Of a stretch of 64,000 nucleotides of DNA, positions 1 through 64,000 are shown piece by piece. The notes beneath the pieces are model-generated. The model made no database searches and was not told the DNA's origin. It saw only the letters and a program-made list of their open reading frames with translations. Both the position numbers and the translations under genes were made by a program. The stretch comes from Myxococcales bacterium 68-20 (GTDB taxonomy: Bacteria > Myxococcota_A > Polyangia > Polyangiales > Polyangiaceae): the NCBI GenBank assembly GCA_001899635.1, contig MKVQ01000043.1, forward strand, positions 369,962 to 433,961, in the 5' to 3' direction. Position 1 is the first letter of the stretch. The number at the start of each line of letters is the position of its first letter.

Positions 1-874
1 GCGAGCTCGGAGCTCGAGTCGCGAGCTCCACATGCGCAGAGGCCGACGAGGCGTGGGCGTTCGGCGCCTCGGCAGGCTTGCGCCTCCTGCCACCTGGACG
101 AGGCGTCTTGCCGAGCCGCTCTTTCTCCAGCCGGGCGAGCAGCAGCGCGAGCGACGCGTCGAGGATGGTCTCCAGATCGCCGGTCGGGTTGCGGTGGAGC
201 ATGAGGTCCTTGATGCGGTCGATCGCGTCCTTCGTCCCGGCGCTCACGGTGACCTCGACGCGGTACCTCGTCGCCGAGAGCGGCTCGATTCTCGGCCGAG
301 GTACGGGCGCGGTCGCCGCCGCCAGCGACAGAGACCACGTGCGCGCGGCATCGGAAGGCGGCGCGACGACGGACACCGGCGAGACCGGCGAGACGACGGA
401 CACCGACGAGACCGGCGAGACCGGCGACAGCGGCGCTTGCGGCGCGACGGGCTCGAAGGACGTCGGTACGTCCGGACGCGGAAAGCGCGCGGCCACCATC
501 TTCTCGACCTCCCGCGTGCTCTTGCCGGACGCTTCGCGGAGCAGCTCGTCGACGTTGTCGCTCGTCAGGTGCTTCCGCACTGCGTAGAGAGCGCAGAGAT
601 GGACATCACCCCGCTCGATATATCCGAGCACCTGGGGGAAGCGCTGGACGGTGCGAGCCGCCACGATCCGGCGGTGCGCCTCGCCCTCGCTCATCCCGAG
701 CTTGCGCGTGCAGAAGTCCCATAGCGACGAGCACGCGTGAACGCGGTCGAGCCGCCGCTCGTCGACCTCGACGAGATACGCGATGAGCTCCGCGCACCAG
801 ACGTTCCCCTTGCCGACATGCCCGCGCAGGCGCACGAGCAGCTCCTCGTCGGACAGATCCCCCGGTTTGTCCAT
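1..874 (-). CDS. HNH endonuclease family protein (DUF222-like N-terminal region), cut by the left window edge
   Basis: The frame is open from an ATG at 874 to the window edge, giving 291 visible codons with no stop. The N-terminal part is helical, running from MDKPGDLSDEELLVRL through a segment with SSLWDFCTRKLGMSEGEAHR to a block ending DELLREASGKSTREVEKMVA. This matches the N-terminal domain of the HNH endonuclease family that is abundant in myxobacteria and actinobacteria. In that family the HNH nuclease motif lies at the C-terminus, which here would be beyond the edge, so the nuclease itself is not seen. A Ser/Val/Pro linker around 360-440 is made of short repeats (SPVSPVSSVSVVSPVS). No operon partner is visible. 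The role is unknown; members are often suspected to be selfish or defence-linked. Confidence 0.75.
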   Translation of the reverse strand, partial: MDKPGDLSDEELLVRLRGHVGKGNVWCAELIAYLVEVDERRLDRVHACSSLWDFCTRKLGMSEGEAHRRIVAARTVQRFPQVLGYIERGDVHLCALYAVRKHLTSDNVDELLREASGKSTREVEKMVAARFPRPDVPTSFEPVAPQAPLSPVSPVSSVSVVSPVSPVSVVAPPSDAARTWSLSLAAATAPVPRPRIEPLSATRYRVEVTVSAGTKDAIDRIKDLMLHRNPTGDLETILDASLALLLARLEKERLGKTPRPGGRRRKPAEAPNAHASSASAHVELATRAPSS

Positions 875-1094
875 GACCGCTTCTAACACGCGGGTTCGCG
901 GCTCGCGGGAAGGCCCCGTCCGCGCGCGATCGACGCTCCGACCACGTCGCGAGGCCTTCCGCGCGCGAGCGCCACGGAGGGCGCGACTGCCTGCCAGCAC
1001 GGCCCGCTCGAGGCACCGACCTGCGCGTTCGCGCCGCCCATCCTCCCGAATGACGTCAAGCGCGATCTCCGAAATCGTCATCGCCATGGACCGA

Positions 1095-1720
1095 GCGGCT
1101 GACGCCTGTACCAATCCATTCGATCCGGGTGCAGGCATGGAGACACACCTGCCGGACCATCCACGTTTCGGGGCGGTGTCCGAGCTCGTGAAAGCCTCAC
1201 CTCACGGCGCGCGTCACGCCATGTGAGACTCGACCTCGCGATGGGCGGATCGAGGGGCACGTCACGCCGCACGCCAATCGCCTACGTGCGGGCGACGATG
1301 AGCAACACGCATCGATCGACGAGACCGCCTGCGCTTTCGCCCTCGCCACCGTCCCGAGGATTCGTCATCGGATATGGGCTGGGCGGCTGACGCCTGTACG
1401 AATCCATTCGATCCAGGTGCAGGCATGGAGACACCTGCCGGACCATCCGCGTGTCGGGGCGGTGTCCGAGCTCGTGAAGCCTCGCCTCACGGCGCGTCAC
1501 GCCGCACGTCAATCGCCCACGAGCGAGCGACTATGAGCAACACGCATCAATCGACGAGACCGCCCGCGCTTTCGCCCCCGCCAACGTCCCGAGGATTCGT
1601 CATCGGATATGGGCTAAGCGGCTGACGGCGGTGCGTTGGATCAGGTGCACGCATGGAAGACACGCCTGCCGGCCATGACCTCTCGACGCGCGTCATGCTC
1701 GTACGAAAGTCGAGCGAGTG
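1095..1720. repeat. Degenerate tandem repeat, about 2.5 copies, in a gene-free stretch
   Basis: The stretch 875-1964 holds no convincing gene. Inside it the block beginning GCGGCTGACG starts at 1095, 1383 and 1618, giving periods of 288 and 235 bp. Each copy carries CATTCGATCC, a GTGCAGGCATGGAGACAC-like segment, GGCGGTGTCCGAGCTCGTGA (first two copies only), then GAGCAACACGCATC and GAGGATTCGTCATCGGATAT before the next copy. The first copy has roughly 50 extra bases near 1219-1271. The third is partial and more diverged, fading out by about 1720. Short reading frames across it differ between copies, so it looks non-coding. Confidence 0.8.
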
Positions 1721-1905
1721 CGTTGCATGCGCTTCCGTGTGCGGCCCGAGCCGCCCCGGCCACGAGATTGGGCTGGTGCGGGCTGGCGGCCACGCGACAT
1801 GACGACGGCTCGAGCCCCCTTGCAGATCGCTGACAGCGCGGATGACCGCATTCGCTCTGGTTCTGCGGCGCAAACCTGCCGACGGGTTCGCTTCCCCAAA
1901 CCGAA

Positions 1906-1935
1906 GCGCCGCGATCCCGTCTGGGACCGCGGCGC
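1906..1935 (-). terminator. Strong hairpin downstream of pilP
   Basis: Bases 1906-1918 and 1923-1935 form a stem of 13 pairs around a 4-base loop, with eight perfect outer GC pairs (GCGCCGCG/CGCGGCGC) and five inner pairs, one of them G-U on the minus-strand RNA. It lies 30 bases past the pilP stop codon. It is most simply the end of the pilMNOP transcript. There is no long U run, which is common in high-GC genomes. Confidence 0.65.
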
Positions 1936-1964
1936 CGCTGAAGTTAATCTGTCGCTCGATCGGG

Positions 1965-2564
1965 TCAGAGCTTGTCGCGCTGCTCGGAGTCGGCGCGGAG
2001 CGCGATCACGCGCGACGCGGGAGGAATGCCGGGCTGCGCGGGGTCTTCACGCGTGAAGACGATGTCTCCGTCGCGGACTTTGTTCACGCGCCAGTTGATC
2101 TGGTAGTCGGTGCCGTTCGCTCCGCCGATGTGCACGATCTCGGGGCGGCCGACCCAGTCGCCTCGCTTGATGACCCAGCCCTTGCCGCTGGGATCGACGA
2201 CCATCGCGCGCGGGTACTCACCGCCGGTGACGATCGCTACGAGCTTCAGCTCGTCGAGCGAGAACTGCGGGAGGATGACCTCCTTCTGCACGTGGGCGAT
2301 CTTCTTCACCTCCGGCCCCATCACGGACACGTAGGTCCGGAACGGGTCGCGGTTGCGATCGCTCTCTGCGAAGTCGTTCTCCGCGAACTCCATCCGCGGC
2401 AGCGGCGGAGGGGTCGGAGCCGCTGCACCCGCGTCCGGGGCGGCGGCCACCGCCGGCGCTGCGGTGGAGCCGGTGGTCACGCCCTGGATGACCGTGTCCG
2501 GAGAGCACGCCGACGCGGCCAGCGCGAGCACGACGGCGCCGGAGGCGATGACGAACGGCTTCAT
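1965..2564 (-). CDS. pilP: Type IV pilus inner-membrane lipoprotein PilP
   Basis: A 199-residue lipoprotein. The signal peptide MKPFVIASGAVVLALAASAC ends in a lipobox with Cys20, followed by an Ala/Pro-rich linker to about residue 55. The globular part has RDPFRTYV, LDELKLVAIVTGG, the KGWVIKRGDWVG core, and FTREDP near the end, all typical of PilP. In the pilus machine PilP links the PilN/PilO inner-membrane ring to the PilQ secretin. Its ATG overlaps the pilO stop (TGATG), so it is translationally coupled. A longer in-frame start exists inside pilO but would remove the signal peptide from the N-terminus. The expected downstream pilQ is absent; a hairpin follows instead. Confidence 0.9.
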   Translation of the reverse strand: MKPFVIASGAVVLALAASACSPDTVIQGVTTGSTAAPAVAAAPDAGAAAPTPPPLPRMEFAENDFAESDRNRDPFRTYVSVMGPEVKKIAHVQKEVILPQFSLDELKLVAIVTGGEYPRAMVVDPSGKGWVIKRGDWVGRPEIVHIGGANGTDYQINWRVNKVRDGDIVFTREDPAQPGIPPASRVIALRADSEQRDKL

Positions 2565-3193
2565 CAGTGACCTCCCGCGGGCGCAGCCCCAGGCGTGGCG
2601 GGCGTGCCAGGAGCCCCGGCGGGCGCCGCTGCCTTCTTCAGCAAGTGGAACGTCGTCGCGAGGCACGTCGCCTTGAGCACCACGTCTTCGCCCTCGATCT
2701 TCGGATCGCCCAGCTCGAGGTTCTCCATGTTGATGATGCGGTCCTGCTTGCCGACCTCGTACACGAACTTCGCGATCTGGTGGAAGCGGCCGGTGATCTG
2801 GAGCTTCATCGGGACCTTGGCGTAGAAGGTCTGCGGGATCTCCTCCATCGGGGACCACGCCTTGAGGTCGATGCCGCTGATGTTCGACACGGACTGGAGC
2901 GCGGAGAGGAACGTCGCCGCCTCGGGCTCCGTGGGGAGCACCTTGTTCAGCTCGCGCTGCTTCTGCTGGCGCATCGCGAGCTCGTCGCGATCGGCGAAGT
3001 AGCTCGCTTGCGACTGCTTCACCTTCGAGAGCTCGGTCTCGAGCTCCGCGGTCCGCGAGCGTTCGCGATCGATGCGCGCGGCGACGTCCGTGTGGAGCAG
3101 CACGTAGTAGGCGACCCCGAGGAGGGTGCAGAAGAGCGCTCCGACGCCGATCTTTCCGGCGATGGGGAGGCGGTTAAGGCTGAGAGAAGCCAT
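2564..3193 (-). CDS. pilO: Type IV pilus inner-membrane protein PilO
   Basis: A 209-residue bitopic membrane protein. It has a short cytoplasmic N-terminus, one membrane span at about residues 15-33 (VGALFCTLLGVAYYVLL), a periplasmic coiled coil from about 37 to 85 rich in Glu/Arg/Lys, then a compact alpha/beta domain with LSALQSVSNISGIDLKAW and KLQITGRFHQIAKFVYEVGK. This is the standard PilO layout, in which it pairs with PilN to form the alignment complex. The C-terminal 25 residues are an Ala/Pro/Gly tail. It lies 1 base downstream of pilN and overlaps the start of pilP. Confidence 0.88.
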   Translation of the reverse strand: MASLSLNRLPIAGKIGVGALFCTLLGVAYYVLLHTDVAARIDRERSRTAELETELSKVKQSQASYFADRDELAMRQQKQRELNKVLPTEPEAATFLSALQSVSNISGIDLKAWSPMEEIPQTFYAKVPMKLQITGRFHQIAKFVYEVGKQDRIINMENLELGDPKIEGEDVVLKATCLATTFHLLKKAAAPAGAPGTPATPGAAPAGGH

Positions 3194-3194
3194 G

Positions 3195-3869
3195 TCAGTA
3201 CCTCACCTTCGCGCTCATCTCGAACTTCACGAGCTCGAGCTTCGTCGTCGCGTCGACCGCCTTGCTCGCCGGCAGGAGCTTCACTTCGTAGAAGTAGTCG
3301 CTCAGCGTGAGGCGCCGCAGGAACTCGGAGACGTCCTCGCCGTCGCGCGCGAAGCCGGAGAGCTTCACGCTGCGGTCGGCCTCCTTGTAGCCCGAGAGCC
3401 AAAGCCGGCGCGTGTCCCAGCTTCCGTTCGGGACCGAGCTCGGATTGTCGCGCTTGAGCTGCTCGAGCTTGTCGCGATCGACCGTGGGGCCGCGACCAGG
3501 CGTCATGATGCGCGAGAGCTCGAGCATCGTCGCCGTGGGGCCGGTGCGCGCGGCCTGGAGCTTCTGGATCGCCTCTTCACGATCGCGAAGCTCCTTGAGC
3601 TGCGCCTTGATTGTGGCGTGCTGCGCGATCTCGCGCTTGATGTTGTCGATGTTCCCCGTCAGCTCCGTGTTGTGCTTCTGCACCTGCGTAAGCTGATCCT
3701 GCTTCGTCTTGTAGACGAACAGGAGGACGATGACCTCGAGGAGCACGGCGCCGAGGACGAACGCGAGCCAGACCTGGCTCTCGCCGCCGCCCGAGACTTC
3801 GGCCGGCGCGCCTGCTTCGCCACGACGGCGAAACTGCTTCTTTTGCGGCAGTAGATTGATGCGGATCAT
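3195..3869 (-). CDS. pilN: Type IV pilus inner-membrane protein PilN
   Basis: A 224-residue protein starting with the family signature MIRINLLP, which in PilN docks into a groove of PilM. A basic patch follows (QKKQFRRRGE), then a membrane span at about 33-54 (VWLAFVLGAVLLEVIVLLFV), a coiled coil to about 105, and a periplasmic alpha/beta domain ending EFLRRLTLSDYFYEVKLLP and a strand-rich tail. It overlaps the pilM stop by 4 bases (ATGA), so the two are coupled. It has an insert of about 15 residues between the IRINLLP motif and the membrane span compared with short homologues. Confidence 0.9.
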   Translation of the reverse strand: MIRINLLPQKKQFRRRGEAGAPAEVSGGGESQVWLAFVLGAVLLEVIVLLFVYKTKQDQLTQVQKHNTELTGNIDNIKREIAQHATIKAQLKELRDREEAIQKLQAARTGPTATMLELSRIMTPGRGPTVDRDKLEQLKRDNPSSVPNGSWDTRRLWLSGYKEADRSVKLSGFARDGEDVSEFLRRLTLSDYFYEVKLLPASKAVDATTKLELVKFEMSAKVRY

Positions 3870-4924
3870 GACCGCCGCTCCTTGTCACAACGCAAGCTGA
3901 GCCCCAGCGCGACGACGAGCTGCGCCGCCCGCATGCGCATGTCCTGCTCGTTGACGTACTTCGGGTCGACGCCGAGCGTCGCCATCGGATCGAAGACCTG
4001 CACGGGGACGTGGGCGCGCTTCTCGATCGACTGACAGAGCGGCGCGAGGTACGCGCTCCCGCCGGAGACGAAGATGCGGCTGATCTCGGTCTCACCGCTC
4101 GTCGCGAGGTAGAAGTCGAGGCTTCGCTGGATCTCGCCGGCAAGGCCGTCGCACGCCGACTGGATGATCTGGTGCACTTCCTGCGGGACGATGTCCGTCG
4201 GTCCGCCGCCGCACTTGTAGGCCTCGGCCTGCTCGAACGGGACGTTGCACTGCTTCTGGATCTCTTCGGTGATCGAGTTGCCCGCATTCGTGATCTCGCG
4301 CGTGAAGGCGGAGACGCCGCGAGAAACGATGTTGAGCGAGGAGACCGCCGCGCCGACGTTGAGGAGGGCGATCGTGCCGTCCTCGGGGAGACCGTGCTGG
4401 TACTCGAAGATGTTCTGGATGGTGAAGGCGTTGATGTCGACGATGACGGGCTTGAGCTTCGCTTCGCGGACGATCGCGGCGTAGTCGTTGATCTCGTCCT
4501 TCTTCGCCGCGACGAGCAGGAGATCCATCTGCGCGGCCTCGGGGCGCCGCCGCAGGACCTCGTAGTCGATCGACATGACCTTGATGTCGAACGGGATGTG
4601 CTGCTCGGCCTCCCAGCCGATCTGTTCCTCCAGCTCCTCGTTGGTCATCATCGGCACCGTGATCTTCCTCACGATGACCGACTGACCGTAGACGCCGATG
4701 GCGACGTCCTTCTGGGAGATCTTCTGGTCGTGGAAGATCCGGAGCAGCGCCTCCACGACTGCGCTGGAGTTCATGACGTGACCGTCGATGATCGCCTGCG
4801 CAGGCAAGGGCGCGAACCCGTACCTCACGACCTGGAGCTTCTTTCGCGACTCTTTGAGCTGCACGACCTTGATCGCGCTTGCCCCGATATCGACGCCGAC
4901 CAGGTTTTTGCCTTCGCCGAGCAT
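3866..4924 (-). CDS. pilM: Type IV pilus assembly protein PilM, actin-like ATPase
   Basis: An actin/FtsA-fold cytoplasmic protein of 352 residues from the chosen ATG. The phosphate-1 motif is GVDIGASAIKVVQLK at about residues 9-23. The phosphate-2 region is VDINAFTIQNIFEY, with LLNVGAAVSSLNIVSRG after it, and the adenosine motif is IFVSGGSAYLAPL. PilM binds the PilN N-terminus and connects the pilus alignment complex to the motor. An upstream ATG at 4990 would add 22 residues; I prefer 4924 because it places the GVDIG motif where homologues have it. Neither start has a clear ribosome binding site. It is the first gene of pilMNOP. Confidence 0.88.
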   Translation of the reverse strand: MLGEGKNLVGVDIGASAIKVVQLKESRKKLQVVRYGFAPLPAQAIIDGHVMNSSAVVEALLRIFHDQKISQKDVAIGVYGQSVIVRKITVPMMTNEELEEQIGWEAEQHIPFDIKVMSIDYEVLRRRPEAAQMDLLLVAAKKDEINDYAAIVREAKLKPVIVDINAFTIQNIFEYQHGLPEDGTIALLNVGAAVSSLNIVSRGVSAFTREITNAGNSITEEIQKQCNVPFEQAEAYKCGGGPTDIVPQEVHQIIQSACDGLAGEIQRSLDFYLATSGETEISRIFVSGGSAYLAPLCQSIEKRAHVPVQVFDPMATLGVDPKYVNEQDMRMRAAQLVVALGLSLRCDKERRS

Positions 4925-5051
4925 GGTTCGCACAAAGTGTGACAGCCCGCGTAGGCAGCCGTCAAAAAGTCGGTGTTCGCTCGCGCTCATTTTGCGGAGG
5001 CGAGGACGTACAAGGGGGAACAGGTGCGACGGGCTTCATTAAGCGCTGCCG

Positions 5052-5100
5052 TCCGCGACCTCATCTGCCACGGAATCCTTCGCTCCTGTGAGGTCGCGGA
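5052..5100. repeat. 12-bp inverted repeat upstream of pilM
   Basis: TCCGCGACCTCA at 5052-5063 is matched exactly by its reverse complement at 5089-5100, with a 25-base loop. It lies about 130 bases upstream of the pilM start and covers the stop codon of the broken frame described at 5061-5430. It could be that gene's terminator or an operator for the pilus operon; the sequence alone does not decide. Confidence 0.5.
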
Positions 5101-5430
5101 GGTCCGGACGGTCCGCCGGAAACAGGCCGACCGAACGAGCCATCGTCATGAGGGTCGTCGACGTGAAGCACGACCGCGACGCTCGCAACATCGCGCATCG
5201 CGAGCTTCTCCGAGTTGCCCCGGACGAACAACCGACTCACGCGCCCGCCTCGGGTCGACGACGTATTCGGTCGCGCCCTCGACCCAGCGGATCGGCGGGT
5301 GCCCGGCGCCGACCTCGAATGCCCCCGCCGCCGTCGCATCCACACGCGCAGCGAAGACGACCGCTTCGAGCGCCTCACCGAAGCCTGCCCTCCCCGGCGA
5401 AGCCACCGAAAGCAGCGGGATTACCGGCAC
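5061..5430 (-). pseudogene. Possible small gene broken by a one-base frameshift
   Basis: Two overlapping minus-strand frames look like one protein. The first starts at a GTG at 5430 and reads VPVIPLLSVASPGRAGFG, then EALEAVVFAARVDATAAGAF and HPPIRWVEGATEYVVDP. The second reads GRVSRLFVRGNSEKLAMRDV, then ASVAVVLHVDDPHDDGSFG, and stops at 5061. A single-base shift near 5250-5257 would join them as YVVDPxGGRVSRLFVRG. The residue mix on both sides of the join is protein-like, and past the join each frame becomes Arg-rich noise. I do not recognise the family. It could equally be a sequencing error or chance, and it would be divergent from the peptidase gene at 5491. Confidence 0.3.
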
Positions 5431-5490
5431 ATGTGCAGCTCCCGGGTCGGCCCTTGTGCCGCAGCGGGGATGGAGTATGGAGGTTGGCTC

Positions 5491-6450
5491 ATGATGCGGA
5501 CAGGCCTCATCTCGATGGCGGCCCTCGGGGGTATCGTTCTCTGGTCTTCGACCGTCCGTGCGGACATCCAGCACACGATCGGCAAGGGCCACACGATCCA
5601 GGCGATCGCGAATCGCTACCGCGTCACGCCGAAGTCCATCATCGAGGCCAACCGCCTGAAGGACCCGAGGCGCCTCAAGATCGGCGACGTCCTCACCATC
5701 CCGGGCGTCAATCCGCCCAAGGACAAGGACGGCAAGGCGAAGGGCAAGGAAAAGGACGGCAAGGCGAAGGCCGGCAAGGACAAGGACGCCAAGGCCGAGG
5801 CGAAGAGCTTCGCCGCGAAGCCGAAGACGCCCGGCGTCATCCACGTGAAGCGCTTCGCCTCGACGGAGGAGGTCGACCTCCGCATCACCGACAAGAGGGG
5901 CAAGATCGCTGCAGCCACGCTCAAGTCGATGGAGAAGATGCTGCGCTTCCCGAGTGGGGCGAGCCACCCGGTCGAGCCGCGCCTCATCTCCCTCCTCGGG
6001 ATCGTGTCGAACCACTTCGGCAGCCGGAAGATCGAGGTCGTCAGCGGCTTCCGCCCCTACACGCCGACGCAATACACGAAGCACTCGAACCACAATCACG
6101 GCAAGGCGATCGACTTCCGCGTGGTCGGTGTCCCGAACGAGGTCGTGCGCGATTTCTGCCGGACGTTGAAGAACGTCGGCTGCGGCTATTACCCGAACAG
6201 CATGTTCGTCCACATGGACGTGCGTGAGTCGTCGGCGTTCTGGATCGACTACTCCAAGCCGGGCGAGCCGCCTCGCTACAACGCTGCCAACGTCGACGCC
6301 GACGAGGGAACGAGCGACGTCCACGGCGACTCGCAGCCGAGCGCCAACACGGCGCCGCCCGAGACCACGCCCGAGCCGCCCCCCGGCTCGGAGACGCCGA
6401 CGAACGAGAGCGACACGCCGCCGGCCACGAAGTCGTCCGACGACGAGTGA
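5491..6450 (+). CDS. Secreted LysM-domain peptidase, M15/DUF882 (YcbK-like) murein endopeptidase
   Basis: A 319-residue exported protein. GGAGG at 5479-5483 lies 7 bases before the ATG at 5491, which sets the start; upstream in-frame codons are Arg/Pro noise. A signal peptide (about 1-24, ending VRA-D) is followed by a LysM peptidoglycan-binding domain (about 27-71, HTIGKGHTIQAIANRY). A Lys/Asp/Gly linker of repeated KDGKAK type follows. The DUF882/M15 domain at about 110-255 carries SGFRPYTPTQYT, HNHGKAIDF (zinc ligands H203, D208) and FVHMDVR (H241). Such enzymes cut peptide cross-links in murein. The last 60 residues are a disordered Pro/Glu/Thr tail. It is monocistronic and convergent with the next gene. 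Confidence 0.85.
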   Translation: MMRTGLISMAALGGIVLWSSTVRADIQHTIGKGHTIQAIANRYRVTPKSIIEANRLKDPRRLKIGDVLTIPGVNPPKDKDGKAKGKEKDGKAKAGKDKDAKAEAKSFAAKPKTPGVIHVKRFASTEEVDLRITDKRGKIAAATLKSMEKMLRFPSGASHPVEPRLISLLGIVSNHFGSRKIEVVSGFRPYTPTQYTKHSNHNHGKAIDFRVVGVPNEVVRDFCRTLKNVGCGYYPNSMFVHMDVRESSAFWIDYSKPGEPPRYNAANVDADEGTSDVHGDSQPSANTAPPETTPEPPPGSETPTNESDTPPATKSSDDE

Positions 6451-6545
6451 GACCGAGACCTACTGGAAAACGCGCGAGCTCGTCGAGAACGCCGGGCTCG
6501 CCCCGGCACGTGCGCTCTCGCTGAAGAGCATGACGTCTCGCTGAC

Positions 6546-6579
6546 GAGCGCGCGCCCTGTCGCCGAACAGCGCGCGCTC
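6546..6579. terminator. Hairpin between convergent genes
   Basis: GAGCGCGCG at 6546-6554 pairs with CGCGCGCTC at 6571-6579, and inside them CTGT (6557-6560) pairs with ACAG (6567-6570). It lies between the ends of the M15 peptidase gene (6450) and the convergent gene (6600), where it could stop transcription from either side. Confidence 0.55.
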
Positions 6580-6599
6580 TCGTCGACGAGCGCGGGGAG

Positions 6600-9299
6600 C
6601 TACTTCTTCTTCGGCGCCGGCGGCTCGACCGGATTGGTCGGCTCGAAGCGGAAGCCTCGCGGCATGAGCGGCTTGCCCATCGCGTAGAGCGTGGTGTCCT
6701 CATAACGCGAGCGCGGCGGCGTCTCGGTGCCGGCGCGGAAGATCGAGCCATGGCTGCCGGCGCCGCGATCGAGCAGGACCGCCGACGCGCAGCCCGCCTT
6801 CGCGAGCGCATCGACGACGGCGGCGAGCTCGGGGCCTCGTGCGACGAGCACACGTCCCGCCGGCGTGATCCCGAGCGCGACCGGCGGGCCGCCCTCTCCG
6901 CGTACGTGGTGGGTGGAGACGGGAGCGCCCTCGTCGAGCACGAGCGGGAGCTCGACGGCGTCGCCGGAAGGCGGCACCGCCGGCGCGTTCTTCGCCGGGA
7001 CGATCGAGATCGCGCCGTCCTCGGAGACGAGGAGCACGCCGGCCTTTGCGTCGTTCGAGATCGGGATCGCGACCTGGCCGTCGATGGCGAGGCCACGATG
7101 ACGCCTCGACTCCGACGTGCCGAGAGAGAGCGCGAAGAGAACGCGATGAGCATCGTCCTCGGAGAGCTCGGAGCCGCGCGGCGGGGTCTTCGGCGTTCGC
7201 GCCGGCTCGTCGTCGTCGCCACGCCGACGCTCGCGCGCGCGGTCCTTCTCGGGCCCCTTGGCGGACGGGTCCAGCTCCTTCGTCCCCGCACGCGCGCGGA
7301 ACGAGGCGCGGCCAGGCTCGATGTCGAGCAGCTCGACATCGCCGGAACGGCCACGCCAGAGGCCAGCCATCCACGACGGCGCTGGCTGCGCTCCCGGATC
7401 GGGCTCCCACTCCACGCCCTCGAGCGCCACCTTGGGCCGCGGGTCGCGGAGCATCATGAAGAAGAAGTCCTTGGGCGCGTAGAGCAGATAGCGATCGGTG
7501 TCGATCTCCATCTCCTTCGTCAGGAGCTCGCTCTTGTACTGGCGTCCCTTGAACTCGGTGATGTTGGTGTACATGAACCCGGTGTGGTGAGGGTTCATGT
7601 CGAGGTGCATGCCGTAGACGCACCCGGCCATTCTCATCGCCTTGCCGAGGCTCGTCGCGCTCGTGTCGTCGCCCCACGCGTACATCATGTGGCCGGCGTT
7701 GGTGACGCAGATGCCGGAACGCTCCGTCTGCATGCTGGTGCCGGGAAGGACGAAGCCCCACTGCCAGCGATTGAGCGGATTGACCTTGTCGTTGTCGACG
7801 AGCGGGTCGAGGTTCTGGCGGAAGCTCAGGATGTCGCTCGTCGGGACGTCGTTGATCCCGCCGACGGTCGCGTTCTTCCCCCACGAGCCCATCCCGACGC
7901 GCCCGTCCTTCGTGAGGATCACGGTGGCGGCGCCGGGGATCGGCGGGAGCAGCACGCGCTTGTTCAGCATCATGCCGTAGTTGCCGTGCTCGGTCTTGAA
8001 GCCGCCGTTGAAGGCGGCGGCGACGCGCTGGTAGACCTGCGGGTCGCGCGGGATGCGTCCGGTGCCCGGCGAGCCGGTGAGCGGCTTCGGATCCTCGCTG
8101 CCCGCCTCCATCCCGACGTCGAGCTGGCGCATGTCCATCGCAACGAGGAGGACCTTTGCGTACGGGCGCTCCTCGTCCGGACGTACGAACGTCTCGTAGA
8201 AGGGGGACGGTGGCTCCTCGCCGTTCGCCGGAGCCGGGAGCTTCTTCACCCACGCCTGCTTCGGCGTGGTCCACTCGCCTTCGCCGGGCTCGGGCGTCTT
8301 CCACATCGAGCGGATCGCGGGCGGAGGCCAGTGACCGAGATCGAGCGACGCCTGCGACGTATCGAGGATCGCCGCGGGCACGTCCTCCTCCGGCTGCGTC
8401 GCGAGCGCGTCCTTGCTGCTCGTCACCCTGAAGAGCGTCTGCTTCACCGTGTCGCGAGTCGCGAACGCTTGCTCCTCGAGCCACGCGATCGGCGCCGGAC
8501 CGATCCAGGAGACGGCACGCACCGTGTCGACCGCCCAGTGGACGAGGCGCTTCGGGAGATGCTTGCCGGCGTCGGCGCGCATCCCCGCAGGGGCGTCCTT
8601 GAGCTCGCCCTTCGCGAGGTCGAGGCTCGCGCGCCGAGTGGGATCGACCGTGCGCTCGTCGTCCGCGAGATCGATCGCGAGCGAGTCATCGGAGGCGATG
8701 AGCGCGAGGCCCACGCGATGCGCCGGCTGCTCGAGGGTGACGTCGACACGTCCGATGCCGGCGCCGGATCCCGTCCGCTGGATGTTGGTGACCCAGGCCA
8801 TCGCCCGGTCGGCCACCTTCGTCGCCTGGCTCTGCGTCCCCTCGCCCGTCAGGTCGAGCGCGGTGATGGCTTGCTCCTTGCCGTACGACCACGTCGCGTA
8901 GGCGGCGCGGCCGCCGGACACGACGAGCGCGTGGTCGTCACCGAGCGGCGTCGACGTGAGGTTGTACGTGGCCGCGACGCCGAGCGGACGGCCCTCGGGG
9001 GACAGCCGCACTCGCGCGCGATAGACGTCGCGTGGGGAGCTCGGCTCCGCGCTCCCGAGGAAGAGGACGAAACGCCCGACGACGAGGTCGGCGATGATCC
9101 CGCGCGACGGCTCCCATCGGAGGTCCTTCGGCTCGACGACGGTGCCGCTCGCCTCCGACAGGAGCGAGGCCAGCTGACCCGGATCCTTCGCGATGTCCGC
9201 GTCGAGGAACGACGTCGCGAGCGCAAGCACAGCCACGACGCCGAGCAACGGGGCGCGCTTCTTGAGCCCAGCTGCAGAACGCGGCTCACCGACTCGCAT
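6600..9299 (-). CDS. Large membrane-anchored phosphodiester-glycosidase-like protein (DUF2233/NAGPA fold)
   Basis: An 899-residue protein from an ATG at 9299. A basic N-terminus and one membrane segment (about 17-30, LLGVVAVLALATSFL) suggest an anchored periplasmic protein. The middle has AAFNGGFKTEHGNYGMM (about 429-445), TKDGRVGMGSWGKN, VGGINDVPTSDI and MHLDMNPHHTGF. The NGGF and G-x-N signature resemble the phosphodiester glycosidase (NAGPA, DUF2233) family, where the Asn/Gly-rich core forms the active site. A second, weaker half near the C-terminus has the ITPAGRVLVARG and AGCASAVLLDRGAGSHG pattern of the same fold, so the protein may hold a duplicated domain. A longer frame uses TTG at 9389, but that TTGACA also looks like a -35 element. 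The substrate is unknown. Confidence 0.6.
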   Translation of the reverse strand: MRVGEPRSAAGLKKRAPLLGVVAVLALATSFLDADIAKDPGQLASLLSEASGTVVEPKDLRWEPSRGIIADLVVGRFVLFLGSAEPSSPRDVYRARVRLSPEGRPLGVAATYNLTSTPLGDDHALVVSGGRAAYATWSYGKEQAITALDLTGEGTQSQATKVADRAMAWVTNIQRTGSGAGIGRVDVTLEQPAHRVGLALIASDDSLAIDLADDERTVDPTRRASLDLAKGELKDAPAGMRADAGKHLPKRLVHWAVDTVRAVSWIGPAPIAWLEEQAFATRDTVKQTLFRVTSSKDALATQPEEDVPAAILDTSQASLDLGHWPPPAIRSMWKTPEPGEGEWTTPKQAWVKKLPAPANGEEPPSPFYETFVRPDEERPYAKVLLVAMDMRQLDVGMEAGSEDPKPLTGSPGTGRIPRDPQVYQRVAAAFNGGFKTEHGNYGMMLNKRVLLPPIPGAATVILTKDGRVGMGSWGKNATVGGINDVPTSDILSFRQNLDPLVDNDKVNPLNRWQWGFVLPGTSMQTERSGICVTNAGHMMYAWGDDTSATSLGKAMRMAGCVYGMHLDMNPHHTGFMYTNITEFKGRQYKSELLTKEMEIDTDRYLLYAPKDFFFMMLRDPRPKVALEGVEWEPDPGAQPAPSWMAGLWRGRSGDVELLDIEPGRASFRARAGTKELDPSAKGPEKDRARERRRGDDDEPARTPKTPPRGSELSEDDAHRVLFALSLGTSESRRHRGLAIDGQVAIPISNDAKAGVLLVSEDGAISIVPAKNAPAVPPSGDAVELPLVLDEGAPVSTHHVRGEGGPPVALGITPAGRVLVARGPELAAVVDALAKAGCASAVLLDRGAGSHGSIFRAGTETPPRSRYEDTTLYAMGKPLMPRGFRFEPTNPVEPPAPKKK

Positions 9300-9510
9300 C
9301 GAAGAAGGAGACACAGCTTGTTGAGAGGACGACGGCACGGAAGACTTTCGCTGGTGAGGGCTCGTGCCAATATCGGTTGGCGATGTCAAGCATCCGGCTT
9401 AAGAGTCGGGACCGAGTGACCGTTTAGGGTCGAGGACGGATCGACGACGGCATGGGGAGTTGGGTAGTGGCACTCCGCCTGCGCGGACCTTGCTTCGAGG
9501 GGTTTGGGGG

Positions 9511-10719
9511 ATGCTGATTTTCGGCGGAGGGATGAGTACCGGGCCGTCCGCGGAAGCAGCGGCACGGGAAGCGACGGCGCAAGCACGTCGCAGCTTCGGT
9601 GAGACAACGCCGAAGCTCGCACTCGTGTTCGCATCGATGAGCTACGAGGACATCGCCAGCGCCGCGCGCGCCGTGCGCGAGGTCGCCGGCAGCGACGTCC
9701 AGATCGTCGGCGGCTCGTCGGGAGCATGCGTGCTCGGCCCGCAGGGCGTTGCCGCACACGGTGTCTCGGTGGTGTTGCTCGGCGGCGATGACCTCCTCGT
9801 GACGGCACGTGCGATTCGGGTCAACGGCCCCGAGCTCGTCGAGATCGTCCCTGCCACGCAGGAGATCGCACGCGCGGCAGACGAGGCCGCCAAGGACGGC
9901 TTCGAGCATCACGTCTGTCTCGTGTTCGCGCCTGCGATCGACGTGGACGGCGAGGCGCTCGTGGCCGCGATCCGCAAAGGAGCCGGGACGCGCGCCCAGC
10001 TCGCGGGCGGGCTCATCGGCAACGAGATGCTACCGGAGCGCCAGCAGGTCTTCTTCGGGGACGAGCTCCACGACGACAAGGTGATCGTCGTGGGCGTGTT
10101 CACCCGCAAGCCGGTGGGGATCGCAGGACGGCATGGGCTGCGTGCGGTCGGTCCGATCCGCACCGTCACGCGCGCAGACGGCCCCGTCCTCTACGAGCTC
10201 GATCGACGGCCCGCGGCGGCGGTGTGGCTCGAAGATGCGCGACGCGCCGGAGCGACGCCGCCGAAGGAGGCGAGCGACGTCGCCCCCTTCCTCGCCTATC
10301 ACTACCAGCTCGGGATGGCCGACTCGCCGAACAGCGAGACGCAGGGCGCCGAGCTGGTCGTGCGCGCCCCGTACAGGATCCAGAGCGACGGAAGCGTGAC
10401 GCTCTCCGGATCGATCGGCGAAGGACGCCGCGTGCGGGTCATGAATGCGAGCCGCAAGGACCTCCTCCGCGCGTCGACGAGCGCCGCCGCCGACGCCGTC
10501 ATGCGCGCTGGCGGCCACGTCGCCGGCGCGCTCGTCCTCGCCTGCTCGGCTCGCTTCGTCGCCCTCGGCGACGAGTTCACCGAGGAGACCGCGCTCATCC
10601 ACCACCGCGTCGCTGCGCCGATCGGCGGGGCATGCGTCTACGGCGAGATCGCCAAGAGCGAGCGCGACGTCGACGCGTTTTTCAACACCACCGTGGTCGT
10701 CGTCGCGTTCGGCGCCTGA
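9511..10719 (+). CDS. FIST-domain (FIST_N + FIST_C) sensory protein
   Basis: A 402-residue soluble protein. The N-terminal half has a FIST_N pattern: LALVFASMSYEDIASAARAV, then VQIVGGSSGACVLGPQGV. The C-terminal half has SRKDLLRASTSAAADAVMRA, ALVLACSARFVALGDEF and GACVYGEIAKSE, which fit the FIST_C domain with its conserved GxxxxGEI near the end. FIST proteins are cytoplasmic modules thought to bind small ligands such as amino acids and often work with signalling kinases. I chose the ATG at 9511, which has GAGGGG 8 bases upstream; the frame can extend to 9460. The gene is divergent from the glycosidase-like gene and ends 5 bases from the convergent rluD-like gene. Confidence 0.82.
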   Translation: MLIFGGGMSTGPSAEAAAREATAQARRSFGETTPKLALVFASMSYEDIASAARAVREVAGSDVQIVGGSSGACVLGPQGVAAHGVSVVLLGGDDLLVTARAIRVNGPELVEIVPATQEIARAADEAAKDGFEHHVCLVFAPAIDVDGEALVAAIRKGAGTRAQLAGGLIGNEMLPERQQVFFGDELHDDKVIVVGVFTRKPVGIAGRHGLRAVGPIRTVTRADGPVLYELDRRPAAAVWLEDARRAGATPPKEASDVAPFLAYHYQLGMADSPNSETQGAELVVRAPYRIQSDGSVTLSGSIGEGRRVRVMNASRKDLLRASTSAAADAVMRAGGHVAGALVLACSARFVALGDEFTEETALIHHRVAAPIGGACVYGEIAKSERDVDAFFNTTVVVVAFGA

Positions 10720-10724
10720 CGCGG

Positions 10725-11669
10725 TCAGCCGTTCGGCACGAGCGCGGCCATGTCGGCCGGAAGCTCGGACGTGACGTCGAACGCGAGATCCGCGTTCCCG
10801 CCACCGTCGTACGCGACACGCGACGCGTGGAGCGCGTGGCGATCGAGCGCGCGGGCGCCGCTCGACTCCTCTCCGTAGAGCGCATCGCCGGCGAGTGGAT
10901 GCTCGATCGAGGCAAAGTGCGCTCGAATCTGGTGGCGCACGGCGCGCGGGGCGGTCGCGCGCACGAGCGCCCACTCGCCGGAGCGGCGCACGACGCTGAA
11001 GCGCGTGAGCGCAGGCCGCGGCGCGTAGCGCATGACGTCGCGCGGGTGGATGCACGGATACACCCGCTTCTTGTCCTTCGGGTGATTGGCGATCGGATGC
11101 TCGATCGTCCCTTCGTCGGGCAACCCGTCCGATTTGCAGACGAGGAGATACTCCTTCGAGATGCGTTCGTTCTGGAGCGCATCTCGAAGCTCCTCGAACG
11201 CCTCCGCGGTCCGGGCAACGACCACGAGGCCCGAGGTGTCCGTGTCGAGGCGGTGCACCACGCCCGGCTCGCGCGGGGAGTACCCGACGCCGGCGAGCTC
11301 GGGGAAGCGCGCAACGAGGGCGTTCGCCAGCGTGCCGGTCTCGCCGTCGCGCTGCGGGACGGTGGGCTGCTTCGCAGGCTTGTCGGCGACGAGCACGCCC
11401 GCGCTCTCGTGGCGGATCGTCAGCGGGGCGTCCGGCTCGGCGACGGCGCCGCCCTCGGCCGACTTCACGGATGTTTCGTCGAGCGAGATGACATCCCCCG
11501 CCTTCACGACGCCGCCCTTGGCGAGCACGCGCCCGTTCACGCGCACCTCACCGCCCTCGACCGCGCGCTTCACCCGCGCGCGCGACGCGCCCGCGACGAG
11601 CGCGACGATCGCCTTGTCGAGACGCTCGCCTCCCAGATCCTCCGTGACCGTGACTTCGACCTTCGCCAT
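10725..11669 (-). CDS. rluD: RluD-family 23S rRNA pseudouridine synthase
   Basis: A 314-residue enzyme of the RluA/RluD family. An S4 RNA-binding domain lies at about residues 15-63 (RLDKAIVALVAG, EVRVNGRVLAKGG). The catalytic domain from about 82 has VADKPAKQPTVPQ, the active-site motif HRLDTDTSGLVVVA (catalytic Asp142), EYLLVC, and RTGRHQIRAHF-like VRHQIRAHFASIEHPLAGDALYG. It isomerises specific uridines in 23S rRNA; which ones cannot be read from sequence, so the rluD name is by family. It lies 12 bases downstream of the kinase gene at 11682 on the same strand, so the two are probably cotranscribed. Confidence 0.9.
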   Translation of the reverse strand: MAKVEVTVTEDLGGERLDKAIVALVAGASRARVKRAVEGGEVRVNGRVLAKGGVVKAGDVISLDETSVKSAEGGAVAEPDAPLTIRHESAGVLVADKPAKQPTVPQRDGETGTLANALVARFPELAGVGYSPREPGVVHRLDTDTSGLVVVARTAEAFEELRDALQNERISKEYLLVCKSDGLPDEGTIEHPIANHPKDKKRVYPCIHPRDVMRYAPRPALTRFSVVRRSGEWALVRATAPRAVRHQIRAHFASIEHPLAGDALYGEESSGARALDRHALHASRVAYDGGGNADLAFDVTSELPADMAALVPNG

Positions 11670-11681
11670 CGAGACGGGAGC

Positions 11682-12557
11682 TTAGTCGACCCGCCGGCCC
11701 GACGAAGCGGCAAACGCCACCCGCATCGCTTCCATGTCCTGCCAGCGCTCTTTCCTGTCGAACGCAAGCGCACGGTCGACGACCGCGGCGACCCCGCCGT
11801 CGAGGCGGGGGGCGACCGAGGCGACCGAACGCGCCGGGCGCGTCGCCGCGGCGAGCAGGCGCTGGTGGGCATCTCTTCCGAGGTGGACGTACTCGCCGGA
11901 GAGCACCGTGAAGAGGGTCGCGCCGACCGACCACACGTCCGACCTCGCGTCGATGCTCCCGCGCTCGCCCCGCGCCTGCTCCGGCGACATGAACGAAGGG
12001 CTGCCGATCACGAGGCCCTCGACGCTGAGCGTACGTGAGCCGCCCTCGGTACCTTCGATGCGGGCGGTGCCGAAATCGAGGAGCTTGAGCTCGTCCGAGC
12101 GCGTGAGGAAGACGTTCTGTGGCTTCAGGTCTCGATGGACGATTCCAGCCTCGTGGACGGCGGCGAGCGCATGCATGAGCTCGTTCGCGATCGGCACGAC
12201 CTCCTCGAGCGAGAGCTTCCCACCCGCGCGGAGCCGGCGCTCCTCGAGCGTCTCGCCCTCGAGGAGGTCCAGGACGAGGTACACCGAGCCGTCGCTCTTG
12301 CCGTCGGCGTACACGTGCACGATCGAGCGATGGCGCACGGCGCTCGAGACGTACGCCTCCCGGAGGAAGCGCTGAACCACGGTCTCGTTGGCGCACAGGG
12401 CCGCGTTCAGGATCTTGATCGCGCGCCGGGCGCCCGACCGGTCCGTCGCCTCGTACACGGCAGACGTCGAGCCCCAGCCGAGGAGCCGCTCGAGCCTCCA
12501 CGTGCCTCCGATGATCGAGCCCACCCGCTCGTCGTGTTTCGTCCGGCCTTGCGTCAT
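11682..12557 (-). CDS. Serine/threonine protein kinase, stand-alone catalytic domain
   Basis: A 291-residue Hanks-type kinase with little beyond the catalytic domain. The Gly-rich loop is GWGSTSAVY (about 27-35), the ATP-binding Lys is K48 (RRAIKIL), the catalytic loop is HRDLKPQNV (Asp143), and DFG is at 161-163, followed by GSPSFMSPEQARGE as activation segment and DARSDVWSVGATLF. All catalytic residues are present. There is no membrane span and no sensor domain, so it is cytosolic. A longer frame to 13001 reads through the minisatellite and is spurious; MTQGRTKHDERVGSIIGG from 12557 is a normal kinase start. It is divergent from a second kinase gene. Confidence 0.9.
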   Translation of the reverse strand: MTQGRTKHDERVGSIIGGTWRLERLLGWGSTSAVYEATDRSGARRAIKILNAALCANETVVQRFLREAYVSSAVRHRSIVHVYADGKSDGSVYLVLDLLEGETLEERRLRAGGKLSLEEVVPIANELMHALAAVHEAGIVHRDLKPQNVFLTRSDELKLLDFGTARIEGTEGGSRTLSVEGLVIGSPSFMSPEQARGERGSIDARSDVWSVGATLFTVLSGEYVHLGRDAHQRLLAAATRPARSVASVAPRLDGGVAAVVDRALAFDRKERWQDMEAMRVAFAASSGRRVD

Positions 12558-12604
12558 GGGCGGATCAGGTCGATCGAGCGAGCTTACCCCAGCGGGCGTC
12601 ACCC

Positions 12605-12715
12605 CGCGCCGGGCATTCGCCCTCCCGCGCCGGGCATTCGCGCCCTCTTGCACCCGGCATTCGCGCCCTCTTGCACCGGCATTCGCGCCCTCCCGCACCC
12701 GGCATTCGCCTGGGC
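12605..12715. repeat. Minisatellite, five copies of a 21-23 bp unit
   Basis: The core GGCATTCGC occurs at 12612, 12633, 12656, 12678 and 12701, with spacing of 21, 23, 22 and 23 bases. The surrounding unit resembles GCACCCGGCATTCGCGCCCTC. It fills most of the gap between two divergent kinase genes (starts 12557 and 12749). The varying spacing and lack of unique spacers rule out a CRISPR array. Confidence 0.85.
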
Positions 12716-12748
12716 CGGCCGAGTGCGGTAAGCACGAGAGACGGATCC

Positions 12749-14005
12749 GTGGCGACCTGCATCCAGTGCAACCACAGCCTCGCGGAGGGAGCCGCTGTCT
12801 GCCCCTCGTGTCGGAGCCTCCAGCCCGCGCGCTCTTCGGCGCGAGGCCAGCTCGCGCCGGGCCTGCAGATCGACCGCGGCTACGGGCGGATCGTGGTCGA
12901 CGCGAAGCTCGGATCGGGCGCGATGGGGACCGTCTACCGCGCCTGGCTCTTCTATGATCCGAAGGGCCCCAAGGGGCACGAGAAGCCGCTTCCGCTCGCA
13001 CTGAAACAGCTCAACCCCCGGGCGATGGTCCAGCCCGAGATCCGCGCCTTCTTCCAGAACGAGGCCGAAGCGCTCCGGCTCCTCGAGCACCCCAACGTGG
13101 TCCGCTTCCACGAGCTCTTCACGTGGACTCCGACGCTGCCCGGGGGCTCGGACGCCGAGCCGCTCGTGTCGACTCCTTCGATGCCGAGGTCTTCGGGGCC
13201 TGCCGTGCCGCCCATCCTCGCGATGGAGCTCGTCGACGGTGACACGCTCGAGGATGTCATCGCGCGCAACGTCGCGCGGGCGCGGCTCGCGGGGCCGGGA
13301 GCATTCCCGGGCCTCCGTCCGGACCGGGCCTGGTACTACCTCCAGCAAGTACTCGGCGCGCTCGCCGCAGGCCACGCGCTCGGCATCGTCCATCGGGACG
13401 TGAAGCCGTCGAACATCCTCATCCGCCGCGACGGCATCGTGAAGATGACCGACTACGGCATCGCCCACCTCGTTCGGCCGATGCACGGAGGGAGGCCGCC
13501 GTCGCCCCAGGAGCTGGCGCCAGGAACGGGCGCGTACATGTCTCCGGAGCAGGTGCTCGGGCGCCCACTCGACGGCCGGAGCGACTTGTATTCTGCAGGC
13601 ATCGTCCTCTACGAGACGATCGCCGGCCGCCCACCGTTCCTCCCCAGCGAGAAGAGCGAGTTCGCCCTCCGCATGGACCAGGTCGAGACACCGCCGCCGT
13701 CGATCCGCCTGTTCGTCCCGCAAGCGACCCTTGCCGTCGAGCACGTGTTCATGCGCGCGCTCGCCAAGGATCCCGCGCACCGCTTCGGGAGCGCGATCGA
13801 GATGGGCGAGGCGTTCCGCACCGCGTTCGGCATCCCGACCACGCCCGAGTGGCGCGCCCTCGGCGAGTTCGCGTACGTCGCGAAGCGCGGCCCCGCCGAG
13901 GAGCCGGAGCGAGCGCAGAAGCTGGCGACGCTCCGACAGATCGTGGCCCAGGCGTTCCGCACACAGCCGATGCCGGCGCGCCCGCAGGGACAGCAGCGGC
14001 GCTGA
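12749..14005 (+). CDS. Serine/threonine protein kinase with N-terminal zinc ribbon
   Basis: A 418-residue protein from a GTG at 12749. The N-terminus is a four-Cys zinc ribbon (C4, C7, C18, C21; CIQC and CPSC). The kinase domain has GSGAMGTVYRA, Lys86 (ALKQL), HRDVKPSNI with catalytic Asp217, and DYG at 235-237 in place of the usual DFG. The activation segment is GTGAYMSPEQVLGRP, followed by GRSDLYSAGIVLYE. A Pro/Ser insert of about 25 residues lies between the fourth and fifth strands. No membrane span is visible. The zinc ribbon could bind a partner or nucleic acid. Frames starting earlier read through the minisatellite and are rejected. Confidence 0.87.
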   Translation: MATCIQCNHSLAEGAAVCPSCRSLQPARSSARGQLAPGLQIDRGYGRIVVDAKLGSGAMGTVYRAWLFYDPKGPKGHEKPLPLALKQLNPRAMVQPEIRAFFQNEAEALRLLEHPNVVRFHELFTWTPTLPGGSDAEPLVSTPSMPRSSGPAVPPILAMELVDGDTLEDVIARNVARARLAGPGAFPGLRPDRAWYYLQQVLGALAAGHALGIVHRDVKPSNILIRRDGIVKMTDYGIAHLVRPMHGGRPPSPQELAPGTGAYMSPEQVLGRPLDGRSDLYSAGIVLYETIAGRPPFLPSEKSEFALRMDQVETPPPSIRLFVPQATLAVEHVFMRALAKDPAHRFGSAIEMGEAFRTAFGIPTTPEWRALGEFAYVAKRGPAEEPERAQKLATLRQIVAQAFRTQPMPARPQGQQRR

Positions 14006-14229
14006 TCGCGATCGTGCGCTGCAGAGCCGGCGCCACCGTCGAGCGAGGCGCGAGCCGTCCATCGCCCCGTCGACCAGCGTCGATCTGCCATGCCCAGCCT
14101 CCGGACTCCGGCGGACCGAGCAACCGTGCATGGCTCGCGGCGTGCACGCGCCGAGCTCCACCTCGGCGGTGAGCGAGGACACGCGCTCCGAGGTAAGAAG
14201 TGCCTAGCGAGCATGTCACCTACGGACGC

Positions 14230-14330
14230 GCTCGAGAGCTGTCCAGAGATACTGGACAGCTCTCGAGCATCATCCTCCCTTCGAGGGGTTTCACCCCTCG
14301 AGCTCCCCGAATCGTCCAATCCTTGGACGG
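14230..14330 (+). promoter_or_regulatory. Three consecutive hairpins in the leader of the MetE-like/histidine kinase operon
   Basis: The stretch 14006-14356 has no gene. It holds a perfect 17-bp stem (14230-14246 with 14252-14268, 5-base loop), a 9-bp stem (14281-14289 with 14293-14301, 3-base loop) and a 7-bp stem (14313-14319 with 14323-14329, 3-base loop) followed by a short TTT. The sequence around hairpin 3 (TTGGACGGCTCT) nearly repeats the descending arm of hairpin 1 (CTGGACAGCTCT), so arms could swap partners. This fits an attenuator-like leader, or a terminator for the upstream kinase gene followed by an operator. Confidence 0.5.
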
Positions 14331-14356
14331 CTCTTTAGTCCGTGCACGAGGCGAAC

Positions 14357-15424
14357 ATGACGATTCCGACCGAGCCGATCGGCAGCATTCCTCGCCCGCG
14401 ACACTTGATCGACGCTGTCGTCCGGAGCCACGGCGACATCGACGCTCCCGAGCTCGATCCGATCTTCGAAGACGCCATTCGCGACACGATCACGCGCTTC
14501 GAAGCGACAGGATCCCCCGTCATCACCGACGGCGAGCAGCGCAAGTATCACGGTGCGTGGGACTACTGCGTGCACGGGCTACCGAACGTCGTGCCCGACG
14601 GCTTCAAGGTTCCGTGCACGGCGGGTCTCATGCAACGAATGCCGCGGCTGATCGAGGCGCCGTTCCGATACGCACACCACGCCGACCACGATCTCGAAGT
14701 CGCGAAACGCTACGCGAGAGCTCCGCTGAAGCAGACCGTGATCTCGCCCTGTGCGCTGAGCCTTCTCTACCCCGTGGACGGGATCGCCGGCTATTCACGT
14801 GAGCAGTTCATCGACGACCTGCTCGCCGAGCACGTCGGAGAGGTCCGCCGCTGCCTCCAGAAAGGCGCGCACTCGGTCCAGGTCGACTTCACGGAAGGTC
14901 GCCTCGCGATCGAGCTCGACCCCACCGGAACACTGCTCGCGAGCTTCCTCGTCCTCACCAACCTCGCGCTGGCGCGGTTCTCGACGGAAGAGCGCAAGCA
15001 GCTCGGCGTCCACAACTGCTCCGGCAGAGGTCCGAGCTCGCCCCACCGGACGGACCTCTACTGCGGGGTGCTCCTCCCGAGCGTCCTCCAGCTCGACCTG
15101 ACGAACTTCTACGTCTCGCTTGCGGACGAGACGGACAGGAAGCGCGTCCTCAGAGTGCTTCGTGACAACCTCAAGCCGGGACAGCGCCTCTTCGTCGGCG
15201 TCGTGTCGGCGCTCGATCCTCGCATCGAGACTCCCGAGGAGGTCTGTGCTCGCGTCCTCGAGGCCGCCGAGTACATCCCGGTGGAGCAGCTCGGTACGAC
15301 GGACGACTGCGGCTTCTCGCCGTCGACCGACGATGCATCGACCACCCGCGACATCACGTTCGCGAAGATCGCCGCCCGGGTACGTGGCACGGAGCTCGCT
15401 GCTCGGACCCTGCGGGCAAGCTGA
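14357..15424 (+). CDS. Cobalamin-independent methionine synthase-like protein (MetE C-terminal domain family)
   Basis: A 355-residue TIM-barrel protein matching the catalytic half of MetE only, as in short archaeal and bacterial homologues. It starts MTIPTEPIGSIPRP, with ITDGEQRKYHGAWDY (about 56-70). Zinc-ligand candidates are H219 and C221 (GVHNCSGRG) and C318 (TTDDCGFSP). The Glu ligand of MetE appears replaced by Asp in LQLDLTNF, an alignment judgement by eye. Homologues transfer a methyl group to a thiol such as homocysteine; the methyl donor here is unknown. I chose the ATG at 14357 over a GTG at 14342. Its stop overlaps the next ATG (TGATG), so it is coupled to a hybrid histidine kinase. 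Confidence 0.75.
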   Translation: MTIPTEPIGSIPRPRHLIDAVVRSHGDIDAPELDPIFEDAIRDTITRFEATGSPVITDGEQRKYHGAWDYCVHGLPNVVPDGFKVPCTAGLMQRMPRLIEAPFRYAHHADHDLEVAKRYARAPLKQTVISPCALSLLYPVDGIAGYSREQFIDDLLAEHVGEVRRCLQKGAHSVQVDFTEGRLAIELDPTGTLLASFLVLTNLALARFSTEERKQLGVHNCSGRGPSSPHRTDLYCGVLLPSVLQLDLTNFYVSLADETDRKRVLRVLRDNLKPGQRLFVGVVSALDPRIETPEEVCARVLEAAEYIPVEQLGTTDDCGFSPSTDDASTTRDITFAKIAARVRGTELAARTLRAS

Positions 15425-17295
15425 TGGCCTCGGACGACGAAGAGAAGGCTCTGCAGTCAGCCGTATTGCAGAACGTCCAGAGCATCCTGCGCGCGCGTCG
15501 ACGCGCCGAGCGGGATCTGCTCCATGTGAAGGAAGCGCTCGAGGAGGAGACGCGCATCCTCGAGCTGCTCAACACGACCGGGGCGATGCTCGCCTCGAAG
15601 CTGGAGCTCCAGGTCGTCATCCAGGCGGTGACCGACGCCGCCACGCAGCTCAGCGGCGCCGAGTTCGGCGCGTTCTTCTACACGGCACGCGGTCCCGAGG
15701 CGGGCGTCTTCCCGCTCTACACGCTCTCGGGTGCCCCACGTGAGGCCTTCGAGGGCCTTGGTCATCCGGCCGAGACGCCCCTCTTCGCCCCGACATTCAA
15801 CGGCGAGCGCACCATCCGACTCGCGGACGTCCGCGCGGATCCGCGTTATGGACGGAAAGGCCCCCACTACGGGATGCCGCCCGGACACCTGCCCGTGCGC
15901 AGCTACCTCGCGGTGCCGGTCGTGGCGCGCTCGGGCGAGGTGCTCGGGGCGCTCCTCTTCGGTCACCGCGAGTGCGGGGTCTTCACCGAGCGCTCGGAGC
16001 GATTGATCGTGGGCATCGCCGCACAAGCCGCGATCGCGATCGACAACGCGCGCCTGTACGAGCAGGCCAAGCAGGCTGCCGAGGAGCGCGCCCGCCTGCT
16101 GGAGGCCGAGCGCGTCACGTGCACCGAGCTCGAGCGCGTGAGCCGGCTCAAGGACGAGTTCCTTGCGACGCTGTCGCACGAGCTTCGCACTCCGCTCAAC
16201 GCGGTCCTGGGGTGGTCCGAGCTCCTGCTCTCGCGGACGACCGTCGACGCCGACACGCGCCGCGGCCTCGAGACGATCGCTCGCAACGCGCGCTCTCAGA
16301 CGCAGCTCATCGAAGACCTGCTCGACATGAACCGCATCGTCTCGGGCAAGATCCGGCTCGACGTTCAGCCCGTCGAGCTCGTTCCGATCATCGAGGCCGC
16401 GCTCGAATCCATGGGGCCGTCCGCGGCCGCCAAATCGATCGCGATCAAGAAGACGATGGCTCCGGACGCCAGCCCCATGATCGGCGATCCGAATCGCCTC
16501 CAGCAGATCGTCTGGAACCTCCTCAGCAACGCGGTGAAGTTCACACCGAAGGGCGGCTCGATCGACGTGACGTTGAGGCGTGTGGGCTCGCACGTGGAGA
16601 TCTCCATCCAGGACACTGGGATGGGCATCGCTCCCGAGTTCTTGCCACACCTCTTCGAGCGCTTTCGCCAGGCCGACTCGTCGCTGACGCGACGGTTCGG
16701 GGGCCTCGGGATCGGCTTGTCGATCGTGAAGCACCTCGTCGAGCTCCATGGCGGCAGCATCACGGCCGAGAGTCGCGGCTCGGGGAAAGGCGCGACGTTC
16801 GTGGTCAGCCTTCCTCTGCGCGCCGTCCGCGAGGTCGACGGTCCAGGTGAGCCTTCGCCCGCCAACCACGGCCCCGAGCGACGAGCACCGGACGTCTCAC
16901 TCCAGGGCATCAAGGTGCTCGTGGTCGACGACGAGCACGACGCACTGGACCTCCTGAAGGTCGTTCTCACCGGTGCGTCGGCGGAGGTGGTGATCGCCTC
17001 CTCCGCCGACGAGGGCGTCGCTCTCCTGAAGGACTCGCACCCGGACGTGATCGTCAGCGACATCGGGATGCCCGATCGTGACGGCTACGAGTTCATCCGG
17101 CAGGTACGTGGTCTGACCTCCGCCGGCGGCGGCAAGACCCCGGCGATCGCGCTGACGGCATTCGCCCGCTCGGAGGACCGGACGAGAGCGATGCTCGCGG
17201 GGTACCAGGTCCACGTGTCGAAGCCGATCGAGCCGCGCGAGCTGGTCGCGACGGTGAAGAGCCTCGCGGAGAGCCGCGTCGATCGCGGCGGCTGA
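15424..17295 (+). CDS. Hybrid sensor histidine kinase: GAF, HisKA, HATPase and receiver
   Basis: A 623-residue cytosolic two-component protein. The order is an N-terminal coiled coil (about 20-50), a GAF domain (about 55-210), a HisKA helix pair with SHELRTPLN (His252), HATPase_c with an N box (IVWNLLSNAVKF), DTGMGIAPEF, RFGGLGIGLSIV and SGKGATFVVSLP. A C-terminal receiver (about 495-620) has acidic D502/D503, phospho-acceptor D546 (VSDIGMP), a conserved Thr and Lys600. All key residues are present. No membrane span is seen, so the GAF domain would sense an internal ligand. It overlaps the stop of the MetE-like gene and ends 4 bases before a convergent gene. Confidence 0.92.
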   Translation: MASDDEEKALQSAVLQNVQSILRARRRAERDLLHVKEALEEETRILELLNTTGAMLASKLELQVVIQAVTDAATQLSGAEFGAFFYTARGPEAGVFPLYTLSGAPREAFEGLGHPAETPLFAPTFNGERTIRLADVRADPRYGRKGPHYGMPPGHLPVRSYLAVPVVARSGEVLGALLFGHRECGVFTERSERLIVGIAAQAAIAIDNARLYEQAKQAAEERARLLEAERVTCTELERVSRLKDEFLATLSHELRTPLNAVLGWSELLLSRTTVDADTRRGLETIARNARSQTQLIEDLLDMNRIVSGKIRLDVQPVELVPIIEAALESMGPSAAAKSIAIKKTMAPDASPMIGDPNRLQQIVWNLLSNAVKFTPKGGSIDVTLRRVGSHVEISIQDTGMGIAPEFLPHLFERFRQADSSLTRRFGGLGIGLSIVKHLVELHGGSITAESRGSGKGATFVVSLPLRAVREVDGPGEPSPANHGPERRAPDVSLQGIKVLVVDDEHDALDLLKVVLTGASAEVVIASSADEGVALLKDSHPDVIVSDIGMPDRDGYEFIRQVRGLTSAGGGKTPAIALTAFARSEDRTRAMLAGYQVHVSKPIEPRELVATVKSLAESRVDRGG

Positions 17296-17299
17296 CGGC

Positions 17300-18679
17300 T
17301 CAGCGCGGCGAAGGCAACACCCACGGCGTCCCGCCGAAGCGCACGGGCTCGGCGGCGAGATCGACGGTCGGATCGACGAGGCGTACCGGCGGCCGGCCGT
17401 TGAGCGTCACGACGACGTCGGCGGTCACGCGCGGGCGCGGCTCTCCGCGCTGCTCGGCGTCGTCGGCGATCATCCGGGCGAAGGCGCGGATCATGTCGGG
17501 CTGGGTCGACATCATCTTCACCTGGAACGGCGTGAGGAACGCGCGGGCGCGGACCTCGCGCGACGCCCCCGTCCGCGGATCGGTCGCGGTGAGCTCCGCC
17601 GAGCCGGCCTTCTCGATCAGCATCACCCGCCAGGAGAACCGGTAACCGTCCTCCGTCCAGAGGACGTCGCCGGGGTAGAGGTGACTGCGCAGCGGATAGA
17701 GTACGTGGAAGACGGCCCACACGAGGGCGAGCGCGAAGGACCACCTCGGCATCCGCGCCGGACGCGCCGCGCGCTCCTCGTCGGCGGAGCCGATCCAGTG
17801 GGCCGGGAGGAGACGCCGCGGCCATGACGGCTCGAAGAAGACGAGCGTGAGCGCGATCATCACCCACGGGAACATCCCGATCTGGAAGAGGCGAGCGGTG
17901 ACCACGTGGAAGAACACGACGCACGCGTAGCCGAACGGGCGCGTACGGCGTGACGGGAGGAGGAACGCGATCGAGAGGTCGAACGCGGCGCCGACCCAGC
18001 TCATCACGTACGCGGTCTCGGGCCATCGGAGGATCGGTCCGAGCAGCGGGAAGTCGCCGTTCGCTGCGAGCCAGATCCGGAGCGGCATCGCGTGGAGGAG
18101 CCAGTCGGTCTCGAGCTTCCCCACGCCGCCGTAGAAATAGACGAGCCCGATCTGGAAGCGGACGAGCCAGAGCACCCACGCGGGAACGCTCGCGGAAACA
18201 TCCGAACGCCGGCGATCGATCGAGAGCGCCGTACCGAGCGGCAGCACCGTCGCGAGCCCGAGCAGGAGGCTCACCAGGTAGTAGTGATTGAGGTAGTTCG
18301 TCTTGTCGCACGCGTGCGCGTACGTGAAGAGCAGGCACGCGAGGCCCGCGCTCATGCGCGTGCGGAAGCCCACGGCGAGGCTCGCGGATGCTACCGCGAG
18401 CGCTGCGTAGACGAAGTACATCCCCTGCCCCGGCAGCGGCCGGACGAGCTCGAGCCCCTCGTAGGCGAAGAAGTGCGTCGGGACGACGAACGCGTCGTGG
18501 ATCCCGCCCTTCGCCCAGAAGCGGACGACAGCGGCGACGACGAGCGCGCCGAGCAGAAAGCGAAATACGCCGAGCGACGCCGCGTCGACCGGTGCCCACG
18601 CACGCGCAACGAAGCGCTTCGAGAACGACGGGGCCTCGTCCAGAGCGGCCGGCGCGAGCGACGGGGCCGCCGCGGCCAT
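17300..18679 (-). CDS. HTTM-domain integral membrane protein
   Basis: A 459-residue protein with about six to eight hydrophobic spans (for example FRFLLGALVVAAVV, FVYAALAVASASLAV, YYLVSLLLGLATVLPLG, WVLWLVRFQIGLVYFY). The CDKTNYLNHYYLVSLLLG block and QIGLVYFYGGVGKLETDWL are hallmarks of the HTTM (horizontally transferred transmembrane) family, related to vitamin K-dependent gamma-carboxylase. The C-terminal third is soluble. Its start codon directly follows the imelysin stop codon, so it is the last gene of the imelysin operon. HTTM proteins are seen in imelysin operons of several phyla, which suggests a role in iron handling. Its activity is not known. Confidence 0.85.
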   Translation of the reverse strand: MAAAAPSLAPAALDEAPSFSKRFVARAWAPVDAASLGVFRFLLGALVVAAVVRFWAKGGIHDAFVVPTHFFAYEGLELVRPLPGQGMYFVYAALAVASASLAVGFRTRMSAGLACLLFTYAHACDKTNYLNHYYLVSLLLGLATVLPLGTALSIDRRRSDVSASVPAWVLWLVRFQIGLVYFYGGVGKLETDWLLHAMPLRIWLAANGDFPLLGPILRWPETAYVMSWVGAAFDLSIAFLLPSRRTRPFGYACVVFFHVVTARLFQIGMFPWVMIALTLVFFEPSWPRRLLPAHWIGSADEERAARPARMPRWSFALALVWAVFHVLYPLRSHLYPGDVLWTEDGYRFSWRVMLIEKAGSAELTATDPRTGASREVRARAFLTPFQVKMMSTQPDMIRAFARMIADDAEQRGEPRPRVTADVVVTLNGRPPVRLVDPTVDLAAEPVRFGGTPWVLPSPR

Positions 18680-19831
18680 TCAGTCTCCGTCCGTGACGTT
18701 GAACCCGACGCTCGTGCCGAGCGCGCCCGCGACCTCACTCGTGAGGCACCGCTTCACCTCCCGAACGGCGGCGTGCGCGGCGACGACGGAATCGCGTCGC
18801 TCGACGACGGCGGTACGGAGCGGACCGGGGATCGCGCGCACCGCCTCCTTCGCCTTGGCGAGATCGGAGCGCATGCGCGTGTCGGTGCTCGGGCTGCGCT
18901 CGGCGACGGCGTCGGCGAGCGGCAACCCGGCGGCGTCGCCTCGACGGCCGAAGTACACCATCTCGATCCCGTCGAGGACGGCGAGGATGTCCTCGATCGA
19001 GGCGTCGCTCCGCGGTGACTCGATGAGCGCGGGAGCGGGCACCGCAGGGGTCTTGTCGATGCCGAGGGGCTTGGCGAGACGGACGGCGATGAGCACCTCG
19101 GCGGCAGCGATGAGCGCGTTCACCACGGCATCCACGCCCTGACGCTCCGACGTGTAGACGGAGCTGCCTCGCCCGGCGCGAGCAAGCTGATCGCCGTATG
19201 CGGTCGGCCCCTGCGTCCAGGCCGCGAGCACCGCGTCGATCTTCGTCCGGAGATCGCTGGCGAGGAGCTTCGCGAGGGCACCGCGCCGGCGCTCGTTCGT
19301 CTGGAAGGCCTCGAGGATCGTGGCGTCGTCCTTCGACGGATCGAAGAGCAACACCTCGAGCCCGCCGAAGCCGCGCTGGTTCGCGCCCAGCTTCGCGACG
19401 TCTTCGGCGACGAGCGGCGCCGTACCGGCGACGAGCGCCTCGACCTTCGCGACGTCGGCGGCGGAGTCGATCACACCGCCGGTGAGCGCGAGGTCGTCGG
19501 CCGGACCGAAGAGGAAGCCGTCGGTCACCTTCCACGCAGCGCGAGCCTTCTTCCACGCAGCACGCGCAGCCGAGAGCGACTCGGCGGAGGGAGCGTCCGA
19601 GAGCGGTGCAACCGCTTCGTCGAGCGCCTTCGCCTGGAGCGCCGCCTCCGTGTATGCCGGCACGATCACGACCGCTACGATCTCAGCGAGGATCTTTCCG
19701 CGATCGGGCGGGTCGACTCCCTCGCGACGGCACGCAGCGACGGCGCCCGATCCGAGCCCGAGCGCACCGAAGGCCGAGACGAGCGAGGCGAACGAGATCA
19801 AAGCATCACGACGACCGAGCATGCGGGACAT
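18680..19831 (-). CDS. Imelysin-family lipoprotein (second imelysin of the operon), altered metal motif
   Basis: A 383-residue imelysin (peptidase M75/EfeO-like) helical protein. The N-terminus GRRDALISFASLVSAFGALG resembles a twin-arginine signal and ends in a lipobox AVAAC (Cys34). The usual GxHxxE motif appears as GFGGLE at 154-159, so the metal-binding His is Gly; Glu is kept. Imelysins are periplasmic iron-regulated proteins without protease activity in characterised cases. Its ATG overlaps the stop of the upstream di-heme gene (TGATG). A frame extending to 21235 is only the shadow of that gene. Confidence 0.85.
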   Translation of the reverse strand: MSRMLGRRDALISFASLVSAFGALGLGSGAVAACRREGVDPPDRGKILAEIVAVVIVPAYTEAALQAKALDEAVAPLSDAPSAESLSAARAAWKKARAAWKVTDGFLFGPADDLALTGGVIDSAADVAKVEALVAGTAPLVAEDVAKLGANQRGFGGLEVLLFDPSKDDATILEAFQTNERRRGALAKLLASDLRTKIDAVLAAWTQGPTAYGDQLARAGRGSSVYTSERQGVDAVVNALIAAAEVLIAVRLAKPLGIDKTPAVPAPALIESPRSDASIEDILAVLDGIEMVYFGRRGDAAGLPLADAVAERSPSTDTRMRSDLAKAKEAVRAIPGPLRTAVVERRDSVVAAHAAVREVKRCLTSEVAGALGTSVGFNVTDGD

Positions 19832-21273
19832 CAGAGGGACTCCAAGAAGGCGATGAGCGCATCGCGATCGGCCTTCGGCATCGCGACGAAGAGCTCGCGC
19901 GATCGCGCGGCCTCTCCGCCGTGCCAGAGGATGGCCTCGGCGAACCCGCGCGCCCTGCCGTCGTGCAAGAAGTAGGAGTGGCGGTTCACCTTTTGGACGA
20001 GACCGATACCCCAGAGCGGAGGCGTCCGCCACTCGGTGCCGGACGCCTCGAAGTCGGGTCGACCGTCGGCGAGCTCCGGCCCCATGTCGTGCAGGAGCAG
20101 ATCGGTGAACGGGTGGATGAGCTGTCGCGAGAGCTCCGGGAACTCGGCAACGGTCCCGGTCTCGAGCGTCGGGACATGGCAGCCCGCGCAGCGCGCGGTC
20201 TCGAAGAGCCTGCGGCCACGGCGGACTTCGGGCGCCTCGACGTTGCGCCGTCCCGGAACCGCGAGCGTCTGCGTGTAGTAGGTGACCTGGTCGAAGAGGA
20301 CGTCGCGCAGCTGCGGCGTCGGTCCCGTCGGCGCTGCGAGGCACTTCTCCTGGCTCGGCGTGCACGCCTCGTCCGGGAACATCTGCGACGTGATCCCCAT
20401 GTCGCCGGCGAACGCCGCGGCGTTCTGCTGGCGGAGGTTCGGCTGGTTCGCCTTCCACCCGAAGCGCCCGAGCACGTGCGTGCGCCGCTCGACGTCCCAG
20501 ACGCGATTCGGACGTCCCGAGATCCCGTCTCCATCGCGGTCGTCGGGGTCGGCGAGACCGAGGATCGTCTCCTCCGGCACCGCCTCGAGCAGCCCGAGGC
20601 CTACGAGGAAGGGCGCGGTGCGAGGCGAGAGCTGCACCTCGGGGTGGAGCGGGCCGTAGCCGAGCTTTTCGATCGTGTACGAAGGCCGCCGGAGCGAGTA
20701 CGACGTGCCGTCGGCGAACTGACCGGGCACCTCGACGTACGCGATGCGGGTGAGGCCCTCGGCGGGGACACCGAGGATCCCGTTCTCCTGGAGCTGGTCG
20801 CCGTACGCCGGCTCGGGCATCGGCCCGCCCTCCGCTGTGCGACCAGGCACACTGAGACGCACGAGCATCGAGAGCAGCGCCTCGTTCGGCTCCTCCGGCG
20901 GACGCCCGCGCCCGTCCTTGAAGTGGCAGGCCGAGCAGTTCGCCGCGTTGAAGAGCGGGCCGAGGCCGTCGAAGTCCGCGACCGACGCCGGCGCCGTCAC
21001 CCAGCCCCGATTGAAGATCGCGTTGCCGAGGAAGAAGTCGTCGCGACGGCTGCCGTGCAGGTTCGCGAGCGGCCGCGCGAACGCGTCTCGGGTCGTATCG
21101 AAGACGGTCGCATCGCCGCCGGAGCGGGCATCGTCGATCGGCAGCACGTCGGTATCGGGATCGACGCAGGCTGCTCCGAGCGCGGCAGTGAGCACGACGG
21201 CGAAGAGAGCGAGCCCCCCCGGGCGGAGCGCACACCCCGCACGACGACCCCTTGCGTTCTTCTGCGCTTCCAC
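19831..21273 (-). CDS. Di-heme oxidoreductase-like c-type cytochrome lipoprotein (DUF1111/DHOR)
   Basis: A 480-residue exported protein. A signal peptide ends in a lipobox (LGAAC, Cys36). Two c-type heme motifs are present: CSACH (about 113-117) and CAGCH (about 362-366). Other family blocks are FFLGNAIFNRGWV, GPLFNAANCSACH, DPDDRDGDGISGR, GRFGWKANQPNLRQQNAAAF and HPFTDLLLHDMGPELADG. DUF1111 proteins are periplasmic di-heme enzymes, found between two imelysins in iron-regulated operons and thought to act on iron redox state. I chose GTG at 21273, which has GGAAGAG just upstream and gives a proper signal peptide; a GTG at 21327 would add 18 residues. Confidence 0.88.
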   Translation of the reverse strand: MEAQKNARGRRAGCALRPGGLALFAVVLTAALGAACVDPDTDVLPIDDARSGGDATVFDTTRDAFARPLANLHGSRRDDFFLGNAIFNRGWVTAPASVADFDGLGPLFNAANCSACHFKDGRGRPPEEPNEALLSMLVRLSVPGRTAEGGPMPEPAYGDQLQENGILGVPAEGLTRIAYVEVPGQFADGTSYSLRRPSYTIEKLGYGPLHPEVQLSPRTAPFLVGLGLLEAVPEETILGLADPDDRDGDGISGRPNRVWDVERRTHVLGRFGWKANQPNLRQQNAAAFAGDMGITSQMFPDEACTPSQEKCLAAPTGPTPQLRDVLFDQVTYYTQTLAVPGRRNVEAPEVRRGRRLFETARCAGCHVPTLETGTVAEFPELSRQLIHPFTDLLLHDMGPELADGRPDFEASGTEWRTPPLWGIGLVQKVNRHSYFLHDGRARGFAEAILWHGGEAARSRELFVAMPKADRDALIAFLESL

Positions 21274-21341
21274 GTGCTCTTCCGCCTCTCTCTGCCGCCT
21301 GCGCCGTTCGATATCACGTGCCGCCACGAGGGCGACGCCGC

Positions 21342-22562
21342 TCAGAGCGTCTCGCTCGGCTCCTCGAGCTTGAACTCGACGCCGAGCTTCTGACCGATCT
21401 GGATGATCGTCGGAGCGGTCTTCCTGATCGCCTGGATCGCCTTGAGCACGTTGTCTCGCTCGGGCGTCCCGTCCGCGGCGTCGATCGCGAAGTCGAAGGG
21501 CACCGCCTGCAGCGCATTCACCGCCGCGAGCGCCGCATCGAGCTCGCTCTTCATCTGCGCGTCGAGCGCCGGGTCGACGGCCTTGACGAGCTCGTCGAGG
21601 CCGGGGCCGTCCGTGGAGCCGTACTTTCCGAGGTAGACGTTCTGGATCCCGACGAAGTTGCCGAGGATGTCCGCGTTCGTCGTGTCGCTGAAACAGGAGT
21701 GCTCGTCCTCCTGTCCGCGGTTCTTGTAGGCGACGGTCATGCGCTCGCCGGAGAGCTCGGCGTTTGCCATCGAGCCCATCCCCGTGAGCATCTTCGTCAC
21801 GGCATCCTTCGGATCGGCGACGAACGTCTTGGCGTAGTTGTCCTTGCCGGGCTCCCAGGCGGCGGCGACCTGCTCGAGGTCCTCGACGAGGATCTCGGCC
21901 ACGAGCTTCAGATACTGCCCACGGCGCTCCTGGTTCTTCGCGGTGCCGCCGCTCGTGACGTAGTCGGTGAAGGGGCGCTGGCCGGCGGTCTTCAGCTTCG
22001 GGTCCTCGTCGTCCTGGCCCCAGAGCAGGAACTCGATCGCGTGGTAGCCGGTCGAGATGTTCTTCTCGCCGCCCTTCTCGTTCTCACCGCGAATCACGTC
22101 CTTCGTGAGGTCCGCGACGAGCTCGGGGTGATTGATGATGCCGGCGTCCTCGTCGTCGCGCGTGTAGTCGATGAAGTTCTCGTCGAGCGGCCACGCGTTG
22201 ATCGCACCTTCGGGCCCGGTCTCCTCGTCGTCGATCGGCCCGCCGTAGAAGCGGTAGACCTCGCTCGGGCCGTACGGGAGCCGCGCCGCGACCCAGGCGT
22301 CCTTTGCCGCCTGCTGCGTCGCCGCCGAGGGGGTGGCAACGAACGCATCGACCGCCGTCTTCAGCGCGCGCGCCTTGTCGAGGATCTCGGAGTAGTTCGC
22401 GTGGACGTTCTTCGCGTACTGCTCCGCGACGGGGGACGCATTCGCGAGGGGGTCGGCCTTGGTACCGGTCCCGCCCTCATTGGTGTCGTCGCTGCACGCT
22501 CCGAGGAGGACGAGCGAGAGGACCGAGACCGAAAGCGTCGAGCGGAAGAGAGTGCGGGACAT
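21342..22562 (-). CDS. Imelysin-family iron-regulated lipoprotein (IrpA-like)
   Basis: A 406-residue lipoprotein and first gene of the operon. The signal peptide ends in VLLGAC (Cys23), followed by a short acidic linker. The fold markers are AAKDAWVAARLPYGPSEVYRF, the intact metal motif GYHAIE (His174, Glu177) in ISTGYHAIEFLLWGQD, and NILGNFVGIQNVYLG. It belongs to the imelysin/IrpA group, linked to iron uptake or handling in the periplasm. AAGGAG lies 8 bases before the ATG. A Fur-type box at 22598-22612 sits 36-50 bases upstream, which predicts repression when iron is plentiful. Confidence 0.92.
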   Translation of the reverse strand: MSRTLFRSTLSVSVLSLVLLGACSDDTNEGGTGTKADPLANASPVAEQYAKNVHANYSEILDKARALKTAVDAFVATPSAATQQAAKDAWVAARLPYGPSEVYRFYGGPIDDEETGPEGAINAWPLDENFIDYTRDDEDAGIINHPELVADLTKDVIRGENEKGGEKNISTGYHAIEFLLWGQDDEDPKLKTAGQRPFTDYVTSGGTAKNQERRGQYLKLVAEILVEDLEQVAAAWEPGKDNYAKTFVADPKDAVTKMLTGMGSMANAELSGERMTVAYKNRGQEDEHSCFSDTTNADILGNFVGIQNVYLGKYGSTDGPGLDELVKAVDPALDAQMKSELDAALAAVNALQAVPFDFAIDAADGTPERDNVLKAIQAIRKTAPTIIQIGQKLGVEFKLEEPSETL

Positions 22563-22597
22563 TCAAAGACTCCTTTGAGGACTGGCCATATAGCAGA

Positions 22598-22612
22598 TGA
22601 AAGTCATTTTCA
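22598..22612 (-). promoter_or_regulatory. Fur-type box at the imelysin operon promoter
   Basis: On the minus strand the site reads TGAAAATGACTTTCA, a 7-1-7 imperfect palindrome of the Fur class. Two close variants occur at 23127 and 23916, each at another promoter of the same island. It lies 36-50 bases upstream of the first imelysin ATG. Confidence 0.75.
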
Positions 22613-22689
22613 ACAATCGCCCGCCGGCACGGGGCGTGTCTCCGACGACGCGTTGCGGGTGAGGTGAGACGAGGCGACGAAACGAACGA

Positions 22690-23091
22690 TCACGACGGGC
22701 TCGTCTCCGAGCCGGCAGCCGCGACGAGCCGGTCGACGAGGTGGTGCCGTATCCAGGTCACCGCCTCGGCGCTCGGAAGCGTCACGTCATGCTCGCTCCG
22801 CAGCACGGCCGAGAGCTCCTGGTACGTCGCGCACCGCGCCTTCCATCCACGCGATGGGAACGCCTCGAACTTCCCGGCGGTGAGCCGTGACGGTGTGAGG
22901 ATCGAGATCTGCGCGATCGGGTGCCAGAGCTGCACGTGCCAGAGCCCGCGCGGCACGAAGAACTCGAAGGCGCTGCCCGTAGAGACACGGACCTCCCATC
23001 CTCCGAGAAGGATCACGGCCTCGCGATCGCACGGATCGTGGGGCACCGGCGGTCGCGAGGGAGCGGGCGGATCGGCGAGCGGAGCGAGCAT
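22690..23091 (-). CDS. Hypothetical protein in the iron island, 133 aa
   Basis: A 133-residue soluble protein I do not recognise. It starts MLAPLADPPAPSRPPVPHDP, then has a beta-rich core (REAVILLGGWEVRVSTGSAFEF..VPRGLWHVQLWHPIAQISIL) and a helical end (TYQELSAVLRSEHDVTLPSAEAVTWIRHHLVDRL). No signal peptide or Cys cluster is seen. Earlier in-frame codons run into the divergent gene's promoter and are rejected. The Fur-type box at 23127-23141 lies 36-50 bases upstream, so this gene and the divergent 74-residue gene probably share iron control. A GTG immediately precedes the ATG. Confidence 0.6.
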   Translation of the reverse strand: MLAPLADPPAPSRPPVPHDPCDREAVILLGGWEVRVSTGSAFEFFVPRGLWHVQLWHPIAQISILTPSRLTAGKFEAFPSRGWKARCATYQELSAVLRSEHDVTLPSAEAVTWIRHHLVDRLVAAAGSETSPS

Positions 23092-23126
23092 CACGGCTTG
23101 ACAGGACCTCCTCCCTCCTGTCTTAT

Positions 23127-23141
23127 TGAAAACGACTTTCA
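23127..23141. promoter_or_regulatory. Fur-type box between two divergent small genes
   Basis: TGAAAACGACTTTCA, within TTGAAAACGACTTTCAA, whose ends form a perfect TTGAAA/TTTCAA inverted repeat. It differs by one base from the box at 22598. It lies 19 bases before the ATG at 23161 and 36 bases before the divergent ATG at 23091, so bound Fur would cover both transcription start regions. Confidence 0.75.
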
Positions 23142-23160
23142 ATATCAAGAGAGGTTCGTC

Positions 23161-23385
23161 ATGAATGACTCCTGCCGCCCGCAGAAAGCGCTGCTCGCCG
23201 AAGGTCCCTTCTGCAAGGTCGAGGCTTGCGACTGCGGGACGATGCACGTCTCCCTCGGTCCGATCACGCTTCGACTGCGCGCCGACGTCGTCGAGAGCAT
23301 CTGGGGCACGCTCGGTGAAGCGCTCGTGCGGTTCGGACGTGCGTCGCGACGGCGGAGCCAGCTCGAGCGGGAGCGCCTCTCGTGA
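23161..23385 (+). CDS. Small Cys-containing protein of the iron island, 74 aa
   Basis: A 74-residue cytosolic protein. It starts MNDSCRPQKALLAEGPFC and continues KVEACDCGTMHVSLGPITLR, then a helix (ADVVESIWGTLGEALVRFGR) and a basic tail. The C-x4-CDCG cluster followed by a HVSLGPITLRL strand recalls small conserved proteins found near iron and hemerythrin genes in other proteobacteria; I have no name for the family. The Cys residues could bind a metal or iron-sulfur cluster. AGAGAGG lies 6 bases before the ATG, a strong ribosome binding site, and the Fur-type box is directly upstream. Confidence 0.7.
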   Translation: MNDSCRPQKALLAEGPFCKVEACDCGTMHVSLGPITLRLRADVVESIWGTLGEALVRFGRASRRRSQLERERLS

Positions 23386-23457
23386 CGCTCCGGCGGCGTG
23401 GCTCGCGCCGCTTGCGCGTCGGGCCCCTCGACGGCGGATCGTGAGCGAGGCGGCGTG

Positions 23458-23820
23458 ATGAAGCGCGGCGGGCGATCCAGAGCGTGGCTCGAGGTCCACG
23501 ATCGACGGCGGCTCGGAGAGCGTCGCAGCTCGAGCGCACGCACGACGCGTTCGCACGAGCGCCCGCCCGCGCCACGCACCCAACGACGTTCGGGGACGTT
23601 CATCGTCCCCGTGCACGCGCTGGATGGGCCGAGGCGCGCCGGGCCGTCGGAGGAGATCCTGCTGGTGAGCGCAGGGGGGATCGGGCTCGTCGTGTTCCCG
23701 CTCGCGGGCGCCGCACTCCTCGGGCACGTCCTCCCGCCGCTCGGCTTCCTGGTCCTCGCGACGATCGCAGCGGCGCTCGTCTTCGGCTCCGTCACGAGGC
23801 TCGAACCGCCGGCGGCCTGA
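23458..23820 (+). CDS. Hypothetical small membrane protein, 120 aa
   Basis: A 120-residue protein with a basic, disordered N-terminal half (Arg/Ser/Pro-rich, about 1-45) and two hydrophobic spans near the end (EEILLVSAGGIGLVVFPLAG and ALLGHVLPPLGFLVLATIAA). The GAGG near 23448 supports the ATG at 23458. It follows the 74-residue Cys protein by 72 bases and precedes the hemerythrin gene, so it may belong to the iron island. I do not recognise it. The Arg-rich half is poorly supported as coding, so the start could be later. Confidence 0.45.
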   Translation: MKRGGRSRAWLEVHDRRRLGERRSSSARTTRSHERPPAPRTQRRSGTFIVPVHALDGPRRAGPSEEILLVSAGGIGLVVFPLAGAALLGHVLPPLGFLVLATIAAALVFGSVTRLEPPAA

Positions 23821-23915
23821 TCGCAGGCCCCCCACGACGAACGCACCTGGGGCCCGACCGCGCCGGCGGCCTGGAAGTCCGCGGGTCGACAGCAATCGCA
23901 GCTGCACTCTTGACC

Positions 23916-23930
23916 CGAAATTGACTTTCA
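23916..23930 (+). promoter_or_regulatory. Fur-type box upstream of the hemerythrin gene
   Basis: CGAAATTGACTTTCA, followed by ATATC exactly as at the 23127 site. Its right half, GACTTTCA, is identical in all three boxes. It lies 15 bases before the GTG start at 23946, so it would overlap the promoter or transcript start. Confidence 0.65.
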
Positions 23931-23945
23931 ATATCATGGCTAAAC

Positions 23946-24425
23946 GTGGTCCATCCCCTCCAAGAGCTCGCGCACGATCACCGAGAGCTGAGCGGCCTGC
24001 TCCTCGCGGTGCGTGATGCGCTCGCGCGTATCGAACGAGGTCAATCGAAGCTCGATGACGAGCTCCACGAGATCCGCGACGGCATCGAGGTGTTCCGCGA
24101 GGCACTGCTCGAACACTTCGCCCGTGAGCAGGAGGGGCTATTGCCCTTCGTGCTCACGCGGCTCCCGAACGTCGACAAGCGGGTCGATCAGCTCATCACG
24201 GAGCACGATCACATCGCAGAGGTCCTCACCACGCTCGTGAAGGCGCTCGGCGGCGTCGACGCCGGCGGGGAGCTGACGACCTTTCGCGCAGCGCTCGCTC
24301 GCTTCGAGGAGCTCTACGCGTCGCACTCGAAAGCCGAGCTCGCCTTCCTCGCGGAGGTCGCCGACGCGCTCACGACCGATCCGGCCGCGACCGAACAGCT
24401 CCGCGCGCTCCTCGACGAGCCCTGA
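23946..24425 (+). CDS. Hemerythrin HHE-domain protein
   Basis: A 159-residue all-helical protein. It has HPLQELAHDHRELSGLLLAV (HxxxDH-like first ligand helix), ALLEHFAREQEGLLPFV (HF..E), LITEHDHIAEVL, and EELYASHSKAELAFLAEV (H..E), spaced as in hemerythrin HHE cation-binding domains. These bind a di-iron centre and sense or carry oxygen, or act in iron or nitric oxide response. The start is GTG at 23946 with no clear ribosome binding site; a nearby ATG at 23935 is out of frame. Its Fur-type box ties it to the iron island. Confidence 0.85.
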   Translation: MVHPLQELAHDHRELSGLLLAVRDALARIERGQSKLDDELHEIRDGIEVFREALLEHFAREQEGLLPFVLTRLPNVDKRVDQLITEHDHIAEVLTTLVKALGGVDAGGELTTFRAALARFEELYASHSKAELAFLAEVADALTTDPAATEQLRALLDEP

Positions 24426-24484
24426 GCCAACGTCATCCCGAGCGCTTCGCCCGGACGTGCAGGCTTCGACGATCCCGAGAGCGC

Positions 24485-24541
24485 CGCGTGCTCGCCGTGA
24501 GCCGGAGCCCGCCGCGAGCCGCAGCCCGCCGTGAGCACGCG
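24485..24541. terminator. Possible hairpin between convergent genes
   Basis: CGCGTGCTC at 24485-24493 pairs exactly with GAGCACGCG at 24533-24541, with a 39-base GC-rich loop that can fold further. It lies between the hemerythrin gene end and the convergent gene ending at 24544. The long loop makes it a weak candidate. Confidence 0.35.
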
Positions 24542-24543
24542 CC

Positions 24544-27500
24544 TCACTGATTCGGGAGCTTCCCCTTCAGCTGGCGCACCTCGTTCTGCGCCTCACGGTG
24601 GTGCGGGTTCGCCGAGAGCAGCTCGTTGAAGTCGTTGAGGGCCTCGAGGAGACGGTTCGTCCGGACGAGGAGCTTGCCACGATAGAAGAGCGCCTTCTCG
24701 TTCGAGGGATCCTCGATGAGGACCTTCGACATCGTGCGGATCGCCTCGTCCACCGCCACGCCCGCGCCGCCGAGCGCGCGGATCCACGCGTGCAGCGTCA
24801 TGTAGTCAGCCTGCGTCGGGTCGGCCGCGATGGCCTTCTTGACGTGCTCCTCCGCGGCCGCGAGGTCGTTGCGCTGGAGGGCGCCTTCGGCGAGCCGGAA
24901 GCTCGACATCGCCTCGAGCGCAGCCTCGGCGTCGGCGAGCCCGTCATCGCCGATCTCGATCGCGCTCCCCTTCGAGATGACCGCGCCGATGTCGACCGGC
25001 ATGCGCTTGCCGGTCACGTCGTCCGAGAAATCGTCGTCCGCGGCGGGCGCAGGCGCCATGCCCTTCACGGTGGTCGCGACCGTCGATGCCGCCGATGCGG
25101 CGCCCGTTGCCTTGCCAGCGAACGGCCTGGGATCGCTCGGCGGCATGGCGAACGGCGGGTTCGGAGCCGTCTTCAGCGGGTCGGCCCCGGTGACGCTCGA
25201 CTTCGCGCCCGGCGGCATCGGCGCGTTCGTCCTTGCGCCCGGCGGAAGCACGGGCGGCGTCGGACGCGCGTTGCTCGAGGGCACCGGCGCCTTCGGCGGA
25301 GGCGGGCGCGCGATGTTGCCACCGACCGGCGGAGGCTTCGGCACTCGCTTGCCCATGAGCTCCTGGAGCGAGGGCGCCGGACGCGCGATCGTCTTGGCGT
25401 CGTCCGGCGGAACCGACGCGCGCGACACGGGCACGCGCGACACGGGCACTGGTGAGGCATCGGCCGGCGGAACCGCCCCGCCGATCCCGGGTTGCCGTGA
25501 CGACGCCGGCGGTCCGCGGAGCTCGGAAGGAGCGCCCGCGTGGAGCCCGACCATGGTCGCCTTCTTCGTCGAGATCGGGCGGATCTGCGGTGCGACTGGA
25601 CGCGCGCCTCCGGGCGGCCCTGCCGGTCGGGCCACAGGAGTGGGCGCTCGGCTCGAGCTCGGCGGAGCAGCAGCTCGCATCGGCGCAGAGGATGCCCCGA
25701 TCTTGCCGGGCGCGCTCGACATCGGACCGCGCGGCGTCTCGGGCGGCGGAAGCGTCCCCGCGGCCACCGGCTTCGCCGCCGGCGGCGGGATCGATGCCGC
25801 CGCCAGCCGCGCGCCCGATGACATCGGCGCCGGCGACGAAGGGCCACTCGACGGATACCCCGCCGGCGCCTTCGAACCAGGCGTGGCACCGGTTCCTGAA
25901 GGAGGCCCGACGCTCCGCCACGCCGCTCCGCGCGCGGCCATCGGCCCCTTCTTCTGCCCCTTGAAGGCGAACTGCCGCGTGACGGCCAGCGAATAAACGA
26001 GCGAGGAGACCACCTCCTCGTCGGCGAGGTTCTGCTTGAAGAGCTGCGGGAGCGCCATGCTCTCCGCGCGAACCGCGTCGAGCACCGTCTGCTCCTCCGG
26101 GAGCAACGCGAGGTTCGAGAGATCGGAGTCGGAGTGGATCGCGAGGGGGTGCTTTCCGATCCGATTGAGCGTCGCCCGAACGCGTGCGCGATCGGTCCAG
26201 TGACGAACGCTCGCGAGGATCGGGTTCAGTGGATGACTGACGCCGACCTCGCCGCCCCAGCCCTCGAGCAGGTCGACGTCGCGGTAATACGCGTACTGGA
26301 TCTCGGGAGCGAGATTGGCGACATGCGCGATCTTGCGGAGGATCTGTCCTTCGAGGCTCCACGCGAGCGCCTCACGCGAGACGAGGTCATGCCCGACGAG
26401 GTATTCGCCGAGGAGGATCCCGAGACGCCGCGCGCCTTCGACCGCCTGCTCGAGCGACCTCCCCTCCAGCACGCCGTCTTCGACGAGCACCTCACCGAGA
26501 AGCGCCACAGTCTCGGACAAGCGGACCTTCGCCGGGACGCCGTTGACGAAGTAGATCGTGTCGTCGTTGCCGGCGCGACCGGCCACGTTCGTCCCCTCGA
26601 AGATCACGCTCCCGGTGAGCGCGTGATCGAGCATGTACACGAGCACGTGCGGGAGCGGCGTCGCCGCGAGGTTGCCGCGCGCGGTGGGCTCGCGCGACGG
26701 AGTAGACCTCAGACGCGGGAGGGGAGCGCCGTCGAGACCTTGCTGCTGGACGACGGTGCGGTCCGGACGGTCGACTTCGCGCGGCGGGATCGACGGCGGA
26801 CGAAGCGAGTCGTTGATCATCCGGCCCATCGCCTCGGCGACGGCGGACGGGCTCGATCCGAGCGACGGCATCGACGCGCTCGCGGGATGTTCTCCCGACA
26901 CGCCCGAGTCGCCCTGCCCCGTATGCTCCTGCGCGCCGGCGTCTCCCCACGACGCGTACTGATCGGCGTACTGGTCGGAGACGCTCCGGTTCGCGCCCGG
27001 CGGAGTCGTCATCGAGAGCACCGGCGAGAGCGGCGACAGCGGTGCGGGCGGCGGACTGGCCGGGAGCGGCGCAGGCGGGACGCTCAGGGCGACGTCTTCG
27101 TTCGACTCCGGGTCGTCACCGAACGGCTGTGGCCCGGTCTCGAGGCCCTTCCGCCAGCCGTCGACCCCGAGGACCCGAAGGACGGTACGCCGCGGATCCT
27201 GCGCGAGATCGATCTCCACGGGCTGCGGGTACTGCTGGCCGTTCGCATCGGCGATGACGGCGACGCAGGGCCGCTCGCCGAGCCCCTTCGTCCCACGCGT
27301 CACCTCCGCGACCTCGCCGGTCGACAGCTGCACCATGGTCCCGAGCGGGAGCAGACCGAGCGCCGACACGAGCATGCGGAGGACCGTGCGGTCCTGCGCG
27401 TCGGTCAGCTCGTTCGCGAGCGTCGCGACGGCGTAGTCCGTCGTCGGCGGCGGGAGCCCCGGCTCCGGCGTGAGGAGATCGTTGTACCGCCGCGCCACCG

Positions 27501-28568
27501 CGATGATCGACGCGTGGAACGTCGGCGTGCGCGCGCCCCAGTACACCGGCCCGAGCCATGTCCTGCGGCGGAGCCACAATGCCTCGAACGTCAGCACCGT
27601 GCGCGTGATCGACGGCTCGTTCACGCGCCCGAGCGCGGTGAGGACCGCCGCGGCGCCCGCAGCGAGCCGGTCCTCCTGATCCTCCGAGAGCGTCGACGGC
27701 CCGGCCATCCCCGGCATCGGCGAGCCACCGGCCCCCGCGAGCGCCAGCGCGCGCGGACGCGCGACGTCGTGCATCATCGCCGCCATCGCGATCTGCGCGA
27801 GGGTCGTGCGCTCCTGGATCGTCTCGCGCGCGATCGAGACTGCGAGGATCGCCGTGTTCACAGCGCGCCCAGCCTCGTCGTAGTTGGCGTTGCGGACCTC
27901 GGTGACCCCGAGGAACGACGCCGTCGACGCGTCGGACAGATCCACGAGGCTCTGCGCGATGCGCTTGATGCGTCGCGGGAGGACGTAGCGGCTCGCCGAG
28001 AGGTCCTCGAAGAAGCGCCGCATGATGACGACCGCGGACGCGTATGCGCGGACGATGCGCTCATCGGGCGTGAGGTTCTCGAGCTCGATCCCGCGGAGAC
28101 GCGCGGCATCGGCGACCCGACGTAGGTGCATCTTCGGCGGGATCCGGATCTGGGAGGCGTTCCCGGTCCGGTGATAGAGCGAGATCTGCTCGGCGAAGGC
28201 GTTCAGATCTTCGCGCGTGATGTCGCGCGAGATGTGGAGCTCCGAGCCGCCGAGGCGCTCGAGGAGATCGCCGAGCTCGGCGGCCGCCTCGTACGCGCCT
28301 CGATTGCCCTTGAGGAGCTGCCCGGCGACGAACGTCGCCTTGTCGGCGAAGAGCACGCTCACGTTCGAGCCGGAGCGAAGGCAGTACTCTCCGACGATCT
28401 GGTGCGTCTGCTCGAGCTGACGGAGGAACGCCTGGTTGCCCAGGTCGTGCATCTGCGCGAGCTTCGTGAGGCGGTAGATTGCGACGACGACGCCGGCACC
28501 AAGCTCGCGCGCGTGCTCGCGGCGGACGAGCTCGCCCGCGTCGTTCGTCACGATGTCGAGCCGCATCG

Positions 28569-28572
<4 letters not shown>
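24544..28572 (-). CDS. Large regulator: degenerate HD domain, DUF4388 (PATAN) and C-terminal TPR
   Basis: A 1342-residue cytosolic protein. Residues about 10-460 form a helical HD-like region with MMHDVARP (H268, D269) and YNDLLTPEPG, recalling HD-GYP proteins but without a clear GYP loop, so activity is doubtful. A disordered Pro/Ser linker (about 485-630) follows. The DUF4388 (PATAN) domain at about 633-860 has LAATPLPHVLVYMLDHALTG, SVIFEGTN and IYFVNGVPAKVR. A long Pro/Ala/Gly-rich linker (about 920-1190) precedes TPR-like helices (about 1240-1342; KALFYRGKLLVRTNRLLEAL). The start overlaps the stop of the kinase gene (ATGA), so the two are coupled and probably act in one pathway. Confidence 0.78.
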
Positions 28573-31562
<2,990 letters not shown>

Positions 31563-31825
31563 GAACTCGCCCTTCGGGGCGCCCCCACCTCTCCGCGGTC
31601 AGGGACAGCGGAGCAACGAAACGACTCGTGAACCGAGCGCCCTCGACTCGCTCATCTGGAAGAATATCGACGTCTGCGACCCGAGAACACCCCCATCCGA
31701 CGGAGTGGTGGAAAGGACGAGCCCGCCGTGGCTCCTGGGGGCCGGTAGTCCTCAGGCCACCTCGAAAGCCGGCCCGGAGCCGGTATTTCAGCGCGTGCCG
31801 CTCAGGTAGCAGGGTGTGGGCCTGG

Positions 31826-34555
31826 TCAGTCCGGGACGATCGTGGGCTCGCGGACGACCGCGACGACCGCCGCCGCCGCGAGGACGCCGAGCACCGGGAC
31901 GACCGCCGGCGGCACCACACCGAACGCAATGCCGAGCGCGCCGAGGGCCTGGGCAAGGCCGCCCACGACCATCGCCATGCGCGCGCGATCGCGGCAGGCG
32001 CGAGGGATCGTCAGCGAGAGCGCAGCATCGCGAACGTCGTCCGACGCGAGCGCGACTCCCCATTCGCCCGGCGCCGAGCCCGCCGCTTCCATGGCGACCG
32101 AGACGTCGGCTGCGCCGAGCGCGCCGTCGTCGGTCGACGCGTGACCGAGCGCGGCGACGATCCGTCCGCCGTCGGCGAGGGCGCGGACCTCGGCGCCTCG
32201 GTCGACGGGGAGGATCTCCGGGCGTACGTGCTCGATGTCGAGCGCGCGCGCGATGGTCTCGCAGGTGTCGCGTGCCTCTCCACTCAGGAGCACGGGCTCG
32301 ACCCGTGCATCATGCAACCTCTGGACGGCCGCCCGGGCGCCGGGGCGAAGACCGTCCTGGAGCGCGAGGAGACCGACGAGCCGACCGCCGACCGCGACCA
32401 GGAGGACCGAGCGCCCTTCGGCCTCGAGCTGGGATGTCCGCGTATCGGCGATCGCGACGCTCACCCGCTCCTGGAGGAGGAAGGCGCGGCTTCCGACGAT
32501 GACGCGATCGCCGTTCGCTGCCAGAGCCGTGACACCGAGGCCGGAGTGCCCGAGGGCGCTCCGCACGTTGTCGGGACGCACGCCGCGCGCTCTCGCCTCG
32601 CGGAGGATCGCCGACGCGAAGGGATGCGTCGACGACATCTCCGCGCCGGCCGCGATCGCGAGGACACGGGCGATGTCGCTCTCGTCCTTGGCCCCCGGCG
32701 ATTTGCCGAGATACTTCGCGAGTGACGGCGTGGGCGAGCGAAGCCAGCCCTTCGACGAGACGCCCTCCTTCGTGATCGCCTCCACGGCGACGATCTCCGG
32801 CTCGCCGAGCAGGACCGTTCCCCGCGAGCAGAGGACGGCGACGTCGGCGCGCGCTGCAGCGTCGAACGCCTCCGCGTCCTTGTAGACGATGCCACGCCGC
32901 TGCGCCGCCGCGTGACCACGAGCATGCGCGAGCGCCGCCGCCGACACCGCCGTGGCGGCAGCGAGCGTGTAGCCTCCGCCGCACGCAGCGATAGCGACGT
33001 CGAGCCACGATCCGTTGTTGGCATAGACGGCGCCGGCCACGAGGACGCTCGCGGCGGGCGCGCCCCGCTCCACGAACCGCCGGACGAACGCAGGGAGCGG
33101 CGCAGTCGCCTCGATCAGCCTCGCGGCAGGGTCATTCCGCGACGATGCCGACTGCGAGAGCCGCAGCCATGCGCGCTCGCCACCCGAGAACGTCGCGTTG
33201 ACGCGAAGCCGTCCCGAGACGACGACCGCGCCGGCGACGACCGCATGTCCCTCCGACTTTTGCACGAGCGACGGAGAGTCGAGCCACGGAGCGACCTCCG
33301 CCTGCCCTCCGGCAACGACGATCCCGTCGACGGGGATCGTCTCGCCAGCCTCGATGATGACCTGCTCGCCGGGCTTCACGAGGGAGGCATCGACCTCGAC
33401 GGAGCTCTCTCCGCGCACGACGCGCGCGGTGACCGCGAGGCCCTTGCGCGTTCTCGCACGGGCAGCGAGCACGTCACGGCGCGCACGCGACAAGATGATG
33501 TCCACGGCCAGCGCCGACGCGGCAGCCAGCCCGACGAAGCTCGCGTGCGCCTCGGCGTGAGCACCGTGGAGCGCCGCGGAGATGGTCGCGACGACGGACG
33601 CCACGCCGATCGGCCCGAGCACGATCCAGGGAGAAGGCTCGCTCTGGTCGCGCGGACCGAGGATGCGATGCGCGAAGACGACGGCCGCCGCTGCAAGCGC
33701 GAGCGGAAGGCGCAACACCCCCGCCGACTCACCTGCGAGCGACACGACCGACGCGAGCACGCCGGCGAACACACCGACGACCGGCGCGACGGCACCGAGG
33801 CGCCGCGAGAAGCTGCTGCCATTCGCGGCCGCACGCTCGCGACGGGATGCCGGCTCGCTCGCAGGGACGGCCTCGACGTCGGTGACCGATGGCGAGCGAA
33901 GCGTCGAGGGGGACGCGTCGCGATCCCGATCGAGCTCGGGGGCGTGGTCGGAGGGGAGCTCGTCGGCCGAGTCACCTACCGCCTCGCGCGAAGACGCGTC
34001 GACGTCGTGCACCTGGGAAACGTCGCTGACCGGGGGTACCGCACGCACGCTCGGGGGCGTGGCGGTGCGCTCGTCGTCGGCGACGACGCGCTCGTCGTCA
34101 CTGTCCTCGCCGGAGACGTCGTCAGCGAACGTGACGCTCGGCGATGGTAGGCGAAGCTCCGCCGTAGACGAGGCGCGCGACGCTACCGGCGGAAAGAACG
34201 GCGTCTCCTGCGCCGCGCGCTCCCGGCCCGAAGACGGTGCGCGCCCGGCGACCGCCCCGACGTCCTTCGAGGACTGCTCGCGTACACCGCTGATGACGAC
34301 CGGCGGCTGCGCCGAGCGCGCCGCCGACGCGACCGGCGGAGGCTCGGCGGTCATCGCATCCAGCGACGGCCGGATCGACACCGCGTCGACGTAGGCGTTC
34401 TTGCAGTCGGCGTTGCAGAAGTAGCGAAACGCGCCGTCGAGAATCGCAACCTGCCCCGCGCGCAGCGAGTCGACCGGCTTGTCGCAAGCCGGGCACGACG
34501 CCGACGACGCTTCTCGCGTGGACGTGGGCGTGCTCGCTCGTGCGCGCGGATCCAT
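31826..34555 (-). CDS. Catalytically degenerate P1B-type (heavy-metal) ATPase-like protein with N-terminal TRASH/MYM-like zinc finger
   Basis: A 909-residue protein from an ATG at 34555. Residues 21-51 hold CPAC-x22-CNADC, a TRASH/MYM-like metal finger. A disordered acidic linker (about 60-245) leads to four membrane spans (about 255-357), an actuator-like domain (PGEQVIIEAGETIPVDGIVV), two spans (about 500-545), P and N domains, and two C-terminal spans. The order is that of copper/zinc ATPases. The catalytic signatures have changed: TGES is SPSL, CPC is CGG, DKTGTLT is CSRGTVL (Asp to Cys576), TGD is SGE, and GDGxND is GHASTD. The N-domain HP motif (STHPFA) is kept. It cannot pump by the usual phospho-enzyme route. 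A TTG at 34591 could add 12 residues. Confidence 0.85.
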   Translation of the reverse strand: MDPRARASTPTSTREASSASCPACDKPVDSLRAGQVAILDGAFRYFCNADCKNAYVDAVSIRPSLDAMTAEPPPVASAARSAQPPVVISGVREQSSKDVGAVAGRAPSSGRERAAQETPFFPPVASRASSTAELRLPSPSVTFADDVSGEDSDDERVVADDERTATPPSVRAVPPVSDVSQVHDVDASSREAVGDSADELPSDHAPELDRDRDASPSTLRSPSVTDVEAVPASEPASRRERAAANGSSFSRRLGAVAPVVGVFAGVLASVVSLAGESAGVLRLPLALAAAAVVFAHRILGPRDQSEPSPWIVLGPIGVASVVATISAALHGAHAEAHASFVGLAAASALAVDIILSRARRDVLAARARTRKGLAVTARVVRGESSVEVDASLVKPGEQVIIEAGETIPVDGIVVAGGQAEVAPWLDSPSLVQKSEGHAVVAGAVVVSGRLRVNATFSGGERAWLRLSQSASSRNDPAARLIEATAPLPAFVRRFVERGAPAASVLVAGAVYANNGSWLDVAIAACGGGYTLAAATAVSAAALAHARGHAAAQRRGIVYKDAEAFDAAARADVAVLCSRGTVLLGEPEIVAVEAITKEGVSSKGWLRSPTPSLAKYLGKSPGAKDESDIARVLAIAAGAEMSSTHPFASAILREARARGVRPDNVRSALGHSGLGVTALAANGDRVIVGSRAFLLQERVSVAIADTRTSQLEAEGRSVLLVAVGGRLVGLLALQDGLRPGARAAVQRLHDARVEPVLLSGEARDTCETIARALDIEHVRPEILPVDRGAEVRALADGGRIVAALGHASTDDGALGAADVSVAMEAAGSAPGEWGVALASDDVRDAALSLTIPRACRDRARMAMVVGGLAQALGALGIAFGVVPPAVVPVLGVLAAAAVVAVVREPTIVPD

Positions 34556-34699
34556 CCGTCCCCAAGTGGCCCTGGAGACGCGCCGTGTCAAGAACGTCGC
34601 TGGGTGCGATGCGTCGGTGCGCGTGTGCGGGCTGAACGAAGGTTCTCTCCGTCGCCCGCTTCTTCGTCCGAGGCGGCGCGAGCCGGCGAGGTGATGCGA

Positions 34700-35908
34700 T
34701 CAGCGCGCGAAGGTCGTGAGGACCTTGCGCACGGCGGCGACGCCCTCGGCGAGCTCGGACTCCGTCACGACGAGCGGCGGCGTGAAGCGGATCACCCGCT
34801 CGCCCGCCGCGGTGAGGAGCACGCCCGCGTCGGCGATCTTCGGGAGGATGTCGCGCACGACGAAGCCTTGCTTCAAGACGAGGCCGCGGAGGAGCCCCAC
34901 GCCACGCTCTCCCTCGCACATTTCCGGCAGCTCGCGCGCGAGCTCCGAGAGCATCGCGCCGAGGCGGTCGCCCTTCGCCTTCGCGCCGGCGACGAGGCCC
35001 TCCTCTTCGAGGATCGACAGCACCGCCCTCGCCGCAGCGCTCGCGAACGGGTTGCCGCCGAACGTGGAGCCGTGGGTGCCGGGAGGCAACGCGCCGGCGA
35101 GCTCTTCCGTGGTGAGCATCGCGCCGATGGGACAGCCGCCGCCGAGGCCCTTCGCGAGCGACATCGCGTCCGGCCGGATCGACGTCGACTGGAAGCCGAA
35201 CCAGTGACCGGTGCGGCCGATCCCGGTCTGCACCTCGTCGAGGAGGAGGAGCGCGCCGCGCTCGCTCGTGAGCGAACGGAGCGCCTCGAGGAAGCCCGAC
35301 GGGGCAGGCAGGACACCGCCCTCGCCCTGCACCGGCTCCACGATGATCGCGGCGACGTCGTCACGAAGCTCTGCCTTCACCGCCTCGATGTCGCCGTAGG
35401 CCACGTGGGTCACGCCTTCGACGCCGCCGAATCCCTCACGGTACTTCGGCGTGCCGGTGAGGGAGACCGCGCCCATCGTCCGCCCGTGGAACGCGTTGTG
35501 GAAGGCGATGAAGCGGGTGCGCTTCGTGTCGCCCTTCGCGAAGAAGTGGCGACGGGCGAGCTTGAACATCGCCTCGTTCGCCTCGGCGCCCGAGTTGCAG
35601 AAGAACGCGCGCGCCATCCCGCTGCGCTCGCAGAGCTCGTCGGCGAGCAGCACGTTCTCCTCGTTGTAGAAATAGTTGGAGACGTGCATCACCCGCCCGG
35701 CCTGCTCGGCGAGCGTCGCGACGAGCTTCGGGTGCGCGTGGCCGACCGCGCACACGGCGACGCCGGCGGCGAGGTCGAGCCAGCGGCGTCCGTCGACGTC
35801 GAAGAGCTCGCAGCCCTTCCCTCGCGCGACCACGATCGGCGCGGGCTTGTAGTTGGGGTAGAGACGCTTCTGGGCGATTGCGAGGAGCTCGGCGCTCTTG
35901 GTGCTCAT
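34700..35908 (-). CDS. argD: Acetylornithine/ornithine-type aminotransferase (class III, PLP)
   Basis: A 402-residue fold-type I enzyme. It has the PLP-binding CNSGAEANEAMFKLAR, HNAFHGRTMGAVSLTGTPKYR, IVEPVQGEGGV, LLLDEVQTGIGRTG and the Schiff-base lysine in SLAKGLGGGCPIGA (Lys253), with HGSTFGGNPFASAAA. Length and motifs fit ArgD, which makes N-acetylornithine in arginine synthesis. No other arginine gene is nearby, so ornithine or succinylornithine as substrate cannot be excluded. The ATG at 35908 starts a normal N-terminus; the frame continues upstream to 35992 without homology-like sequence. Confidence 0.85.
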   Translation of the reverse strand: MSTKSAELLAIAQKRLYPNYKPAPIVVARGKGCELFDVDGRRWLDLAAGVAVCAVGHAHPKLVATLAEQAGRVMHVSNYFYNEENVLLADELCERSGMARAFFCNSGAEANEAMFKLARRHFFAKGDTKRTRFIAFHNAFHGRTMGAVSLTGTPKYREGFGGVEGVTHVAYGDIEAVKAELRDDVAAIIVEPVQGEGGVLPAPSGFLEALRSLTSERGALLLLDEVQTGIGRTGHWFGFQSTSIRPDAMSLAKGLGGGCPIGAMLTTEELAGALPPGTHGSTFGGNPFASAAARAVLSILEEEGLVAGAKAKGDRLGAMLSELARELPEMCEGERGVGLLRGLVLKQGFVVRDILPKIADAGVLLTAAGERVIRFTPPLVVTESELAEGVAAVRKVLTTFAR

Positions 35909-36093
35909 GGCGGTCCGGGAGGGTACTTTACGTGCCGCGCCCGCGTCAGGGACAAATGCGGGATCGGCGGGCGTGGCTCGGGCGTGGCTCATACCTCGAG
36001 GGTCACCCCGACCTGGTCTAGCCTGAAGATCCAGATTGTCGAAATCGGGGGTACCAGCGGTCCACCTCGACGCCGCCTCCGCACGCTCGATCG

Positions 36094-36882
36094 TCAGGAT
36101 CGCAGCGCGATCAGCGTTCGCGCGATCTCGGCGAAGCCTTCGCCTCGCTCCGCTCGGGCGACGTAGCGCGGCAGAACGCTGAGCTTGGTGACGAACGCCC
36201 GCACGTTGGCGACGCCGAAGGTCGTCCGGAAGGCGGCGAAGCAGGCCGCATCGTTCGAGCTGTCTCCGACGAAAGCCCAGCGGTAGACGGCACGTCCAGG
36301 GTCCTCACCGAAGCGGTCGCGGAGAAAGCGGACCGCCCCCGACGCCTTGTCGTCACGCTCGAAGGAGGCGTGGAGGTGAACGCTCGAGCGCGTGGTCCGC
36401 GCGCCTTCGGCGACGACGAGACGCCCTAGCGCCTCGACCTGCTCCTCGGGGAGCTTCACCCGCTCGCCGATGTCCCACGCCACGTCCGAACGGCGACCGC
36501 GGACGTCGTCGGCGAGCTCGATCGCGGGCATCGCGACACGGACCTTCGCGACGAGCGCATCGAGCCGCGCGCGGCGCTCCTCGACCTCCGCAGGCGTGCC
36601 GTCCGGGATGACGCGCACGCCGTGGCCCTCACGCACGACGAAGACGGCGCCGTTCTCCGTCACCGCGCCGTCGAGCGGCCACTGGCGAACGAGCACCTCG
36701 GCCCATGCGCTCGGGCGCCCGGTCACGGCGACGAGCGGCAGCCCTGCATCGCGCAGGTCCCAGAGCGCGCCGTACGCGGCTCGCTCGAGCACGCCGTACG
36801 TGAGCACCGTGTCGTCGAGATCGAAGAGGAGGCCCGTGAGCCCGCGCGCTTCTTCGCGCCCGAGGGCCGCGAGCGGCCTCAT
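36094..36882 (-). CDS. HAD-superfamily hydrolase (Cof/MPGP-like type IIB)
   Basis: A 262-residue cytosolic phosphatase-like protein. Motif I is LLFDLDDTVLTYG (about 18-30), motif II is VAVTGRP (about 52-58), and motif IV is FVGDSSNDAACF (about 215-226), all intact. The cap domain between motifs II and IV has ENGAVFVVREGHGVRVIPDG, as in type IIB enzymes such as mannosyl-3-phosphoglycerate phosphatase. The substrate cannot be told. It lies 31 bases downstream of the RlmI-like gene on the same strand. Confidence 0.82.
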   Translation of the reverse strand: MRPLAALGREEARGLTGLLFDLDDTVLTYGVLERAAYGALWDLRDAGLPLVAVTGRPSAWAEVLVRQWPLDGAVTENGAVFVVREGHGVRVIPDGTPAEVEERRARLDALVAKVRVAMPAIELADDVRGRRSDVAWDIGERVKLPEEQVEALGRLVVAEGARTTRSSVHLHASFERDDKASGAVRFLRDRFGEDPGRAVYRWAFVGDSSNDAACFAAFRTTFGVANVRAFVTKLSVLPRYVARAERGEGFAEIARTLIALRS

Positions 36883-36913
36883 CGTCGACTGCGCTCGGTC
36901 GGCTCGCGCCTCG

Positions 36914-38125
36914 TCATCGAGGCTCGATCCGCGCGACGAGCGCCTTCAAGTAGAGGCCCTCGCCGAATGCCGCCGGCACCGGATGGTCGGCGCCCTGGAA
37001 CGCGCGCTCGACGACGAGGGCGCTCACGTTCGCACGCACGGCGCCCGTCGCAAGAGCGCGCGTGAGCGCGAAGAGATCGACCGCCGCGGAGCAGGAGCAC
37101 AGGACGAGCAACCCTCCGGGCTTCGTCGCACGGCATCCGAGCTCGGCGAGCTTGGAGTACATCACGAGCGCTTGCTCACGCGCGCTCCGCGTGGGTGCGA
37201 GGCGAGGCGGGTCGACGATCGTGAGATCGTACGCGCCATGCGCGTCCTGCATCACCCGCCGCGCGTCAGCGCGCTCGAAGCGCATGCGATCGATGAGACC
37301 GTTCGCGCGGGCGTTCTCAGCGCCGATCTCGATCGCGAGCGCGCTCTCGTCCACGCTCGTCACTTCGGCGCCGGCGCGGGCAGCGGCGAGGCCGAACGCA
37401 CCAACGTACGAATACGCATCGAGCACGCGCTTGGGTTTCGCATCGGCGCTCGGCGTGCCCGCGAGCACCTCGATTCGCCCACGGAGCTCGCGCTGATCGA
37501 AGTAGAAGCCGGTCTTCTGTCCGATCTCGAGCGGGATCGACCAGCGGAGACCGCGCTCGCTGAACTCGAATCGGTTCACGTCCACGGAGCCGCGGACGAC
37601 ACCGCTCGCCGGAACGAAGTGCTCCGCCTTCGCCGAGCCGGACGGTGTGCGGTCGACGATCGCGCGAGGCTGGAGCACCTGGCCGAGCGCCTCGAGGACC
37701 ATCGCCTCCCGCTCCTTCATGCCGAACGTGAGGAACTGGACGGCGAGGACGTCCCCGAAGCGATCGACGATGAGCCCGGGGAGCTGGTCACCTTCCGCGT
37801 GGACGAGGCGGTAACCGGTCGTCTCGTCTCCGATTCCGAGCCCGAGCTGCGCGCGAGCCGCCACCGCACGCTCGAGGCGCGAGCGGAAGAACGCCGTGTC
37901 GATCGGGGTCGTCTCATCGCGGACGAGGAGGCGGACCGGGATCGCGGAGCCGGACGAGTAGAAGCCACGCCCGAGGAAATTGCCGCGAGGGTCGAGGACC
38001 TTCACCTCGTCCCCGCGCGTCGCGCCCTCCACGCGCTCGATCGCCTGCGCGTACACCCACGGGTGTCCTGCCCAGATCGGCTGGACATGCCCCGGCTTGA
38101 GCCGAACCGTTGCCAATGCTTTCAC
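36914..38125 (-). CDS. RlmI-type class I rRNA methyltransferase with PUA domain
   Basis: A 403-residue protein from GTG 38125, preceded by GGAGAGAA. The N-terminal PUA-like domain has LKPGHVQPIWAGHPWVYA and EVKVLDPRGNFLGRGFYS. The central EEHD-like domain has GLIVDRFGDVLAVQFL. The SAM-binding Rossmann part has VLDAYSYVGAFGLAAARAGAEVTSVDES, DARRVMQDAHGAYDLTIVDPPRLAP (the D-PP catalytic loop) and GGLLVLCSCSAAV. RlmI methylates C5 of a 23S rRNA cytosine; the Cys in LVLCSCS is in the expected place. Upstream codons to 38347 are noise. Confidence 0.88.
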   Translation of the reverse strand: MKALATVRLKPGHVQPIWAGHPWVYAQAIERVEGATRGDEVKVLDPRGNFLGRGFYSSGSAIPVRLLVRDETTPIDTAFFRSRLERAVAARAQLGLGIGDETTGYRLVHAEGDQLPGLIVDRFGDVLAVQFLTFGMKEREAMVLEALGQVLQPRAIVDRTPSGSAKAEHFVPASGVVRGSVDVNRFEFSERGLRWSIPLEIGQKTGFYFDQRELRGRIEVLAGTPSADAKPKRVLDAYSYVGAFGLAAARAGAEVTSVDESALAIEIGAENARANGLIDRMRFERADARRVMQDAHGAYDLTIVDPPRLAPTRSAREQALVMYSKLAELGCRATKPGGLLVLCSCSAAVDLFALTRALATGAVRANVSALVVERAFQGADHPVPAAFGEGLYLKALVARIEPR

Positions 38126-38453
38126 TTCTCTCCGCCTGTCCGGCACATGGCCGTTCAGGCGTCCTTTACACGAGATCGCTGAGGTCGGAGAGCTCAGCTT
38201 CGCAACGGCCGCCGTCCCCCGCCGAGAACCTGCTGTCGTGCACACGTGAACGAGAGGACACAGCCCGCTCGGGCGCCCCCGAAAACCGCTTGGATCCAGC
38301 GGTCCGCGGCTTCTTTCCCCGTGGCACCTCCATTGCTTTGCTACCATCCTCGACAGCGGTGGATGCGCCGCCGGTCCGGAGAGAAGACCCCTCTTCTCCG
38401 CGCTCCGACCGGCTCGACACTCCTCGGCTCGTCGTCCTCAAAGGCAGGGTTTC
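38126..38453. other. Divergent intergenic region, no gene
   Basis: These 328 bases separate the RlmI-like gene (minus) from the outer-membrane protein gene (plus). Frames here are Arg/Ser/Pro noise. It should hold both promoters, but I see no convincing -35/-10 pair, operator or hairpin. Confidence 0.5.
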
Positions 38454-39302
38454 ATGAGCACGATCTTCCGGCTTCGGGCGAAGCGAATCGCCGTCTCGCT
38501 CTCCTTCGCCTCCGCGCTCGCGGTGCCTGCCATCGCGCACGCCGACGAACCGAAGAAGGACTGCGAGCCCGGAAGCTGGTTCTGCGGGGAGACGAGCTCC
38601 GGCGGGAGCAAAGAGCTCCAGCCGCTCCCGGCCGAGAGCGCGCCGGTCGAGGCGAAGCCCGTCGAAAAGACTCCGCCGCCGCCGGTCGTCGTCTACCAAC
38701 CGCCGCCTCCGACCGTGGTCGTGCAGCCGCGTGACGCTCCGCCCGCGTACTACTACGTGCCGAAGAAGGCTCCACCGAAGAAGGAGTGGGGCCTCAACCT
38801 CCACCTCGGCGGCGCGATGATGGGCAAGGGCCGCGACGGCAACGCCGGCATGGCAATGGCCGGCCTCGGCCTCCGCTTCCGTCCAATCCCGCAGGCGGCC
38901 ATCGAGGGCGACATCGATTTCGCCGGCGGCCGTGACTACAACGGCTACCGCCGCGCCGAGACGGCGTTCACGCTCAACGGGCTCGTCTTCCTGAACCCGA
39001 AGAACACGACGCAGGTCTATCTCCTCGGCGGCTTCGGCTGGTCGGGGGCGCGCGCGATCGACGATCGCGAGGGCTTCGACAAGGTCGAGTACAACTACGG
39101 CTACTTCGGCGTCCAAGCCGGTATCGGCCTCGAGTTCCGCCTCTCGAAGGTCGTCGCGCTCAACGTCGACCTCCGCGGCCTCATCCGCGGCCGCGTCGAC
39201 GACCACCGCCGCCGCCACCCCGAGTTCGTCTCGGGCGACGGCAAGTCGACCAACACGTCGGGTGCCGGCCTCCTCCAGGGCGGTCTCACCTTCTACTGGT
39301 GA
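38454..39302 (+). CDS. Probable outer-membrane beta-barrel protein
   Basis: A 282-residue exported protein. The signal peptide (MSTIFRLRAKRIAVSLSFAS..AHA-D, about 1-31) is followed by a Cys pair (C37, C44), a Pro-rich linker with PPPPVVVYQPPPPTVVVQP, then a strand-rich domain (about 115-282). Alternating hydrophobic strands include WGLNLHLGGAMMG, AGMAMAGLGLRFRP, FTLNGLVFLNP, VYLLGGFGWSG, YFGVQAGIGLEFRL and a C-terminal GLTFYW ending in an aromatic residue, as in outer-membrane barrels. I do not recognise a specific family. It is plus strand and 84 bases ahead of lnt. Confidence 0.7.
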   Translation: MSTIFRLRAKRIAVSLSFASALAVPAIAHADEPKKDCEPGSWFCGETSSGGSKELQPLPAESAPVEAKPVEKTPPPPVVVYQPPPPTVVVQPRDAPPAYYYVPKKAPPKKEWGLNLHLGGAMMGKGRDGNAGMAMAGLGLRFRPIPQAAIEGDIDFAGGRDYNGYRRAETAFTLNGLVFLNPKNTTQVYLLGGFGWSGARAIDDREGFDKVEYNYGYFGVQAGIGLEFRLSKVVALNVDLRGLIRGRVDDHRRRHPEFVSGDGKSTNTSGAGLLQGGLTFYW

Positions 39303-39386
39303 GCCGCGGCCAGGAAGCGAGACGTGCCGCCGCGTAGGTGCGGCCAGCGAATGCACGCCCCGGACGAAGGACACTAGAATCGCTCC

Positions 39387-40982
39387 GTGTCCTTCGTTCG
39401 CAAGCGTCGCGGCGTCCTTCTCGCAGGAGCGAGCGGCCTCGTCTTCGCCGCCTCGACGCCGCCGACCGACTTCCAGTCTGGGATCCTGCTCGGGCTCGCG
39501 GGGTTCGCGCTCGCGCTGAAGCTGCCGGGACCGGAGGACGCGAAGAAGGTCGTCCGTGCAGGCGCGTCGCGCGGCTTCTTCTTCGGGCTCGCAGCGAACC
39601 TCGTCGCGCTTCGGTTCGTGCCCGAGGTGCTCGCGCGTTTCACGCCGCTGCCGGCGGTCGCGAACTGGCTCGCGCTCGTGCTCCTCTCGGCGGCGCAGGC
39701 GCTGCCTTGGGCGATCGGCGGCGCGCTCGCGGCGTGGCTCGCTCGTCCGAAGGACGGCGCGCAACGGCCAAAGGTGCCCGGCTTCCTCGCGTTCGGGGCC
39801 GGACTCTACGCAGTGACCTTCGTTCCCGCCGTGTTCCCGTGGACGCCCGCCGGAGGCCTCGCGCACTGGCCGGTCCTGCTCCAGACCGCAGAGCTCGTCG
39901 GAGAGCGCGGGACGACCTTCCTCGTCGCGAGCGCGTGCGGGCTCGTCGCCGACGGCATCGCGCAGACGAGCCGCGGCGGAGCGCGAGCGCGAGCGAGACC
40001 GCTCGTGTTCGCGGCCGCCCTCTTCGGCCTGCTCGCGATCTACGGCACGCTCCGGATGCGCGCCGTCGAAGCAGCGCGCGCCGGCGCTCCGCGGGCGACG
40101 GTCGCGCTCCTCCAGCCGGACTTCGACGCGACGTTCCGGTGGGAAGAACATCGAGCGACGCTGATGATGGATCGCCTGAGCGCGCTGACGAAACGCGCGG
40201 AGGAGAGCGGCGCCATCCTCACGGTGTGGCCCGAGTCGGCGTACCCGTACACGCTCGCGCACGGAGTGAAGAGCTCGCCTCACGGCAATCGCGCAGTGCT
40301 TCAGCAAGGCGTGCGCGGCCCCGTGCTCACGGGCGCCTACCTCACGAAGGGAGGAGGCCTCGGGACGAACTCGGCGATCCTCGTCCTTCCGAACGGCTCG
40401 ATCGGTCCGTCGTACGACAAGCGTCACCTGCTTTGGTTCGGCGAGACCGTGCCCTTCGCGGACACGTTCCCGATCCTTCGCCAGATCTTTGCGCGCGGCA
40501 CGGGACTCGCGCCCGGCACCGAGAGCGTGGCGCTCCGAACGGGCCCGATCGTCGCGACGGTCCTCAACTGCTACGAGGACACGCTCCCGCAGGCCGGACG
40601 CGAGGCGATGGAGGAGCGACCGAATCTGCTCGTCAACGTGACGAACGACGCGTGGTTCGCTGGCAGCGCCGAGGGCGAGCTGCACCTTCGCCTCGCCGTC
40701 CTTCGCTCGATCGAGGCGCGGCGTGATCTCGTCCGCGCCGTCAACCGCGGGCCGACGTCATGGGTCGACGCCGCGGGCCGGGTCGTCGCGCGGAGAGACC
40801 CGACGCCGGGCCTCGGACCGTCACCGCCGCTGCTCGCCGACGTGGCGCTCCTCGACGCGCCCGTCACGCCGTACACACGCTACGGTGATGCGCCCCTCGC
40901 GGCGCTCCTCGTCGCGACACTGGCGCTGCCGGCGCTACGTCGCCGCTCGGCTCGATCACCCGACGGGCGGAGCGCCACGTAG
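39387..40982 (+). CDS. lnt: Apolipoprotein N-acyltransferase Lnt
   Basis: A 531-residue inner-membrane enzyme that adds the third acyl chain to lipoproteins. About six membrane spans in the first 225 residues are followed by a nitrilase-like periplasmic domain. The catalytic triad is visible: Glu283 in TVWPESAYPY, Lys345 in YDKRHLLWFGE and Cys395 in VLNCYED. NVTNDAWFAGSAEGELHLRLAVLRSIEARR is the family signature region. A last span (about 505-520) ends the protein. The start is GTG at 39387. The window encodes many lipoproteins that could be its substrates. Confidence 0.93.
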   Translation: MSFVRKRRGVLLAGASGLVFAASTPPTDFQSGILLGLAGFALALKLPGPEDAKKVVRAGASRGFFFGLAANLVALRFVPEVLARFTPLPAVANWLALVLLSAAQALPWAIGGALAAWLARPKDGAQRPKVPGFLAFGAGLYAVTFVPAVFPWTPAGGLAHWPVLLQTAELVGERGTTFLVASACGLVADGIAQTSRGGARARARPLVFAAALFGLLAIYGTLRMRAVEAARAGAPRATVALLQPDFDATFRWEEHRATLMMDRLSALTKRAEESGAILTVWPESAYPYTLAHGVKSSPHGNRAVLQQGVRGPVLTGAYLTKGGGLGTNSAILVLPNGSIGPSYDKRHLLWFGETVPFADTFPILRQIFARGTGLAPGTESVALRTGPIVATVLNCYEDTLPQAGREAMEERPNLLVNVTNDAWFAGSAEGELHLRLAVLRSIEARRDLVRAVNRGPTSWVDAAGRVVARRDPTPGLGPSPPLLADVALLDAPVTPYTRYGDAPLAALLVATLALPALRRRSARSPDGRSAT

Positions 40983-41090
40983 CGCGTCTCACGAAACCCG
41001 AACGTACGTAGGCTGCCGTGCCTCACCCGCTCGGCTCGAGACGCGCACGTCGAGCAGCGCTCGGCCTTCGATGCACAGCATGCGCAACAC

Positions 41091-41115
41091 CGGGCTGCGC
41101 ACCCTGCGCAGCCCG
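41091..41115 (+). terminator. Perfect 11-bp hairpin after lnt
   Basis: CGGGCTGCGCA at 41091-41101 is followed by a CCC loop and its exact reverse complement at 41105-41115. It lies 109 bases past the lnt stop and about 110 bases before the lipoprotein gene start, so it probably separates the two transcripts. No U run follows. Confidence 0.5.
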
Positions 41116-41223
41116 AGGGAGACGCACGCGCGAACCCGTGGAGTTCTCGTCGTTCGGCGCGCGGCACACGCGTTGCGACTGGTTCCGTCGCCGCGCATCT
41201 AGCGCGCGCACACGGAGGCTCCC

Positions 41224-41850
41224 TTGTTCTCTCGCATTGCTTGTTCGTCCATCGCTGTCCTCTCGTTCGCCTTGGCGGTCGTCGCCTGTAGCTCCTCGAG
41301 CCACACGACCCCCTCGCACTCCGGAAGCTCCGGAAGCTCGGGCAGCTCCGGGAGCTCGGGCAGCTCCGGAAGCTCGGGCAGCTCCGGAAGCTCGGGCAAC
41401 AGCGACAGCTGCAACGAGCCGAGCTACCCGTCGTGCACCAAAGCCGAGGTCGACGCCTACGACGGCTGCATCAAGACGAAGTGCGGCTCGATCGCGGAGG
41501 AATGTTATGGCCCCAACTACACGAGCGGGAGCTACGGCGGCGCGTGCAAGGAGATGATGGAGTGCATCGCCGCGTGCGACTGCAACGACCTCACGTGTCT
41601 CCAAAAGTGCCCCGAGCCGTCCGGAGCGTGCGGCACGTGCCTGGAGAAGGTCGCGACCTGCACGGAGCAGTGCGAGGAGCCGGCGTGCATGACGGAGCAG
41701 CCCAGCGATGGGGAGAAGTGCACGGAGCTCGCCGACTGCTGCGCCGCGATGGAGGCCGACGACGACCGCACCACGTGCGAGAAGGCGCTCGAGCTCGCCA
41801 ACGGTAACGAGGTCTCCTGCGGCGCGCTCTACGACGCTCAGTGCAAGTGA
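41224..41850 (+). CDS. Cys-rich lipoprotein with Gly-Ser repeat linker
   Basis: A 208-residue lipoprotein starting at TTG (41224), with GGAGG 5 bases upstream; no ATG or GTG in frame fits better. The signal peptide ends LAVVAC (Cys22). A linker of repeated GSSGSSGSSG follows (about 33-60). The mature part has about 20 cysteines in pairs, such as CIAACDCNDLTCLQKCPEPS and CGTCLEKVATCTEQCEEPAC, so it is probably disulfide-bonded at the surface. This type of lipoprotein is common in myxobacteria and has no known function. It converges on the HU-like gene. Confidence 0.82.
   Translation: MFSRIACSSIAVLSFALAVVACSSSSHTTPSHSGSSGSSGSSGSSGSSGSSGSSGSSGNSDSCNEPSYPSCTKAEVDAYDGCIKTKCGSIAEECYGPNYTSGSYGGACKEMMECIAACDCNDLTCLQKCPEPSGACGTCLEKVATCTEQCEEPACMTEQPSDGEKCTELADCCAAMEADDDRTTCEKALELANGNEVSCGALYDAQCK
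41319..41400 (+). repeat. 9/18-bp in-frame repeat encoding the Gly-Ser linker
   Basis: Alternating copies of GGAAGCTC(C/G) and GGCAGCTCC units run in tandem, keeping the reading frame because the period is a multiple of three. Copy-number changes would lengthen or shorten the linker without a frameshift. Confidence 0.85.
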
Positions 41851-41971
41851 TGCTTGCTCGGCGTCGCGCCGCGGAGGCACGAGCCGCCGGTGTCGATGCC
41901 GCTCGTCAATCGCGATGATCGAGCCGAGGCACCTCGCGCTCGAGGCACTCGCGCAGGACGCCAAATGCGCC

Positions 41972-42005
41972 GCGGGCGCCATTCCCTCGAAGGGAAGGCG
42001 CCCGC
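41972..42005. terminator. Bidirectional terminator between lipoprotein and HU-like genes
   Basis: GCGGGCGCC (41972-41980) pairs with GGCGCCCGC (41997-42005), and inside them TTCCCT (41982-41987) pairs with AGGGAA (41991-41996) around a CGA loop, with one unpaired A. This near-perfect 15-bp stem lies between two convergent genes. Confidence 0.75.
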
Positions 42006-42056
42006 CGCGTTCGGGACGTGAGCGTGGCCGTCAGCCCGCGCTCGCGTCGGAGGTCA

Positions 42057-42371
42057 TCACTGGATGAGGTCCTTGAGCGCCTTGAGCGCGGTCGCGCGGA
42101 CCTTCTTCGACGCCGGCTTCGCCGGGAAGTGCTGCATCTGGCCCGTGAACGGGTTGCGGCGCTCGCCCGCCGGAACGGCCTTCTTCTTGACCGTCTTGAG
42201 CTTGAGGAGCCCCGGGATCACGAACTCGCCCGGGCCGCGCGGGCCGAGCTGCTTCTTGATGAGATCCGTCAGGCCCTCAAAGACCTTGCTCACGCTCTTC
42301 TTGTCGAGCTCCGAGTACTGAGCGATCTCACCGATCACCTGGGCCTTCGTCATGCGCTTCGCAGCAGCCAT
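42057..42371 (-). CDS. HU-family DNA-binding protein
   Basis: A 104-residue histone-like protein. It has MTKAQVIGEIAQYSELDKKSV at the N-terminus (helix-turn-helix dimer core), VIPGLLKLKTVKKKAVPAGE leading into the DNA-binding arm, and the arm signature RRNPFTGQMQHFPAKPASKK, where the usual RNPxTGE/K appears as RNPFTGQ. The end RATALKALKDLIQ is a helix. HU bends DNA non-specifically and packs the nucleoid. It is slightly longer than standard 90-residue HU. AGGAGG lies 7 bases before the ATG. Confidence 0.9.
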   Translation of the reverse strand: MAAAKRMTKAQVIGEIAQYSELDKKSVSKVFEGLTDLIKKQLGPRGPGEFVIPGLLKLKTVKKKAVPAGERRNPFTGQMQHFPAKPASKKVRATALKALKDLIQ

Positions 42372-42717
42372 TGCGATTCCTCCTGTCGAACTTCAACGAC
42401 GACTTCTTGGGGTCGTGACGTCGTCCAGAATCCTTCAATCGCACCAACTCTTCCCAGCTACACGGGCGCGGAGAGGAGAAGAGAGGGGCGACAGAACCTC
42501 TTGCACCCCGCCGAGGTCCGAGCGTGGGCACGCTCGAACTTCAGCACGCAAGAATGGCTAACACCCGCTTCTCCATCCCCGCAAGGGAAATTCGAGGGCG
42601 AAAGCTCGTTTTTTTCGGTCTCTCGAGGGTGTCTCATCCCGCAACAGCCCCCCTCGCGGAGGGCCTTTTGCGGGGTCGGCCCGGAGACACGAAGCTCCCG
42701 GCTCATCATCCTTTGCG
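42372..42717 (-). promoter_or_regulatory. Structured gene-free leader between ybeY and the HU-like gene
   Basis: No gene is seen in these 346 bases. Bases 42500-42552 can fold into one long hairpin: outer CTTGC/GCAAG-type pairing, then 16 positions (42510-42525 with 42530-42545) around a GGGC/GCCC loop. Three imperfect positions are mostly G-U on the minus strand, so the minus-strand RNA folds better. A second hairpin (42638-42644 with 42668-42674, CCCGCAA/TTGCGGG with an inner CCCTC/GAGGG) lies closer to the ybeY stop and may end that transcript. The rest is presumably the HU promoter and a long 5' leader. Confidence 0.4.
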
Positions 42718-43461
42718 TTAGCGGCGAGCCTTGACGCGACGAGGTGCTTGGACTTTCTCGCCGCCAGTGGGGCGCTGGACCGTGGACCGTTTCCCGGAGA
42801 GAGCGCGTTTGGCTCCTCCCTTTGAGCGCTTCGGAACTGCCCGGGAGGCCTTGCTCTCCGGGGCCTGCGCGGGCCTGGCAGCCCGGCAGAGACGGTCCGT
42901 CTCCGCCCGCATACGGCGGTCCTCGGCGGCGGTCTGGTGGTCCCATCCGAGGAGATGAAGCAGGCCGTGAGCGAGCAGCATCGTGACCTCCTCGAGGACG
43001 CTCGCCCCACGCTCATCGGCCTGTTTCCTCGCGGTCGGAACGCTGACAATGACGTCGCCGAGAACACCGCCCGCGAGCTCGGCGAGCTCGCCCTCCTGCA
43101 TCGCGAACGCAAGCACGTCGGTCGGGCGATCTTTATCGCGATAGACTTTGTTCAATTGATGGATGCGTTTGTCGTCAGTTAGCAGGAATGAAATCTCGCG
43201 ATCCTGCAATTGAAGCTCTTCGATCATCGCTCGAATACGACGCACGATCTCCGTTCGACCGATCCCCGGATGAGGCCCTCGCTCGACCGTCAGGCTCACC
43301 TCGACGGGACGCGCGAGCGGCGGCGCGACAGGGCGCGACGCTGAAGCTCGACCTCGACTCGAGCGGGACTTCGCCGGCGACGTCGAGGGCTTCGAGGGCT
43401 TCGAGGGCACGGAACGACGGGATGAGGGTGCTGCTGCACCACGCTTGGGAGCACGCTTCAC
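42718..43461 (-). CDS. ybeY: Endoribonuclease/rRNA maturation factor YbeY
   Basis: The conserved domain (about 75 to 200 of 247 residues) starts VEVSLTVERGPHPGIG and has ISFLLTDDKRIHQLNKVYRD, DRPTDVLAFAM, LGDVIVSVPTARKQA and the zinc motif HGLLHLLGWDH with three His. YbeY processes 16S rRNA 3' ends and acts in ribosome quality control. It carries unusual extensions: about 60 basic residues before the domain (Ser/Lys/Pro-rich) and about 45 after it (PKRSKGGAKRALSGKRS). No ATG exists in the frame; I chose GTG at 43461, but GTG 43518 and TTG 43497 are possible. It is divergent from the glycosyltransferase gene. Confidence 0.85.
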   Translation of the reverse strand: MKRAPKRGAAAPSSRRSVPSKPSKPSTSPAKSRSSRGRASASRPVAPPLARPVEVSLTVERGPHPGIGRTEIVRRIRAMIEELQLQDREISFLLTDDKRIHQLNKVYRDKDRPTDVLAFAMQEGELAELAGGVLGDVIVSVPTARKQADERGASVLEEVTMLLAHGLLHLLGWDHQTAAEDRRMRAETDRLCRAARPAQAPESKASRAVPKRSKGGAKRALSGKRSTVQRPTGGEKVQAPRRVKARR

Positions 43462-43521
43462 GGCGCGGCTAGTAGGCTTTGCGCGTGCACCGGTCAACGT
43501 GCAACAGTCCCCGGGCACCGC

Positions 43522-44361
43522 ATGGGCGCGAGCACGTTCGCCAATCTCGACGAGAGCAGATCGATCCGGACCGGACCACGAGACGCGCGCGCGGGTGAGT
43601 GCCCGGCCTGGCTCGACCGTGCCTGCATCATCGTGCCTGCCTTCGACGCGGAGAACACGATCGGCAGCGTCGTCGCCGATCTCGCGCGAGCCATCCCCGA
43701 GCGCGCAGCGGCGATCATCGTGGTCGACGACGGCTCGCGCGATGCGACGGGGCGCATCGCCCGGGAGCTGGGCTGCACCGTCGTCCCGAGCGGGACGGCA
43801 GCCGACGGGACGACGAGCGACCGACCGACCGTGAACCGCGGCAAGGGCGCGGCGCTCCGCGCGGGCTTCGAGGCGGCGCTCGCCCGCGGGATGTCCGTCG
43901 CGCTCACGGTGGATGCCGACGGGCAACACCCCGCCGACGAGGCGCGGCGCGTCCTCTTCGCGACCGCCGCCGAAGCCTCGCTCGTGCTCGGTGTCCGCGA
44001 CCTCGTGCGAGACGGCGCACCTCGGGCGAACCGCTTCTCCAACGGCATCTCGAACCACTTCCTCTCTCGCTTCGCCCGCCGCCCGCTCCACGACACGCAG
44101 TGCGGTCTCCGCCGCTATCCGATCCGCGAGACGCTCGAGCTCCGCGCGTTCGGGCAGGGCTACGACTTCGAGGCCGAGGTGCTCCTCCGCGCGATCTGGT
44201 CCGGCCTCGACGTCGTCGAGGAGCCGATCCGCGTCCTCTACCCCGAGCACCGCACGACCCACTTCCGCGTCGGGCGGGATGTCCGGCGCATCATCCGAAC
44301 GGTCATCCTCACGGTCGGAGAGCACTGGATTCGGCGGGACGGGCGCCGCGGGGGCGCGTGA
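43522..44361 (+). CDS. Family 2 glycosyltransferase (dolichyl-phosphate-mannose synthase-like)
   Basis: A 279-residue GT-A enzyme without membrane spans. Motifs are CIIVPAFDAENTIGSVVADL, IIVVDDGSRDATGRIA, NRGKGAALRAGFEAAL and LTVDADGQHPADE (DxD metal site), then LHDTQCGLRRYP and GYDFEAEVLLRAIW. These fit GT2 enzymes of the polyprenyl-phosphate sugar transferase type and those in lipid or aryl-polyene type clusters. Donor and acceptor are unknown. Its stop overlaps the ATG of the C45 gene (TGATG), and that gene overlaps lolA, so the three form a coupled operon. Confidence 0.85.
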   Translation: MGASTFANLDESRSIRTGPRDARAGECPAWLDRACIIVPAFDAENTIGSVVADLARAIPERAAAIIVVDDGSRDATGRIARELGCTVVPSGTAADGTTSDRPTVNRGKGAALRAGFEAALARGMSVALTVDADGQHPADEARRVLFATAAEASLVLGVRDLVRDGAPRANRFSNGISNHFLSRFARRPLHDTQCGLRRYPIRETLELRAFGQGYDFEAEVLLRAIWSGLDVVEEPIRVLYPEHRTTHFRVGRDVRRIIRTVILTVGEHWIRRDGRRGGA

Positions 44362-45857
44362 TGCTGCCTCGCCCTCTTCGCTGGGTCGGGCGTCACCGGA
44401 AGAAGGTCGTCGCGCTCGCCGCCGTCCTGCTCGCACCGGCCCTTGCCCATCTCGTCGTCGGGCACGTCACGCGGATCACGCCGCCGGATCTCGCGACGCC
44501 GCGCTTCACCGCGAGCGAGACCCCCGGAGGGATCATGCGCACGCCGCGAGGGTGGTCGGCGAAGCGCGGCGTCCGGCTCGTGTACCTTGCAGGTAGCCCG
44601 GAGGAGATCGGCGCTCAACACACCGCGCTCCTCTACGACCGCATGGTCGAGGACGAGCAGGTGCTCTGGGACGGCTTCGCACAGCTCGTCCCGTTCGCGC
44701 CGGCGCGCGCGCTGATGTTCGACATCGGGCGGATCCGCTACCGCGACGTCGCCTCGAGCTTCCCCGAGGCCCGACGGCGCGAGCTCGCCGCCGAGGCGGG
44801 CGCGTTCGTCCCCGATCCGTATGCGGGCCACCTCCCGACCTATCAGCGCATGGTGATGCTCCATGCGCTCTACGACATCGCGCTCGGCTTCGAGCGCTCT
44901 CCCCTGCTCGGGTGCACCGCGTTCGGGCTCGGGCCTGAGGCGACCGCCGACGGCCACGCGCTCTTCGCGCGCGCCTTCGACTTCGAGGCCGCGGAAGTGT
45001 TCGACGCGGACAAGGTCGTGTTCCTCGTCCACGAGGACGGCAAGATCCCCTTCGCGAGCGTGGCATGGCCCGGCTTCGTCGGTGTCGTCACCGGGATGAA
45101 CGCAGAGGGCGTCGCGGTCGCGGTGCACGGAGGCCGTGCGCGCGAGCCGAGCGTCACCGGCGTACCGGTGGCGTTCTCGCTCCGCGAGGTGCTCTCGTCG
45201 GCGCGCGACACCAGCGAGGCCGTCGCCCTCCTTTCGAGCCAGCCGGTGATGGTGTCGCACATCGTGTTCGTCGGCGACGGCGCTGGACGCTTCGCGGTCG
45301 TCGAGCGGGCGCCGGGCGTCCCGGCGCATGTCCGCACGTCGTTCGCGGATGCCCGTCTCGGAGGGGCCGGCCGGGCGTCGGTGACGAACCATTTCGAAGG
45401 CCCCCTCGCGGGCGATCCGCGTGACGAACACGTCCGCACCACGACGACGACGCTCGCGCGGCGCACCCGCATCGACGAGCTCCTCGCCACGATCCCGCCG
45501 AAGAGCGCGACCGTACCGCGCGCGCTCGAGCTCCTCCGCGACCACGGGTGCAGCGGCGACGCGTGCCCGCTCGGCGATCGACGCGCGATCGACGCCTTCA
45601 TCGCGACGCACGGCGTCGTCGCCGATCTGACCGCGCGGGAGCTCTGGGTTTCGGAGGGGCCGCGACTCTCGGGACGATTTGTGAAGGTCGACCCGCGGAC
45701 GCTCGTCAGACGGGCCGATGGCCACCCTCCCGACGTCCCGACGCTCGAGTCTCTCGAGACACTGCCCGCCGATCCCGCGCTCGACGACGGACGCTACACC
45801 GAGGGCCGGGCGCGGGCGGGCGGTCCGCTCCTCGGGGGAAAGGCAGGGGCACGATGA
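44361..45857 (+). CDS. C45-family autoproteolytic acyltransferase/hydrolase, membrane-anchored
   Basis: A 498-residue protein. One N-terminal hydrophobic span (about 16-36, VVALAAVLLAPALAHLVVGHV) suggests export and anchoring. The Ntn-hydrolase core has GSPEEIGAQHTALLYDRM and the likely self-cleavage site LLGCTAFGLG, where Cys185 would become the N-terminal nucleophile, then DGHALFARAFDFEA and GFVGVVTGMNAEGVAVAVHGG, all C45 features. Family members transfer or remove acyl groups (the founder is isopenicillin N acyltransferase); some act in lipid pathways. Between a glycosyltransferase and LolA it may acylate a glycolipid or lipoprotein. That is inference. Confidence 0.82.
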   Translation: MLPRPLRWVGRHRKKVVALAAVLLAPALAHLVVGHVTRITPPDLATPRFTASETPGGIMRTPRGWSAKRGVRLVYLAGSPEEIGAQHTALLYDRMVEDEQVLWDGFAQLVPFAPARALMFDIGRIRYRDVASSFPEARRRELAAEAGAFVPDPYAGHLPTYQRMVMLHALYDIALGFERSPLLGCTAFGLGPEATADGHALFARAFDFEAAEVFDADKVVFLVHEDGKIPFASVAWPGFVGVVTGMNAEGVAVAVHGGRAREPSVTGVPVAFSLREVLSSARDTSEAVALLSSQPVMVSHIVFVGDGAGRFAVVERAPGVPAHVRTSFADARLGGAGRASVTNHFEGPLAGDPRDEHVRTTTTTLARRTRIDELLATIPPKSATVPRALELLRDHGCSGDACPLGDRRAIDAFIATHGVVADLTARELWVSEGPRLSGRFVKVDPRTLVRRADGHPPDVPTLESLETLPADPALDDGRYTEGRARAGGPLLGGKAGAR

Positions 45858-46522
45858 CCGTCCGTGAGATCGTCCTCGCTGCGGCGATCGCCTCTTCGCT
45901 CGTCTCGTGGAGCTGCCCCAGCCTCGCGGGCGAGACCACCGACGCCGGCGCACCGGCGCGCGAGCAGCTCGAAGGACCGAAGCTCGACGGCCTCCTCGCG
46001 GAGATCGGGAAGGCGCGCAAGGGCGTGAAGACGCTCCGCGCCGCCTTCACCCAGGAACGTCGCATCACGCTCCTCGCGACGTCGGTGAAGTCCCGCGGCG
46101 AGCTCACGTTCGCAGCGCCGGATCGCCTCCGCTGGGACCTCGCCCCGCCCGACGACGTCGTCTACTTCATCGGTCCGGAGGGGCTCGCGTACAAGACGAA
46201 GACCTCGACGGCGACCGTGCCGACCGGCGGCGCGAACGTGGCACGTGCGCTCGGAGACGTCCGCGCGCTCCTCACCGGCGACCTCGCCGCGCTTCGTGAG
46301 CGCTACACGCTCGCGGCCTCGCGCTCTGCAACCGACGTCGAGATCTCGGGCGCCGCGAAGGACAAGAACGCGAGCGTCAGATCGTTCACGCTCGTGCTCG
46401 ACAAGGGGCTTGTCGTGCCCATCCGCTCGAGGCTCATCGAAGGCAAGAGCGACAGCATCGATCTCGTCTTCTCCAACGTCGTCGTGAACGGTCCGGTCGA
46501 CGCCGCGCGGCTCCGGCCCTGA
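45854..46522 (+). CDS. lolA: LolA-like outer-membrane lipoprotein carrier
   Basis: A 222-residue periplasmic protein with a signal peptide (MTVREIVLAAAIASSLVSWS..SLA, about 1-25). The LolA fold is suggested by LDGLLAEIGKARKGVKTLRA, AFTQERRITLLATSVKSRG, LTFAAPDRLRWDLAPPDDVVYFI, TGDLAALRERYTL and SIDLVFSNVVVN. LolA ferries lipoproteins across the periplasm. Because it is coupled (ATGA overlap) to a C45 enzyme and a glycosyltransferase, it may serve a special lipid rather than being the cell's general LolA; such pathway-specific LolA homologues are known from aryl polyene clusters. Confidence 0.8.
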   Translation: MTVREIVLAAAIASSLVSWSCPSLAGETTDAGAPAREQLEGPKLDGLLAEIGKARKGVKTLRAAFTQERRITLLATSVKSRGELTFAAPDRLRWDLAPPDDVVYFIGPEGLAYKTKTSTATVPTGGANVARALGDVRALLTGDLAALRERYTLAASRSATDVEISGAAKDKNASVRSFTLVLDKGLVVPIRSRLIEGKSDSIDLVFSNVVVNGPVDAARLRP

Positions 46523-46594
46523 GGTCAGGCTCGTTTCCGCTCACCGGTCGAGCGCCTGGCGCAACCCGAATCTCGGTGCGGCATCGGAAGACTC

Positions 46595-46641
46595 ATGGGT
46601 GCACGCCCCCTGTTTTCCCAGGGCGGGGGGCGTGCACCCAT
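46595..46641 (+). terminator. Terminator after the lolA operon
   Basis: ATGGGTGCACGCCCCC (46595-46610) pairs perfectly with its reverse complement at 46626-46641 (16 bp), with a 15-base loop, followed by TTCTT. It lies 72 bases past the LolA stop codon and before the next plus-strand gene. Confidence 0.75.
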
Positions 46642-46727
46642 TTCTTCAAGACGAGCCAAGCCGCCCAAGCTCGAGCACCGGGCTCGAAACTTGGCCCCTC
46701 CCCCGGCGACAAGCGATCGTCGGCGCC

Positions 46728-47129
46728 ATGGGCGAGGCAGCGAAGAAGGACGTGTCGGCGAAGCAGACCACCGGCGCGCAGAGCCAGGCGAAGGGGAAGA
46801 CGCCCGAGCGTCGCCGGCACCGCGTCTACGTGACGCGAAACACGGAGTATCACTTCCGTGACGGCTTCTGCGTCGCCGTCCGAGATCGCCGCTCCGGCGA
46901 CTTCTTGCCCGGCCACCTCGCGATCAAGCGCCGCCTTCATGGTGGGCTCAAGTTCTTCCCCAACGGCGCGATCGTGCCGAACTCGGGAGACCCGCGCCCA
47001 GGCGAGGCACTCTACTTCGCGGCGGACGGGCGTGATCTCGTCACGAGCCCGCTCGAGCACGTCGAGCGTCCCGCGAAGGTGGTGGTCGAGGCCTATCCCG
47101 AGCCGCCGACGTCGCGCCATCGGCCCTGA
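46728..47129 (+). CDS. Hypothetical protein, 133 aa
   Basis: A 133-residue soluble protein. A Lys/Ala/Gln-rich N-terminus (MGEAAKKDVSAKQTTGAQSQ) leads to a compact domain: RHRVYVTRNTEYHFRDGFCV, AVRDRRSGDFLPGHLAIKRR, LHGGLKFFPNGAIVPNSGDP and GEALYFAADGRDLVTSPLEHV. It has one Cys and no signal peptide. The domain looks well ordered and is likely conserved, but I cannot name a family. The ATG at 46728 follows the lolA terminator, so it has its own transcript. Earlier codons lie inside the terminator hairpin and are rejected. Confidence 0.65.
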   Translation: MGEAAKKDVSAKQTTGAQSQAKGKTPERRRHRVYVTRNTEYHFRDGFCVAVRDRRSGDFLPGHLAIKRRLHGGLKFFPNGAIVPNSGDPRPGEALYFAADGRDLVTSPLEHVERPAKVVVEAYPEPPTSRHRP

Positions 47130-47186
47130 CGCGGCTTGCGCGCCCAGGCGTAGCGCGCGGACGCCACCATCGTCTACGCTTTGGTC

Positions 47187-47768
47187 GTGCTCGCCGTACC
47201 TCCGCGCTCCGAGGTCCGTTCGCGTCCTCTCGAGACGCAGCGCCTTCACCTGTTCCCGCTCGACGCGACCGACACCCGCGATCTCTGGACCGCCGTGGAG
47301 AGCTCGCGCCCGCAGCTCGAGCCCTGGCTTCCCTGGGTCCCGTTCAACGTCGACCTCGACTCGAGCGGACGGTATGCCGAAGCGAGCGCATCGGACTGGG
47401 ACGCTGCGCGGGCAACGCGCTTCGCGATCCGGGAGCGCGGCTCTCGTCGCTTCCTCGGGGTCATCGGTCTCGAGGCGTTTGCTCACCTCCACGAGAACGT
47501 CGAGCTCGGCTACTGGCTGCGCGTCGACGCATGGGGCAAGGGCCTGATGACCGAGGCCGGTCACGCCGTGGTCAACTGGGCCTTCAACTCGGTCAACGCT
47601 CACCGCGTGCGCGTTGCAGCAGCGACCGACAACCATCCATCGCTCCACGTCATCGCTCGGCTCGGCTTCCGCTTCGAAGGGATCGCGCGGCAGGCCGAGC
47701 GCGTGAGCGGGCGGTGGCTCGACCACGCGGTCTTCGCGCTCATCGCCACCGATCCTCGCCCGCGCTGA
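47187..47768 (+). CDS. GNAT N-acetyltransferase, RimJ/RimL type
   Basis: A 193-residue enzyme. The RimJ/L-like start is LETQRLHLFPLDATDTRDLW, followed by PQLEPWLPWVPFNVD, ERGSRRFLGVIGLEAF, NVELGYWLRVDAWGKGLMTEA (the acetyl-CoA pyrophosphate loop, GxGxxxEA) and NHPSLHVIARLGFRFEGIARQ. These fit protein or small-molecule acetyltransferases related to ribosomal protein S5/L12 acetylation; the target is unknown. I chose GTG 47187; TTG 47181 is 2 codons earlier. Confidence 0.85.
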   Translation: MLAVPPRSEVRSRPLETQRLHLFPLDATDTRDLWTAVESSRPQLEPWLPWVPFNVDLDSSGRYAEASASDWDAARATRFAIRERGSRRFLGVIGLEAFAHLHENVELGYWLRVDAWGKGLMTEAGHAVVNWAFNSVNAHRVRVAAATDNHPSLHVIARLGFRFEGIARQAERVSGRWLDHAVFALIATDPRPR

Positions 47769-47889
47769 GCGCGCTCGCTGCCGCACATCGCATCCAGCAT
47801 CGCTGGAGGTAGTCCAACGAAGACGACGGAGGCTCGGCAAGTGACGAGCCGGAGTAAAGCCCCGCTGCGTCGGGCCGTTCTCTTCGTGC

Positions 47890-49005
47890 ATGAACCGCCC
47901 TGCAGTCCTCACATGTCTCTCGCTCCTGGCGTGGAGCGCCCACGCCCATGCCGAGGAGCCGCGCGTCCACGTCGCTGCCGGAGGTGCCCACGCGCTCGGA
48001 GGCACACAGTCGAGTGAGTTCGGCGTCGGCGGTGCGGGCTCCGGCACGGTGGAGTTGCCGGCGACATCGCGCATCGGCGTGCAGGCGAGCGCAGGTGCGC
48101 TCGTGCTCTCGAAGGGAGAGCCTGCCAAGGAGGCCGGCATTGCACCGACCAGCACGGGCGCAGCCTTCATGGGGACGCTGGGCGTTCGCCTCCGCGCGTT
48201 CGGCGCGACCAAGGTCGCCGGCCCGTGGATCGATGGCAACGTCGGCGTCGCGCACACGGGCGACGTCACACGACCTGCCTTCGACGCGCACCTCGGCTGG
48301 GACGTCCGCGTGTCACGAACGAGCCGCATCGATGTCGGCCCCTTCGTCGGCTACACGCAGATCTTTCAGCCGAACACGGAGCTGCGCGGCAGCGACGCGC
48401 GCATCCTCACGGCCGGCATCTCGGTGAGCCTGGGCGCGAGGGAGCGCGCGCGCCCCGCCGAGCCGAACGGCGTGGAGAAACCGCTTCCCCAGGTCGCGCC
48501 GCCTCCGCCCCCGGTCCTCTTGCAGGAACGCGAGGAGCTCGCCGAGGCGGTCGACCTTTGCAAGGACGGTGCGCCTCCCACGGCAGACGGCTGCGGCGAC
48601 GGCGTTCGCATCTTCGAAGACCGCATCCTGCTCGACGACGTCGTCCACTTCGAGTTCGACAGCGCCAAGATCCACCGACAGAGCCACACGCTCGTCCACA
48701 ACATCGCGCGCTTCATCAAGGAGCACGATGACATCGTCGACATCTCGATCGAGGGCCACGCGGACGAGATCGGCACGGAGGAGTACAACAGGAAGCTCTC
48801 CGAGGCGCGAGCCACGAGCATGAAGGTTCTGCTCGTGAGCTTCGGCGTCGAGGCCCACCGGCTCCGTGTCGTCGCGCACGGCAAGTCACAACCAAAGATC
48901 GTCACCCTCAAGCGTGAGGTGGAGAACCGCCGTGTCGAGCTGTTCGTCACACGCACGCGCGGGGCAGGGAGCGTCGCGAGCTCGCATGGAAGGAACTCGA
49001 GGTGA
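47890..49005 (+). CDS. OmpA-family outer-membrane protein
   Basis: A 371-residue exported protein with a signal peptide (MNRPAVLTCLSLLAWSAHAH, cut near A21-E22). Residues about 25-185 are strand-rich and likely form a beta-barrel (IGVQASAGALVLS, MGTLGVRLRAFGATK, IDVGPFVGYTQIFQP). After a Pro-rich linker, the OmpA-like peptidoglycan-binding domain (about 245-365) has VVHFEFDSAKIHRQSHTLVH, ISIEGHADEIGTEEYNRKLS and RATSMKVLLVSFGVEAHRL, with the conserved Asp and Arg that hold diaminopimelate. It probably tethers the outer membrane to murein. The Stig1 lipoprotein gene starts 6 bases downstream, so they form an operon. Confidence 0.85.
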   Translation: MNRPAVLTCLSLLAWSAHAHAEEPRVHVAAGGAHALGGTQSSEFGVGGAGSGTVELPATSRIGVQASAGALVLSKGEPAKEAGIAPTSTGAAFMGTLGVRLRAFGATKVAGPWIDGNVGVAHTGDVTRPAFDAHLGWDVRVSRTSRIDVGPFVGYTQIFQPNTELRGSDARILTAGISVSLGARERARPAEPNGVEKPLPQVAPPPPPVLLQEREELAEAVDLCKDGAPPTADGCGDGVRIFEDRILLDDVVHFEFDSAKIHRQSHTLVHNIARFIKEHDDIVDISIEGHADEIGTEEYNRKLSEARATSMKVLLVSFGVEAHRLRVVAHGKSQPKIVTLKREVENRRVELFVTRTRGAGSVASSHGRNSR

Positions 49006-49010
49006 TCGTC

Positions 49011-50078
49011 ATGAGTCGCACGGCACACGTCGCTAGCTTCATCGTCCTGGCACTCACGACCGCCGCGTGCGGGGTCGAGAGCGCTCTCGTCGGCGGCACC
49101 TGCAAGCCTGGGTACGTCGAGCACGCCGGCTCGTGCGTCGCCGCCCCGAGCGGCACGAGCCCCACGTTCGACCCTAACGACTCGAAGCCCAACGTGACTC
49201 CCAAGGGACCGGCCCCGCTGACACCGGAGCCGCCGGTCAAGCCTCCCGTCGATCCGCCGGTCGATCCCCCGGACGATCCGCCGGTCGATCCCCCGGACGA
49301 TCCGCCGGTCTGCGCTGACCCGCTCGTCGCCTGCCGCGGCGAGTGCATCTCGGTCGAAAGCGATCCTCTCAACTGCGGAGCCTGCGGGAGGATCTGCCCG
49401 TCGAACATCTGCGTGGCCCGCGAATGTGTCGGAGCAACGCCGGGCGACGTCGTCCTCATCGGACACGACATGACGAACGCGCTCGGCGGCTCGTCGCAGG
49501 CGAAGGTCCTCACCAACGCCGTGTCGATCCCGACGACGGATCCGATCCGCGTCCTCTCGTTCGAAGCAGGCTCCGATGCAGCGGGGGCGGCGAACGTGCG
49601 CGCGCTACTCGGCACCGGCATCCGGAACCGCGCCGTGCGGTTCACGACGGCGTCGGCCGAGGGGATCGAGCAGGGCGGCCTCTACGCGAGCTACGACGTC
49701 GTGCTCGTCCACGGCGCCGCCGTGGACGACCCTGCCGGTCTCGGCAACCGCTGGTCGAGCTCACTTCGAACGTTCACCGAGAAGGGCGGCGTGCTCATCG
49801 CGCTCGACAGCGGAGCTTCCGATGTTCCCGCGCTCGTCAACGCGACCGGCCTACTCGCAGTCGCGTCGCACGTCCCGCTCGCAGGCGGGACGCAGTTCGT
49901 GGTCTCCAGCGCGTCCGACGTCGTCGGCGCGCAGCTGCTCTCGCCCTTCGCCGCGTTCGGCCCCTCGGTCGGTTTCGTCGGGATCCCCGCCGCCGGCCCC
50001 GACCTCACGTGGGTCGTCCGGGCCGATGACGGAGCGAGCCTGCCGACGGTGATCCATCGGGTCATCCGCCCGCTCTGA
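49011..50078 (+). CDS. Stig1-repeat lipoprotein
   Basis: A 355-residue lipoprotein. GAGGTGA precedes the ATG at 49011. The signal peptide ends TTAAC (Cys20). A linker of repeated PPVDPPDDP follows (about 75-100), then a Stig1-type Cys motif (CRGECISVESDPLNCGACGR, then ICPSNICVARECVG), a pattern frequent in myxobacterial surface proteins. The C-terminal 210 residues form an alpha/beta domain with GDVVLIGHDMTNALGGSSQA, YDVVLVHGAAVDDPAGLGNR and KGGVLIALDSGASDVPALV, resembling a class I glutamine amidotransferase-like or BatA-type fold without a visible active site. Its function is unknown; cotranscription with the OmpA gene suggests a cell-surface role. Confidence 0.82.
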   Translation: MSRTAHVASFIVLALTTAACGVESALVGGTCKPGYVEHAGSCVAAPSGTSPTFDPNDSKPNVTPKGPAPLTPEPPVKPPVDPPVDPPDDPPVDPPDDPPVCADPLVACRGECISVESDPLNCGACGRICPSNICVARECVGATPGDVVLIGHDMTNALGGSSQAKVLTNAVSIPTTDPIRVLSFEAGSDAAGAANVRALLGTGIRNRAVRFTTASAEGIEQGGLYASYDVVLVHGAAVDDPAGLGNRWSSSLRTFTEKGGVLIALDSGASDVPALVNATGLLAVASHVPLAGGTQFVVSSASDVVGAQLLSPFAAFGPSVGFVGIPAAGPDLTWVVRADDGASLPTVIHRVIRPL

Positions 50079-50094
50079 CGCGAGGCGGCCGAGA

Positions 50095-50991
50095 TCAGGC
50101 GGAGCGGTATCGCTCGACGAGCGCGCGCACGCGCGGTAGCCCGGTGACCGTCTGCGCGCCGTACCAGCACAGGTCCTTGCCACCGGTCCGGACGACGGCG
50201 CCGCGCTCGGCGGCAGGGATCTCGAGCGCGCGGAAGACCTCGGCGTCCTCCTCGCTGAACGGATGCGGTTCGTCGGGGAGGAGTACGAGCTCGGGTTTCC
50301 GCGCCGTGACCTCATCGAGTGTGACGCGCGGGTAGCGCGTGTCACGCTCCGCGACCGCCTCCGGCGGAAGCGCCGGAGCGCCGCCGATGTCCGCCGCGAG
50401 CGGGTAGCGCCGCTCACGATCGGCGAAGACGTTCTGGGCGCCGGCGAGATCGAGGATGTCACTGATGAACGTCGCGCCGTGGATCGTCATCAGCGGCTTC
50501 ATCCAGATCGGGCAGAACGTCCGAAGCGGAGTAACGGTCTGGCGCGCCTCCTCCGCCTCGCGAATGACCTCGTAGCCGCGCCGGATGAGCTCACGCACGT
50601 CCCGATCGCCGGCGACGTGGAAGACCCGCGCGAGGCGCGCCAGGTGCGCGATCCCGTCCGCGGCGCGCCTCGGGAACGCGACGAAGACCTTCACGCCCTT
50701 TTGCGCGAGGGTCTCGAGATCCTTCTTCGTGTTCTCTTCCTGGTTGGCGATCACGAGATCGGGCGAAAGATCGAGGATCGCTTCGAGCTTCGGATTCTTG
50801 GTGCCACCGACGCTCGGCACGCCGGCGACGATCTCCGCGGGGAGCTCGCAGTAGTCGGTCCGCCCGACCAGCGCTCCGCCGCAGCCGAGCGCGGCCACGG
50901 TGAAGGTGTCGCTCGGCACGAGAGACACCACCCGCTTCGGCGCCGTGCCGAACGTGAGCGTCCGCTTCATGTCATCGTCGACTCGAATCAT
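50095..50991 (-). CDS. BtuF-like substrate-binding domain protein without signal peptide
   Basis: A 298-residue protein of the helical-backbone metal/cobalamin receptor family. It has PKRVVSLVPSDTFTVAALGC, VGRTDYCELPAEIVAGVPSV, NPKLEAILDLSPDLVIANQE and KPELVLLPDEPHPFSEEDAE, all BtuF/TroA-type. Characterised BtuF proteins are periplasmic, but this one starts MIRVDDDMKRTLTF with no signal peptide and no lipobox. A group of cytosolic-looking members exists in other bacteria. No permease or ATPase gene is adjacent. It lies 6 bases downstream of a small lipoprotein gene. Confidence 0.78.
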   Translation of the reverse strand: MIRVDDDMKRTLTFGTAPKRVVSLVPSDTFTVAALGCGGALVGRTDYCELPAEIVAGVPSVGGTKNPKLEAILDLSPDLVIANQEENTKKDLETLAQKGVKVFVAFPRRAADGIAHLARLARVFHVAGDRDVRELIRRGYEVIREAEEARQTVTPLRTFCPIWMKPLMTIHGATFISDILDLAGAQNVFADRERRYPLAADIGGAPALPPEAVAERDTRYPRVTLDEVTARKPELVLLPDEPHPFSEEDAEVFRALEIPAAERGAVVRTGGKDLCWYGAQTVTGLPRVRALVERYRSA

Positions 50992-50997
50992 CGGGGC

Positions 50998-51360
50998 TCA
51001 GTCCTCCTCGGGCGGCGGCGGAGGCCCGGGCGGCCCGCCGTCGGCGTGCGGGCCGACCTTCGCCGCGCAGTCGGCCCACACGACATCGGTACACCGGCGC
51101 GGGCTCGCGGCGACGCAGTTGATCACGTTCTCGCCCTCGCGCTCGATGAGGCGATCGATGATGAACTCACAGCCGCGCTCGCAGAGCGCTTCGGTGCACT
51201 GCGCCTTGGCGCGCCGCTCACACGAGCGCCGACACGCGTCGATCGGCTTGTTCGACGGCTCGAACACGCGGCACGAGACCGAGGAGAGCGAGACGAGGAG
51301 CCCTCCGGCGAGGAGGGAGACGAGGCAAATGCGCCGCGCGGAGGCGAAGGCCATGAACAT
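50998..51360 (-). CDS. Small Cys-rich lipoprotein
   Basis: A 120-residue lipoprotein. The signal peptide ends SSVSC (Cys30). The mature part is short and Cys-rich (RRSCERRAKAQCTEALCERGCEF, NCVAASPRRCTDVVWADC) and ends in a Pro/Gly/Glu tail. It probably forms disulfides in the periplasm or at the surface. AGAGG lies 8 bases before the ATG; a second ATG two codons on is possible. It is 6 bases downstream of folA, so it is likely cotranscribed with thyA-folA, although no functional link is evident. Confidence 0.75.
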   Translation of the reverse strand: MFMAFASARRICLVSLLAGGLLVSLSSVSCRVFEPSNKPIDACRRSCERRAKAQCTEALCERGCEFIIDRLIEREGENVINCVAASPRRCTDVVWADCAAKVGPHADGGPPGPPPPPEED

Positions 51361-51366
51361 CGGTGC

Positions 51367-51858
51367 TTACCTCTCGAGAGTCACGAACTCCACCCCTTCC
51401 GTCTCGGCCGGCTGCCGCGAGGTCTCGCGCCAGGCCGAGCGATCGAGGTGGAAGAACGCATCACCGTCGACCTTCTGGTGGACCTCGGTGAGGATGATGC
51501 GCGTCGCGAGGGGGAGCGCCTCCTCGTAGATCTGGGCGCCCCCGATGACGCGCGGCTCCTCGTCGGTCGTCCGCGCGAGCGCGATCGCCTCCTCGAGGCT
51601 CCGCGCGAGCTCGCACCCCTCGAACGCGTCGGCGGTGCGACTGATGACGATGTTGCGCCTGCCCGCGAGCGGACGGCCGATCGACGCGTGAGTCTTCCGC
51701 CCCATGATGATGGCGTGCCCCATCGTCGCGGCCTTGAAGTGGCGAAGGTCCTCCGGGATCCGCCAGGGCAGACCGCCGTCCTTCCCGATGACACCGCCCT
51801 CGCCGATCGCGACGACGAGCGCGAGACCGGGCATTTCGTTCGAAGCAGGCGCGCTCAT
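51367..51858 (-). CDS. folA: Dihydrofolate reductase
   Basis: A 163-residue enzyme that reduces dihydrofolate with NADPH. It has [75 protein letters not shown] and [15 protein letters not shown]. The active-site acid is the Glu in IPEDLRHF, where Escherichia coli has Asp27. The ATG overlaps the thyA stop (ATGA). Coupling to thyA makes sense because thymidylate synthase produces the dihydrofolate this enzyme recycles. A second ATG at codon 9 is possible. Confidence 0.93.
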
Positions 51859-52697
51859 ATGCTGACCTCGGCGGCGATGTGAGGGTGCGGGTCGTAGCCT
51901 TCGAGCACGACGTCCTCGAAGCGAATCGCGAACAGATCGCGAGTCTCGGTCGCGATGCGTAGGCGCGGGAGCGGGCGCGGCGCACGCGTGAGCTGGAGCT
52001 TCGCCTGCTCGAGATGGTTCTTGTAGAGGTGCGCGTCGCCGAACGTGTGGACGAAGTCGCCGGGACGGAGCCCCGTCACGTGCGCGATCATCATCGTCAG
52101 CAGCGCATAGCTCGCGATGTTGAAGGGCACACCGAGGAAGACGTCGGCGCTCCGCTGGTAGAGCTGACAGCTCAGCTCGCCGTCCTGGACGTAGAACTGG
52201 AACAGCGTGTGGCACGGCGGCAGCGCGACCTGCTCGGCCTCCTTCGGGTTCCAGCCGCTGACGATGAGGCGGCGGCTGTTCGGGTTCCGGGCGATGTCGT
52301 CGAGCAGCCGCTTGATCTGATCGACGCCGTCCGCCTCGTATGTTCCGTCGGAGCGCAGCGTCGCTCCGAAGTTGCGCCACTGGTGCCCGTAGACCGGACC
52401 GAGATCGCCTTCCGCTCGGCCGAAGCGCGCCGTCTGCTCGGGCGTCGCCCACTCGTTCCAGATGCGAACGCCTGCGTCCTGCAGCGGCTTCACGTGCGTC
52501 TCGCCGCGGAGGAACCAGAGAAGCTCGTGGACGATCGACTTGATGTGCAGCTTCTTCGTCGTGAGGAGGGGAAAGCCCTCGCGCAGGTCGAAGCGCATCT
52601 GGTGGCCGAAGATGCCGCGCGTCCCGGTCCCGGTGCGGTCCTCGCGATCCTTGCCGCGCTCCAGAATGAGCTCGAGCAGGTTCAGATACTGCTGCAT
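51855..52697 (-). CDS. thyA: Thymidylate synthase
   Basis: A 280-residue ThyA. Motifs are [51 protein letters not shown], the active-site region [12 protein letters not shown] with catalytic Cys, [20 protein letters not shown], and [17 protein letters not shown]. It makes dTMP from dUMP using methylene-tetrahydrofolate. I chose the ATG at 52697 ([15 protein letters not shown]), matching the E. coli start; the frame extends to 52715. It is the first gene of the thyA-folA unit. Confidence 0.95.
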
Positions 52698-52772
52698 GAC
52701 CAGAGCGCGTAGCACGCGGGCGGCGGAGCCGAAAGCTACCCCGAGGCTCGCGGCATCGCCCGCGCAGCGGCG

Positions 52773-53486
52773 TCAGAGGTTCACGACCTCGAGGACACCT
52801 AGATCGACGAGCGCGTGCAGGCGATCGAGCGCCTCGCCCCCTGGGAGCCCCGTGAGCGCCGCGACCGTGGCCGCGTCGGAGACCCCGTCGATGTGTCCGA
52901 GCACGAACGACGACGTGGGGTCGATGTGGCTCGCGTGGCGCTCGAGCTCTCCGACCTTCAAGCGAAGGACGCTCGAGGGGCTCAGCGCTCGCGCGCTCGG
53001 CTGGAGGCGCTCGCGGCACCGCTCGGCGACGAGATGCGCAAGCGCGTGATCCGGCTCGCGCGCGAGGACGCGCTCCGCGAGGACGAGCGCCTCGGGGAAG
53101 TCGCTCGCGAGGTAGCAGCCGTACATCTCGCGACCGATCGTCTCCGCGGTCTCCGCGTCGACGGTGGCGTCCGTGCCGTCGACTTGCGGCGCCGGCGGCG
53201 TTGGCGCGGTCAGCGTCCCGGGCTCGTCGTCGTTCGCGGGGACCTCGGCGGCCGCGGCAGCGATCGCGGCTGCAGCCGCCATCGAGCGAGGCGTGTCGCG
53301 CGGCTCTCCCGCGACGCTGATGTGCTTCTCCACGATGCGCGCATAGGATGCCGGATCGAACGGCGGCGCGATCGTCGTCCGGTTCGACTCCTGCTCGATC
53401 TCCTTGGCGAGCGCCTCGGGATCGAACGAGGGGATCAAGGTCCGCTTCTCCCGCGGCTTGCTCAGATTCGTCCGCCTGCGCCTCAC
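52773..53486 (-). CDS. Hypothetical protein with central TPR-like and C-terminal winged-helix-like segments
   Basis: A 237-residue cytosolic protein starting at GTG, with GAGAGG upstream. The N-terminal third is charged and disordered with an Ala-rich stretch (MAAAAAIAAAAAEV). A helical middle (EMYGCYLASDFPEALVLAER..HALAHLVAERCRER) looks like a TPR pair. The end (SSVLRLKVGELERHASHIDP, SFVLGHIDGVSDAATVAALT, LDRLHALVDLGVLEVV) resembles a winged helix found in myxobacterial signalling proteins. I do not recognise a named family. It precedes thyA on the same strand by 75 bases. Confidence 0.65.
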   Translation of the reverse strand: MRRRRTNLSKPREKRTLIPSFDPEALAKEIEQESNRTTIAPPFDPASYARIVEKHISVAGEPRDTPRSMAAAAAIAAAAAEVPANDDEPGTLTAPTPPAPQVDGTDATVDAETAETIGREMYGCYLASDFPEALVLAERVLAREPDHALAHLVAERCRERLQPSARALSPSSVLRLKVGELERHASHIDPTSSFVLGHIDGVSDAATVAALTGLPGGEALDRLHALVDLGVLEVVNL

Positions 53487-53689
53487 TCCGACCTCTCGCC
53501 CCAGAGGGAACTGAGCTCCCCCGCGGAGTCAGCCGGGCGTCACTAGCACGGAGGGCGACAGCCATCGAGTCCAAGAGGCCTCTCGCGGCACGAGACGAGC
53601 GTCCTTGGAGCACTCATCTCGATCGAGATTGAGGGCGTCACCCAGGCACGTCAGCGGTGAAGAAAGGACGATCGGACGCGGGCGATCCA

Positions 53690-55075
53690 TCAGCGGAGGC
53701 CCATCAGCGAGATGACCTGCCAGCTGCCCTTCTCGACGACGATCTCCTGCGATCGCTGCCAGCCGCGCGCGTCGAGCATCACCTGATGGCGGCCGGCAGG
53801 AAGTCGCACGCGCGCAACGGACACGCGCGCCGGAAGCGTCTCCCAGCTCCGAGTGTCGGGAGTGTCGAGCGCGCTCAGCGTCGCCTGGGCAGCGAGCGAG
53901 CCGAGGAGGCCGATGATGGCGTTCTCCTTCCCGGCCGCGGCCTCGATCCCCTTCCCCACGAGCAGGCGCGTCACCATTCGCGTGATCGCGCTCACGATGA
54001 TCTTCCCCTCGATCTTCTTCCACTCGGCGCGGACCTCGCGCTCGACGTTCACCGCCTCCTCGAGCTGGATCGATCGATTGCCGACGCGGACCTGCGGGAT
54101 CGAGTAGCTCCCCTGCCCCGGCGCGAGCGTCGGGAAGTTGATCCACGTGACGAGCCCCTGGGCCGCGAGCTTGTTGGCTCCCTCGCGATCGCCCGGGCTG
54201 AGCGCGTCCGCGAAGAGCGTGAGCGCGAGGCCGATCGGGATGCGCTCCGCGACCTTGTGCGGGACGCGCCCGTAACCGACGACGAAGAGGACCTCGCCGC
54301 CGTCCTCGTGCTCCTGCGCCTCCGCGGGGTCGCGCTTCTCGATCAGCGCCTTCAGCCGCGGGCTACGATACGAGCCGAGCGCGGCGAGGCGCGCGATCGG
54401 ATCTTGGAGCGAGGAGTAGCCCGAAAACGCGAGCGCCTCGTCGTAGTAGCGGAGGGCCTCGTCGGTCTCGCCGCTCTTCTCGAACGTGAAGCCCGCGAGG
54501 AGGCTCCCGAGACCGAGCACCGGATTGTTCGGCTGCTTCAGCGCGTCCCGGTAGTACTTCTGCATCACGCTCAGCCGACGCGCCTCGACACGCGCACCGT
54601 TGAGGTCGCGCTGCTCGAGGTAGTTGATCATGTCGAGCGTGTTGATCATCAGCTTCTCGTACGGGGGCGCCTGGTACTTCCCCGACGAGCCGCTGAAGAC
54701 GTATTCGCCGATCGAGTCCCCCGCGTTGCGCGCGAGGTCGAGCATGTCGATGGCCTTGTCGGCGGCCTCGAAGTCCTGCTTCGAGAGGTCGAACTGGACG
54801 AGGCCCTGCTGGATGCTCCCGCGATCGAGCACGAGGAGCGCGTTGTCGCCCTTGATGTCCTTCGGGAGCTCCTTTTCGCTCGCGACCTCGAGCTCCTCGT
54901 TGATCGCCTTGATCGCGCGCTTCGCATCGCCCGCGTCGAGCGCGGTGCGCATCTTCAACGTGCGCGCCTCGTGACCGCCGCAGCCGACGAGCCACGGAGC
55001 AAGCACGAGAGCCGCGGCCGAGGCCGCTCGCAAGAGCGCGCCTCGTGCGGTCCGCAGGACGGGTGCTTCGTTCAC
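53690..55075 (-). CDS. COG3014-family lipoprotein, partner of LpoB
   Basis: A 461-residue lipoprotein from a GTG start. The signal peptide ends WLVGC (Cys32). The following 220 residues are TPR-like helices (AGDAKRAIKAINEELEVA, GLVQFDLSKQDFEAADKAID, ETDEALRYYDEALAFSGYSS). Then come GEVLFVVGYGRVPHKVAERI, TWINFPTLAPG and a C-terminal strand-rich domain with RVRLPAGRHQVMLDARG. This matches the COG3014 lipoproteins found beside lpoB genes in proteobacteria. It lies 24 bases downstream of the LpoB-like gene and probably acts with it on peptidoglycan synthesis at the outer membrane. Confidence 0.8.
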   Translation of the reverse strand: MNEAPVLRTARGALLRAASAAALVLAPWLVGCGGHEARTLKMRTALDAGDAKRAIKAINEELEVASEKELPKDIKGDNALLVLDRGSIQQGLVQFDLSKQDFEAADKAIDMLDLARNAGDSIGEYVFSGSSGKYQAPPYEKLMINTLDMINYLEQRDLNGARVEARRLSVMQKYYRDALKQPNNPVLGLGSLLAGFTFEKSGETDEALRYYDEALAFSGYSSLQDPIARLAALGSYRSPRLKALIEKRDPAEAQEHEDGGEVLFVVGYGRVPHKVAERIPIGLALTLFADALSPGDREGANKLAAQGLVTWINFPTLAPGQGSYSIPQVRVGNRSIQLEEAVNVEREVRAEWKKIEGKIIVSAITRMVTRLLVGKGIEAAAGKENAIIGLLGSLAAQATLSALDTPDTRSWETLPARVSVARVRLPAGRHQVMLDARGWQRSQEIVVEKGSWQVISLMGLR

Positions 55076-55099
55076 GCCAGCTCTCCGCGTCCGAGGTCG

Positions 55100-55702
55100 C
55101 TACTTCACGGCCTTCGTGATCTCGGTCTTCCCCTGGAAGCGGATCTCACTCGTCTCGACGTCGATGACCTGCATGTAGAGGAAGTACTGCACACGGCGCA
55201 TGTCCTCGCTGCGCTCGTCGTTGCCGGAGACCTTGCCGGTGATGAAGTACTTCGCGCCGAGCTGCTTGCCGTACTTCGCGACATGAGCCGGGTTGAAGAC
55301 CGCGTTCTGCTGGCCCTCGACCTCACGGATCATCTCGCCCTGACGCTGGCGCGAGACGACGCGCACGGTCTGCGCCTCGATGAGCCAGGTCTCCGCCTCG
55401 CTCAGGATCGTGTCGAGCGACGAGTCGATGTGCTCGCTCGTGCTGTTCTGAAACGGGAAGATCGCGACGATGGGCTGCGGGTTCGTCGTCCGCCACTCGT
55501 TCATGATCGGCGCGACGCGGAGCTTGTTGAGCGTGTCGCGAAGCGCGCGCTTCATGTCTTCCTTGTCGAGGCCGGTCGAGAGCGCGTGCGCATCGATGCT
55601 GGGATCGTCGGCGCCGCGAACGACCTCCTTCCCACCGCAGCCGGGCGCGGCAAGCGTGAGAGCGACGACGCTGACCAGAGGAAGCACGAAGCGAAGTGAC
55701 AT
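55100..55702 (-). CDS. lpoB: LpoB-like penicillin-binding protein activator (CsgG-fold lipoprotein)
   Basis: A 200-residue lipoprotein. AAGGAG lies 8 bases before the ATG at 55702, which fixes the start; upstream codons are noise. The signal peptide ends LAAPGC (Cys22). The fold blocks are PIVAIFPFQNSTSEHIDSSL, FLIEAQ-like TWLIEAQTVRVVSRQRQGEM, AHVAKYGKQLGAKYFITGKV and YFLYMQVIDVETSEIRFQGK. LpoB in E. coli reaches from the outer membrane to switch on PBP1b. The linker here is short (about 15 residues), unlike the long linker of E. coli LpoB. Confidence 0.82.
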   Translation of the reverse strand: MSLRFVLPLVSVVALTLAAPGCGGKEVVRGADDPSIDAHALSTGLDKEDMKRALRDTLNKLRVAPIMNEWRTTNPQPIVAIFPFQNSTSEHIDSSLDTILSEAETWLIEAQTVRVVSRQRQGEMIREVEGQQNAVFNPAHVAKYGKQLGAKYFITGKVSGNDERSEDMRRVQYFLYMQVIDVETSEIRFQGKTEITKAVK

Positions 55703-55848
55703 GAATGCAGGCTCCTTGAAGGCGGTGACGACGAGGATCCTAACCGAAGCTGTCTCTCTCGTGCCCCATACCGACCGTTCGACGGTCGAGGGCCGCGGGA
55801 GATTCCGCCTCATCGCAGAGCCCCAAATTCGTACGTAATTTCCGGACC

Positions 55849-56613
55849 ATGCTCTTCCGTACCTCGCTTGGCTCACGCCCGTCCGGCCCGGAGAAGCGCT
55901 GTCCGGCGCGAACGGCAGGCTCAGCCGTTCGTGCCACAGTCTTCCCCGCCGCGCTCTCGTTCGCGGCGTTCGCTGCGCTCCTCATCGCCTGCTCGACAAC
56001 GGCGCGCGACGAGGGGGCTCCACGCGCCGATGGTGTCCGCACCGCGATGAACGACGATCCGTCGCACGCGAGCGCCCGGGACGAAGCACCTCCTCCTTCG
56101 AGCTCGGAAGGCTCGGAGCCGGGCGACGTGAGGAACGTCCCGGAGCAGACACCGCCGATCCCGACGGCGAGCTGCGAGGTCGACGCCGACTGCGTACGGA
56201 TCGAGAAGGGCTGCTGCCCGCTCGGGCACTACATCGCCGTCCACAAGGACAAGGCCGCCGCCTACCAGGCGAGCCTCGGATGCGACGAGCCGCACGCCTG
56301 CCCGCTCATCCTGGCCGTCGACGATCACAGCATGGCGCAGTGCAACTGGGAGACACGTGCATGCGAGCTCGTGAAGCCCCAGGACATCGCGTGCAACGGG
56401 TTCACGCCGAACCCGCACGCGTGCCCCGACGGCTTCCGATGCCGCTTGCCGGAGCACGTCACCGACCTGCCGGGCAAATGCCTCCAGCAGTGCGGAGGCT
56501 TCGCCGGCATCGTGTGCGAAGACGCGAACGCTCTGTGCGTCGACGATCCGACCGACGGCTGCGATCCGCACCACGGCGGTGCCGATTGCGGCGGGCTCTG
56601 CGTCGGCCGCTGA
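55849..56613 (+). CDS. Cys-rich lipoprotein
   Basis: A 254-residue lipoprotein. The N-terminal signal is long (about 47 residues) and ends LLIAC (Cys48); a later start is possible but none has a better ribosome site. A disordered Ser/Pro/Glu linker (about 52-105) follows. The mature domain has CEVDADCVRIEKGCCPLGHY, CDEPHACPLILAVDD, QCNWETRACELV and a second Cys block (CPDGFRCRLPEHV, KCLQQCGGFAGIVCEDANAL). The EVDADCVRIEKGCC pattern occurs in other myxobacterial surface proteins. No function is known. It is divergent from lpoB and converges on the VKOR gene. Confidence 0.78.
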   Translation: MLFRTSLGSRPSGPEKRCPARTAGSAVRATVFPAALSFAAFAALLIACSTTARDEGAPRADGVRTAMNDDPSHASARDEAPPPSSSEGSEPGDVRNVPEQTPPIPTASCEVDADCVRIEKGCCPLGHYIAVHKDKAAAYQASLGCDEPHACPLILAVDDHSMAQCNWETRACELVKPQDIACNGFTPNPHACPDGFRCRLPEHVTDLPGKCLQQCGGFAGIVCEDANALCVDDPTDGCDPHHGGADCGGLCVGR

Positions 56614-56636
56614 CGACCGAGCGAGACGCCGTTACG

Positions 56637-57662
56637 TCAGAGTGCGCGGATCGCGGCGTCGAGCGTCGACTCGAGGCTCTCGCGGTCCTGCGCGCCCTCG
56701 AGCTTCGCTCCGTCAATCCAGATCGTCGGGAGCCCGTGGCCCTTCACGGCGCGGAACGCCTCTTTGTCCTTCTCGATCCGTGCCGCAGTGGCGGGATCGT
56801 TCACGCAGGCGCGGAACGCGTCGAGGTCGAGGCCCTGCTCCTTCGCGATGCGCTCGCAGCCCTCGACAGTGAGGTCCTGCGGCTGCGCCTCGAAGAGCGC
56901 GTCCGCCATCTCATCGCCCTTGCCGAGGACCTCGCCGCAACAACCGGCCTTCGCAGCGTCCATCGCATGCGGGTGCATGCGCAGCGGCACGTGTTTCCGC
57001 GCCACGCGGACCTTGTCTTTCCGCTGCGCGAGCAGCGGCGCGAGCTCGGTGTGGGTCATCCGGCAGAAGGGACACTCGAAGTCGACGAAGTCGACGACGG
57101 TCACGCGCCCACGTCCGGTGAGCCGCATCTCGTCGGCGATGGCGGCTGGGATGTCGCCCGGGATCGCCCGGAGCTGGAAGCCGATCGCGAACGGCACGCC
57201 GATCGAGGCGACCATACCGAGCGCCGCGATCGACGGGATGAGCCGCCCGCTCGGCGGATCCCACGCCTTTCGCCATCGGACGATCGAGAGCACGGCGAGC
57301 GCGACCGCCGCGCCGTCGACGACGGCGCAGAACGGACAGAGCACGCCCATCCATGCCTGGACCCCGAAGAGGAGGAGCGCAGCGAGCCCGCCCACTGATG
57401 CGAGGGCGGCCTGCGTGATCCGCGCTCCGCGGCCGGGGACGAGCGCTGCGAGGCCGACGCCGAGCATGCCGATGAGGCCGATGGCCGGAAGGGGAACGCC
57501 GAACGGACGAGCGAAGATCGTCGCCTTCACCCTCCCGCAGCCGCCGCTCGCCTCGCAGAAGACCGGCGCGGGCCTGACGTAGTCGACGAGGAGGATCGCG
57601 CTCGCAACGAGCGCAGCTGCGGCCAGAACGATGGTGAGCCAGAACCAGATGTCTTTCCGCAT
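56637..57662 (-). CDS. VKOR-DsbA fusion: vitamin K epoxide reductase domain plus thioredoxin-fold oxidase
   Basis: A 341-residue membrane protein. The N-terminal VKOR domain has four spans, an outer Cys pair (C36, C42) and the active CPFC (109-112), with the preceding span LLLFGVQAWMGVL. After a fifth span (about 146-163), a DsbA/thioredoxin-like domain (about 185-341) has DFVDFECPFCRMTHTELAPL with the redox pair C197/C200, and GHGLPTIWIDGAKLEGAQDR with the cis-Pro. VKOR reoxidises the thioredoxin-like domain and passes electrons to quinone, so the fusion makes disulfides in exported proteins. The Cys-rich lipoproteins nearby are plausible clients. GTG 57677 is an alternative start. Confidence 0.9.
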   Translation of the reverse strand: MRKDIWFWLTIVLAAAALVASAILLVDYVRPAPVFCEASGGCGRVKATIFARPFGVPLPAIGLIGMLGVGLAALVPGRGARITQAALASVGGLAALLLFGVQAWMGVLCPFCAVVDGAAVALAVLSIVRWRKAWDPPSGRLIPSIAALGMVASIGVPFAIGFQLRAIPGDIPAAIADEMRLTGRGRVTVVDFVDFECPFCRMTHTELAPLLAQRKDKVRVARKHVPLRMHPHAMDAAKAGCCGEVLGKGDEMADALFEAQPQDLTVEGCERIAKEQGLDLDAFRACVNDPATAARIEKDKEAFRAVKGHGLPTIWIDGAKLEGAQDRESLESTLDAAIRAL

Positions 57663-57792
57663 ACCCGAACCCCGCACGAGCCTCGAATGAAGCAGAGACT
57701 TCGTCGGAAGTGTAAGGGGAAAGCCGCGTCAATATTCCCGGGGCTCGAATTGGCGGGGACGCGCTAGGCGAGATCGCGCTAAGTAGGGTCTC

Positions 57793-60264
57793 ATGCGAAG
57801 GACTCTGCCGTCACGTACGGCCGTCCTCGACGCCCTCGGCGCCGAAGACCGCGCGATTCATGCCAACGAGCTCGCCGAGAAGCTCGGCGTCAGCGAAGCA
57901 TCCTACCAGGGCTTGCTCCGCCTCCTCGACGACCTCGTCTTCGACGGGGTCGTCACCGCGCAAGGCCAGCGGTTCAAGCTCGACAAGAAGAAGGGCTTCG
58001 GGGCGAAGGCCAGAGGACGCGAGCGCGAGCGACGCGAGGGCCTCCTCACCGTGAACCCGCGCGGCTTCGGCTTCGTCTCGAGCCCGACCGCGAGCGGCGA
58101 CGACGTCTTCATCAACGCCGAATCGCTCAGCGGCGCGATGCACGGCGACCACGTCATCGTCGAGATCGTGGCGCGCGGCACGCGCGGCGCCGAAGGCCAG
58201 ATCGTCGAGGTCGTGAAGCGCGGGACGACGCGCGTCTCCGGCATCCTCCGCCGGAAGGGACGGAACGCGTGGATCGAGCTCGACGATCCCCGCGTCCGCG
58301 GGCCGGTCGTCCTCACGCGCGAGATCGACCGCACCGGCCCCGAGGGTAACAGCGGCCAGGAAGGGCAGGTCGTCGTCGCCGAGATCACGCGCTTCCCCGA
58401 CGAGCCCGGCGAGAACCCCGAGGGCAAGATCATCGCGGTGCTCGGGCAGCCCGGCGAGCTTGCCGTCGAGGTCAACAAGGTCCTCTTCCTCGCGCAGATC
58501 GAGGAGGTCCACACGTCCCAGGCGGTGGCCGAGGCCGAGGCCTACGGCGACGAGGTCGCGGCGGAGCTCCTCCAGGGTCGCGAAGACCTCACGCACATCC
58601 CGCTGCCGACGATCGATCCCGAGGACGCGCGCGATCACGACGACGCGGTGTGGGTCCAGCGCACCGAGAGCGGCGGCTACGAGGTCTGGGTCGCGATCGC
58701 CGACGTGAGCTCGTACGTCCGCCCGGAGACGAAGATCGACGAGGAGGCCCGCGGCCGCGGCTGCAGCATCTACCTCCCCGACCGCGCGATCCCGATGCTC
58801 CCGCGCGCGCTCTCGTCGAACCTCTGCTCGCTGCTCCCGGACGTGACGAGGCTCTGCCTCTGCGTGCACGCGGAGCTCGACGCGCGCGGCGCGATCAAAC
58901 GCTCGAGGCTCGTCCGCGGCTACATGAAGAGCGCGGCGAAGCTCACCTACGGCGGCGTAGCCCGCGCGCTCGGGTTCACCGCCGAGCCGCCGCGCCAGCC
59001 GAAGGCCGAGGAGATGGTCGACGACCTCCGCGTCGCGCACGAGCTCTCGCGCATCCTCCGCTCGCGCCGGCTCAAGCGCGGCGCGCTCGACTTCGATCTA
59101 CCCGAGCCGGTGGTGAAGCTCGACGGCGAGGGCAAGCCGACGAGCGTGATGAAGCGCGCGAAGGACGCCGGCGTGAAGAAGGCGTATCAGCTCATCGAAG
59201 AGCTGATGCTCTTCGCCAACGAGGTCGTCGCCCGATGGCTCCTCGAGCGCACGCTCCCCGGCGTCTTCCGCGTTCACCTCCCGCCGGATCCGCAGAAGCT
59301 CGAGCGGCTCGCGGCGATGTGCGAGGTGCTCGGCATCGAGCTCGACATCGACGAGACCCAGACCCCGAAGGGCCTCGCGCGCATCCTCGCGAGCTTCGCC
59401 GATCATCCGAACGCGCAGGTGCTGAACACCCTCCTGCTCCGATCGATGAAGCAGGCGTCCTACGACGTCGCGAACCTCGGACACTTCGGTCTCGCCTCCG
59501 AGGCGTATCTCCATTTCACGTCGCCGATCCGGCGCTACCCCGACCTCGTCGTCCACCGCGTGGTCCACGCGGCGCTGACGGAAGAGGAGCGCGCGCGGAA
59601 GAAGCTGCTCGGCCGAGTCGCTTCGCCGGAGGCGCTGCAGGAGGCCGCCCTCCACTCCTCGACGGCGGAGCGCCGCGCGATGGAGGTCGAGCGCGAGATC
59701 CTCGACATCTATCGCTGCTTCTACATGATCGATCGCATCGGCGAGCGCTTCGAGGGCACCGTCTCCGCCTTCGTCGGCAGCGGAGCCTTCGTCACGCTCG
59801 ACGATCCGTTCGTCGACGTGCTCGTGAAGATCGAGGACTTCGGGCCCGAGTTCGTCGTCGAGGACGACGGCCTCATGGCGACGAGCAAGCGGAGCGGCGA
59901 CGCCGTCCGCCTCGGCGACCGGATCATGGTGGAGATCACCGACTGCGCGATCCTCCGCCGAACCGTCTACGCCCGCCGCATGCGCGGCGAGCACGAGGGC
60001 GCCGGCGAGCGTCGCTTCCGCGCTCGCGATCGCGAGGAGACACGCGGACGCGGCGGACCGCCCTCACGCGAGGGAGCCCTTCAGAAGAAGCGCGGCACGA
60101 CCGGAGCCCCGTCCGCCCGCGGGCGCGCGGAGGCCCGGCCGAAGCGCGAGGGCAAGCCGGGCGAGCGCACCGAGCGCCCGCGCAAGGGCCCGCCGACACG
60201 GAAGAACAAGGGCGGCCCCGGCCCGAAGCGCCAGAAGAAGAAGGGCCTCAAGAAGCGCCGCTGA
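57793..60264 (+). CDS. rnr: Ribonuclease R
   Basis: An 823-residue 3'-5' exoribonuclease. An N-terminal winged helix (about 1-70) is followed by cold-shock domains (NPRGFGFVSSPTASGDDVFI) and the RNB catalytic domain from about 275 with LPTIDPEDARDHDDAVWV, whose Asp residues bind magnesium. ADVSSYVRPETKIDEEAR, YLPDRAIPMLPRALSSNLCS, HFTSPIRRYPDLVVHRVVHA and an S1 domain (FEGTVSAFVGSGAFVTLDDP) follow. The last 100 residues are a Lys/Arg/Gly/Pro tail, as in RNase R, which helps it open structured RNA. It has its own promoter region, divergent from the VKOR gene. Confidence 0.94.
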   Translation: MRRTLPSRTAVLDALGAEDRAIHANELAEKLGVSEASYQGLLRLLDDLVFDGVVTAQGQRFKLDKKKGFGAKARGRERERREGLLTVNPRGFGFVSSPTASGDDVFINAESLSGAMHGDHVIVEIVARGTRGAEGQIVEVVKRGTTRVSGILRRKGRNAWIELDDPRVRGPVVLTREIDRTGPEGNSGQEGQVVVAEITRFPDEPGENPEGKIIAVLGQPGELAVEVNKVLFLAQIEEVHTSQAVAEAEAYGDEVAAELLQGREDLTHIPLPTIDPEDARDHDDAVWVQRTESGGYEVWVAIADVSSYVRPETKIDEEARGRGCSIYLPDRAIPMLPRALSSNLCSLLPDVTRLCLCVHAELDARGAIKRSRLVRGYMKSAAKLTYGGVARALGFTAEPPRQPKAEEMVDDLRVAHELSRILRSRRLKRGALDFDLPEPVVKLDGEGKPTSVMKRAKDAGVKKAYQLIEELMLFANEVVARWLLERTLPGVFRVHLPPDPQKLERLAAMCEVLGIELDIDETQTPKGLARILASFADHPNAQVLNTLLLRSMKQASYDVANLGHFGLASEAYLHFTSPIRRYPDLVVHRVVHAALTEEERARKKLLGRVASPEALQEAALHSSTAERRAMEVEREILDIYRCFYMIDRIGERFEGTVSAFVGSGAFVTLDDPFVDVLVKIEDFGPEFVVEDDGLMATSKRSGDAVRLGDRIMVEITDCAILRRTVYARRMRGEHEGAGERRFRARDREETRGRGGPPSREGALQKKRGTTGAPSARGRAEARPKREGKPGERTERPRKGPPTRKNKGGPGPKRQKKKGLKKRR

Positions 60265-60270
60265 GTGACC

Positions 60271-60299
60271 GCAGGCCCCGTCCTACCGACGGGGTCTGC
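60271..60299. terminator. Hairpin overlapping the ends of rnr and the MopE-like gene
   Basis: GCAGGCCCCGTC (60271-60282) pairs with GACGGGGTCTGC (60288-60299) around a 5-base loop; 12 pairs, one of them G-U. It lies 7 bases past the rnr stop and includes the last codons and stop of the convergent MopE-like gene, so it may serve both. Confidence 0.6.
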
Positions 60300-63200
60300 G
60301 CCGGAACACCGCGACCCCGATCGCGACCGCACAAAGCAGCGCGCCCCGCGGCTCGGGTGAGCGCTCACCGGGTAGCGAGCACGCGCACCCGCCGCCCTCG
60401 ACGAACGGCGCGGTGAGCTCGTCCTCCGGCGGCGACGCGCCGGAGTCCGCGATCGCGCCGGCATCGGCGTGTGCGCCACCGTCCAGCACTGCCCCTCCGT
60501 CCGGGCGGCCTGCGCCGGCGTCAGCATCGGTGGTGACGACACACACGAGGCCAGCGCCGATCTGGCAGTCGAGGACGCCGGGAACGCCGCCGAGCTCGCA
60601 GGGCGCGCCCTTGTCGGCCACATCGTCGACGGTGCCGTTGCAGTCGTTGTCCTTGCCGTCGCAGACTTCGAGCTCGGGACCGCTCCCGCCTACGCACTGC
60701 AGGGCGCCGTCGATGCAGGCCGTGACGCCTTGCGAGCACGCGCCGATCGCGACGCCGCAGGGCTGGTTGCCGTCGCTGGGATCGTTGTCGATGACGCCGT
60801 CACAGTCGTCGTCGAGGCCGTTACAGACCTCGACGCCTGGGGCCATGCCGGGCGTCATGATCTGGCAGGTCGTCCCGTCCTGCGCCGCGTTGCAGACACG
60901 TACGCCGGTGCCCTTGCAGACGCCGAGCTTGCCGTCGTCGCAGGCCTGGCCCTTGTCGGGGAACGCCTCGTCGACGAGGCCGTTGCAGTTGTCGTCGAGG
61001 CCGTTGCATGTCTCTCGGTTCGGCGACACCGCCATGACGATGTTCGCGAGAGCGTCGGAGAGGCCGTTCGCATCGCTGGTGAGGACGGCCGTACCGGTTC
61101 CACCCGCCGCCGCGACGCCGTGTAGCTGCGCTACCTCCGACGGCCGCACGCCGAGGCCCACGACGTGGACCGGAACATCGACGCCGGGGACCGCGCTCTT
61201 CAGCGCGGTGGCGGCGGCGACCGGATCGCCCATGCAGCTCTCGGCGCCGTCGGTCAGAAGGATGACCGAGTACTTGCGACAGGGAAGGTTGCCATCGCAC
61301 TGGATGGTCGGCTTGAGGTAGTCGGCTGCGGCAAGAAGCGAGTCCGCGAGCGGCGTCGGACCGGTCGCCCGCAGCTCGCAATCGCCGCCGCCGGCGAAGT
61401 TGCAGTGATCCCCGGCCAGGGTGCTGCTGTTGAAAGCAGTCTCCTTGCCGTCGATCCACATCGACGCCTGCGTCCGCGGCTTCTCGAAACCGACGAGGAC
61501 ATCGGCGCCCCGCCTCGGTGAGCCGCACGAGCCTGCATAGTTGATGCAGTCTGCCTGGTTCGCCCAGCCGATGGTGATGTTGCTGTTGAGCGCCGGGGGA
61601 TACCCTGCGCTCGGGTACAGCGCCGCCATATTGCAGCCCGGCGCAGCAGGATGCGCGGGCGTCATGTTGTTGCGCGGATCGTCGTAGCTGTAGCAAGCCT
61701 GTTGGCACTCGCACCAGCTCGCCGTGTTGCAGCTCTGGTTCGAGGAGACGTCCTGGTGGAAGCGCGCGAGTGCGAAGTCCGCGTCGGGGAACGCTGCGAG
61801 CACGTCGTTGAGCGCGCTCTTGGCCATGAACAGCTTGGAGTTGTTCCCCTCGATGATGTCGACGTCGCTCGCGGTGTCCACGCCGACGTGGCCCAACGAT
61901 CCATCGCCGAACGTCGGGTTGCCGGCAGGGTCGAGGAGCATCGATCCCGAGGTGCCGATGACGACGAGGAAGCGCGGTCGCGTATCGTTCACCGGCCCGA
62001 CACAGGCCGGCACGTTGGCCGGACACTGCTGGGGAACACCGTTGATGCACGAGGGGACGATGTTCCCGCCGCAGTTGAGGGGCGGGAGACCGTCATCGAC
62101 GGCGCCGTTGAAGTCGTTGTCGAAACCGTCGCAGACCTCGCCGACGTAAGCGCCGTCGATCCGAAGCTCGCCCGGGGCGCCGCCCGCCATCCCGGAGCAA
62201 CTCGGGCAGAGGCCGCCGAACGCGCCGCGGACATCGAACGTCGCCAGCGGGTTGACGCTGGCGACACGCGAGAGCACGTTGATGAGCCCGCCGCCGCCCC
62301 CGCCCCCGCAGTCGTCGCAGGTGCCGCTCGTCTGCGTGCCCTTGCACTCGTTCTCCTCGTACGTCGAGGGCACGGGCGTACACCGGTTCGACGCGTCGGC
62401 GCAGACGTTGCCGAGCGAGCCACCTAGGCTCTTGCACGTCTGCCCAAGCGCGGCGTTGCACTGCGCGTTCGAGATGCACGGCGTGCAGTTGCAGGGCGTG
62501 CAGCGGCCGCTCTGGCAGGTCTGCCCGCTACCGCAGTCGGCGTTGGTCGTGCACGAGAGACACTTCGGCTGGGAGTCTCCCCCTCGTCCGCCCGCTGCCG
62601 TCACGCGCGCCGTCGAGCCGATCGTCACGCTGTCGCCGACGAGGAGCACGCTCCCGCCGGCGCCCCCGCCACCCGAGTCGTTGCCGCTGGCGCACCCACG
62701 ATTGCCATTCGCGTTGATCGTGCCGTTGACGGTGAGCGCGCCTGTCTGCGCTGCGTTGGCCGCGACGAGGACGATGCGCCCGCCGCCGTTGCCGCCTGCG
62801 AGCGCCACCGTCGTGCCGGTCGACGGCGTGAAGCCGTCGCTGTCGCGACAGCCCTTGTCCCCGCCGGCGGCGCCGAACTCGACCGCGTATGGCGAGTGCT
62901 GGTACGGCAGGCCGGCGACCGAGGGGAGCCCGTCGTTGTCGCGGCAGCCGTTGTAGCTCACGCACGCGCCTGCATTCACGGCGCCGACGCAGTTCTCCTC
63001 GTAGTCTTGCGGGAACATGCAGCCTGCTGGTGAACAGTCCTTCGTCCCGCGCCCGCCGGCGCCGCGGTGCGCGCCACCGCCGCCGGAGTCGAGTACACCG
63101 CATCCCCCGCGCCCGCCCGCGAGCGGCGTGGATACCGGCCCCGCGCCATCGAGGCAGAGGGCGCCCTGATAACCGGAGCCCTTCGCGACGATCGAGCTGG

Positions 63201-63438
63201 AGGCGTCGATCGTGATGCTGTTGGCGCGGATGACGAGGTTCCCGGTGCCCGGCGTACCGTTGTAGCTCGGCACGATGATCTTCGAGCCGTTCGTGATCGA
63301 CACGACGCCGTACGACAGCGAACCGCCCAACGTCATCGTCTGATTGTCGAGAATGAGATCGGCGCCATGGGCGTGAACGGGTACCGCGATGACACCGACG
63401 GCGACGAGCCACCCGAACAGCGCGCGACGAGGAGACAT
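60283..63438 (-). CDS. Large secreted surface protein: VWA-like domain, MopE metal-binding repeats and MYXO-CTERM tail
   Basis: A 1051-residue exported protein. The signal peptide ends near AHG-A25. A Gly/Asn-rich beta-helix-like region (about 27-290) has LVIRANSITIDASSSIVAKG and GGGGAGGSVLLVGDS. A Cys-rich part (about 290-440) follows. The VWA-like domain (about 488-780) has LVVIGTSGSM, where the first MIDAS Asp is Gly495, and VILLTDGAESC. MopE motifs such as VCDGFDNDFNG, TCNGLDDNCNGLVDEAFP, VCNGLDDDCDGVIDND and VCDGKDNDCNGTVDD are calcium-binding repeats. The end, CACSLPGERSPEPRGALLCA plus a hydrophobic stretch and FRRRPRR, is a MYXO-CTERM sorting signal, so it is likely displayed on the cell surface. 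Confidence 0.88.
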   Translation of the reverse strand: MSPRRALFGWLVAVGVIAVPVHAHGADLILDNQTMTLGGSLSYGVVSITNGSKIIVPSYNGTPGTGNLVIRANSITIDASSSIVAKGSGYQGALCLDGAGPVSTPLAGGRGGCGVLDSGGGGAHRGAGGRGTKDCSPAGCMFPQDYEENCVGAVNAGACVSYNGCRDNDGLPSVAGLPYQHSPYAVEFGAAGGDKGCRDSDGFTPSTGTTVALAGGNGGGRIVLVAANAAQTGALTVNGTINANGNRGCASGNDSGGGGAGGSVLLVGDSVTIGSTARVTAAGGRGGDSQPKCLSCTTNADCGSGQTCQSGRCTPCNCTPCISNAQCNAALGQTCKSLGGSLGNVCADASNRCTPVPSTYEENECKGTQTSGTCDDCGGGGGGGLINVLSRVASVNPLATFDVRGAFGGLCPSCSGMAGGAPGELRIDGAYVGEVCDGFDNDFNGAVDDGLPPLNCGGNIVPSCINGVPQQCPANVPACVGPVNDTRPRFLVVIGTSGSMLLDPAGNPTFGDGSLGHVGVDTASDVDIIEGNNSKLFMAKSALNDVLAAFPDADFALARFHQDVSSNQSCNTASWCECQQACYSYDDPRNNMTPAHPAAPGCNMAALYPSAGYPPALNSNITIGWANQADCINYAGSCGSPRRGADVLVGFEKPRTQASMWIDGKETAFNSSTLAGDHCNFAGGGDCELRATGPTPLADSLLAAADYLKPTIQCDGNLPCRKYSVILLTDGAESCMGDPVAAATALKSAVPGVDVPVHVVGLGVRPSEVAQLHGVAAAGGTGTAVLTSDANGLSDALANIVMAVSPNRETCNGLDDNCNGLVDEAFPDKGQACDDGKLGVCKGTGVRVCNAAQDGTTCQIMTPGMAPGVEVCNGLDDDCDGVIDNDPSDGNQPCGVAIGACSQGVTACIDGALQCVGGSGPELEVCDGKDNDCNGTVDDVADKGAPCELGGVPGVLDCQIGAGLVCVVTTDADAGAGRPDGGAVLDGGAHADAGAIADSGASPPEDELTAPFVEGGGCACSLPGERSPEPRGALLCAVAIGVAVFRRRPRR

Positions 63439-63583
63439 AGCGGCGGATCATCGCTCGCTTCCTTCGCTTCGTCACGCACGCACTGCTGACTCCGGCGCGA
63501 GAATCCATCTCGTCTTTGGCGGCCGGCCGCCAACCGGCCGGTAAACAAGGGGGAGCATCGCGTGTTATCACCGAGGGCTCGAG

Positions 63584-64000
63584 ATGCCGAGCGGCGTAGT
63601 CCTCCGCGACTTTGGTTGTGCGATCTGCGGAGCGCCGCGAACGACGCTCGAGGATGCACTCGTCGTTCTCTGTCTGCATTGCGGCGGTGTCCTGACGAGC
63701 ACGGGCGACGGAGGCGCCTGGCATGACGTCGTCGAGCGACATGCCGATGGGCTCCGCATGCTCGTCAAGCCTTCACAGGCGAGCGCGCGCCTCCTCGCCG
63801 TGAGCCTCTCGATGTCGAAGGCCAGCGAGCGATCCACGTGGCGCCTGCTCTGCGAAGAGCAGAACCTGCTCGCCCCGATCGTGCATTCGAGGTACGTGGC
63901 GCCGCTCCCGGCCGAGCCGACGGCGCGCGCCGCCTTCGTCCGAGACAGCGTTGCGATGCAAGAGATCTGCACGTTCGACGCAAGCGTCGTCGCGCTCATG
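63584..64000 (+). CDS. Zinc-ribbon protein, cut by the right window edge
   Basis: An open frame of 139 codons from the ATG at 63584 to the window end, with GAGGG 9 bases upstream. The N-terminus has CAICGAP and, 19 residues on, CLHCGG, a four-Cys zinc ribbon. A mixed alpha/beta region follows (DVVERHADGLRMLVKPSQAS, ARLLAVSLSMSKASERSTWR). It continues beyond the edge, so length and function cannot be given. It is divergent from the MopE-like gene. Confidence 0.7.
   Translation, partial: MPSGVVLRDFGCAICGAPRTTLEDALVVLCLHCGGVLTSTGDGGAWHDVVERHADGLRMLVKPSQASARLLAVSLSMSKASERSTWRLLCEEQNLLAPIVHSRYVAPLPAEPTARAAFVRDSVAMQEICTFDASVVALM

Follow-up and report, generated by a model that had tools for sequence, protein, structure and literature searches.

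A conserved family of P1B-type ATPase relatives without the pump motifs, nearly confined in the genomes sampled to the order Polyangiales

The gene at positions 31826-34555 of the window (the whole stretch of 64,000 nucleotides analyzed, from Myxococcales bacterium 68-20) encodes a member of a conserved pseudo-P1B-ATPase family which, as far as it has been sampled, is nearly confined to one order. The protein's ancestry and predicted fold are those of a P-type ATPase, and the family, judged on the four motif features tested (DKTGT, GDGxND, TGE and CPC/CPx), is not an active pump. The reading preferred here, with a probability of about 0.65, is that of a P1B-ATPase that no longer transports and persists as a ligand-binding protein anchored in the membrane; its ligand, its partner and its link to arginine are all inferred. 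The best inference for its role is a non-transporting membrane sensor, regulator or scaffold, a function likewise inferred.

The minus-strand frame runs from an ATG over 909 amino acids to its stop without internal stops, so that the long intact frame described in the initial annotation was recovered. Matches above the gathering score to two Pfam models, E1-E2_ATPase (PF00122) and HAD Hydrolase (PF00702), were taken as the criterion for P-type ATPase superfamily ancestry, and the protein met it with 54.9 bits (1.1e-14) and 42.9 bits (9.3e-11), respectively. Both models were also matched at E <= 0.01 by all 28 members of alignment A1. The score against the NCBIfam heavy-metal ATPase subfamily TIGR01525 was 186 bits, missing the cutoff of 346. 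The search of PHROGs gave a single, generic ATPase match, and the 4762 records of the plasmid collection matched by the query were all below 60% identity, with none reaching 80% query coverage. The features of the gene and its upstream neighbor are the following:

31826..34555, minus strand: pseudo-P1B-ATPase gene, 909 amino acids, stop included (frame, Pfam, NCBIfam, predicted model, fold match)
34376..34507, minus strand: N-terminal four-Cys finger, L24e/TRASH/MYM-like, residues 17-60 (Cys kept; weak L24e and ZMYM5 matches)
33854..34372, minus strand: low-confidence linker, residues 62-234 (pLDDT mostly <50)
33437..33844, minus strand: predicted helices MA, MB, M1 and M2, residues 238-373 (model helices)
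33146..33430, minus strand: predicted A domain without TGE, residues 376-470 (model and alignment with true pumps)
32897..33100, minus strand: predicted helices M3 and M4 without CPC, residues 486-553 (model and alignment with true pumps)
32021..32896, minus strand: predicted P and N domains, residues 554-845 (model, fold match, conservation)
32816..32830, minus strand: CSRGT replacing DKTGT, residues 576-580 (alignments with orthologues and true pumps)
31850..32020, minus strand: predicted helices M5 and M6, residues 846-902 (model)
34700..35992, minus strand: argD, acetylornithine transaminase (TIGR00707 449.7 bits, cutoff 410), 144 bases upstream of the pseudo-pump gene

The predicted model of the 909-residue protein had a mean pLDDT of 79.5 and a pTM of 0.72, with 556 of the 909 residues at pLDDT >= 90 and low confidence mainly in the linker. 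By the model only, with pLDDT mostly above 90 in these parts, the protein has A, P and N domains together with eight membrane helices. Its best solved structural relatives were P-type pumps, and the best match was the CopA structure 7r0g (Z 26.6, 618 residues aligned, rmsd 9.3), in agreement with the proposal that the P1B fold has been kept. The rmsd of 9.3 may reflect a different arrangement of the domains.

Orthologues were collected from relatives of the window's genome and from GTDB genomes, where the search yielded 60 loci, including Labilithrix, Polyangium, Sorangium cellulosum and Minicystis rosea. Two of these genera, Labilithrix and Sorangium, are members of the order Polyangiales. 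After dropping rows more than 97% identical, a non-redundant set of 79 sequences, the window's counted in, was obtained. The true pumps L088-L093, L095-L097 and L189 were left out, as were an Ancylobacter sequence of 26% identity (L159), two fragments (L048 and L098) and L094, which gave no hit. Eighteen of the 20 fetched pump loci were used, L191 and L193 being without a DKTGT frame. With a profile built from alignment A2, the lowest score among the 79 members was 319 bits and the highest among 30 true pumps 229 bits. One orthologue, L055, has a long low-complexity linker rich in Asp, Ala and Ser, which may account for the adhesin-model matches of one member.

Within the order, which includes pseudo-pump-bearing strains of Sorangium, Polyangium and Minicystis, 159 of 183 genomes gave a match at E 1e-50 or better, and 148 of them at E 2.4e-82 (278 bits) or better, above each of the 30 true pumps. 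The motif check covered only part of those 148 genomes. In a class sample of 144 genomes, order members included, only G181, from another family of the class, reached 1e-60 beyond the order; this candidate (2.4e-66) has DKTGT and was rejected as a true pump. Profile matches below 270 bits were therefore excluded from membership, a threshold that also excludes real but divergent members such as L233 (181 bits) and L236 (164 bits). A search with the finger in 377 genomes of the phylum detected L222 and L223, a pair of divergent relatives from a different family of the class; both retain the finger, the P and N domains and membrane helices. The family-profile match skips their A domain, and by this match they would have lost that domain too. 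The same search found divergent members inside the order, two with MHGTL (L233) and LHGTL (L236) near the place of DKTGT and two without DKTG (L234 and L235); these six sequences stand outside the set of 79. The finger profile also matches a true pump, L230, which has DKTG and CPC.

When the window protein was aligned with 28 true pumps, three of the replacements proposed in the initial annotation fell in the columns expected: C576-S-R-G-T at DKTGT, S758-G-E at TGD and G804-H-A-S-T-D at GDGxND. The losses of TGE and CPC also held, but not the residues assigned to them, since the true TGE column is L425-D426-S427 and not SPSL, and CGG lies a few residues upstream of the aligned A532-A533-A534. 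The HP motif (H644-P645) and the CxxC...CxxxC finger (C21, C24, C47 and C51), both said to remain, were found in place, and the GxG of the N domain (G672 and G674) is also retained.

The same losses extend to the orthologues. Asp was absent from position 576 in all 77 readable sequences of the 79 (window protein included), and no acid occupied either the catalytic (576) or the Mg-binding (805) Asp position in any of 76, the window protein having H805. Glu at position 427 of TGE was found in 0 of 75 orthologues; in the alignment subset, it was present in 28/28 pumps vs 0/46 pseudo-pumps. For CPC/CPx in M4, a TPC string was seen only in L084 among the 79 rows. A string search of the 79 orthologues for DKTG, TGE[SAP] and GDGxND returned nothing but a TGEA string in L071 and L154. 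No DKTG is present elsewhere in the window protein, and none of the 79 orthologues has intact motifs, so neither observation that would have spoken for a displaced motif or a recent pseudogene was made. At the level of sequence, the catalytic, Mg-binding, dephosphorylation and metal-pathway residues are lost throughout the family. The pseudo-enzyme reading of the initial annotation is thus upheld by the loss in all readable orthologues, by selection on the frame (see below) and by the fold kept in the model, while its further suggestion of a role in sensing metal or nucleotide, or in regulating a true pump, is still an inference.

The distribution of conservation was then compared, as one minus the scaled entropy, between 46 pseudo-pumps and 24 true pumps (four of the 28, L089, L092, L093 and L096, were omitted). 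The membrane helices of the pseudo-pumps were less conserved than those of the pumps (M4, 0.44 vs 0.84; M5, 0.52 vs 0.78; M6, 0.50 vs 0.86), and the A domain gave 0.54 vs 0.72. In the P domain the values were 0.71 vs 0.73 for the C-terminal part and 0.65 vs 0.70 for the N-terminal part, in the N domain they were 0.62 vs 0.59, and the finger of the 46 pseudo-pumps reached 0.61. The common polar residues of the pseudo-pump helices are mainly Arg. As read from these alignments, it is the P/N headpiece and the finger that are constrained, not the membrane path, the pattern to be expected of a protein that would not move ions but would have its head in use.

Additionally, the active site has been rebuilt with basic residues. 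Of 77 pseudo-pumps, 69 have Arg and 8 have His at the third position of DKTGT (578), which is Thr in 28/28 pumps; at position 805, a basic residue (His, Arg or Lys) replaces the Mg Asp of all 28 pumps in 69 of 78; and position 786 is Arg in 72 of 79, vs Lys in 28/28 pumps. The Arg after SG(D/E), at 762, is found in 77/79 pseudo-pumps and in 11/28 pumps. Of 76 pseudo-pumps, 60 have a basic residue at all four positions and 74 at three or more. Arguing by homology with P-type ATPases, and with no coordinates inspected, we take these four positions to surround the phosphorylation site. The N-domain glycines are retained (G672 in 77/78 and G674 in 78/78 orthologues); of the adenine-site residues, Glu639 is kept in 66/78 and His644 in only 53/78, which makes nucleotide a candidate ligand, though an uncertain one whose binding may not be general.

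The finger itself is kept. All 71 orthologue rows that cover Cys21 and Cys24 have both cysteines; for Cys47 and for Cys51 the count is 70 of 72, and for R32 and A33 it is 71 of 72 each. Modeled alone, it gave beta strands followed by a helix, with a mean pLDDT of 84.9. Its resemblance to ribosomal L24e (profile E 0.013; Foldseek E 0.08, not significant) and to the TRASH/MYM finger of ZMYM5 (profile E 0.3; Foldseek E 0.48) was weak, no Foldseek match was obtained at 0.001 or better, and its Pfam scores of 17.1 and 15.1 were under the 27-bit cutoffs. Of the defining trait of such fingers, four metal-binding Cys in a treble-clef-like fold, the Cys are retained and the predicted fold is similar, though short of significance. 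The proposed TRASH/MYM identity is accordingly supported by sequence and fold, but weakly. Like the L24e/TRASH/MYM zinc fingers, it has the four-Cys pattern and, in the model, beta strands and then a helix; unlike them, it falls below the Pfam cutoffs and has a DPLRAxxV signature of its own.

From these features a mechanism can be inferred for the ligand-binding protein preferred here. The finger would bind metal, probably zinc, although binding is unproved, and the headpiece may still bind nucleotide or another phosphate-bearing anion without Mg, in a pocket presumably made basic by R578, R762, R786 and H/R805. The ligand state of finger and headpiece would be relayed to a partner, in a role that would be regulatory or scaffolding and not one of transport. 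The likeliest partner process is inferred to be arginine supply, because the gene often adjoins argD/argF or argH. A more specific version is a two-input membrane switch of the Polyangiales, in which the finger and a Mg-independent basic nucleotide or anion pocket in a dead P1B headpiece would inform arginine synthesis of the state of metal and of energy (or phosphate); we regard this version as speculative and rather doubtful.

The neighborhood was counted in 78 loci, the window not included. With a limit of 1 kb, 46 of them have argD upstream in the same orientation, and 23 have a Fur-family gene downstream, which in 18 shares the strand of the pseudo-pump. Ten loci have argH inside this limit, either downstream and co-oriented (8) or upstream on the opposite strand (2), and lysA lies beyond argH in 7 loci. 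Five loci list argD downstream with a gap negative by more than 3 kb; these were read as argD within an over-extended frame and are outside the 46. The counts are lower bounds, since several fetched contigs stop beside the gene, and the gaps to Fur are overstated because the Fur marker was shortened by 50 residues. The neighbors were named by NCBIfam on one protein each: the window argD, argF, argH and lysA were above the cutoff, and no Fur, PerR or Zur cutoff was reached by the one Fur-family protein searched. argF was not included in the count; of 14 loci inspected, 7 (L060, L067, L070, L131, L134, L139 and L156) have an ArgF-like frame that separates argD from the pseudo-pump. In L224, argD and argF precede the finger. 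In ten further loci from other families, argH adjoins the gene in 5, Fur in 1 and neither in 4. The linkage to differing arginine genes across families hints at an old arginine operon, absent in some families. In the window, a Ser/Thr kinase gene (28569-31562, minus strand), with a kinase domain and a long C-terminal part, lies downstream of the pseudo-pump, and relatives of this kinase are downstream in 15 of the 78 loci. An HAD-IIB family hydrolase gene (36094-36882, minus strand; TIGR01484 48.9 bits, cutoff 41.8) is also found near argD in the window.

The frequency of argD and argH in these counts, including the argH of five of the ten further loci, would suit a simple membrane anchor that holds ArgD, ArgF or ArgH without sensing any ligand. 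We consider this unlikely: the fetched flanks of nine loci (L063, L068, L080, L083, L084, L243, L244, L246 and L247) gave no match to argD, argF or argH, and an anchor leaves the conserved finger and the basic pocket unexplained. The protein could instead regulate or pair with a true metal pump, with the finger as its metal sensor. The fold shared with P1B pumps, the Fur-family gene in 23/78 loci and the presence elsewhere in the window's genome of at least six other P-type ATPase genes, five of them with the P1B motif set, are compatible with such a partner, but no pump was found among the named recurring neighbors of the pseudo-pump, and we place this explanation after the anchor as improbable.

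A pump with altered chemistry, in which Cys576 or another residue substitutes for the Asp, has little left to support it. Cys is indeed the commonest residue at 576, being found in 56 of the 77 readable orthologues, followed by Ser in 10 and others in 11. However, the 21 of the 77 without Cys do not have Asp either (Leu, Val, Ala, Phe and Met are among the residues found), the Mg Asp, TGE and CPC are gone as well, and the conservation of M4 and M6 is lost, all of which make this possibility very remote.

The 46 pseudo-pumps and 28 true pumps were separated in a tree by one branch (SH-aLRT 100), so that a single origin is the simplest account; the tree took 46 of the 79 rows by a quick method, was drawn with a midpoint root, and no alternative topology was compared. 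Of 15 pairs, the nine with dS <= 0.30 gave dN/dS values (Nei-Gojobori) of 0.076-0.280, and the six more distant ones (dS 0.54-0.79) gave values of 0.069-0.445. The nine close pairs span only two groups, five being Polyangium-type and four Sorangium-type. This pattern is unlike that of a drifting pseudogene, and in the relatives compared the gene is under purifying selection. The motif loss of the window protein might suggest a pseudogene in decay or a loss that arose recently in a single lineage; this was rejected as hardly tenable, since all readable orthologues share the loss, dN/dS is well under 1 and the frame has no stops; a displaced catalytic motif was rejected as well on the orthologue motif counts and the string search.

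Dead kinases and phosphatases showed that enzymes can persist as regulators. For P-type ATPases, a dead yet conserved ion pump in 148 of the 183 sampled genomes of the order would be a well-sampled bacterial case, and it raises the question of the role of a pump headpiece that cannot be phosphorylated. Searches of an open-access library, with most subscription papers outside its scope, listed no title on a catalytically dead bacterial P-type ATPase. With P1B-type ATPases such as CopA and ZntA (PDB 7r0g, 4bbj and 4umv), the pseudo-pump shares the domain order, the fold in the model, the HP and GxG of the N domain and the SG(D/E) loop; it differs from them in lacking DKTGT, TGE, CPC and GDGxND, in conservation placed in the headpiece and in basic rather than acidic active-site positions. 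Human TMEM94/ERMA also has P-type-like A, P and N domains and misses TGES, but it is eukaryotic and has ten helices, and only a resemblance is meant, no homology having been established. No ATPase activity is reported to have been detected for TMEM94/ERMA, with a micromolar affinity for AMPPCP (PMC12134183); another paper terms it a Mg ATPase (PMC13322241). The apicomplexan guanylyl cyclase with an appended P4-ATPase domain likewise has a P-type-ATPase module, there in signaling; that domain is reported to keep the conserved Asp, which is apparently needed (PMC7858053).

Fingers of the same kind were also observed in non-pump proteins. L225-L229, from family f23 of the class, have a CPxCGxxVDPxRAxxV-type finger (CPTCQKPVDPLRSRFV in L229), joined to a probable membrane segment and to a repetitive C-terminal region which, judged by eye, resembles HEAT repeats. 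By the same kind of inspection, L231 and L232 are ParA/MinD-like ATPases with two N-terminal TRASH-like fingers each.
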